This document shows positions 1 to 33,543 of a stretch of 33,543 nt of DNA, piece by piece. A model generated the notes under the pieces. It was not told where the DNA came from. It searched no databases and worked only from the letters and a program-made list of their open reading frames with translations. The stretch comes from Saprospiraceae bacterium (GTDB taxonomy: Bacteria; Bacteroidota; Bacteroidia; Chitinophagales; Saprospiraceae). Both the position numbers and the translations under genes were made by a program. The stretch is from positions 1 through 33,543 of the forward strand of contig JANTGI010000021.1 in assembly GCA_024762995.1 (NCBI GenBank), read 5' to 3'. The first letter of the stretch is position 1. Each line of letters opens with the position of its first letter.

Positions 1-58
1 TTTCGATGCGTAGCCGGGCTACGTGAGAAAATTGTACCAAAAACAGGTGCAAAAAGGG

Positions 59-97
59 CATTTTATGGCAAAAACTAGCGGGTACCTAAATAGTTAC
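59..97 (+). repeat. Dispersed 38-bp repeat, copy 1
   Basis: The stretch 49-97 matches 4222-4270 at 47 of 49 positions. The core runs CATTTTATGGCAAAAAC to GGGTACCTAAATAGTTAC. Unlike the other copies it is not upstream of a + strand gene; it lies between the end of the antiporter gene and the left edge. Confidence 0.65.
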
Positions 98-143
98 GAT
101 TTTATTCGATTGGTTTAACATTGCCTTGCGGTAAAAAGTTGCG

Positions 144-151
144 CAAAGATA
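144..151 (-). promoter_or_regulatory. Candidate -7 element of a leftward gene outside the window
   Basis: Read on the minus strand this is TATCTTTG followed by C, an exact TAnnTTTG match, pointing left. It suggests that the next gene left of the window is on the minus strand. Confidence 0.35.
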
Positions 152-222
152 AATACCCTCTGTAAGATTGTGGGTGATAACTGTCACTAAGATCGCCTTC
201 AAGACACTCTTGGAGTAAAAAT

Positions 223-2181
223 TTAAGAAGTCTTTTCGGCTTTGTGCGGCAATTCAAAATTTTGACACATCAAGGATACTTCTTCTAAGCTCTCTTGCGA
301 ACCCACAAAGGTCAAATGGTCTCCGATATGTAATTTGGTATATCCATGCGTAATGACCATTTCGTTGCCTCGTTTGACAGAAAGTATAATGACATCTGAC
401 GGTAGGCGTAAATCTCTCAATAATACGCCATCCAATCGTGCGTCTTTGACCTTGATATCCAAGGTGTCTTGGTCGCCTTCTTTGCCTAATAACAAGGACG
501 TGGTAAGCGGCGCCCGAACATAGTGGTCAAGTAAGCTAATCATCGCCAATCCCGGATTGACAACATAAGCGCCTAATTGCTCAAATTTTTGACTCCACGA
601 AAAGTCATTTATCCGGACGACAATACCGTCGGTGCCTGCCTTTTCATAAAGCATCTCGGCCACCTCGTAATTGTGCTGGTCGGAAAGTAATAAAATGGCC
701 TTGTCTGCAGTTTGGGGATTCAACGGTAGGATGGTCTCTTCCGAGAAATCTTTAACACGTACCACCGGTACATCATCTGAAAAGGCGAAGTCCTTAGGGT
801 CTAAGGTGGTGATTATCTTGGCATCCCAATGATGCTCGCGCAATCTCCTAGCCAAAGCGATAGAGTGATTTTCCAGCCCAAATATGATGACTTCTTGTCC
901 TTCAACCAAGGCTGTTTTGGCTTTGACATGTGCTTCTCCTACTTTTTGGATGGCGTATTTGAATAATGGTGGCCCGACAATTTGATTAATGACAATGACC
1001 GCAACTACAATTGTATAAAAAGAATTGCCCCACTCAGGAAAAATAGCAGCAATTTCTGTGGACAGCCCGATACCTACACCTGCCTGGGTAACATAGGGCA
1101 TCCAGCCATATTTGCGAAACAGAGGCTTGTCGCCCGCTAGTGTCCCGCCCACAAAGGAGCCGATCATCATCGAAATGATTCGAATGACAAACAAAACCAA
1201 GGCGATTTTCCAGACATGCGCCAAGACATCTAAAGACAAGGAAGCGCCTGTCAAGGTAAAAAATATAACATAGACCCACGGCCCATTATGTTCCATCATC
1301 TCTTGAAGCTCCAACCGATGCTTGGAGTAATTAGTGACATAAAAACTTCCCAGCAAAACTACCAACAAAGCTTCTATGCGCATGGTGATGTGGTAGTGCT
1401 CATGAATATAGCCTTCCATAAAATGTAATCCTTGAAAAACACCGAAGCCTATGCCTAAAATTATTATCGTTTTGATGCGCTCAGATAGGGTGGTTTTTAG
1501 GACGCCAACCAATAGTTTGCCAACTAACCAGCCGAGACCAAAGGAAAGGATTAATTCTCCAATAATTTTGACGAGTAGCATCCATTCTAAATTTACGCCT
1601 TGGATCAAACTCAGACTCAGAGACAAGCAAATCGAAAATAAAATGATGACTAGAATGTCTTTTACAACCGTAACGCCTAAAGAAATACGCACAAATGGCC
1701 CCTTGGCCCGAAGTTCATTAATAATGGCGATAGCGGATGAAGGAGATCTGGCGACAAAAATAGTTCCGACAAGAATCGATACGGCGATTTTTGCGGAAGC
1801 ATCCATCTCCCGCATAAAAGGGATAAAATCTGCCAGATAGAATACTGAAATACTAGTCATCCCAAAAGTAATAAATAGTTGGCTCAAAGTATTCCACTTG
1901 ATACTTTTCAGGCTATCGTTCAATTCTTTGAGATATAACTCCACTCCGGCAGCAAGTGCAATGAAGGCCAAAGAAAAATCATTTAGAAAGTTTAGATGAG
2001 CGACTGTTTCCTTGTCCAACAGATTAAGGACGTAGGGGCCTGTGACAATACCCACCAGCAACAAGCCGGTAATTATGGGGGCTTTCCATTTGGTGAAATA
2101 TTGGGCGATTCTTTCCGCAGCAATAGCGACAATGAAAAAGCCGGCAGCAAATAGGAGGATTTTTTGGATGGATTCTAACAC
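223..2181 (-). CDS. Cation:proton antiporter with TrkA-type nucleotide-binding tail
   Basis: This is a predicted inner-membrane monovalent cation/H+ antiporter of the CPA/KefB type. About the first 390 residues are a chain of hydrophobic helices typical of the Na_H_Exchanger fold. A Rossmann-like TrkA_N domain follows at about 425-545, beginning with a VIIFGLENHS strand-loop, and a TrkA_C-like domain lies at about 570-640. Such tails gate transport in response to nucleotides, so cation or pH homeostasis is the likely role. The 652 aa length is normal for this architecture. The start used is GTG at 2181; it lies just before the first helix and I see no upstream in-frame ATG, so the start is less certain than the product. 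The gene is transcribed away from trmB. The exact ion (K+ or Na+) cannot be read from the sequence. Confidence 0.9.
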   Translation of the reverse strand: MLESIQKILLFAAGFFIVAIAAERIAQYFTKWKAPIITGLLLVGIVTGPYVLNLLDKETVAHLNFLNDFSLAFIALAAGVELYLKELNDSLKSIKWNTLSQLFITFGMTSISVFYLADFIPFMREMDASAKIAVSILVGTIFVARSPSSAIAIINELRAKGPFVRISLGVTVVKDILVIILFSICLSLSLSLIQGVNLEWMLLVKIIGELILSFGLGWLVGKLLVGVLKTTLSERIKTIIILGIGFGVFQGLHFMEGYIHEHYHITMRIEALLVVLLGSFYVTNYSKHRLELQEMMEHNGPWVYVIFFTLTGASLSLDVLAHVWKIALVLFVIRIISMMIGSFVGGTLAGDKPLFRKYGWMPYVTQAGVGIGLSTEIAAIFPEWGNSFYTIVVAVIVINQIVGPPLFKYAIQKVGEAHVKAKTALVEGQEVIIFGLENHSIALARRLREHHWDAKIITTLDPKDFAFSDDVPVVRVKDFSEETILPLNPQTADKAILLLSDQHNYEVAEMLYEKAGTDGIVVRINDFSWSQKFEQLGAYVVNPGLAMISLLDHYVRAPLTTSLLLGKEGDQDTLDIKVKDARLDGVLLRDLRLPSDVIILSVKRGNEMVITHGYTKLHIGDHLTFVGSQESLEEVSLMCQNFELPHKAEKTS

Positions 2182-2321
2182 TAAGCGTTTTGTTTTGGAG
2201 TATTTGTTTTCGATGCCCGTTGTAGGTCAAAAATCTGTGGTTACTCAAATAATCGTTTTCAGCTTTAATCCTAACAGGTTTTGTTCTAGTTTGTTGTGTT
2301 TCACTTATCTCATGGTTTCAT

Positions 2322-2329
2322 TATCTTTG
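2322..2329 (+). promoter_or_regulatory. Candidate -7 promoter element before trmB
   Basis: TATCTTTG followed by C matches the Bacteroidota -7 consensus TAnnTTTG. It ends only 9 nt before the chosen trmB start, so the mRNA would be leaderless or nearly so. No -33 TTG with normal spacing is evident. Confidence 0.4.
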
Positions 2330-2338
2330 CAGAAAAAA

Positions 2339-3034
2339 ATGGCGCGACGAAACAAGCTCCAAAAATTTTCAGAAATACTTTCCTTTCCCAATGTATTGGA
2401 AAATTATGAATACAATGACATCAAGCTCGTTGGAAAGGATGGTGTAGAAGTGAATATGCGCGGACTGTGGGCCGCGCAACAATTTAAAAATAATCACCCT
2501 ATTACCTTGGAATTAGCTTGCGGCCGCGGAGAATACACCTTAGGGCTTGCTCATCGGTATCCCGAGCGCAATTTTATTGGGATGGACATTAAAGGAGCAA
2601 GGATATGGCGGGGAGCCAAAGATGCCCTAGACCAAAATCTCCACAATATTGCTTATCTCCGAAGTCGTATTGAACAGGTGGAACATTTTTTTGAAGAAGG
2701 GGAAATAGATGAAATATGGATTACTTTTCCGGATCCTTTTTTGAGAGAAGCAAAATCCAACCGGCGCCTGACATCTCCTCCCTTTTTGGCGCGTTACCGC
2801 AAAATATTGAAGAAAGGCGGTATAATACACCTTAAAACGGATAATACTTTGCTTTACGAATATACTTTGGAAGTATTGGCTGACGAAAAAGACGTTCAGA
2901 TACTTACCCAAAATAATGATATTTACGACGGGGTACTCCCACATCCCGACCTTGACATCAAGACCTATTATGAAAAAATGCACCTTAAAAATAATTTGAC
3001 CATTAAGTATGTTGCTTTTCGGTTGGGTATTTAA
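2339..3034 (+). CDS. trmB: tRNA (guanine-N7-)-methyltransferase
   Basis: TrmB uses S-adenosylmethionine to methylate G46 in the variable loop of tRNAs. The protein shows the SAM-binding motif ELACGRGE at residues 58-65, then the family signature ITFPDPF and the basic stretch that follows (SNRRLTSPPFLARY). At 231 aa from ATG 2339 it has the usual family length. The frame stays open upstream to 2042, but that extension would read through the antiporter gene on the other strand and has no family similarity. An alternative ATG at 2312 would add nine residues. Starting at 2339 (MARRNKLQKF) leaves the TATCTTTG promoter-like motif just upstream. The gene is followed by a 390-bp gap before rpmH. Confidence 0.93.
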   Translation: MARRNKLQKFSEILSFPNVLENYEYNDIKLVGKDGVEVNMRGLWAAQQFKNNHPITLELACGRGEYTLGLAHRYPERNFIGMDIKGARIWRGAKDALDQNLHNIAYLRSRIEQVEHFFEEGEIDEIWITFPDPFLREAKSNRRLTSPPFLARYRKILKKGGIIHLKTDNTLLYEYTLEVLADEKDVQILTQNNDIYDGVLPHPDLDIKTYYEKMHLKNNLTIKYVAFRLGI

Positions 3035-3269
3035 ATAGTGACCACTTTTTTATAGTTTATAGGAATGGTTCGGATATTATTTGGGCGTGGCCAGAAGTTC
3101 TCTTTCATGAGCATTAATACATAAGTATTGCTAAAAAATTTGGGATACATGCAAGGGAGCTACTTTATCTTGATGATTACATGTGACCCTTTTTTGACCG
3201 AAGCATTACTATAAAAGAAGGAATGCAAATTTCTCCAAATCTACTTTGATAAAAAACTTTTCATAAAAA

Positions 3270-3300
3270 TTGAACTATATTACTAAAACCCTTACCTTTG
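3270..3300 (+). promoter_or_regulatory. Promoter of rpmH-rnpA (TTG-N20-TACCTTTG)
   Basis: TTG at 3270-3272 is separated by 20 nt from TACCTTTG at 3293-3300. This matches both halves of the Bacteroidota housekeeping promoter (-33 TTG and -7 TAnnTTTG) with normal spacing, and it is the best-formed promoter in the window. Transcription would start near 3306 and give a leader of about 120 nt before rpmH. Confidence 0.7.
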
Positions 3301-3369
3301 CACTCCTTTGGGAACAAATTAAGTAAAAGTAGCTGTTTAAGTCCCCGCAAGTTTTTGGCAGAAAATGCT

Positions 3370-3406
3370 TGTTTTTTGCCTAAAACAGGGGTATCTGAAC
3401 AGTCAC
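3370..3406 (+). repeat. Dispersed 38-bp repeat, copy 2 (rpmH leader)
   Basis: This copy of the intergenic repeat has the GCCTAAAACAGGGG core and ends in AACAGTCAC, one base shorter than the 9718-9755 copy. It sits inside the presumed rpmH transcript and ends 18 nt before the rpmH start codon. Confidence 0.55.
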
Positions 3407-3424
3407 AAGTAAAAAATACTAATA

Positions 3425-3580
3425 ATGAAGCGGACATTTCAACCATCCAATAGAAAACGTGCCAACAAACATGGCTTTCGGGAGCGCATGAGTTCCAAAA
3501 ACGGACGTAAAGTTTTGGCTCGTCGTCGGGCTAAGGGACGCCACAAACTAACCGTCTCCGACGAATTTCACACGAAGTAA
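3425..3580 (+). CDS. rpmH: 50S ribosomal protein L34
   Basis: This is a short basic protein of 51 residues beginning [18 protein letters not shown] and containing [19 protein letters not shown], the hallmark sequence of L34, a component of the large ribosomal subunit. The length is at the upper end of the usual 44-52 aa, with a C-terminal tail of TVSDEFHTK. It is followed 24 nt later by rnpA, the classical rpmH-rnpA order, and both are probably transcribed from the promoter at 3270-3300. The gene is below common ORF length cut-offs and so is easily lost in automatic calls. Confidence 0.97.
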
Positions 3581-3604
3581 TTACTTCGAAGTATTACTAG
3601 AGCT

Positions 3605-4009
3605 ATGTCTCTGTTTGCGTTTCCGGCTAAGGAAAGACTAAAAAATAAAAAGCATATATCATTGCTATTCAAAAGCGGTCATACATTGGCCGCTTTTCCT
3701 GTTTTGGGTATTTATCGATTTAATGATGCCCAAAATGTCCATTTTGACCCTGATTTCCCCCTTAAAGTCGCCTTTTCCGTTCCCAAAAAGCATTTTAAGA
3801 AAGCCGTGACTCGCAACCTTATCAAGCGACGCATGAAGGAGGCTTGGAGATTAAACAAAAAACAGTACACTGAATTTTTAGAGAAAAGCAACCTAACCGT
3901 TCAGATTATCATCATTTACATAGGAAAGGAGCCGCTTACCTACAAAAGTATTGAAAAGAGCATAAAGAAACTTTTGCGAAAGCTACCAAAACATCACCCC
4001 AAAAACTAG
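3605..4009 (+). CDS. rnpA: Ribonuclease P protein component
   Basis: RnpA is the protein subunit of RNase P and assists the catalytic RNA in removing 5' leaders from precursor tRNAs. The 134-aa protein starts with the family-typical FPAKERLKNKKHISLLFKSG and has FSVPKKHFKKAV followed by the conserved RNxxKR helix (RNLIKRRMKEAWR, from residue 70), which contacts the RNA. The length is normal. It lies 24 nt downstream of rpmH and very probably shares its promoter. A yidD/yidC arrangement, often seen next to rnpA, is absent. Confidence 0.95.
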   Translation: MSLFAFPAKERLKNKKHISLLFKSGHTLAAFPVLGIYRFNDAQNVHFDPDFPLKVAFSVPKKHFKKAVTRNLIKRRMKEAWRLNKKQYTEFLEKSNLTVQIIIIYIGKEPLTYKSIEKSIKKLLRKLPKHHPKN

Positions 4010-4059
4010 CACATTCATTACTTTTGGCAATAAAATGTGCAATTTTGTTATTATATTAA

Positions 4060-4179
4060 CTTAAATTCGGCCTCCCTGGTGCAGATTAGGCTGTGGCGGT
4101 GCAGACAGATGCTATCGAACTTAGGTTAAATGATAGTCGATTCCCAATAACCACAAGAATTTTAAATGCCGAATTTAAG
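4060..4179. mobile_element. Short MITE-like element (E1) with 12-bp terminal inverted repeats
   Basis: A perfect inverted pair, CTTAAATTCGGC (4060-4071) and GCCGAATTTAAG (4168-4179), bounds 120 bp. The block just inside the left end (4071-4109) aligns by eye with the 41-bp block at the same place in the larger element at 14985-15277: both carry CCCTGG/GCCTGG-GCAG, TAGGCTGT and GCAGACAG. No target duplication is visible, and there is no coding capacity. It is probably an older, shorter member of the same family. Confidence 0.55.
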
Positions 4180-4231
4180 CGATGTTGAACCGTAACTGTT
4201 TACTTACTCTGGCATTTAGGCGCAAAAAGGG

Positions 4232-4270
4232 CATTTTATGGCAAAAACTTGCGGGTACCTAAATATTTAC
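4232..4270 (+). repeat. Dispersed 38-bp repeat, copy 3 (upstream of the M1 peptidase)
   Basis: The segment 4222-4270 matches 49-97 at 47 of 49 positions. The core runs CATTTTATGGCAAAAAC through GGGTACCTAAAT to TTAC. It ends 79 nt before the start codon of the M1 peptidase gene, the same distance as the copy before the gene at 9835. Confidence 0.65.
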
Positions 4271-4349
4271 TTGGTTTTATAGGACTTTAAATTTTTGTCC
4301 GGTATTCTGATATTGGCTTCTTTTAGCCATCACTCAATCAAACTCAATA

Positions 4350-6938
4350 ATGAATAAATTATTTGTCTTCCTCCTTGTCTTTTCGTTTTTCGTTGCATCG
4401 TGTACATCTACCAAACCGGTGGTGACCACGCCGCCACCTGTTGAAACTCGAAAACTAGATGACTTAGTCGTCAAAGCCAAAAAGATAGAAAAAAAGCCCG
4501 AAAATATAACGATTCCGGTTTATCACGGTTCTCGGACTCTCGATAATGACCTTATTCATACAAAATTGGATGTGCATTTTGATATTCCGGCTCAAGAGCT
4601 CCTTGGCAAGGCCACATTGACCCTAAAACCGGTTTTTTATCAAGTCAATACACTCACTTTAGATGCCAAGGGCTTTACCTTTGCGCAAGTAAGGATGAAT
4701 AATGCGCAGGGGAAAAAGCTCAAATACCAATATGATGGTGCTCAAATTCACATTGACTTAGGAAGGTATTTTTCCCGCAAGGAAACCTATAAAATCTATT
4801 TAGACTATGTGGCACATCCGACCGAAGGCCCCAAAGGTGGTAGTGCCGCCATACAGTCTGATCAAGGGCTTTATTTTGTTGACCCAGATGGAAGCGATCC
4901 CGATAAGCCCACACAGATTTGGACCCAAGGCGAAACAGAAAGCAACTCTAAATGGTGTCCGACCATCGATACTCCCAACGAAAGAGCGACTCACGAAATC
5001 GCTATGACTGTGGACGATAAATACGAGACCTTGTCCAATGGTACCTTGGAGCGCTCTGTCAAAAATACCGACGGTACGCGCACCGACTATTGGAATATGG
5101 ACATACCTACGGCTCCGTACTTGATGATGATGGCGGTTGGTGACTATGCGGTGGTGCGAGACACTTGGAATGGGAAGCCTATTGCTTACTACGTGGAGCC
5201 CCAATACAAAGACTATGCGACGGACATTTTTCCGCATACCAAAGAATTGCTTAGCTTTTATTCTAACATTTTGGGCGTGGATTTTCCTTGGCAAAAGTAT
5301 GATCAGATTGTGGTCAGAGATTTTGTCTCCGGGGCTATGGAAAATACCACCGCTGTCGTGTTTCAAGAGTTTGTCAATGGGACGAAGCGAGAGTTGATGG
5401 ATCAGACCAGAAACGAAGTCATTGTTGCACACGAGATGTTTCACCATTGGTTTGGGGATTATGTAACTTGTGAATCTTGGGCCAATACGACCCTAAACGA
5501 GGGGTTTGCCAACTATGGAGAATATCTTTGGTTGGAGCACAAATACGGCAAGGACGAGGCTGACCAGCATCTTTTAGAAGAATTGATGGGCTATCTTGAT
5601 GATCATCCTTACCACCCACTTATTGATTATCATTATGGTAATCGGGAAGATATGTTTGATGCGCATTCGTATAATAAGGGAGGTTGTACCTTACATATGT
5701 TGAGAAATTTGGTGGGAGATGATGCTTTTTTTGCTTCTCTAAAACGCTATTTAACGACAAATGCCCTTACCGCCGTAGAATTGGATGAGCTTCGGATGGC
5801 TTTTGAAGACGAATTAGGTATGGATATGCACTGGTTTTTTGACCAATGGTATGATCATGCAGGGAATCCCGAGTTAGAAGTGGCTCATTCTTATGATGCT
5901 TCCGCTAAAAAATTAACGGTGACCATCGAGCAAACACAGAAGGGGGACGATATACCGGAAGTATTTCTTTTGCCTTTGAAACTGGATGTTTACGACAATA
6001 AGGGGCATGCTACCCGGCATTCTATAGAGATGAATAGACGTAAGCAAAGTTTTGAGATTACTGTCGATGCGGAGCCGGCAGTTGTCGAGTTAGATCCGGA
6101 CGGTTATTTGGTGGGCACCATTGATTATTTGGATCGCTCTGAGTTGGCTTGGAAAGAATTATATCAGTTTATGCCTTCTTATCGTAGCCGTATAAAAGCC
6201 GTTAAACATCTCTTACGCCCCTTGCGGGAAAAAGGACAGTTAAAGGGATTTGCTAAGAGCTTGCTAAAGGATCCGTTTCACGAAATCAGAGAAACCGGTC
6301 TTTATGCTTTAGAAGGCCAGAATTTGGATGTCGAAACTTTGGCTACCATCGAAAAAATGGCACTGTCCGATAGTTCCACCAAAGTAAGAGCAAATGCCCT
6401 GAAAATCTTGTCCGAAACAGGGGACACCAAGTATGTGCCCATGATGAAAAAGATTTTGGCGGATACCACTATAGCTTATACGGTGACGGGGGCGGCCCTT
6501 TCGGCCATCAGCAAACTTGCGCCGGATCAAGCTGCTGCCGCATTGAAGCCTTTGGAGAATATAGAAAATCAAAGTATTTTAGCGTCTGTCGGGGAGATTT
6601 ACGCCAATGACCCCAGCCTGGAGCATTTGGCCTTTTTTGAGAAGAACCTGACAAAGATTCAAGGCTTTGAAGCGGTTGACTTCTATGGTAATTATATCAT
6701 CACCGTGCTTAAAGTGGCGCCTAATAACCTGAGTCAGGCCTTTAAAAAATTGAAAATTATAGCGACGGACATGAAACAAGCTCCAGAGCGCAGGTTTGCA
6801 GCCACTAAAATTTTAGCTGAATTCAGGTCGCAAGCCCAAGATCATCCCCTTGCCGAAACAGTCACAGAATACCTTAAAGAAATCAAACAGAAAGAGACGT
6901 TAAAAGAACTACAAAGTATCTATCAACAGATGTTTTGA
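4350..6938 (+). CDS. M1 family metallo-aminopeptidase, lipoprotein, with C-terminal HEAT-like tail
   Basis: This is a zinc aminopeptidase that removes N-terminal residues from peptides. The gluzincin motif is complete: H361-E362-xx-H365 with E384 as the third zinc ligand (HEMFHH ... NEGFANY), and the substrate-binding GAMEN loop is at 328-332. The N-terminus is a lipoprotein signal with the lipobox cysteine at residue 18 (FFVASC), so the enzyme should be anchored in the envelope facing the periplasm or outside. The N-terminal beta domain covers about 45-250, the catalytic domain about 260-500, and residues from about 600 onward form repeated short helices like HEAT repeats. The length of 862 aa is normal for this type. 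A hairpin right after the stop codon probably ends transcription. Confidence 0.95.
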   Translation: MNKLFVFLLVFSFFVASCTSTKPVVTTPPPVETRKLDDLVVKAKKIEKKPENITIPVYHGSRTLDNDLIHTKLDVHFDIPAQELLGKATLTLKPVFYQVNTLTLDAKGFTFAQVRMNNAQGKKLKYQYDGAQIHIDLGRYFSRKETYKIYLDYVAHPTEGPKGGSAAIQSDQGLYFVDPDGSDPDKPTQIWTQGETESNSKWCPTIDTPNERATHEIAMTVDDKYETLSNGTLERSVKNTDGTRTDYWNMDIPTAPYLMMMAVGDYAVVRDTWNGKPIAYYVEPQYKDYATDIFPHTKELLSFYSNILGVDFPWQKYDQIVVRDFVSGAMENTTAVVFQEFVNGTKRELMDQTRNEVIVAHEMFHHWFGDYVTCESWANTTLNEGFANYGEYLWLEHKYGKDEADQHLLEELMGYLDDHPYHPLIDYHYGNREDMFDAHSYNKGGCTLHMLRNLVGDDAFFASLKRYLTTNALTAVELDELRMAFEDELGMDMHWFFDQWYDHAGNPELEVAHSYDASAKKLTVTIEQTQKGDDIPEVFLLPLKLDVYDNKGHATRHSIEMNRRKQSFEITVDAEPAVVELDPDGYLVGTIDYLDRSELAWKELYQFMPSYRSRIKAVKHLLRPLREKGQLKGFAKSLLKDPFHEIRETGLYALEGQNLDVETLATIEKMALSDSSTKVRANALKILSETGDTKYVPMMKKILADTTIAYTVTGAALSAISKLAPDQAAAALKPLENIENQSILASVGEIYANDPSLEHLAFFEKNLTKIQGFEAVDFYGNYIITVLKVAPNNLSQAFKKLKIIATDMKQAPERRFAATKILAEFRSQAQDHPLAETVTEYLKEIKQKETLKELQSIYQQMF

Positions 6939-6942
6939 TCAC

Positions 6943-6966
6943 AAATACAAGGTATGTCTTGTATTT
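6943..6966. terminator. Hairpin after the M1 peptidase gene
   Basis: The arms AAATACAAG (6943-6951) and CTTGTATTT (6958-6966) form a perfect 9-bp stem with a 6-nt loop, four bases after the stop codon. No T-run follows, so termination is plausible but not certain. The apex resembles the hairpins at 14254 and 28973. Confidence 0.5.
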
Positions 6967-6981
6967 ATAAATCTAAAAACT

Positions 6982-7425
6982 ATGACCGGCATCGTCCATC
7001 AAATTCCTTTTGGTACTCCATCTTTTGATGAATTATTGGCACTTAGAGACCGCATTTTGCGCAAGCCGCTAAAACTGGAATTTAATATCATCGATATCGA
7101 AGAAGAATTTGATCAAATCCATCTTGCTTATTACCATTCATCTTGTCGATTGATGGGTTGCTTGACCTTCCATATACTTGATGATTCCGTACTCAAAATG
7201 CGGCAAGTGGCTATCGATAAACCTTTCCAAAGGAAGGGAGTAGGCAGCTTACTCGTTCAAGAAGCCGAGAATTGGGCCTTAATAAACGGATATACGAAAA
7301 TTGTCTTGAACGCAAGGGACGTTTCCTTGGGCTTTTATCAAAAGTTGGGTTATAAGAAAGTCGGTCGCCCTTTTAAGGAAGTCGGGATTAAGCATTACAA
7401 GATGGAGAAAAAATGGCTAGGTTGA
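6982..7425 (+). CDS. GNAT family N-acetyltransferase
   Basis: This 147-aa protein has the Gcn5-related N-acetyltransferase fold, which transfers an acetyl group from acetyl-CoA to an amine. The acetyl-CoA pyrophosphate-binding motif QRKGVG is at residues 83-88, after the strand MRQVAIDKPF. The C-terminal NARDVSLGFYQKLGYKKVG is the usual motif B region. The substrate is not predictable. The gene follows the M1 peptidase by 43 nt across a hairpin and is convergent with dnaB, with only 29 nt between the stop codons. Confidence 0.88.
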   Translation: MTGIVHQIPFGTPSFDELLALRDRILRKPLKLEFNIIDIEEEFDQIHLAYYHSSCRLMGCLTFHILDDSVLKMRQVAIDKPFQRKGVGSLLVQEAENWALINGYTKIVLNARDVSLGFYQKLGYKKVGRPFKEVGIKHYKMEKKWLG

Positions 7426-7454
7426 TGTGTCATCCTCCTTAGTACCAACCCTAC

Positions 7455-8984
7455 CTAAAAGGGGACATCGCCAATGTCATCATCATTCATTTTGGATGGT
7501 TTGGTGATGGCGTTAGAAGTAGGTGTGGAGACCATTCCGGCGGGCATATTCTCGAAGTTGATTTCTTGATAATCGGTGAATTTAGCAAACTCTCCAATCC
7601 ATCTTAGCTTGATGGTATCGGTGGGGCCGTTACGGTGTTTGGCAATGATAAACTCCGCCATTCCGGCAACGGAATTTCCTTCTTCATCTACATCCAAGCC
7701 GTAGTATTCGGGGCGATAGATAAAGGTTACGATATCCGCATCTTGCTCGATGGCCCCCGATTCACGCAAATCAGAAAGCTGTGGCCGCTTGACACCACCC
7801 CGCGCTTCTACTTGACGACTTAGCTGGGATAAGGCAATAATGGGTACAGATAGTTCTTTGGCCAAAGCTTTTAGCGACCTGGAGATCATAGAAATCTCTT
7901 GTTCACGATTCTTGGTACCACTGTCTCCACCGGCGGTCATTAACTGGAGATAATCGATAATGACTAATTCCAAGTTAGAGCTAGACTTGAGCCGGCGACA
8001 TTTGGCCCTAAGCTCAAAGATGTTAATGGCGGGGGTGTCATCAATATAAATAGGTACATCAGACATTCTTTCAATGGTCTTTTGGAGTTGCACCCATTCA
8101 TGTCCTTGTAATTGCCCATTACGCAGGCTTTTCATATTGATTTCTGCTTCCGCGGCAATGATTCTTTGTGCCAACTGCACGGCTCCCATTTCTAGGGAAA
8201 AAATAGCTACGCCTTTTTTGTAATCCATGGCGGCATTTCGCGCCAGCGCTAAAGTCAAAGATGTTTTACCCATACCGGGTCGAGCAGCCACAATAATTAA
8301 ATCAGAAGGCTGCCAGCCGGAAGTAACCTTGTCTAAATCCGTAAAGCCGGACGGGACACCGGTAAAGGCGTCTGTTTTTTTGGATAATTCTTCCACGCGT
8401 TTGACGACCATGGCGGATAAGCCGCTTAATTCTTCAAAGCTTTTGGATAAATTATTTTGGGTGATGGCAAAAAGTCCCTGTTCGGCCATTTCTAATAAGT
8501 CAAAAACATCGGAGGTGTCTTCATAGGCTTCTCCGATTATTTTGGTAGAAAGGTGCAGGAGCTCTCTCTTGATAAACATCTCGGAGATAATCCTTGCATG
8601 ATACTCGATATTGGCGGCAGAGCTTACCTTGTTGGTTAGTTCTACTAAGTAGTGGGGGCCGCCGATACTTTCTAATTGGCCGTTTTTCTTTAATTGTTCG
8701 GATACGGTAAGAAGGTCAACCGGTTGAGATTTTTCAAAGAGATTTAATATGGCTTTATAGATTTCTTTATGGGCATCAACATAAAAAGCATCTGAAACCA
8801 AAATATCCATGACAGTGACCAATCCTTCTTTATCAAGCATTAAGGCACCCAAAACAGCTTCTTCCAGGGGGATGGCTTGGGGCTGGACTTTTCCAAACAA
8901 ATAGTTGGCTCCTTCATTAACTTTGTTTTTGCGTCCTAAGCGGTTCCCTGTTATTGGCTGTATTTTTTTGGTTTCTTTACTCAT
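7455..8984 (-). CDS. dnaB: Replicative DNA helicase
   Basis: DnaB is the hexameric ring helicase that unwinds DNA at the replication fork. The 509-aa protein has the DnaB N-terminal domain at about 35-140 (starting at IPLEEAVLGALMLDKEGL) and the RecA-like ATPase domain from about 200, with Walker A RPGMGKT (K240), a Walker B-type strand LVIIDYLQLM and the family motif SQLSRQVEARGGVKRPQLSDLRESGAIEQD split across two helices. No intein or insertion is visible. It is transcribed leftwards from a long AT-rich gap that carries DnaA-box-like sequences. Confidence 0.97.
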   Translation of the reverse strand: MSKETKKIQPITGNRLGRKNKVNEGANYLFGKVQPQAIPLEEAVLGALMLDKEGLVTVMDILVSDAFYVDAHKEIYKAILNLFEKSQPVDLLTVSEQLKKNGQLESIGGPHYLVELTNKVSSAANIEYHARIISEMFIKRELLHLSTKIIGEAYEDTSDVFDLLEMAEQGLFAITQNNLSKSFEELSGLSAMVVKRVEELSKKTDAFTGVPSGFTDLDKVTSGWQPSDLIIVAARPGMGKTSLTLALARNAAMDYKKGVAIFSLEMGAVQLAQRIIAAEAEINMKSLRNGQLQGHEWVQLQKTIERMSDVPIYIDDTPAINIFELRAKCRRLKSSSNLELVIIDYLQLMTAGGDSGTKNREQEISMISRSLKALAKELSVPIIALSQLSRQVEARGGVKRPQLSDLRESGAIEQDADIVTFIYRPEYYGLDVDEEGNSVAGMAEFIIAKHRNGPTDTIKLRWIGEFAKFTDYQEINFENMPAGMVSTPTSNAITKPSKMNDDDIGDVPF

Positions 8985-9206
8985 TTTAGTTTTTCTTTTT
9001 GAAACATATTAGAAAAATCTTGGTTTAAAGACACTTTTTCCATGATTTTCCTATCAAAAGCTCCTTTTTATTCTCAAATTTTCCAAAAATAAAGAAAAAA
9101 TGAAGGTAAAATGTTGACAATAGGCAGCCAAAAGAAGTCAATTGTTATAATTTTCTCCAAAGCTAAGTATATTTTTGGACATAAAAAGAGAAACAAATAC
9201 GATTAC

Positions 9207-9686
9207 TTCTCCACAATTGTGGAGAAACGAAGGCTAGAATGTGGAAAATGGGGCTCGTTAAAATAGTTTTCCACAAAAAACTGGAGTTTTCCACTGTTTT
9301 ATTTGTTTATACAAAACAAATTATACTTTTTTATATATATTAGCAACTCAAAAAACGGAGTTTAGGAAAATAGTATTTTCATATTTAATTTTTTTATATA
9401 ACAATGTGCTTGTGATTAGAAGAAAATAGAGATGTTGAAAAAAAAATTATATTTTTTTTTCAGAAAAGTGACAAGGCTTATGCACAACAATATGTTTTGA
9501 TTTAGTATATATATATATATGTAAAAGTTTCATGTTGAAGTAATATGCTAGAGTTTTGAGTACTTAAGTTGTTCTGAAGTGTCGAACATCATAGGCGCCA
9601 TCAAAATATAGGGATTGTCGGTCAATCTTCAAGGTAACCAGCCGTATTACACTTGTTTTTGATCAATTTCTCTCATGTGTGCATAT
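9207..9686. other. Candidate replication origin: DnaA-box cluster and AT-rich tract in the 850-bp gap right of dnaB
   Basis: The gap 8985-9834 has no supported gene and is very AT-rich. It contains many 9-mers close to the DnaA box TTATnCACA: an exact match TTATGCACA (9478-9486), TTTTCCACA (9267-9275), its reverse complement (9240-9248), TTTTCCACT (9287-9295), TTATACAAA (9307-9315), and TGTGCATAT on the reverse strand (9678-9686). The sequence TTCTCCACAATTGTGGAGAA (9207-9226) is a perfect 20-bp palindrome made of two head-to-head box-like units. A 15-bp (TA)n run at 9506-9520 and the poly-A/T tracts around 9300-9470 could serve as an unwinding region. dnaB diverges to the left and the next gene runs right. 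dnaA itself is not in the window, so this remains a prediction. Confidence 0.5.
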
Positions 9687-9717
9687 GGTTTGGATTATCT
9701 ACACGGTTAAAAATACC

Positions 9718-9755
9718 TATTTTCTGCCTAAAAACAGGGATACCAAAACAGTTAC
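9718..9755 (+). repeat. Dispersed 38-bp repeat, copy 4
   Basis: This copy starts TATTTTCTGCC, passes through AAAAACAGGGATACC and ends AACAGTTAC. It is used here as the reference copy. It ends 79 nt before the start codon of the membrane protein gene at 9835. Confidence 0.65.
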
Positions 9756-9834
9756 AGAAATTTTAGTTTGACAACCAAAAAATACCTACCTTCGGCTTTG
9801 TTACACAAAGTGCTTTGATTAAATATAATATCGA

Positions 9835-10458
9835 ATGAAGGAAAAGTATTTGGACGATTTACAAGAAATTCGTTCCATAATGGAGCGTTCTAAAAGATTT
9901 CTGTCTTTAAGTGGAGCCGCGGGAATTGCAGCGGGTATTTTTGCACTTATTGGGGCTTATGTTGCTTACAGAGAAATTTATTTTTCCGGGGCAATAATAT
10001 ATGATTCTTCTAGTGTTCAGGATTATCCTTTGGAGGTTATTAAGTTATTGATTATAGCCATTGTCGTTTTGTTGGCTTCTCTAGGTACCGGAATTTGGTT
10101 GAGCTTGCGCAAAGCCCAAAAGGCAGGTGAAGCTGTGTGGTCACCGGCTTCAAAGAAGTTGGTGACTCATGCCATGGTTCCTTTGGTCGCCGGAGGTTTG
10201 TTGATATTAGTTTTATTGAATCAAGGACATTTTGGGATGGTGGCCGGTGTAAGCCTGATTTTTTATGGATTAGCCTTATTTCAGGCAGGTAATTTTACTT
10301 TTAGCGATGTTAAGTTTTTGGGATTGATTGAAATTTTAACGGGACTCTTAGCTGTCGCTAATCCCGGCTCCGGGCTTTACTTTTGGGCATTTGGATTTGG
10401 GGTACTTCATATCATTTATGGTACCATCATGCACTTTAAATATGATAGAAACCATTGA
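9835..10458 (+). CDS. Six-helix membrane protein of unknown function, partner of a winged-helix regulator
   Basis: The function is not recognised. The 207-aa protein has a short charged N-terminus (MKEKYLDDLQEIRSIMERS) followed by about six hydrophobic helices: roughly residues 22-45, 66-90, 105-123, 127-147, 155-172 and 175-198. It ends with a basic cytoplasmic tail (HFKYDRNH). The stop codon overlaps the start of the next gene (TTGA), so the two are translated in a coupled way. Membrane proteins paired with such a small transcription factor are, from memory, a common arrangement in Bacteroidota; the membrane partner may be the regulator's target or its sensor. Upstream lie a 38-bp repeat copy and the candidate origin. 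Confidence 0.75.
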   Translation: MKEKYLDDLQEIRSIMERSKRFLSLSGAAGIAAGIFALIGAYVAYREIYFSGAIIYDSSSVQDYPLEVIKLLIIAIVVLLASLGTGIWLSLRKAQKAGEAVWSPASKKLVTHAMVPLVAGGLLILVLLNQGHFGMVAGVSLIFYGLALFQAGNFTFSDVKFLGLIEILTGLLAVANPGSGLYFWAFGFGVLHIIYGTIMHFKYDRNH

Positions 10459-10751
10459 AAGATTTTTCGATATACGATTTAGACAAGGCTTTTGAGAGTC
10501 GGGTCAGACTGGGCATTATGTCTGCTCTGATGGTAGAGTCGTCATTTGATTTCAAACAACTGAAGACCTTGCTGGGAGTGACAGACGGTAATTTAGCGAC
10601 CCATCTGAAAGCACTAGAAAAGAAAGGGTATATCTCGGTTTCTAAAAAATTTATTGGGCGCAAGCCTAATACAAGTTACAGCCTGACCAAAGCAGGGCGT
10701 CTTGCTTTTCAGAATCATTTAGCTGCGTTGGAAAAATTGCTGGGAAGGTAG
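10455..10751 (+). CDS. Winged helix-turn-helix transcriptional regulator (MarR/ArsR-like, HTH_34 type)
   Basis: This small DNA-binding protein (98 aa) is a single winged-helix domain. The helix-turn-helix lies at about residues 32-55 (FKQLKTLLGVTDGNLATHLKAL), and the wing is at about 58-75 (GYISVSKKFIGRKPNTSYSL), followed by a C-terminal dimerisation helix ending LAALEKLLGR. The start is TTG at 10455, overlapping the TGA stop of the upstream gene by four bases. A later ATG inside GIMSALMVES would remove conserved helix 1, so TTG is preferred. It probably controls its own operon. The effector is unknown, and no ligand-binding domain is present. Confidence 0.85.
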   Translation: MKDFSIYDLDKAFESRVRLGIMSALMVESSFDFKQLKTLLGVTDGNLATHLKALEKKGYISVSKKFIGRKPNTSYSLTKAGRLAFQNHLAALEKLLGR

Positions 10752-10804
10752 GATGGACTTTGTGGCAAGTACACGACAGAAGCACACTATTTAACCCATT
10801 TCTT

Positions 10805-10828
10805 CACCCATATCACTCAGATAGGGTG
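10805..10828. terminator. Possible bidirectional hairpin between convergent genes
   Basis: CACCC-a-TATC (10805-10814) pairs with GATAGGGTG (10820-10828) with one bulged base and a 5-nt loop. It lies between the ends of the winged-helix gene and tatA. There is no clear T-run. Confidence 0.3.
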
Positions 10829-10874
10829 GGGTGTGATGTTAGATGGGCGTAACAAAACGAATAACCGGCCAAAA

Positions 10875-11111
10875 TTACCGCTCAATCTTCTTCTTCTTAT
10901 CCACTTCTTCACGCTCTGCTTCCCGAATGCCGTCTTTGATCTCACTTTCCAAGCTATTTTTAGCCTTATTGAATTCACGGATACCGGAGCCTAATCCACG
11001 CATCAATTCGGGTATTTTCCTTCCACCAAACAATAAAAGGACGATAATCATTATTACGATTAATTCCTGTCCGCCGGGCATGAACAAGAAGATATTGGCT
11101 ATATGTGTCAT
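10875..11111 (-). CDS. tatA: Sec-independent protein translocase TatA/E family protein
   Basis: TatA forms the pore of the twin-arginine system that exports folded proteins. This 78-aa protein has a short N-terminus, one membrane helix (about residues 16-30, [14 protein letters not shown]), the hinge FGGRKIPEL, an amphipathic helix with [15 protein letters not shown], and a charged tail rich in Glu, Arg and Lys. This matches TatA rather than TatB in length. tatC is not in this window, so the gene stands alone between a convergent regulator and a divergent oxidoreductase. A minus-strand TAACTTTG motif (11173-11180) is a candidate promoter. Confidence 0.93.
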
Positions 11112-11172
11112 AATCTTTTGGGTTTTAGTGAACCTAAAAAGAAGTTTTCTCTCATTTCGGACAACTTCACTA

Positions 11173-11180
11173 CAAAGTTA
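11173..11180 (-). promoter_or_regulatory. Candidate -7 element for tatA
   Basis: Read on the minus strand this is TAACTTTG, an exact fit to TAnnTTTG, 61 nt upstream of the tatA start. A -33 TTG at the usual spacing is not apparent. Confidence 0.4.
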
Positions 11181-11262
11181 CAGGATTTTAACGACTAGGT
11201 TGGGTTTTTAGTGCTTTTTTTAAAACTTATCGGGTGCACGCAATATTTTGTTATAAAATACC

Positions 11263-11300
11263 CATTTTCTGCCCATTAACAAGAATGCCGGAACAGTTAC
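11263..11300 (+). repeat. Dispersed 38-bp repeat, copy 5 (upstream of the FAD/Fe-S oxidoreductase)
   Basis: CATTTTCTGCC at the left and GGAACAGTTAC at the right match the copy at 9718-9755, with 29 of 38 positions identical by eye and no gaps. It ends 71 nt before the start of the oxidoreductase gene. Confidence 0.6.
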
Positions 11301-11371
11301 CTTTTCTTTCTAAAAAAAAGTGCGGTTTTAGGATAAATCTAAGTAACTTGTCGCCACAAAACCCATAAGAT

Positions 11372-14239
11372 ATGCCATTGGATAAAGTCATTTTGCGACA
11401 GCTAAAAAATTTTAAAGGAGAAGTCTATAATGATGAACTATCCATCGGAATTTATGCGACGGATGCTTCGGTTTATATGATTAAGCCTATGGCGGTGGTG
11501 GTACCGAAAGATAATGAGGATGTGGTTTTGGCTCATCAGGTGGCTTTTGCCAATAATTTGCCGATTCTTCCGCGGGGGGCAGGCACTAGTTTGGCCGGTC
11601 AGGCTGTTGCGCATGCCATTGTCATTGATTTTTCCAGGCATATGACCAATATCCTAGAAATCAATCCGGAACAAAAGACCGCTCGTGTTCAACCGGGGGT
11701 CATCCATCAAAGCTTAAATAGAGCTCTAAAAGAATATGGTCTGCTTTATGGGCCCGATCCGGCCACTTCCAGTCGTGCCAATATGGGTGGCATTATTGCC
11801 AATAACTCTTCCGGTTCACACAGTATCGTCTATGGGAAGGCGGTGGATCATATCGTTTCGATGAAGGTGGCACTTGATGACGGCACAGTTTTGACTTTTA
11901 AGGATGAGTCACTTGAGTCGGTTGCCCGAAAATCTAATGAACCTACGCGAGAAGGAATGATTTACAAGGAATTGCTGTCCATTATTCACCAACACCAAGA
12001 GTTAATTATTGACGGGTATCCCAAAGTAATGCGTCGGGTGACGGGGTATAATCTGGATGAGTTTGCGACGAAAGATGTTTGGAACTTGGGGCAGTTAATT
12101 TGCGGAAGCGAAGGGACATTGGGGACTATATTGGAAGTGACGGTGAGTCTGGATGAATTACCACCTAATAAAGCGGTTTGTGTGGTGCATTTTGATGACC
12201 GCATGAAGGCGATTGCGGCGGTTCATTCCATTTTAGATTTTGGGCCTGCTGCGGTGGAGTTATTGGATAAATCGGTTATTGATTTGGCCTTGACTAATCC
12301 GGCGACAAAGAAAATTTCAGGATTTATTGAAGGGCGACCGGATGGCTTGTTGATTGTCGAGTTTTATGGAGATAGCCCGCATGAACTTGACGAAAAGCAT
12401 CAAGTATTGGAGACTTTTTTGCGTGAGCAAGGCATGGGCTATGCTTATCCGTTTTTTCACCAGCGGTCGGATAATGCTACTTTTCAGAATATTTGGGAAG
12501 TGCGCAAACAAGGCTTGGGTTTGCTGCTGAGTATTCGGGAAGATGCTAAGCCACAACCTTTTATTGAAGATGCTTGTGTGCCGGTGCCGGTGCTTGCGGA
12601 GTACATTCAAAAAGTCGTTGATTTTTGCGAAAGCTTAGATACCCAGCTCATCCTTTATGCACATGCAAGCGTGGGCGTGCTACATGTACGTCCTATTCTC
12701 GACTTGCGTCAAAAAGAAGATATAGAAAAATTTAAGACCATTTCAGCCAAAGTTTTGGAGTTTGTCAAGTACTACGGCGGTTCTTGGTCGGGGGAGCATG
12801 GAGACGGGTTGGTGCGTAGCCCTAGGATACCTGATTTTTATGGCGAGGAGATATATGGTGATTTTGTTCGTGTCAAAAAGGTCTTTGACCCGAAAGGGAT
12901 ATTAAATCCGGGTAAGATAGTGGATGCGGAACCTATGGATCATCACCTTCGATATGGGGTTGATTATAAGGAACAGGAAGTGGATACCGTTTTTCATTAT
13001 CGTAAGGAGTTGAGTTTTAGTAGTTTAGCTAATATGTGTAATGGGATTGGTGTCTGTCAGCGCACGGAGGGCGGTGTGATGTGTCCCAGTTACAAAGCGT
13101 CTCGTCATGAGATGGATTCTACACGGGCACGAGCCAATGCCTTGCGTCTAACCTTGTCCGGGGAGCTTGGGCAAGGAGATTTTACTTCCGATGAATTAGA
13201 AACGGTATTGGATCTTTGCGTAAGCTGTAAATCCTGCAAAACCGAATGCCCAAGTAATGTGGACATTGCCAAGATGAAAAGTGAAGTCACCCAAAAACGC
13301 TATGATAAGCATGGATTGGGTATGCGAGAAAAGCTTATTCTCAAAAGTGATGCTTTCGCAAAAACCTTCTCCGGATGGGCGGCCGGCTTGGTGAATTGGG
13401 GGCAGTCTTTATGGATTTTTCGCCGAGTATTGGAGTCCGTCGCCAAGATTGATGCCAGGAGAAAGCTCCCGCAATATGCGCATTTCTCTCTAACCAAATG
13501 GTATAGAAAAAACTATCGCCCCACGGATAAACCAAGCGTGGTTTTATTTGCTGATACCTATATCAACTACCATGAGCCACAAATAGGCATCGCCATTATT
13601 CGGTTATTGAGTAAGATGGGTTTTCATGTGCAATTGGTTGACGTAGGGGGCAGCAAACGCCCATTGATTTCTAATGGTTTTTTGAGGAAGGCAAAAGAAC
13701 ACGGGGAGCTTTTGGTTCAAAAATTAATGCCCTATCTCGACAAGAATCTACCAATAATTGTCTGTGAACCTAGCGCCTATTCTGCCTTGAAAGAAGATAT
13801 TCCGGATCTCATCGATAATGAAAAGGACGGAAAAAAACTAAGCCAAAACACAATCTCTTTGGAGCATTTTGTAGCAGATTGGTTGGATGATCATCCGAAT
13901 ACACCGAAGTTTCGCTCCAAGTTGGCGGCGCATTATCTTTTTGGGCATTGCCACACAAAGGCCTTAGAAGGGATGGAGTATCTCGAAACTATTTTTAAAA
14001 ATGTAGATGGAAATTATACCATCATCGACGCCGGATGCTGCGGGATGGCAGGCGCTTTTGGATTTGAAAAAGAGCATTATGACTTTTCCAAACAAATTTT
14101 TGATAATGATCTGGGCCCTAAGTTGCAAGCCATTCCAAAATCAGCTACCGTCTTAGCCACAGGGTTTAGTTGTCGTGGTCAGATAGATGATTTTGGGGCT
14201 CAAGATGTCAAGCACTGGGTGGAGATTTTGGATGTGTAG
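11372..14239 (+). CDS. FAD-linked oxidase fused to Fe-S/CCG domains (D-2-hydroxyacid dehydrogenase, GlcD-GlpC/YdiJ type)
   Basis: This 955-aa enzyme probably oxidises a D-2-hydroxyacid such as D-lactate, glycolate or D-2-hydroxyglutarate and passes the electrons through its Fe-S clusters to an acceptor. The order is: FAD_binding_4 domain (about 35-260, with LPRGAGTSLAGQA and ANMGGIIANNSSGSHSIVYG), FAD-oxidase C-terminal domain (about 270-530, ending in SGEHGDG and GILNPGKI), a ferredoxin-like region with C556, C562 and C571 and a classical C616-xx-C619-xx-C622-xxx-C626, and a CCG (heterodisulfide reductase-like) region with GHCHTKALEG and DAGCCGMAGAFG. The length fits the fused YdiJ-like class. 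It stands alone between tatA (divergent) and a bidirectional terminator. The exact substrate is uncertain. Confidence 0.9.
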   Translation: MPLDKVILRQLKNFKGEVYNDELSIGIYATDASVYMIKPMAVVVPKDNEDVVLAHQVAFANNLPILPRGAGTSLAGQAVAHAIVIDFSRHMTNILEINPEQKTARVQPGVIHQSLNRALKEYGLLYGPDPATSSRANMGGIIANNSSGSHSIVYGKAVDHIVSMKVALDDGTVLTFKDESLESVARKSNEPTREGMIYKELLSIIHQHQELIIDGYPKVMRRVTGYNLDEFATKDVWNLGQLICGSEGTLGTILEVTVSLDELPPNKAVCVVHFDDRMKAIAAVHSILDFGPAAVELLDKSVIDLALTNPATKKISGFIEGRPDGLLIVEFYGDSPHELDEKHQVLETFLREQGMGYAYPFFHQRSDNATFQNIWEVRKQGLGLLLSIREDAKPQPFIEDACVPVPVLAEYIQKVVDFCESLDTQLILYAHASVGVLHVRPILDLRQKEDIEKFKTISAKVLEFVKYYGGSWSGEHGDGLVRSPRIPDFYGEEIYGDFVRVKKVFDPKGILNPGKIVDAEPMDHHLRYGVDYKEQEVDTVFHYRKELSFSSLANMCNGIGVCQRTEGGVMCPSYKASRHEMDSTRARANALRLTLSGELGQGDFTSDELETVLDLCVSCKSCKTECPSNVDIAKMKSEVTQKRYDKHGLGMREKLILKSDAFAKTFSGWAAGLVNWGQSLWIFRRVLESVAKIDARRKLPQYAHFSLTKWYRKNYRPTDKPSVVLFADTYINYHEPQIGIAIIRLLSKMGFHVQLVDVGGSKRPLISNGFLRKAKEHGELLVQKLMPYLDKNLPIIVCEPSAYSALKEDIPDLIDNEKDGKKLSQNTISLEHFVADWLDDHPNTPKFRSKLAAHYLFGHCHTKALEGMEYLETIFKNVDGNYTIIDAGCCGMAGAFGFEKEHYDFSKQIFDNDLGPKLQAIPKSATVLATGFSCRGQIDDFGAQDVKHWVEILDV

Positions 14240-14253
14240 GAGAGGACGTATGG

Positions 14254-14283
14254 AGTAGAGCCAAGGTATGCCTTGGCTCTACT
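14254..14283. terminator. Strong bidirectional hairpin terminator
   Basis: AGTAGAGCCAAGG (14254-14266) and CCTTGGCTCTACT (14271-14283) form a perfect 13-bp stem with a TATG loop, followed by TTTT. It sits between the convergent oxidoreductase and nitroreductase genes and could serve both strands. Confidence 0.8.
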
Positions 14284-14295
14284 TTTGGAAAGTCA

Positions 14296-14868
14296 TTAAT
14301 CCATCCAAACCACCCGCTCTTCCAAGGGAAGTCTGATACCCGGTTGGCGAGCATCCTTAACATAACCTAGGAATAGAAACCCAAGACACCTTTCTCCTTC
14401 GGCAAGAGGGATGATTTTGTGCGCCTTGTGGATGGCTTTAGGGCTACCCCAGTAGGTACCGATACCAAGTTGGGTGGCTGTTAACCACATATTCTGTACG
14501 GCCATGGCGACAGCGGCCAGTTCTTCCCAGTCTTCTAGGCGTTCTTGTGGGTCGCGCTGCATGCACAAAGCAATGACAGCAGAAGATTTTTCGGCTTTTT
14601 CTTGAATCTTATGATATTTTTTTTCAAGAAATTGCTTCTCCGGTGTGCTATTTTTGTAGGCGTTCGCTAAAAATTGACCCAATTTCGCCTTAGAGGCTCC
14701 CTGGAGGACTTTGAAGCGCCAAGGTTCTGTTTTTTTATAATTAGGTGCGTAGGTGCCGTTGGTTAGGATGGTCTCTAGAGTTTCCTTAGAGATGGGTTTG
14801 TCCAAAAACTCCGGCGGATAGATAGAGCGACGGCTTCGAATCAAGTCATTCAAGTCTTTATTAGTCAT
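14296..14868 (-). CDS. Nitroreductase family protein (YdjA-like)
   Basis: This is an FMN-dependent oxidoreductase of the nitroreductase fold that uses NAD(P)H to reduce nitro compounds, quinones or other small substrates. At 190 aa it resembles the compact YdjA-type members. It shows the FMN-binding N-terminus LIRSRRSIYPPEF, then NGTYAPNYKKTEPWRFKVL, the central helix EELAAVAMAVQNMWLTATQLGIGTYW, and GERCLGFLFLGYV near the end. The frame is open 16 codons further upstream, but the family start fits ATG 14868 (MTNKDLNDL). The physiological substrate cannot be deduced. Confidence 0.88.
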   Translation of the reverse strand: MTNKDLNDLIRSRRSIYPPEFLDKPISKETLETILTNGTYAPNYKKTEPWRFKVLQGASKAKLGQFLANAYKNSTPEKQFLEKKYHKIQEKAEKSSAVIALCMQRDPQERLEDWEELAAVAMAVQNMWLTATQLGIGTYWGSPKAIHKAHKIIPLAEGERCLGFLFLGYVKDARQPGIRLPLEERVVWMD

Positions 14869-15281
14869 TTTTTTTGTTTCTATTCGAAAGAAAAATAACA
14901 ACTGTATTTTTTGCAAATGGTTTAGGGCAAGCTCAAAAAAGGAGGATATAGTATCAGGCAGACCGGTGTATCATAAGTGAATTATTTAAGTTTCGGCCTG
15001 CCTGGCGCAGCGTAGGCTGTAGTGGTCGGCAGACAGGTACTTCGGTTTAACGGTATAACGATACAACGGTATCGCTCATTCTTGGTTTTGTGGCACTGGT
15101 GAATGGTAAAAGGTTAAGGGTCAAAGGGTTATAAAATTTGGCTTCTGTCTATTTTCTTAGTATCAGGACTCCGTTAGATTAGAGGGCAAGATTTTTAGAG
15201 ATGCTTTGATAAGCTTTTATGCTTTTTTCGGTCATAAACCCAATAACAACAGGCTTTTTTAAGTGCCGGAACTTAAATGAA
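14869..15281. other. Gap between two minus-strand genes, mostly filled by a MITE-like element
   Basis: No gene is visible here. Bases 14869-14977 would hold the nitroreductase promoter, but no exact TAnnTTTG motif was found. From 14978 on, the gap is the mobile element E2. Confidence 0.5.
14985..15277. mobile_element. MITE-like element (E2), 293 bp, with terminal inverted repeats and a 7-bp target duplication
   Basis: TTTAAGTTTCGGC (14985-14997) and GCCGGAACTTAAA (15265-15277) are terminal inverted repeats matching at 12 of 13 positions. Directly outside them is a perfect direct repeat TGAATTA (14978-14984 and 15278-15284), as expected from a transposition event. There is no transposase. Inside, 14997-15037 is a GC-richer 41-bp block shared with the element at 4060-4179, with self-complementary ends (CCTGCC and GGCAGACAGG). 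The stretch 15038-15133 matches 28999-29094 on the other strand (76 of 96 by eye). The right target copy includes the stop codon of the 165-aa gene. Confidence 0.65.
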
Positions 15282-15779
15282 TTACAAACGAATATTTTCT
15301 TGACGCAGCACTTCACTGCAAAAAGTCATGAGCCACTCTGTTTGTTCGTGCCCTTTGTGTTGACCGATCTGTGCGGCGACATAAACTAAGATAAGAAGGG
15401 CAATACCTGCGAGCAAAACCCATATTGACCAAGGCCGATAGCCTAATTGAAGCTGGACAAGGGTATATAGACCCGCAAAGAAGCAAATCGCAAGAGCAAA
15501 AAAGTAAAAAAACATGAATAAAGTCCACACCTTTGGCTGGGGTCCGAACCGTCCCAACACAGTAGTACCTTGATCCGCCTTTTTAAAGGTGATATTAAGT
15601 ACAGGCGACCAATAATGCCTCTCTTCGGGAGAGACTCGAAGCTCAATGTGGTGCTTCAGCTTTTTACCCAAAATGGGCTTATCTGTCCTTTTCAAGAAGT
15701 CACTGAAACGGGTATAAATCTCCTCCTTGGTCATCGGAGTCACGCAGTTAACACGTGGCCTAATTTTAAATTTAATCAT
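15282..15779 (-). CDS. Conserved-looking membrane protein of unknown function
   Basis: The function is not recognised. The 165-aa protein has a soluble N-terminal half (about 1-80) with GKKLKHHIELRVSPEERHYWSPVLNITF and GTTVLGRFGPQPKVW, then two hydrophobic helices (about 87-108 and 116-139) in a hairpin, and a polar C-terminus with HKGHEQTEWLMTFCSEVL. It resembles small envelope proteins in which a beta-rich domain is joined to a two-helix anchor. The start is ATG 15779. The stop codon lies within the target-site copy at the right end of the element E2, so the element inserted exactly at the gene's end without breaking it. Confidence 0.7.
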   Translation of the reverse strand: MIKFKIRPRVNCVTPMTKEEIYTRFSDFLKRTDKPILGKKLKHHIELRVSPEERHYWSPVLNITFKKADQGTTVLGRFGPQPKVWTLFMFFYFFALAICFFAGLYTLVQLQLGYRPWSIWVLLAGIALLILVYVAAQIGQHKGHEQTEWLMTFCSEVLRQENIRL

Positions 15780-15825
15780 GAGCTATCCAATTTGAATAGC
15801 TAAGATACAAAATAAAAATTGGCTA

Positions 15826-15936
15826 TTAGTTCTTTTTGCCAAATAATTTCCAAACTCCGGCAATTAATACACCGAGCATAACAAGTAGCATTCCTGCTAA
15901 CATAATACTACCAGCACCCCAATCAACTAAAAACAT
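15826..15936 (-). CDS. Small single-helix membrane protein (36 aa)
   Basis: This minus-strand reading frame, with ATG at 15936 and TAA at 15826, encodes MFLVDWGAGSIMLAGMLLVM followed by LGVLIAGVWKLFGKKN. It is one hydrophobic helix (about 9-27) with a short Asp-containing N-terminus and a basic, Lys-rich C-terminus, the positive-inside pattern of a small inner-membrane protein. It lies 46 nt upstream of the 165-aa membrane protein in the same direction, so the two could be co-transcribed. I do not recognise the family. It is short enough that chance cannot be excluded, but the composition and the tail charge are protein-like. Confidence 0.5.
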   Translation of the reverse strand: MFLVDWGAGSIMLAGMLLVMLGVLIAGVWKLFGKKN

Positions 15937-16032
15937 AACATTAAGTTTTGATTTACAAAAAGCCTTTCGCAGGCATTAACTACACCCAAAATTAAGAAAA
16001 AAAAATTTCTATATTGATGATATATATCAGTT

Positions 16033-16078
16033 TATACGATGTTCGCCAATGATATTGGCGAATCTAATCTATACGATG
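16033..16078. promoter_or_regulatory. Hairpin framed by two TATACGATG direct repeats
   Basis: TTCGCCAAT (16042-16050) and ATTGGCGAA (16054-16062) form a perfect 9-bp inverted repeat around GAT. The 9-mer TATACGATG occurs just before (16033-16041) and just after (16070-16078). It lies about 100 nt upstream of the 36-aa gene and 130 nt beyond the ligase stop. It could be an operator or a transcript-end hairpin; there is no T-run. Confidence 0.35.
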
Positions 16079-16210
16079 GGGTGTTTTATGACAGATTTTG
16101 GACGTTTCGGAAGGGCTCATTTTCTTTTGGACAGGAAAACGATAAGTGTACTCGTGTGGATTGATTCTCTATATAGCTCTTGTAAATGAAGTTCGAGTCA
16201 GGATGTGAGA

Positions 16211-17482
16211 CTAGGCGGTCCGAATCGTAGAGTTACTATCCCGGATAAACAATAGACCAATTAGAGTCCAAAATAAGTAGTAGCCAGTACCCGTGGATGT
16301 CTCAAGAGTGGCTTCCACCAAAAAGGAAAAGAGTAAAATGAGTTGAATGGAAAGAAAAAGGGTGTTTTTATAGTTCTTTCGATAATAAATAGCTGTCAAA
16401 ACGCCCCATAAAAATAAAATAAGTCCCACAATACCCGTAGTTGCGTAATAAAAAATAAATTCATTGTGGGGAATTAATGCCCTGTTGCGAAGGTATTCAC
16501 TCAGGTATTTGTCCATTTCATCTCGAAGATCTCCGGCTCCAATCCCCAACAATGGGTGTTGATGACCGATACGCATGCCGGCCTGCATGGAAGCAATTCG
16601 TCCGGAATCAGAATAGTGGTCGCCCTTTCCTTGTTGTCTCATTTTCCAGTCATAAAGCATGTATCCTACTTTGGTCTTCAAGGACGGGATTGTTTTTTGT
16701 GCCATGAATGGCAATACAAGCAATAGGATGAAGCCTATCCATCCTAGCAGGCGATATTTTGGGAGGCGTAACGATTTGACTAAATAAACAAAAAGACCAA
16801 GGTACATTCCGGCAATCCCACTTCTGACTGCCAATAGATGCTGAAATAAGAATAGAAAAATGACACTCCCCAACGCTAACTTCTTTTGCCATTTGGAGAT
16901 TGGACTTTCGTCAAAATATAGACCGATGGACATCATCAAGGCAATAGCGATACCTAGACTAAACCGGATGTGATTTCTTGGTACGGGGATGTTTTGCCCT
17001 TTACCAATTAATCCATTTATATGTTCAAAATGAAGAATGTAATTAACCAACACCCCAAATGCAGATAAAACCATGATGGTTATGTAAAAGACGGCTATTT
17101 TTCTATAATCTTTAGCCGTAAGTTTGGGTAAGAAGAAAAAGGCAATGGGAAGCCCCAAAAAGGGTAGTTTTATCCGGCTACGCTCTAGCCAATAGGCATA
17201 GTTTTCGGAATATAGACCACTATAAAATATGGGAATAAATACTAAAAGCAGCGCCCAAAACGATGGCGTTTGCCAAAATAATTTCCACTTTTTCCGCAAG
17301 GTAGTATCCAATACGAGTTTGTGGTGGGCACTAAAATCAAAAAAACCAAGAAAAATCACCCCAAACATCGAAATCGAGAGCAAAAAAGGAGAATATACTA
17401 AAGAAACTAATCCAAGCCCTAAACAAAAAAGGGTGAGTTGCTTACGCCAGTTTTTATGGTTGGTCAGGTTGGTATTATTCAT
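16211..17482 (-). CDS. O-antigen ligase / polymerase-like membrane protein (Wzy_C family)
   Basis: This is a polytopic inner-membrane protein of 423 aa with about 10-12 hydrophobic helices and one large periplasmic loop (about residues 265-350), the layout of the O-antigen ligase (WaaL)/polymerase (Wzy) superfamily. These enzymes join or transfer undecaprenyl-linked glycan chains. The loop carries the family pattern SGRIASMQAGMRIGHQHPLLGIGAGDL, then a histidine-containing PHNEFIFYYATTGIVGL leading into the next helix. Arginine and histidine in this loop are typically functional. No other glycan-biosynthesis gene is nearby, so it may act on a product made elsewhere. Whether it is a ligase or a polymerase cannot be told. 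Confidence 0.85.
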   Translation of the reverse strand: MNNTNLTNHKNWRKQLTLFCLGLGLVSLVYSPFLLSISMFGVIFLGFFDFSAHHKLVLDTTLRKKWKLFWQTPSFWALLLVFIPIFYSGLYSENYAYWLERSRIKLPFLGLPIAFFFLPKLTAKDYRKIAVFYITIMVLSAFGVLVNYILHFEHINGLIGKGQNIPVPRNHIRFSLGIAIALMMSIGLYFDESPISKWQKKLALGSVIFLFLFQHLLAVRSGIAGMYLGLFVYLVKSLRLPKYRLLGWIGFILLLVLPFMAQKTIPSLKTKVGYMLYDWKMRQQGKGDHYSDSGRIASMQAGMRIGHQHPLLGIGAGDLRDEMDKYLSEYLRNRALIPHNEFIFYYATTGIVGLILFLWGVLTAIYYRKNYKNTLFLSIQLILLFSFLVEATLETSTGTGYYLFWTLIGLLFIRDSNSTIRTA

Positions 17483-17784
17483 TTAAGTAGGTCACCTCTA
17501 GCGACAATCATTCATTAACAGCAAAATAACACGTTTTATCCGGCAATGGCTTCATTTTACACGGAAAATATTCTACAATTTATGTAAATTTGCGGTCTGT
17601 TTGCTCAAATGACTCAAAACCATAAGGATTTTTCTCGCTTGAAATGCCCCTGACACGCTAAATAATAATTTCACTCGTTGGATTATTGTTGGATTTGTCA
17701 TGGGAAGCACCAATGGTTAGAAGAAGTTAATAAATGTATTGCCTTCCCATTGTCATACAAATCCCTACCTTAAACAATTAAATC
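17483..17784. other. Divergent promoter region between the ligase and the isomerase operon
   Basis: No gene is visible here. A TAAATTTG motif (17585-17592, + strand) is a candidate -7 element for the isomerase operon, giving a leader of about 185 nt. The leader contains an 8-bp inverted repeat, ATGGGAAG (17700-17707) and CTTCCCAT (17743-17750), each next to a TTGTCAT direct repeat; its meaning is unknown. Confidence 0.4.
17585..17592 (+). promoter_or_regulatory. Candidate -7 element for the isomerase operon
   Basis: TAAATTTG followed by C is an exact match to TAnnTTTG. It is the only such match I found in the gap upstream of the 17785 gene. No TTG at -33 was found. Confidence 0.4.
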
Positions 17785-19758
17785 ATGAATAAACATTTCT
17801 TTTTTCTTTTTGCCATTCTAGTCATGGCTGTGTTGCCCACTTATGCACAGGACGACCCTGTTTTATTTACAGTGAATAACACACCGGTTCACGTTTCAGA
17901 ATTCAAGTACATCTATGAGAAGAGTAATGGGACGGAAGCCGATTATTCGCGCGCATCGTTAGAAAAGTATTTGGATTTGTATAAAAACTTTAAACTAAAA
18001 ATCGCTCTTGCTAGGGAGAAGAAATTAGATACGATTCCAGCTTTAAAAAGAGAATTAGAAGGTTATCGCAAGAAATTAGCCAACTCTTACTTAATTGACA
18101 AGGAAGTTACGGACCATTTAGCCAAAGAAGCTTATGATCGGATGAAATCTGATGTTCGGATTAGTCATATATTCTTTTCCTTGAAGCATTTACGCTCGCC
18201 CGGAGATAGCTTGGCGGTTTACAAAAAGGCGCTTGATGTCAAAAAACAACTGGATCAAGGCGCATCTTTTGAAGATTTAGCCAAAAAATATTCTGAAGAT
18301 AAGCCGAGTAAGGAAAAAGGAGGGGATATTGGTTATTTTACAGCAATATTTCCTAGTGGTTTTTATCAATTAGAAGAAGCGGCTTATACGACACCTGTGG
18401 GCCATATCGCAGGTCCAGTTAGATCTGTGAGTGGCTATCATATTATCAAAGTAACAGATAAGCGACCTGCTCGCGGGGAAATGGAAATAGCCCAGATTTT
18501 GTTTAGTAAAGAAGATGGTAAAGATGTGAGTGTTATCCGTAAAAGTGCCGAAAAAGCCTACAATGCGATTACGAAAGGGAATCTACCTTTTGAAGATGCC
18601 GCTAGGCAATTTTCTGATGATAAGGTTACAGGTGCCAAAGGAGGATATGTCGGATATATCGGTATTAATCGGTTTGAGCCGGAGTTTGAAGATGCCGTAT
18701 TTGCCTTATCGAAGGATGGGCAGATTTCCGGGATTGTTGAGTCCTCTATCGGTTTTCACATTGTAAAGCGTTTGCACAAAAAGCAATTGGGTGCTTATGA
18801 CAAGGAGAAAAGGGGAATTTTGACGAAGTTGAGAAAAGACCCGCGCTATCAATTAGCCATAGATGCCTTTATCGAAAAGACCAAAAAAGAAGCTGAATTT
18901 GCTGAAAAGCCCGGTGCGCTCGATAAATGGATTGCATCACTTCCGGATTCAACTTTCTTGACGCATAAATGGAGACCTTCGGAGGAAAAAGATAATACCG
19001 TTCTTTTTACGATGAAAGGCATGAAGGCGACCATTGGAGACTTGGATGAATATGCCTACAGAGCCACAAGAAAAAGACTTCGTTTTGGACGGAATACCAA
19101 GGTCAGCGATGGAGCCAAAGAAATTTATAAGGATTTTGTAAATGACCGAGTCATGGCGTATGCAGAGTCAACATTAGAGTCTAAATATCCGGAATTTAAG
19201 GCTTTAATGAGAGAATATGAAGAAGGTATCTTGCTTTTTGATATTTCCCGCAAGGAAGTATGGGATAAAGCATCCGAAGACAGCACGGGGCTTGCCGCTT
19301 TTTACCCCCAAATACAAGATCAATTCAAATGGGAAGAACGGGCAACAGTAGTGACTTATACCATTCCTAAGCTGTACGAAAAACAATTGCCCAAAATTCG
19401 TAAAATAGCGAAGAAAAAAACTCCTGCCAAAGTTTTGGCAAAATTCAATAAGTCTAAAGATGTCGTTTCTATGGCGCGAGAGACTTTCGAAAAGTCAAAA
19501 GCACCTAAAGGCGTTAAAAAAGTATGGCACAAAGGAGGAATGACTGAGACCGTTTTTGATGTCAACCGTCAGCCCCAAACGGCTTCCTTTATGGTGGTCG
19601 AAAAGATTATTCCGGCGGGGCCCAAAAAACTGGAAGATGCGCGTGGTTATGCCATTGCCAAATATCAGGACTACTTGGAAGAGCATTGGGTGCAATCACT
19701 CCAAAACAAGTATAAGGTCCATGTTAATAAGGAGGTCTTTGAATCTTTAGTGAAGTAA
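17785..19758 (+). CDS. Periplasmic peptidyl-prolyl cis-trans isomerase with two parvulin domains
   Basis: This is a secreted folding factor of the PpiC/SurA type, 657 aa. A signal peptide (about 1-21, ending PTYAQ) is followed by a helical SurA_N-like chaperone region (about 25-120). Two parvulin domains follow, at about 123-222 (from DVRISHIFFS to GYHIIKVTDK) and 233-325 (from EMEIAQILFSK to GFHIVKRLHK). A long C-terminal part (about 330-657) has no domain I can name. The role would be to assist folding of exported and outer-membrane proteins. It is the first gene of a four-gene set with gaps of 31, 51 and 10 nt, very probably one operon. The product is longer than E. coli SurA because of the C-terminal extension. 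Confidence 0.92.
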   Translation: MNKHFFFLFAILVMAVLPTYAQDDPVLFTVNNTPVHVSEFKYIYEKSNGTEADYSRASLEKYLDLYKNFKLKIALAREKKLDTIPALKRELEGYRKKLANSYLIDKEVTDHLAKEAYDRMKSDVRISHIFFSLKHLRSPGDSLAVYKKALDVKKQLDQGASFEDLAKKYSEDKPSKEKGGDIGYFTAIFPSGFYQLEEAAYTTPVGHIAGPVRSVSGYHIIKVTDKRPARGEMEIAQILFSKEDGKDVSVIRKSAEKAYNAITKGNLPFEDAARQFSDDKVTGAKGGYVGYIGINRFEPEFEDAVFALSKDGQISGIVESSIGFHIVKRLHKKQLGAYDKEKRGILTKLRKDPRYQLAIDAFIEKTKKEAEFAEKPGALDKWIASLPDSTFLTHKWRPSEEKDNTVLFTMKGMKATIGDLDEYAYRATRKRLRFGRNTKVSDGAKEIYKDFVNDRVMAYAESTLESKYPEFKALMREYEEGILLFDISRKEVWDKASEDSTGLAAFYPQIQDQFKWEERATVVTYTIPKLYEKQLPKIRKIAKKKTPAKVLAKFNKSKDVVSMARETFEKSKAPKGVKKVWHKGGMTETVFDVNRQPQTASFMVVEKIIPAGPKKLEDARGYAIAKYQDYLEEHWVQSLQNKYKVHVNKEVFESLVK

Positions 19759-19789
19759 TTATTTGAATTTTTTGACAAAGATAGTGTCC

Positions 19790-20641
19790 ATGTGGTGTCG
19801 GTCAGGATTGTGGTTGGCTTTGGTTTTAGTTGTGTTTTTCGCATCTTGTGCATCGGAGCCACCATCTGATACGCCCGATCCTGTCTTGGCAAAAGTATAT
19901 AACAAAACACTTATCTTGTCGGATATTGACGGAATTGTGGAGCCGAACACCTCGCCGGAAGACAGTGTGCATCTGATTCAATCTTTTGTGGATAGGTGGG
20001 TACATGAAGCTATTTTGATGCACGAAGCCGAAAAACATGTGAGCCAAGATATGGACTTGGATAAATTGGTGAGAGACTATCGTTCTTCGCTTGTGCTCAA
20101 TAATTTTGAACAAGAGTTATTTAAAAGTGAATTAGATACGGTCATTACGGATGAAGACGTAGAGCAATATTTTAATGCTAATAAAGAACAATTTAGACTA
20201 AGATACAGCATTGTTCGTTACTACTTCATTAAGCTACCGGTTGTGAGTCAAAATGTTGATTATGTTAAACAGTGGTGGACATCCAAAGAGCCGGCGTTGA
20301 TGCCCGATTTAAAGCAATCTTTAAAAAAAGAACATGCCTATTTTAGCTTGCACCCGCACCAATGGTATGCCTTACAGGACTTAAAAAAGAAATTACCCAA
20401 AAATCTTCGTTCAAGTCTTTCCCCTTCTTTGGATGACGTGCTCAAAAATAATAACTACCTTTACTTTTTAAAAATTTTGGAGATGAAGAAAAAAGGAGAG
20501 TTTCCTCCGATTTCCTTTGTCAGAGAGCAAGTTGAAAAAATAATCCTGCATGGTCGAAAAATGAAACTGATTGAAGACAAAAAAGCAGAATTATACAAAC
20601 AGGAAGTAAACAGTGATCACGTCAAAATTTTTACCAACTAA
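19790..20641 (+). CDS. Lipoprotein with a SurA_N-like chaperone domain, no parvulin domain
   Basis: This 283-aa lipoprotein has the signal MWCRSGLWLALVLVVFFASC, with the lipobox cysteine at residue 20. The mature part resembles the N-terminal region of its neighbours: an early short strand-rich element (VLAKVYNKTLILSDIDGIV) followed by alpha-helices including SFVDRWVHEAILMHEAEK, then charged helices. The parvulin signature GGDLG...GYHII is absent, so it is probably a chaperone-like membrane-anchored partner of the two flanking isomerases and not an enzyme. A TTG start at 19763 would add nine residues; ATG 19790 gives a cleaner lipoprotein signal. From memory, other Bacteroidota carry a similar hypothetical gene between two PpiC genes. 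Confidence 0.8.
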   Translation: MWCRSGLWLALVLVVFFASCASEPPSDTPDPVLAKVYNKTLILSDIDGIVEPNTSPEDSVHLIQSFVDRWVHEAILMHEAEKHVSQDMDLDKLVRDYRSSLVLNNFEQELFKSELDTVITDEDVEQYFNANKEQFRLRYSIVRYYFIKLPVVSQNVDYVKQWWTSKEPALMPDLKQSLKKEHAYFSLHPHQWYALQDLKKKLPKNLRSSLSPSLDDVLKNNNYLYFLKILEMKKKGEFPPISFVREQVEKIILHGRKMKLIEDKKAELYKQEVNSDHVKIFTN

Positions 20642-20692
20642 ATCGAATCATCTCGGATATTGTATCCCGGATTTGTAAAATAAGATCATCAA

Positions 20693-22075
20693 ATGAAGAA
20701 AATTATTGTTTTTGCCTTTTGGGTATTTACCTTTCAGGCTATTTTTTTGACAAATGTCCAAGCGCAAGTTGCTAATCATACGGTCGTTGACAAGGTGATT
20801 GGTGTGCTCGGGGACGAAATAGTCCTTCTTTCTGAGCTGGAAAAGCAAGTGGCTTACGCTGCACAGCAGCAAAAGACCGCTCTCCCGCCCAATGCGAAAT
20901 GCCTGATGCTCGACAATATCCTTACGGAAAAATTACTCATACATCAGGCTAAAGTGGACAGTATTGAAGTTTCTGAAGATGAAGTAAATACACAAATTGA
21001 TGCAAGGATTGATAGAATCTTAGGAATGATGGGCAATAATGTCTCCCAATTTATTGATTACTATGGTCAAACTCCGGCGGAGATGAAGGATTTTATGGCG
21101 GATGATATGAAATCTCAACTCTTGGCAGAACGCATGCGCCAAAAAATTATTGAAGGGGCGACCATTAGACCGTCTGAAGTGATTGCCTTTTATAACAAAA
21201 TCCCAAAAGATAGTGTGCCTTTCTTTAATTCGGAAGTGGAATACTCAGAATTGGTCTATAAGCCGGTGGTCAACCAAGCCGCCAAAGATGAAGCCTATGT
21301 CAAACTGTCCAAAATAAGAAAGGATATTGTCGAAAATAAAGCCAGTTTTGAAGAAATGGCTAAGTTGCACTCTGATGACTTAGGTTCCGGCAAGCAAGGT
21401 GGCGATCTAGGTTGGCAAAAAAGGGGGACATTCGTAACCGAATTTGAAGCCGCTGCTTATAACTTGTCAGAAAATGAAATCTCGCCCATTATTGAAACTG
21501 AATTTGGCTATCATATTATTCAGTTGTTGGGACGACGCGGTAATTTAATTCATGTCAGACATATTTTGATTAAGCCTGTTTTTAGCGAAAGCGATTACCA
21601 AAATGCTATTGCTAAGTTGGATTCTATTAGAGCCGACATCCTTGCCAAAAAGATAAGCTTTGAAGAAGCTGTCCGCAAATACTCCGATAAAAATCAACAA
21701 AGCTATAGCAATGGTGGCAGAGTGATGAATCAATACACCGGAAATACCCTTTTTGAAATTGCCGACCTTGATTTCAACGTTTATTTCGCTTTGGATTCTT
21801 TGCAACCGGGAGATATTTCCGAGCCGGTCGAGTTTTTGACAGAAGCAGGAGAAAAGTTCTATAGATTACTTAAGCTAAACTCTAGAACGGCTCCTCATAA
21901 GGCGACCTTAAAAACAGATTATTCTAAAATTCAGCAAGCGGCCTTGAACACAAAGAAAAATGAAATTATCACCAAGTGGGTGATGGATAAAGTAGGTAGT
22001 GTTTATGTTAAGATAGACCCGACCTATAGCGACTGTCCCGAGTTGAAAAAATGGCATTTCCAAGGCGAAAATTAA
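20693..22075 (+). CDS. SurA-like peptidyl-prolyl isomerase / periplasmic chaperone
   Basis: This 460-aa protein has the full SurA plan. A signal peptide (about 1-25, ending NVQAQ) leads into a SurA_N chaperone domain (about 28-175, starting VVDKVIGVLGDEIVLLSELEKQ). Parvulin domain 1 is at about 181-275 (GKQGGDLGWQKRGTF ... GYHIIQLLG), and parvulin domain 2 at about 285-390 (LIHVRHILIKP ... SYSNGGRVMNQYTGN). SurA receives unfolded outer-membrane proteins in the periplasm and passes them to the BAM complex. The length is near that of E. coli SurA (428 aa). It is the third gene of the operon, and its position after two related proteins suggests that the three work on overlapping clients. Confidence 0.92.
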   Translation: MKKIIVFAFWVFTFQAIFLTNVQAQVANHTVVDKVIGVLGDEIVLLSELEKQVAYAAQQQKTALPPNAKCLMLDNILTEKLLIHQAKVDSIEVSEDEVNTQIDARIDRILGMMGNNVSQFIDYYGQTPAEMKDFMADDMKSQLLAERMRQKIIEGATIRPSEVIAFYNKIPKDSVPFFNSEVEYSELVYKPVVNQAAKDEAYVKLSKIRKDIVENKASFEEMAKLHSDDLGSGKQGGDLGWQKRGTFVTEFEAAAYNLSENEISPIIETEFGYHIIQLLGRRGNLIHVRHILIKPVFSESDYQNAIAKLDSIRADILAKKISFEEAVRKYSDKNQQSYSNGGRVMNQYTGNTLFEIADLDFNVYFALDSLQPGDISEPVEFLTEAGEKFYRLLKLNSRTAPHKATLKTDYSKIQQAALNTKKNEIITKWVMDKVGSVYVKIDPTYSDCPELKKWHFQGEN

Positions 22076-22085
22076 ATCCGGATTC

Positions 22086-22955
22086 ATGAAAAAAATAGGC
22101 TCCATATTCTTCTTTATCTTATTGGTTTCTTCAATGGTGATGGCTCAGGTTCCAAAACACAAACGTGCTTATAAGCTTTATAATAAGTCCGGCAAGAAAG
22201 TCTCTTATCGCAAAATGGTGAAGCAGTTGGCCAAGGCCGATGTGGTACTTTTTGGTGAGTTACATAATAATCCGATTGCGCATTGGATGGAATTGACCTT
22301 GGCTAAGGACTTGCATCAAAAAAGAGAAATCGTCTTAGGTACCGAATTGCTCGAAAGAGATCAGCAAAGCCTAATTGATGATTATTTGGCCGGTAGAATT
22401 GATGCTAAAGCGATGGATACATTGGCCAAAACTTTACCGGTCAATTATAAGACGGATTATAAGCCTTTAGTAGATTTTGCCAAGAAAGAGCATTTGGTGT
22501 TTGTAGGCTCTAATATCCCTAGGCGTTTTGCTCGGATTGTGTATCGGAAAGGTTTTGAAGGGTTGGACGAGTTGAGTAAAAAAGAGAAAGATTGGGTGGC
22601 CCCATTGCCTATCGAATATGACCCCAACCTGAAAAGCTATCAAGAAATGATCGGCATGATGGGCGGTCATGGTGGAGACAATTTACCCAAGGCACAAGCC
22701 ATTAAGGATGCCACAATGGCTCATTTTATCATTCAATATTTGCAGAAAGGTAAATTATTCTTTCATGTTAATGGTTCCTATCACTCTGATCAATACGAAG
22801 GAATTGTTTGGTATTTAAAGAAAAAAGTACCCGAATTGAAAGTGAAAACCATCAGTGTGGTTGCCCAAAAAGACATTAATAAGCTGGATAAGGAAGCTGT
22901 AGGTATTGCAGATTTTATTATTGTGGTTGATGAAGATATGACCACCACTTATTAG
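22086..22955 (+). CDS. ChaN family protein (haem-binding uptake-like, DUF399)
   Basis: This 289-aa secreted protein has a signal peptide (about 1-20, ending SSMVMAQ) and belongs to the ChaN family, first linked to haem/iron binding in Campylobacter. The motif DVVLFGELHNNPIAHWME starts near residue 50 and is typical of the family, as are GTELLERDQQ and, near the end, FHVNGSYHSDQYEG. Family glutamates and histidines in these motifs are thought to bind metal or ligand. Its gap to the surA-like gene is 10 nt, so it is very probably co-transcribed. Why it sits with folding factors is unclear; it may itself be an outer-membrane or surface-exposed protein. No lipobox cysteine is seen. Confidence 0.85.
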   Translation: MKKIGSIFFFILLVSSMVMAQVPKHKRAYKLYNKSGKKVSYRKMVKQLAKADVVLFGELHNNPIAHWMELTLAKDLHQKREIVLGTELLERDQQSLIDDYLAGRIDAKAMDTLAKTLPVNYKTDYKPLVDFAKKEHLVFVGSNIPRRFARIVYRKGFEGLDELSKKEKDWVAPLPIEYDPNLKSYQEMIGMMGGHGGDNLPKAQAIKDATMAHFIIQYLQKGKLFFHVNGSYHSDQYEGIVWYLKKKVPELKVKTISVVAQKDINKLDKEAVGIADFIIVVDEDMTTTY

Positions 22956-23000
22956 GTAAATAGTTACGCAAATAGTTAATTTTTAGATACAAGCAGGATT

Positions 23001-23585
23001 TTACCACCCTAAATTTTGCGAAAGCTCAGTACCAAAGGAGGACTCCTGCAAAATCCGAGAAAACCAGGCCATTGGTTGTTTTCTTTTGTCGCCGGTCGAA
23101 GAGTCGCAAATAAAGAAGTGCCTGTACAACTGAATGTCAGAGCCAAAAATATGAAAAAGATGTCGGATTTTTCTATTTGCAAGAACCACATTATTGTGGC
23201 AGAAAGCTAATTGCCACGCATGATATGCTTCATCATGCCATTCCAAAAGCTCTAATAACAGCAGGTCATCCGTAAACTGCTCCAAAAAAATTCGAGCCAG
23301 TTTGCCATGGTGATGACTTTTCGCAAATTTATATTCCTTAAATTTGAAAGAATCGTGAGTCATTGCCGCCAGTCGGAGTCGTTGCCAATCCTCCCGGTTA
23401 ATTTGCAGTGCATCGACATTTTTTAGGACATCACGTACATGCATCTCAATTGTCGGTTCAGGATGGCCATAAGACGGCCGCCCCCAACTAAGCCCCTGAA
23501 TGATGTCGGGGTGCGATAGAATGGCTGATTCTATTTCCGATAGAGGTTTGATACCTCCCTTTTTTCGATGTTTCGGACTTGTCAT
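23001..23585 (-). CDS. HD-domain protein, putative phosphohydrolase
   Basis: This 194-aa protein has the residues expected of an HD superfamily metal-dependent phosphohydrolase: H49 (IEMHVRDV), H77-D78 (AAMTHDSF), the histidines at 91-93, H117-D118 (LEWHDEAYHAW) and D161 (FFICDSSTGDK). The basic start (MTSPKHRKKGGIKPLSEIE) is followed by helices only. Substrates of such proteins include nucleotides and signalling phosphates; none can be assigned here. No signal peptide is present, so it should be cytoplasmic. It is convergent with the ChaN gene and divergent from the protease gene. Confidence 0.75.
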   Translation of the reverse strand: MTSPKHRKKGGIKPLSEIESAILSHPDIIQGLSWGRPSYGHPEPTIEMHVRDVLKNVDALQINREDWQRLRLAAMTHDSFKFKEYKFAKSHHHGKLARIFLEQFTDDLLLLELLEWHDEAYHAWQLAFCHNNVVLANRKIRHLFHIFGSDIQLYRHFFICDSSTGDKRKQPMAWFSRILQESSFGTELSQNLGW

Positions 23586-23800
23586 GTTATTGTATTAACT
23601 AATGTAAGCATTGTTTTAATGAAAGTCAATAGCAAAGGGAGTTTTTTAGCTTCCGCAAAAAGCTAGCCAGATATGGATGATTGTGTAAAATGTTAAGGAG
23701 ATGTTAAAACGGTGTTAAATGTTAAGAAATTACACACCATCTAGCCGGAAGAACGTTTTGTTTTTGAATTTTTTATTGACATTTAAATCAATTGACAGCT

Positions 23801-24940
23801 ATGAAAAAAATAATGGGATACGCAGTTGCCGGCCTGTTTGGAGGGCTATTTGTCTTAGCGGGTGCATTGTTTTATTTGCATCAAACGCCTATTCAACAAA
23901 ATTCTAAAGGGGATATTCAGCCCCAAAATCAAGCTACTTTAGTAAGTAATCGTGGCTCTAGTATGTTGCCGGACAATTTTAGAACCGCCGCACAGCATTC
24001 TATGGAAACGGTCGTACACATTAAATCCAGTTCTAGTCCACATCAAAGCCAAGGAAACCAATCCGATCCGTTTAGCTATTTTTTTGGTAATTCACCTTTT
24101 GGTGGTTTTGGTCCAAAGGTGGGTACCGGTTCCGGAGTGATTTATTCCAAGGATGGGTTTATCATTACCAATAACCATGTTGTAGATTTTGCGGATGAAG
24201 TGGAAGTTACTCTATATGACAACCGAAAATATAAGGCATCAGTCATAGGTACAGATGATAAGACAGATCTGGCGGTATTGAAGATTGAAGCGGATGACTT
24301 ACCCGCCATCAAAATAGGAGATTCTGATAAAGCTCAAGTGGGTGACTGGGTATTGGCCGTGGGCAATCCATTTGAATTGACCTCCACCGTAACTGCCGGA
24401 ATTATCAGTGCGAAAGGAAGAAGCTTACACATGAATGATAAGCAGAATGCTATTGAGTCTTTTATCCAAACAGATGCGGCTGTCAATCCGGGTAATAGTG
24501 GCGGCGCACTAGTCAATACTCAGGGAGAATTGATTGGAATTAATACGGCGATTGCATCAATGACAGGGTCTTATGCAGGCTATTCTTTTGCTATTCCTGT
24601 GAATATTGTCACGCGAGTTGCGGATAATTTGATTCAGTATGGCTCGCCCAAACGGGGTTCTTTGGGTATATTAATTGCTGATATGGATGCAGATCTTTCC
24701 AAAGAGTTGATGGTAGATATTACGCAAGGGGCTTATGTCTCGGAGTTGGTGCCGGGTGGTGCGGCAGAATTGGCCGGTATGTTGCCGGATGATATTATTG
24801 TTCAAGTAAACAATCAAGAAGTAAAGAATGTGCCCGATTTAATGGCCATCGTAGGTGAGTCAAATGTCGGCGATTTGCTAAAAATAAAAGTCAACCGGCA
24901 TGGTAAAGTTAAAGAGATCGACGTTAAGTTAAAAGGATAA
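23801..24940 (+). CDS. HtrA/Deg-type serine protease (DegP/DegS family)
   Basis: This is an envelope serine protease of the trypsin fold that degrades misfolded proteins in the periplasm. The catalytic triad is complete: H126 (TNNHVVDF), D156 (DKTDLAVLKI) and S233 (NPGNSGGAL). One N-terminal hydrophobic segment (about 5-27) acts as membrane anchor or signal. A glycine- and serine-rich linker with FGNSPFGGFG precedes the protease domain (about 100-265), and a single PDZ domain follows (about 275-379). One PDZ and an anchor recall DegS, while the linker recalls DegP/Q. At 379 aa from ATG 23801 it is short but complete; TTG 23792 would add three residues. A rho-independent terminator follows. 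Confidence 0.95.
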   Translation: MKKIMGYAVAGLFGGLFVLAGALFYLHQTPIQQNSKGDIQPQNQATLVSNRGSSMLPDNFRTAAQHSMETVVHIKSSSSPHQSQGNQSDPFSYFFGNSPFGGFGPKVGTGSGVIYSKDGFIITNNHVVDFADEVEVTLYDNRKYKASVIGTDDKTDLAVLKIEADDLPAIKIGDSDKAQVGDWVLAVGNPFELTSTVTAGIISAKGRSLHMNDKQNAIESFIQTDAAVNPGNSGGALVNTQGELIGINTAIASMTGSYAGYSFAIPVNIVTRVADNLIQYGSPKRGSLGILIADMDADLSKELMVDITQGAYVSELVPGGAAELAGMLPDDIIVQVNNQEVKNVPDLMAIVGESNVGDLLKIKVNRHGKVKEIDVKLKG

Positions 24941-24979
24941 ATACCTGCTAAAGAGTTGGTTTTTCGTTTTGTTTTGATT

Positions 24980-25013
24980 GCCTGTTCTGTTCCCCACAGG
25001 GCAGGCTTTTTTT
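24980..25013 (+). terminator. Rho-independent terminator of the HtrA gene
   Basis: GCCTG (24980-24984) pairs with CAGGC (25002-25006), with further internal pairing CTGT/ACAG, and is followed by seven T (25007-25013). It lies 39 nt after the stop codon. Confidence 0.85.
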
Positions 25014-25296
25014 AGTAGGTCTTCGAACAGCTTATAGGTTGATTAAAGGTCGCTGTGTCTGATAAAGCTGAATGGGAAAAGAGTTGCATCTTGGCTTGGC
25101 ATCTAATTTTCTAGTGATGATGGCAGCGGTAGTTATTAGCTTTCATCACCAATCAAAGAAATGCATATCTTGCTTTTATGGATACCGGCGGTATGACGCT
25201 ATGGATTTTAGGCAAAATAAACCGCCGGCCCATACCAAGAATTATAGAGTGGTGTCTATAACGGGTCAATGTGTGTGTACAACATATTGCACCTTT

Positions 25297-25333
25297 TTCA
25301 ATTCAAGCTCCATAGGAGCGACATTTTGGTAGC
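25297..25333 (+). repeat. 37-bp direct repeat, first copy
   Basis: This copy reads TTCAATTCAAGCTCC then ATAGGAGCGACATTTTGGTAGC and matches 25432-25468 at 36 of 37 positions. The middle contains the small palindrome CTCCATAGGAG. Confidence 0.75.
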
Positions 25334-25387
25334 ATCACAAAAGAAGCCGTATAAAATGGACATTTATTTTGGGCGTGTCCCTAAAGG

Positions 25388-25436
25388 AAAATTTGAAATA
25401 TTTAGTAGTTGTTATTGTCTAAAAAATAAGCTTCAA
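25388..25436 (+). repeat. 49-bp direct repeat, first copy
   Basis: AAAATTTGAAATATTTAGTAG followed by GTTATTGTCTAAAAAATAAGCTTCAA matches 25552-25600 at about 44 of 49 positions, 164 bp apart. Confidence 0.7.
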
Positions 25437-25468
25437 TTCAAGCTCCATAGGAGCGACATCTTGGTAGC
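25432..25468 (+). repeat. 37-bp direct repeat, second copy
   Basis: It is nearly identical to 25297-25333, 135 bp downstream, differing at one base (ACATC for ACATT). It overlaps the end of the first 49-bp repeat by five bases. Confidence 0.75.
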
Positions 25469-25551
25469 CCGCAACGTAGTGAAGGGATAAAAGCATAACC
25501 CAACGGCAAGTCATAGCAAGCTATGTTGGAAAAACCAACGCAGAGTAAGGT

Positions 25552-25600
25552 AAAATTTGAAATATTTAGTAGCCGTTATTATCTAAAAAATCGGCTTCAA
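25552..25600 (+). repeat. 49-bp direct repeat, second copy
   Basis: This is the partner of 25388-25436. It is not followed by the 37-bp repeat; after CTTCAA the sequences part. Confidence 0.7.
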
Positions 25601-25701
25601 ATTTTTTCTTAATCAAGGCGGATTTTGGAGGCATAGCAGGTTATGACGGTCACTAGCTCAATCTGAAATATTGTTTTTGTGCAATCTGTTGCATACACGG
25701 G

Positions 25702-26304
25702 TCAATGCTCTTCATATTTGACTTCTAGGTCATCGAGTACAATGTCCAGTAAAGGGTCTTGTCCTACCTCGTATTTTTGTTTTAAATGATAGCCGTAGGA
25801 TTTGCCGGAAAGATTCCAAAAAGTAGCAGAAAGGCTTCCTCGGGTCTTTTTGATGACTTCATACATGGGCATGTCTAAGGCTTTTTCAATCATTTTGGTT
25901 AGGATCATACCCTGTGTCCTGGTTAGGTTTTTTAGTTCGGCCTTATATTTGGGTTTGTATTTTTTACGTGTTTTGCGGACATATTTTTTACGCTTGTGTT
26001 TGGATTTGCCTTCGGTGGCTTCTTCCATCTGGCGATAAAGTTTGACCGCTTCTACGGCATAAGGATAGACTTTAGCGGCATATTTTTTATAGCGCAGATA
26101 GAGTGCATACTCTTGGCTGTCTTTAAATTTTCTGGGTGACGTGACAACGACATCATCCAATTGGGAAGCAAAATAGATGGTATCTCCATTGACAACCATC
26201 ATCTCTAAAGCATGCCAAGTAACGGAATCACCGGATTGGGCATGACTGCTATGAATAACAGTGAAAAATGAAATAACAAATAAAAAAATGAACCGATTTT
26301 TCAT
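25702..26304 (-). CDS. DUF4294 domain protein, exported
   Basis: This 200-aa protein has a signal peptide (about 1-22, ending SSHAQ) and then matches the DUF4294 pattern known only from Bacteroidota: VTWHALEMMVVNGDTIYFASQLDDVVVTSPRKF, a helical region with YLRYKKYAAKVYPYAVEAVKLYR, a very basic stretch (about 97-118, KSKHKRKKYVRKTRKKYKPK), and RTQGMILTKMIEKALDMPMYEVIKK. The function is unknown; the signal peptide places it in the envelope. A TAATTTTG motif on the minus strand (26327-26334) is a candidate promoter 23 nt upstream. The stop codon lies in a direct repeat that marks the edge of the insertion-like segment. Confidence 0.85.
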   Translation of the reverse strand: MKNRFIFLFVISFFTVIHSSHAQSGDSVTWHALEMMVVNGDTIYFASQLDDVVVTSPRKFKDSQEYALYLRYKKYAAKVYPYAVEAVKLYRQMEEATEGKSKHKRKKYVRKTRKKYKPKYKAELKNLTRTQGMILTKMIEKALDMPMYEVIKKTRGSLSATFWNLSGKSYGYHLKQKYEVGQDPLLDIVLDDLEVKYEEH

Positions 26305-26326
26305 ATAAAGCTTTGAATTTTGTGCG

Positions 26327-26334
26327 CAAAATTA
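26327..26334 (-). promoter_or_regulatory. Candidate -7 element for the DUF4294 gene
   Basis: Read on the minus strand this is TAATTTTG followed by C, an exact TAnnTTTG match, 22 nt before the start codon. A -33 TTG is not apparent. Confidence 0.4.
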
Positions 26335-26505
26335 ACCTATTTTCTAAAATCTTGCGAAAATCTGTCCTTTTCTTAACGCACCACCTTGGTAGAAAGGTGG
26401 ATAATTTTTGTTAAATTTGATGTAACAAGTAAGTTAATTACCGGTTATTGGCATAAAATGCTCTTCTTGGCTTTGGTTTGCGTCCAATTTAGTCCGATTG
26501 TATCC

Positions 26506-26543
26506 TATTTTTTGTCTAAAAAAAGGAGCACCAAAACAGTTAA
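26506..26543 (+). repeat. Dispersed 38-bp repeat, copy 6
   Basis: TATTTTTTGTC at the left and ACCAAAACAGTTAA at the right match the 9718-9755 copy at 31 of 38 positions without gaps. It ends 175 nt before the Skp-like gene and upstream of the -7 motif there. Confidence 0.6.
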
Positions 26544-26632
26544 AGCTATTTATTTTCTCGCTGATTAGGTGTTTTTTTTAGAAAGACCCGAAGAAATACT
26601 CGTACAATGGTATTCATTTGCTTAGGTATCCG

Positions 26633-26640
26633 TATTTTTG
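26633..26640 (+). promoter_or_regulatory. Candidate -7 element for the Skp-like gene
   Basis: TATTTTTG followed by C fits TAnnTTTG exactly, 78 nt before the start codon. The nearest TTTG upstream (26617-26620) is only 12 nt away, shorter than the usual spacer. Confidence 0.4.
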
Positions 26641-26718
26641 CAAACTTTCAGGGATATTTCCGAAAGGGAAACGAATAATCGCCAAGAAAGGGCGAATTGC
26701 AAAATTTAAATTTAAAAC

Positions 26719-27333
26719 ATGAAAAATCATTCAATATTCCGATTCTCATCTGCTTTACTTCTAATGCTTGCGGTGGTTCTAGTTAGTTGCCAACCCAAAG
26801 CGGCGGACAAATCGGAAGCCGCTACACCACAAACAAATACGACATCGACTACTAAAAAATCTAGGTTGCCGATTGCTTACATCAACTCTGACACACTATT
26901 GGCCAATTATACTTACTTCGTGACCGCTATGAAAGCTTTGAGTGACAAGCAACAAAAGGCAAGCGCCACCTTAGAAAAAAAAGGACGGGCATTGCAAAAC
27001 TCTTTTGTAGCTGTGCAAAAGAAAGTCCAAAATGGGGAGTTAACAGCCAATCAAATTGCTAAAGAAGAGCAACGTCTAAATAACAGGCAACAAGCGTTGG
27101 CCGCTGAAGAGCAAAAAATGGCGGCGGAGATTAGCCAGGAAAATCAGGAAGTTCAAGATACTTTATACAGCAACTTGCAAAGGGTTTTGCAAAAATATGC
27201 CGACGAACATGGTTATGAGTACATCTTAACTTATGCAGGTATGGGGATGGGCAGCCAGGTATTGGTTGCTCCTAAAGAATCGGATATTACTCCGGAAATA
27301 TTGAAAATCCTTAATGCTGAAGGTGGGGAGTAA
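26719..27333 (+). CDS. Skp/OmpH-like periplasmic chaperone, lipoprotein
   Basis: This 204-aa protein has a lipoprotein signal (about 1-24, VLVSC with C24) and a Thr/Ser-rich linker. The Skp/OmpH domain follows: it begins with the typical strand LPIAYINSDTLLANY and continues as a long coiled coil (about 70-160, rich in Gln, Lys and Glu: EEQRLNNRQQALAAEEQKMAAE) ending in the strand YEYILTYAG. Skp trimers hold unfolded outer-membrane proteins in the periplasm. Being lipid-anchored departs from E. coli Skp, which is soluble. The stop codon directly abuts the next start (TAAATG), and a terminator-like hairpin lies 33 nt on, inside the next gene. Confidence 0.9.
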   Translation: MKNHSIFRFSSALLLMLAVVLVSCQPKAADKSEAATPQTNTTSTTKKSRLPIAYINSDTLLANYTYFVTAMKALSDKQQKASATLEKKGRALQNSFVAVQKKVQNGELTANQIAKEEQRLNNRQQALAAEEQKMAAEISQENQEVQDTLYSNLQRVLQKYADEHGYEYILTYAGMGMGSQVLVAPKESDITPEILKILNAEGGE

Positions 27334-28911
27334 ATGCATCCGGTTTTTGCAAAAATGAATCAACTAGGAAGGGACAATGTGCCCTTCCTTTTTATTTTGG
27401 ACTATGCGCTAAAAAGGCCGGTGGTCTTGCCTTTGAGCGAAGTTAATCCTGCAGATATTCAATATGCTATCGGACGGTGGGACAATCTCCTGCATGGTCG
27501 GATAGACAGTTCTCCTTTGGATTTTAGTTTTAAGCCGCCGGGTGAGCAGATATTTAAAGAGGCTTTTCAGCAAATACAAGCTGAAATCCATGCCGGAAAT
27601 ACTTATTTGGCTAATTTATGTTTTAGGATTCCTATCCAGATAAATTGGTCGTTAGATACTATTTTTGCGCAAGCTGAAGCCCCTTACAAACTAAGGTATA
27701 AGAATGAATTTGTGTTTTTTTCACCGGAGACTTTCGTCAAAATCAAACAGGGACAAATCGCTACTTTCCCGATGAAAGGAACTATTGATGCCGCCATCCC
27801 GGATGCTCGGAATGTCCTTTTGAATGACCCGAAGGAGGATGCTGAGCATGCTACAATTGTCGATTTACTTCGGAATGATTTGAGTGCAGTCGCCAAAAAG
27901 GTCCGTTTGGAGCGTTATAAGTACCTGAATTTGGTCGAAAATAATCGCGGTGCCTTATGGCAAATGAGCTCCAAAATTACCGGTGACTTACCTAGTGATT
28001 ATCCGGAAAATATAGGGACAATCCTAAGGCAATTATTGCCGGCAGGCTCTATCACAGGGGCACCAAAGAAAAAGACGACGGAGATTATTGATGCCGTCGA
28101 AAGACATAAAAGGGGGTTTTATACGGGGATTGCAGGGATTTTTGACAATGGGCAAATGGATAGTGCGGTGATGATTCGTTTTCTGGAGAAAGAAGGCGAT
28201 AGTTTTTTTTATCGAAGTGGTGGAGGAATCACGTCACAAAGTGCTTGGGAGAAGGAGTATGCGGAACTTTTGAAAAAGGTCTATATCCCGGTGCAGCCTA
28301 AGAATCTGCTACTGGAGACAATTCGCTGGGAGAAAGGGCAATTTATGCACCTTGGATGGCATCAACAACGTTTTGACGAAAGTCGTACGCAAATATTTGG
28401 TGAAAAAATACCTCCAATTAGTTTGGAGAAGCTATTGTACTCCTCTGTTCAAAATTATGACTTTGGTGAGCAGACGATGAAGTGTCGGGTGCTATATGAC
28501 AAAAAGGTAGAGCGGGTTGAATATCATCCTTATCGACCGAAAGCCATCCACTCTTTGCAGTGTGTTTATATAACGCAGCATCCGGGGTCGTATAAGTGGG
28601 AAGACCGTCGTTTTTATATGGATTTGCTTGCGCAAAAAGGAGATGCGGATGAGATTTTGATTATTTGTGATGGTAGGGTAACGGATATTTCTTATGCGAA
28701 TGTGGCCTTGTGTGATGGGGTACATTGGTGGACTCCTGCCTTGCCAATATTAAAGGGAACCAGCATGAGAAGATTAATTGATGAAGGCATCCTAAAAACG
28801 AAAGAAATTCCCGTCGAAGAATTATCCACCTACCAAAAGTTAAGAATCTTTAATGCCATGATACCTTGGGAGAAGGCCGTTGAAGTGAAAATTGAGCACA
28901 TAAAAATATAA
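27334..28911 (+). CDS. pabBC: Bifunctional aminodeoxychorismate synthase component I / 4-amino-4-deoxychorismate lyase (PabB-PabC fusion)
   Basis: This enzyme of folate synthesis makes 4-amino-4-deoxychorismate from chorismate (PabB part) and releases pyruvate to give p-aminobenzoate (PabC part). The chorismate-binding domain covers about 60-320, with the signature GSITGAPKKKTTEIIDAVE at about 236-254 and FYTGIAGIFD. The class IV aminotransferase-like domain covers about 323-525, with the probable PLP lysine K421 (SYKWEDRR), VTDISYANVAL and ALPILKGTSMRRLI. The glutaminase subunit (PabA) is not in the window. The gene begins at the base after the Skp-like stop codon. Its N-terminus (KMNQLGRDNVPFLFILDY) looks like a genuine PabB start, although the DNA there forms a hairpin plus T-run. 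Confidence 0.93.
   Translation: MHPVFAKMNQLGRDNVPFLFILDYALKRPVVLPLSEVNPADIQYAIGRWDNLLHGRIDSSPLDFSFKPPGEQIFKEAFQQIQAEIHAGNTYLANLCFRIPIQINWSLDTIFAQAEAPYKLRYKNEFVFFSPETFVKIKQGQIATFPMKGTIDAAIPDARNVLLNDPKEDAEHATIVDLLRNDLSAVAKKVRLERYKYLNLVENNRGALWQMSSKITGDLPSDYPENIGTILRQLLPAGSITGAPKKKTTEIIDAVERHKRGFYTGIAGIFDNGQMDSAVMIRFLEKEGDSFFYRSGGGITSQSAWEKEYAELLKKVYIPVQPKNLLLETIRWEKGQFMHLGWHQQRFDESRTQIFGEKIPPISLEKLLYSSVQNYDFGEQTMKCRVLYDKKVERVEYHPYRPKAIHSLQCVYITQHPGSYKWEDRRFYMDLLAQKGDADEILIICDGRVTDISYANVALCDGVHWWTPALPILKGTSMRRLIDEGILKTKEIPVEELSTYQKLRIFNAMIPWEKAVEVKIEHIKI
27366..27393 (+). terminator. Terminator-like hairpin inside the pabBC start
   Basis: AGGAAGGG (27366-27373) pairs with CCCTTCCT (27382-27389) over an 8-nt loop, and T continues to 27393. 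It has the form of a rho-independent terminator, 33 nt after the Skp-like stop, but lies within codons 11-20 of pabBC. Confidence 0.55.
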
Positions 28912-28949
28912 TCCAATTAGATGGATTGAATTTTGTGTATGGCTTGTCT

Positions 28950-28971
28950 AGCCCTGTTTTAGGCAGAAAAA
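28950..28971 (-). repeat. Partial copy of the 38-bp repeat, opposite orientation
   Basis: On the minus strand this reads TTTTCTGCCTAAAACAGGG then CTA. It matches the left half of the 38-bp repeat (compare 3370-3406 and 9718-9755) and then parts. It lies downstream of both neighbouring genes. Confidence 0.4.
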
Positions 28972-28972
28972 A

Positions 28973-29001
28973 GTAGATACAAGGCAACGCCTTGTATCTA
29001 C
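28973..29001. terminator. Perfect 13-bp stem between convergent genes
   Basis: GTAGATACAAGGC (28973-28985) and GCCTTGTATCTAC (28989-29001) pair perfectly over an AAC loop, between the ends of pabBC and the PKD gene. No T-run follows on either strand. It may be a bidirectional terminator or a REP-like palindrome. Confidence 0.55.
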
Positions 29002-29109
29002 AACCCTTTGATTCTTAACCTTTTATCTTTTGCCGGTGCCACAAAGTTGAGTAAGAGCGGCACTGTTGTATCGTTACACCGTTAGACCGATGTACCGAAA
29101 CTTTAGTAA
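28999..29109 (-). repeat. Relative (E3) of the MITE-like element, lacking the 41-bp block
   Basis: On the minus strand this begins ACTAAAGTTTCGG (near the left end of E2), continues directly with TACATCGGTCTAACGG and runs to GGGTTGTA. The part 28999-29094 aligns without gaps with 15038-15133 (76 of 96 by eye). The 41 bp that separate these two parts in E2 are missing here. No right-hand terminal repeat was found. Confidence 0.55.
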
Positions 29110-29123
29110 TAGAAACATCTATC

Positions 29124-32100
29124 TTATCTAAGCAGCGTAACGGTACCTTTCAAAGTTTTCTTCTTTCCATTTAAGAAGGTGACTTCTACGATGTATGGAT
29201 ATACATCCGAAGGCAGTTCCTTGTTTTTGTATTTTCCATCCCATCCTTTACTCTTGTTGTCATTGTCATAGACTTTTTGACCCCATCTATCATAAATTCT
29301 AAAGTCAGTTACTTCTAATAGCGAGGCGACATCATCGGTAATGATGACATTAAAGAAGTCATTGGTGCCGTCATTATTGGGCGTAAAGGCATTAGGAATG
29401 TCAATGTCTTCCGGGAAGATATGTATGACAAAAAGACCTGTACTCGTGAAACAAGCAGCATCATCTGTGATGCTTAGGCCATAGGTGATGTCTTCCGTTG
29501 GAGTGACAGAAGGATTGGAGCAAACCAAGCAGCTTAGACCATCTGTTGGATTCCAAGAAAAAACATAAGGCGGATTGTATTCCACCGGTAGATTTATCGT
29601 CGTACCGGCAAAGATGGTCGTATCAAATGTGATATTGGGTATTGGCGTGACAACAAAGACCGTTGCCGTGTCCATTCCCGTACATCCGCTTGTGTCGCTA
29701 GCCGTAACAATAAAGTTGGTCGTTACACTTGGAAAAGCTGTGGTCGAAGAGCTGTTGGGCATACCCACTAGATTGGTTGGTGACCAAGAATAGCTATAAT
29801 TGGTCTGCGGGTTATTGACCTGAAGCGTGGCGGTGTCTCCTTGGCAAATGCTGACATCATCGGTGCTGACCGGGATTTCCGGCAATATGGTCACACTATG
29901 GGTGACCGTACTGACACAATTAGAGCCGGTATTACTGGCGGTTAGAGTCACCTGATAAGTGCCTGCACCGGTAAAAACATGAGTAGGGCTTTCCAGATTG
30001 CTTGTAGGAGTACCATCCCCAAAGTCCCATTCAAACTGGTTGGCATCAATGGACTGATTGACAAAGGTGAAGTTTTCTGCTTCGCATCCGGTAAGTGTAC
30101 CACTACTATTTGTAAACTCTGCCTGGGTATTTAAAATAGTTACAATTTTTTCAGCAGTAAAACTACAGGAACCGTCCACACTAGTTAAAACGAGTTTGAT
30201 GGGTTGTTGATTGGACCCTGGTAAGAAAGTGTAGGCATGAGTAGCCGTCAATTGGTCGTGAATCAAAGTACCATCCCCAAAATCAAAATGGAAGCTGCCA
30301 ACATCTACAGTGTCTGCCGGATTGATGGTTGCGGTGATATTTTCGCCTAAGCAAATGGTCGTCTTGTCCAGAGTAAAGTCTCCTTCAGGTCCGGTGGTGT
30401 TGATGGGTTTGGTGATGGTGTCTGTACATCCAAACGAAGTTGCAACAACATGGCTGACATCAAACGTTCCCTTTCCAAAAACGGCAACAACGGTATCACC
30501 AACGGCATTACCTCCATTGCCAAAATCCCAAAAATAGGATAAACCGGTCGAGGGAGATGATTGGTCGATAAACTCAATGTTAATGGGGTAGCACAAGACA
30601 CTTTGTCCATCAACTGAAGAAGAAAATGCCGCAGTAGGATAGTCTTGAACCTTTACCTCTACTTGGGTGGAGCCGGCACATCCGGTGGCTGCTTCCGTAA
30701 ACGACAGAACAGCTGGGAAGCTACCTGCGGTATTATAAGTAGCGGAGCCGGTTTGGTTGTTGCTTGTAGTGCCATTGCCAAAGTCCCAGTTAAAATTCAA
30801 ATGAGAACCTTGAGTCGTGAAATCCGTCGCACTGAAATTGACCGTTTCTCCGATACAAATAAACGGTGGTGTCGGGATGGTCGTAATAGTACTGGTCGGT
30901 TCATATATATTGACAAGCGCGGTATCCATACCTTCACAGCCCAATACATCTTTTACAGTAAGACTAACTTTAAAAATATTATCGGCAGGATTGGGTAGTG
31001 CAAAATTGTGGGTAATATTTTGTCCCATTCCTGTCTGATTATCTCCAAAGTCCCATTCCCAACTGGCTAACGTCGTGTCTCCCGAAGTAATGGAGGTAAA
31101 GTCAATACTATTGGGTAAGCATATCAATGTATCACTTGGAAAGATTTTTGCTTCAGCACCGAATACCCTTGTGTATTGCCGTAGTGTATCTCGGCAGCCA
31201 TTTACATCATCTACAATTAATTCTACCCATTGGTCGCCGCTTCCGCCAAAGGAGAATTCAAAGGGTAAAACGGGGGTGCCTACCGTAATGGGACGTTTCT
31301 CGGAAGAGTTCCATTGATATCCTTTATAACAAATACCGTTGACATCTTGCGATGCACTGGCATCAAGCATTAAGTCCGCTCCCTTACATACTTTTGGAGG
31401 GATGGTAAAACTCGCCTTGATGTCTCTAACATGAATTTGGACAGTATCACTGCTTTCTTCACAACCGGAGGTATTGTTTGTACTTCTTAGAATGATGGTA
31501 TAATCACCGGTATCCGCATATGTATGGGTTATGGTAGAAACCATCATGGTATCGGTACCATCTCCAAAATCCCAAAATATGCTATCTGCATCTTCTGCCA
31601 GACTCGTAAAGTTGAAGTCAAATGGAGACTCACAAGCCATGTTATAATTGATTTTGGCTATCGGGCCATGGACATTGATTAGTCCGGGTTTGGTCAAGGT
31701 CGAATGACAACCATTATAAATGGCTTCTAAAGTTACATCTTGGGAGCCCGTTTCGTGAAAAGTCCAAGCCGGATTACCGTCCGAAGCACAATGTGTCAGG
31801 CGATCTCCATCACTATAGTAGTGGTAGGCATCAATATTGGCGTTATTGCTTAAATCCATAAAATGAACCGTGTCACCGGGACAAATATCTGTCTTGTCAA
31901 CTGAAAAGTCCAAGGTGATGGGCTCACCCACAAAAATAGTTTGAATATAAGAAGTGTCTCTGCATCCGCCACTATTGACAATAATCAGTTGGACAGGATA
32001 CTCCCCAGGCTGCGTATAGGTGTGTGGGATGGTGTTGTCGTTGGTGGCATCCAAGGTACTTCCATCACCAAAATCCCAATGCCAACTAACTATATTTTCC

Positions 32101-33509
32101 TGAGAAATGCTTTTATCTTCAAAATTAACAGTAAGAGGAGCACAGCCATCTTTGACATCCGGCAAAAATAGGGCATTAGGTGTGTAGATGTTGGCTGTAA
32201 TGACACCGAAACCCATACAACCGGCTGCCGTGGTTACCTTTAGGATAGTGGTATCTACGGTTAATCCTTCCAAGGAATAGGTCGTAGTGTCATAATCCAC
32301 ATACAAATGAGAAGGGTTTTGCTCGGAGGAAGTCATGCCGTCGCTGAAGATATATTCCCAGCTTGCTATGCCCGAAGAAGTACCTGTAAAATCAAGCATG
32401 ACCGGTTCGGAGCAACTGTAGTCAGGACTGACTGTCGCCATGGCTACCGGGTCTTCCACAAAAATAGTAACTGTTGTATCTCCCATGCATTGGCCGTCAG
32501 GAGAAGTCAAGGTGAGTTTAATGGTTTTGGTGCCGCCGGTATTGAATCTAAAGTTGGGGCTTACTTGCGTAGATGTTGTCGGTGTCGCATCAGGTCCAAA
32601 CTCCCACTGGTAAGTCCCAATAGGAGAAGTGTTGATGGCGGTATAAATGACTGATTTACACAAGGTATCATTATCTAAGGTGAAGCTTGGTTTAGGGCTA
32701 CCGACCCCAATGGAGATGGTTTTTTCTTTGACACAGCCATTATCATCCGACACAGATAAGGTGACTGGGTAGGAGCCGTCTTGTGTGTAGGTTTGCGGGG
32801 GTGGAGTAACACCGTCATAAGTACTTCCTCCAAAATCCCAATGAAACACGTAAGCACCGGGGGGAGTGGTATTTGTGAAGGATACGTTTAATGGCGGGTT
32901 ACAAGCGACCGGTGGATTGGGCGTGGTGATAAAGGTTGGACTGGGTGGATTAGAGACCTTAATAAAGTCCGCTACCGCAATGGTGGTATCACAGCCCGGT
33001 TTGTCTGTGACCAATTGAAGACCGGCAGTAAAAGACCCGGAAGTGATGTAGGTATGCGTCGGGTTGGGCGTACCTGAATCTCCCCCACCGTCTCCAAAGA
33101 CCCAACTATAATTGGTGACGGTTATTTGAGAAGCAACATTAGATGAATCTTTAAAGGCAACGTCTAGGGGCTGGCATCCCGATTGGGGGTCTGCGGTGAA
33201 GAAAGGAATTGGTTTGGGATAAATTTGAATGCTGATGGTGCCAACTACAGACCCGTTTTGAGATTCCTTAAACTTGACAACATAGGTTTTTACTTGCGTA
33301 AAAGTATGAGAAGGGTTCTTGATAACGGAAGTACCCCCATCATCAAAATCCCAATAAAACGTAGAACTGCTACCCGGTGCGGCAAATTGGACCGTAAGCG
33401 GGGCACAGCCTTCTGTTTGGTCGGCTGTTTGAGCGGATAAGGAGATGGTGCTGCTCACAAGCAGTACAAGGATAAATAAAATAGGAACTGTTTTTAATAT
33501 TTTGGTCAT
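29124..33509 (-). CDS. Large secreted PKD-repeat protein with type B gliding/T9SS C-terminal domain
   Basis: This is a probable cell-surface or secreted adhesin-like protein of 1461 aa. A signal peptide (about 1-26, ending ISLSAQ) is followed by a chain of about 14 PKD-like units of 80-90 residues. Many carry the core WDFGDG (for example HWDFGDGSTL, FWDFGDGTDT, EWDFGDGTPT) and each opens with a motif like GCAPLTVNF. The last one or two units before the end (YSYSWSPTNL, YVFSWNPTDG) are a different, degenerate type. The C-terminal about 90 residues start IPNAFTPNNDGTNDFF and contain FRIYDRWGQKVYDN and GWDGKYKNKELPSDVYPYIVEV, the type B sorting domain that directs export through the type IX secretion system. 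No enzymatic domain is visible. ATG 33509 gives a complete signal peptide. Confidence 0.93.
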   Translation of the reverse strand: MTKILKTVPILFILVLLVSSTISLSAQTADQTEGCAPLTVQFAAPGSSSTFYWDFDDGGTSVIKNPSHTFTQVKTYVVKFKESQNGSVVGTISIQIYPKPIPFFTADPQSGCQPLDVAFKDSSNVASQITVTNYSWVFGDGGGDSGTPNPTHTYITSGSFTAGLQLVTDKPGCDTTIAVADFIKVSNPPSPTFITTPNPPVACNPPLNVSFTNTTPPGAYVFHWDFGGSTYDGVTPPPQTYTQDGSYPVTLSVSDDNGCVKEKTISIGVGSPKPSFTLDNDTLCKSVIYTAINTSPIGTYQWEFGPDATPTTSTQVSPNFRFNTGGTKTIKLTLTSPDGQCMGDTTVTIFVEDPVAMATVSPDYSCSEPVMLDFTGTSSGIASWEYIFSDGMTSSEQNPSHLYVDYDTTTYSLEGLTVDTTILKVTTAAGCMGFGVITANIYTPNALFLPDVKDGCAPLTVNFEDKSISQENIVSWHWDFGDGSTLDATNDNTIPHTYTQPGEYPVQLIIVNSGGCRDTSYIQTIFVGEPITLDFSVDKTDICPGDTVHFMDLSNNANIDAYHYYSDGDRLTHCASDGNPAWTFHETGSQDVTLEAIYNGCHSTLTKPGLINVHGPIAKINYNMACESPFDFNFTSLAEDADSIFWDFGDGTDTMMVSTITHTYADTGDYTIILRSTNNTSGCEESSDTVQIHVRDIKASFTIPPKVCKGADLMLDASASQDVNGICYKGYQWNSSEKRPITVGTPVLPFEFSFGGSGDQWVELIVDDVNGCRDTLRQYTRVFGAEAKIFPSDTLICLPNSIDFTSITSGDTTLASWEWDFGDNQTGMGQNITHNFALPNPADNIFKVSLTVKDVLGCEGMDTALVNIYEPTSTITTIPTPPFICIGETVNFSATDFTTQGSHLNFNWDFGNGTTSNNQTGSATYNTAGSFPAVLSFTEAATGCAGSTQVEVKVQDYPTAAFSSSVDGQSVLCYPINIEFIDQSSPSTGLSYFWDFGNGGNAVGDTVVAVFGKGTFDVSHVVATSFGCTDTITKPINTTGPEGDFTLDKTTICLGENITATINPADTVDVGSFHFDFGDGTLIHDQLTATHAYTFLPGSNQQPIKLVLTSVDGSCSFTAEKIVTILNTQAEFTNSSGTLTGCEAENFTFVNQSIDANQFEWDFGDGTPTSNLESPTHVFTGAGTYQVTLTASNTGSNCVSTVTHSVTILPEIPVSTDDVSICQGDTATLQVNNPQTNYSYSWSPTNLVGMPNSSSTTAFPSVTTNFIVTASDTSGCTGMDTATVFVVTPIPNITFDTTIFAGTTINLPVEYNPPYVFSWNPTDGLSCLVCSNPSVTPTEDITYGLSITDDAACFTSTGLFVIHIFPEDIDIPNAFTPNNDGTNDFFNVIITDDVASLLEVTDFRIYDRWGQKVYDNDNKSKGWDGKYKNKELPSDVYPYIVEVTFLNGKKKTLKGTVTLLR

Positions 33510-33543
33510 AATGCCGTCATTTTTGTTTCTAGTAATTGCTCTC

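Follow-up and report, generated by a model that had tools for sequence, protein, structure and literature searches.

The DNA upstream of dnaB, the gene of the replicative helicase, carries in a Saprospiraceae genome an array of four DnaA-type boxes that is very probably a DnaA-binding regulatory region of the dnaB promoter, through which transcription of the helicase gene would be regulated. The window analyzed here (33,543 nucleotides) is the entire contig C21 of a 3.68-Mb assembly with 241 contigs, labelled G000, and the closest named relatives of its DnaB are mostly Saprospiraceae assemblies. A sequence-only reading of the window had proposed the gap 5' of dnaB as a candidate chromosomal origin (oriC) or, alternatively, as another DnaA-binding locus controlling dnaB. 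The alternative is supported by the conservation of the boxes, their fixed distance from a -7-like promoter element and their recurrence 5' of dnaB in the family. The origin was not borne out: across the gap, third-codon-position GC skew keeps its sign, and in three genus members it flips at ctaA instead.

The gap is AT-rich and free of genes, as had been described (Table 1). It is flanked by the minus-strand dnaB and, on the other side, by a plus-strand gene pair, of which one member encodes a winged-helix protein and the other has no match in Pfam; Rfam at gathering thresholds detected no known non-coding RNA in the window. Other elements noticed in the gap were likewise confirmed, namely a perfect 20-bp palindrome (TTCTCCACAATTGTGGAGAA, 9207-9226), which is the proximal unit of the array, a (TA)n run at 9506-9520, and mismatch boxes. 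The rpmH-rnpA pair (rpmH start at 3425, rnpA at 3605-4009) is indeed nearby, at ~5 kb from the array rather than the 4 kb that had been given.

We defined a strict DnaA-type box as TTNTCCACA. This 9-mer occurs four times in the window, at 9207 and 9267 on the plus strand and at 9218 and 9240 on the minus strand, and all four copies fall within 69 bp (9207-9275). The shuffle mean is 1.58 for the whole 33.5 kb, and four copies anywhere are reached in 5 of 100 shuffles, so that the packing into 69 bp, and not the count, is beyond chance. Copies with one mismatch to TTNTCCACA stand at seven positions of the gap (9079, 9112, 9153, 9287, 9433, 9478 and 9695). The exact TTATnCACA 9-mer to which the earlier reading had drawn attention is present (TTATGCACA, 9478-9486), but the importance attached to it did not hold: the motif occurs three times in the window versus 1.48 expected, which is chance level, and it was rejected as the key motif. 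The one-mismatch box TTTTCAACA is a possible weak distal box; this degenerate box and the AT-rich block upstream of the array are left unexplained by regulation of dnaB.

Table 1. Features of the dnaB upstream region, in window coordinates
Feature	Position	Strand	Remark
dnaB, replicative DNA helicase, 509 aa; gene preceded by the array	7455..8984	-	Pfam DnaB_C 5e-109 and DnaB N-terminal 9.5e-34
Gene-free gap 5' of dnaB	8985..9834	.	71% A+T; no ORF of 80 aa or more
TAGCTTTG, fits TAnnTTTG -7 consensus of flavobacterial promoters	9158..9165	-	8/8 invariant and 41 bp from array in 5 genus members
Four-box array TGTGGANAA-18-TTNTCCACA-13-TTNTCCACA-2-TGTGGAGAA (minus-strand reading)	9207..9275	-	exact spacing kept in genus
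Box 4, promoter-proximal, TTCTCCACA; one half of 20-bp palindrome	9207..9215	+	
Box 3, TTCTCCACA; other palindrome half, 2 bp from box 4, 3' ends facing	9218..9226	-	
Box 2, TTTTCCACA	9240..9248	-	
Box 1, distal, TTTTCCACA	9267..9275	+	
AT-rich block upstream of array, contains TAATATATATAAAAAA	9318..9343	-	partly conserved in genus (alignment)
TTTTCAACA, one-mismatch box	9433..9441	-	aligned position in 4/5 genus members

Within the genus, the geometry of the array is kept exactly. Spacings of 18, 13 and 2 bp, followed by 41 bp to TAGCTTTG, are identical in all five genus genomes. Among these five, invariant columns make up 34/36 positions of the boxes and 8/8 of TAGCTTTG, versus 1/33 of the spacers, 11/41 of the 41-bp stretch and 51/362 of the remainder of the 480 bp. 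Spacer length is thus kept while spacer sequence varies, which is what recognition by a protein complex would lead one to expect. A search of 60 whole genomes for the exact array found it once in each of the five genus members, always at dnaB, and in none of the 55 others. To judge from this pattern, the array is under selection.

The downstream end of this fixed arrangement resembles a promoter. In an account of Flavobacterium psychrophilum, TAnnTTTG is given as the -7 box of the main sigma factor, at -12 to -5 (PMC9723704). With TAGCTTTG placed at -12 to -5, the start of dnaB transcription is predicted near 9153, and the box centers would lie at about -58, -69, -91 and -118. The promoter is half supported, because no TTG (-33) stands at 17-23 bp from TAGCTTTG. 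Across the family, TAnnTTTG was found between the last box and the dnaB start codon in 19 of the 22 boxed genomes, versus 2.4 expected from base shuffles; it is absent after the last box in G005, G023 and G034. Distances from the last box to the first TAnnTTTG cluster at 33, 41-45, 52-54 and 73 bp, with 131 and 135 bp in two genomes. Taking one value per genus (15 of the 18 boxed genera have TAnnTTTG after the last box) and restricting the main test to distances of 80 bp or less, which excludes two values, we found a period of ~10 bp among 13 related genera (P 2.5e-4, allowing for the choice of period); with all 15 distances, a period of 10.5 bp gives P 0.0012. The distances of the boxes to the -7 element look helically phased. 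Arrays at nrdB (3/18) and boxes at dnaA (2/9) were without such a relation to TAnnTTTG.

Recurrence at dnaB extends well beyond the genus. In 22 of the 26 family genomes examined, representing 18 of 22 genera, the 500 bp preceding dnaB contain boxes, and the family dnaB loci hold 58 boxes versus 0.70 expected from first-order resamples; the gene of an M1 peptidase, used as a control, has boxes within that distance in 1 of 29 family genomes. Strict boxes are absent at dnaB in four of the 26 (G009, G015, G022 and G025), and 0 of 4 same-order genomes outside the family have boxes 5' of the gene. These counts concern loci among the best 30 matches per gene, which cover 26 of the 34 family genomes with a match for dnaB, 23 of 36 for dnaA, 22 of 31 for nrdB and 29 of 37 for the control. 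The eight dnaB-match genomes outside the count are G010, G035, G006, G008, G011, G021, G029 and G031, and of these uncounted genomes G010 has three boxes and G035 one box at dnaB. Boxes with G in third place are left out of the family counts, as are the genus's own distant nrdB relatives from the nrdB survey; two loci were dropped, L307 of the control (match start not the gene start) and L274 of nrdB (no upstream DNA).

Named dnaB loci, 80 in all, were scored over 700 bp upstream of the match. Boxes were present in 9 of the 13 loci titled Saprospiraceae or Aureispira and in 4 of the 52 loci L119-L170, which are mostly Flavobacteriales (L122, L136, L151 and L170); L122 is a Saprospiraceae record that is also in the family count, and L155 has no upstream DNA. 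Among the remaining 16, which fall between L092 and L118, four are boxed (L092, which is G004, L100, L102 and L103). The nine neighbors of dnaB in the window were found at none of 57 other dnaB loci (tblastn, E 1e-6; flanks are short and some contigs appear twice). Because the neighbors are not shared with other dnaB loci, control by the window neighbors was rejected; by this comparison, the array belongs to dnaB rather than to its neighborhood.

Boxes were also found at other replication genes. In the window genome, multi-box sites occur in C166 (three boxes), C120 (five), C26 and C39 (pairs) and C56 (a tandem repeat). The three boxes of C166 (L001/L011, 4144-4247) lie ~290-390 bp 5' of dnaA, and each of the remaining four genomes of the genus likewise shows two to four boxes 5' of dnaA, with autoregulation as a possible role. 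In the family, boxes were found at nrdB in 18 of 22 genomes examined (50 boxes versus 0.10 expected) and at dnaA in 9 of 23 (17 versus 0.55), including all five genus members. The C120 array (L010, 3568-3683) packs five boxes into 116 bp in the geometry of nrdB arrays; it adjoins corA, as in some relatives, but the next gene encodes a SpoIIE-type phosphatase and not NrdB. For nrdB, a distant relative alone was found in four of the five genus members, and none in G002; the C120 array has possibly outlived its gene or been taken over. With five boxes versus four, C120 also displaces the dnaB array as the richest cluster, although the dnaB array is denser per base. C120 was rejected as an origin, its third-position skew being strongly positive on both sides. 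In G001, the skew changes from plus to minus at a C120-type array (L215, G001:C113 20001-40000, near locus position 12957), and the right-hand neighbor of this array differs from that in G000, pointing to a rearrangement at the array.

Such arrays raise the question of whether the boxes at dnaB regulate anything. The array could serve to titrate DnaA or to control DnaA-ATP, in the manner of datA or DARS, and stand beside dnaB by chance without regulating it, which we consider improbable. It is a multi-box array in a non-coding gap, and the comparable C120 array, standing by a phosphatase gene instead of nrdB, indicates that arrays may outlive promoter roles. On the other hand, the known datA and DARS loci combine a box cluster with sites for nucleoid proteins (IHF/Fis) and are not tied to a promoter, whereas here the distance to the -7-like element is exact in 5/5 genus members, distances are phased in the family, and boxes stand 5' of dnaB in most of the genera surveyed. 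A titration view of DnaA boxes has been put forward elsewhere (PMC12371093). Still less probable is that the palindrome serves as operator for some unrelated transcription factor that binds as a dimer, its likeness to DnaA boxes being a coincidence. A perfect 20-bp palindrome is a usual form of an operator, but boxes 1 and 2 are single, non-palindromic and conserved as well, and the 9-mers of other genera are single, tandem or inverted at varying offsets, as for the asymmetric site of a monomer; moreover, nrdB and dnaA are enriched in this 9-mer too, and copies of it cluster around ctaA.

The idea that the gap is oriC, where DnaA would assemble on the array and open the AT-rich block so that replication starts there, draws on a gap that combines a tight cluster of four strict boxes (69 bp) with an AT-rich block and a (TA)n run, and on rpmH-rnpA nearby. 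The raw cumulative GC skew of the window has its minimum at 4.5-5 kb, which is ~4 kb from the array and may be counted for an origin in this region, but it is not at the gap. Third-codon-position skew is +0.128 to the left of the gap (4 ORFs) and +0.147 to the right (14 ORFs; z 0.5). Per gene, it is +0.27 for dnaB and +0.24, +0.42 and +0.21 for the next genes on the right; slightly negative values (-0.05 to -0.07) occur in 3 of 6 genes on the left, which are small and further left, and 2 of 16 genes on the right are negative. Across ten dnaB loci, seven have no skew step, G019 and G010 change from minus to plus, as an origin would, and G022 changes from plus to minus. The dnaB array is also surpassed in box number by C120.

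The minus-to-plus flip is found instead in the gap 5' of ctaA, which encodes haem A synthase (COX15-CtaA), in all three genus genomes with contigs spanning that gap (G001, G002 and G004). Since there is no sign change at the dnaB gap and a flip at ctaA in the genus, the oriC reading is not supported, and we regard it as very unlikely, even though each ctaA gap of the genus has just two strict boxes, compared with four in the dnaB array. A 583-kb contig, G036:C134, carries both genes, dnaB at 150 kb and ctaA at 528 kb: as far as 530 kb, skew is negative in 32 of 33 sampled stretches of 10 kb, including those around dnaB (the one exception being +0.001), and 4 of 5 sampled beyond ctaA are positive. 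G055, a genome of another family, has dnaB within its negative arm, ~0.5 Mb from a flip between the stretches at 1.32-1.34 and 1.36-1.38 Mb, which is ~20-80 kb from ctaA and not at it (17 stretches of a 2.85-Mb contig were sampled, all within its first 1.6 Mb). In the genus, we consider the gap 5' of ctaA to be the likely oriC.

Family-wide, the skew test at ctaA gave a mixed result. Among 12 genomes, eight step up with z>3, seven of them with a sign change and G034 without, there is no step in G010 and G022, and the step is opposite in G005 and G009; the z values, which assume independent sites, are overestimates. In the latter two genomes (G005:C110, L322-L323; G009:C22, L330-L331) the skew at ctaA passes from plus to minus, the reverse of what an origin would give, with an inversion, reversed polarity or a moved origin as candidate explanations. 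Strict boxes around ctaA (~4 kb) number at least three in 16 of 27 family loci, and two loci have none. With 26 strict boxes within 4 kb, spread over both flanks of ctaA, L061 (G026:C349) is a candidate origin unusually rich in boxes. The search for ctaA in G003 gave no match. Gene-orientation bias, as a test for origins, gave no clear pattern at dnaB or ctaA. In L217 (G002:C35, 6024-13187), an rnpA-like gene, recognized by eye, and an M1 peptidase gene lie 3-7 kb from ctaA and the skew flip; in the window, rnpA and the M1 peptidase gene adjoin dnaB.

In the window genome, contig C9 breaks off 374 bp beyond the ctaA start, and C198 does so 150 bp into an acyltransferase gene; in G001, the acyltransferase gene faces ctaA across the gap. 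Read towards these ends, third-position skew is negative in 6 of 6 ORFs of the last 11.7 kb of C9 and in 4 of 5 ORFs in the 4.5 kb of C198, and hence the sign would flip at a junction of the two, in keeping with an origin located there. By synteny with G001, this C9-C198 junction is presumably the ctaA gap of the window genome.

The sequence itself shows the boxes with their conservation and spacing, the distance to the -7-like element, the recurrence at dnaB and a skew of unchanged sign in the window; from it we infer DnaA as the binder, the transcription start, the regulation of dnaB and the sign of that regulation. The DnaA of the window genome has a standard DNA-binding domain (Bac_DnaA_C, 9.1e-27). 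DnaA would bind the four 9-mers upstream of the -7 element rather than on top of it, and bound DnaA would regulate dnaB, most likely as an activator that touches RNA polymerase from a fixed face of the helix. The supply of helicase would then be coupled to active DnaA, and dnaB may be part of a replication regulon of the family that includes nrdB and, in the genus, dnaA. Class I activators such as CRP occupy positions like those of box centers near -50, -60, -70 and -90, and this resemblance favors activation, which we hold with moderate confidence to be the sign of DnaA regulation at dnaB.

DnaA is known as a transcription factor, and dnaB is a reported member of its regulon, with predicted DnaA boxes, in Caulobacter crescentus (Hottes et al. 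2005, as cited in PMC8203912). That species belongs to a different phylum, and the array described here differs in being locked to a flavobacterial-type -7 element (box number and geometry stand outside this comparison). In a report on M. tuberculosis, a pull-down from genomic DNA showed DnaA bound upstream of dnaB, and a DnaA mutant with weaker binding there under-expresses dnaB (PMC7738170), which fits activation. The same report describes a palindrome of two DnaA-box-like sequences, located at Rv0010c-Rv0011c, whereas here the palindrome is at dnaB itself, in a different phylum and promoter type. E. coli DnaA was described to prefer close box pairs, 2-3 bp apart, that mark a compact regulon, with one such pair at nrdA (PMC11317965). 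At dnaB, the two boxes 2 bp apart are inverted so that their 3' ends face each other (the comparison with E. coli covers distance and not orientation), unlike the close pairs at ctaA in the family, which are tandem. At the nrdAB and dnaA promoters of E. coli, DnaA is reported to act as activator or repressor through several boxes (PMC8203912). Like E. coli, part of the family is boxed at nrdB and dnaA; unlike in these E. coli cases, the family is also boxed at dnaB, at a phased distance to the -7 element. For Bacteroidota, predicted origins have been described, e.g., in Elizabethkingia (PMC8994065) and Blattabacterium (PMC2768785), and the literature searched contained no report of DnaA boxes at dnaB in this phylum, nor of an origin at ctaA. 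For Caulobacter and Mycobacterium, DnaA sites at dnaB are already on record, and the present locus would add a Bacteroidota case.

The orientation of close pairs (gap of 4 bp or less) differs between loci, as counted in related genomes that are not independent. All ten pairs at ctaA loci (L061-L090) are tandem, and 15 of 16 at nrdB loci (L252-L281) are convergent; dnaB loci have six convergent pairs, five of them with the 2-bp gap of the genus array, and three tandem ones. We tentatively consider a geometry code of DnaA in Saprospiraceae, in which pairs with facing 3' ends and a gap of 1-3 bp (the genus dnaB array and family nrdB) would mark transcriptional targets and tandem pairs with a gap of 2-3 bp the origin region at ctaA, with DnaA as a phased upstream activator at dnaB. 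This code is rather doubtful: outside the genus, 3 of 4 close pairs at dnaB loci are tandem. If it were true, one protein would license the origin and set the supply of the helicase it loads.

A conserved array at a fixed distance from a likely promoter suggests that DnaA controls the helicase gene, and with the oriC reading set aside this control is well supported by sequence. Origin prediction can be led astray by clusters of boxes beside replication genes; here ctaA, at which the assembly of the window genome is broken, marks the likely origin. The array makes a precise prediction, namely that dnaB is under the control of the same initiator that loads its product, and it offers a promoter of fixed spacing for examining DnaA as a possible activator.
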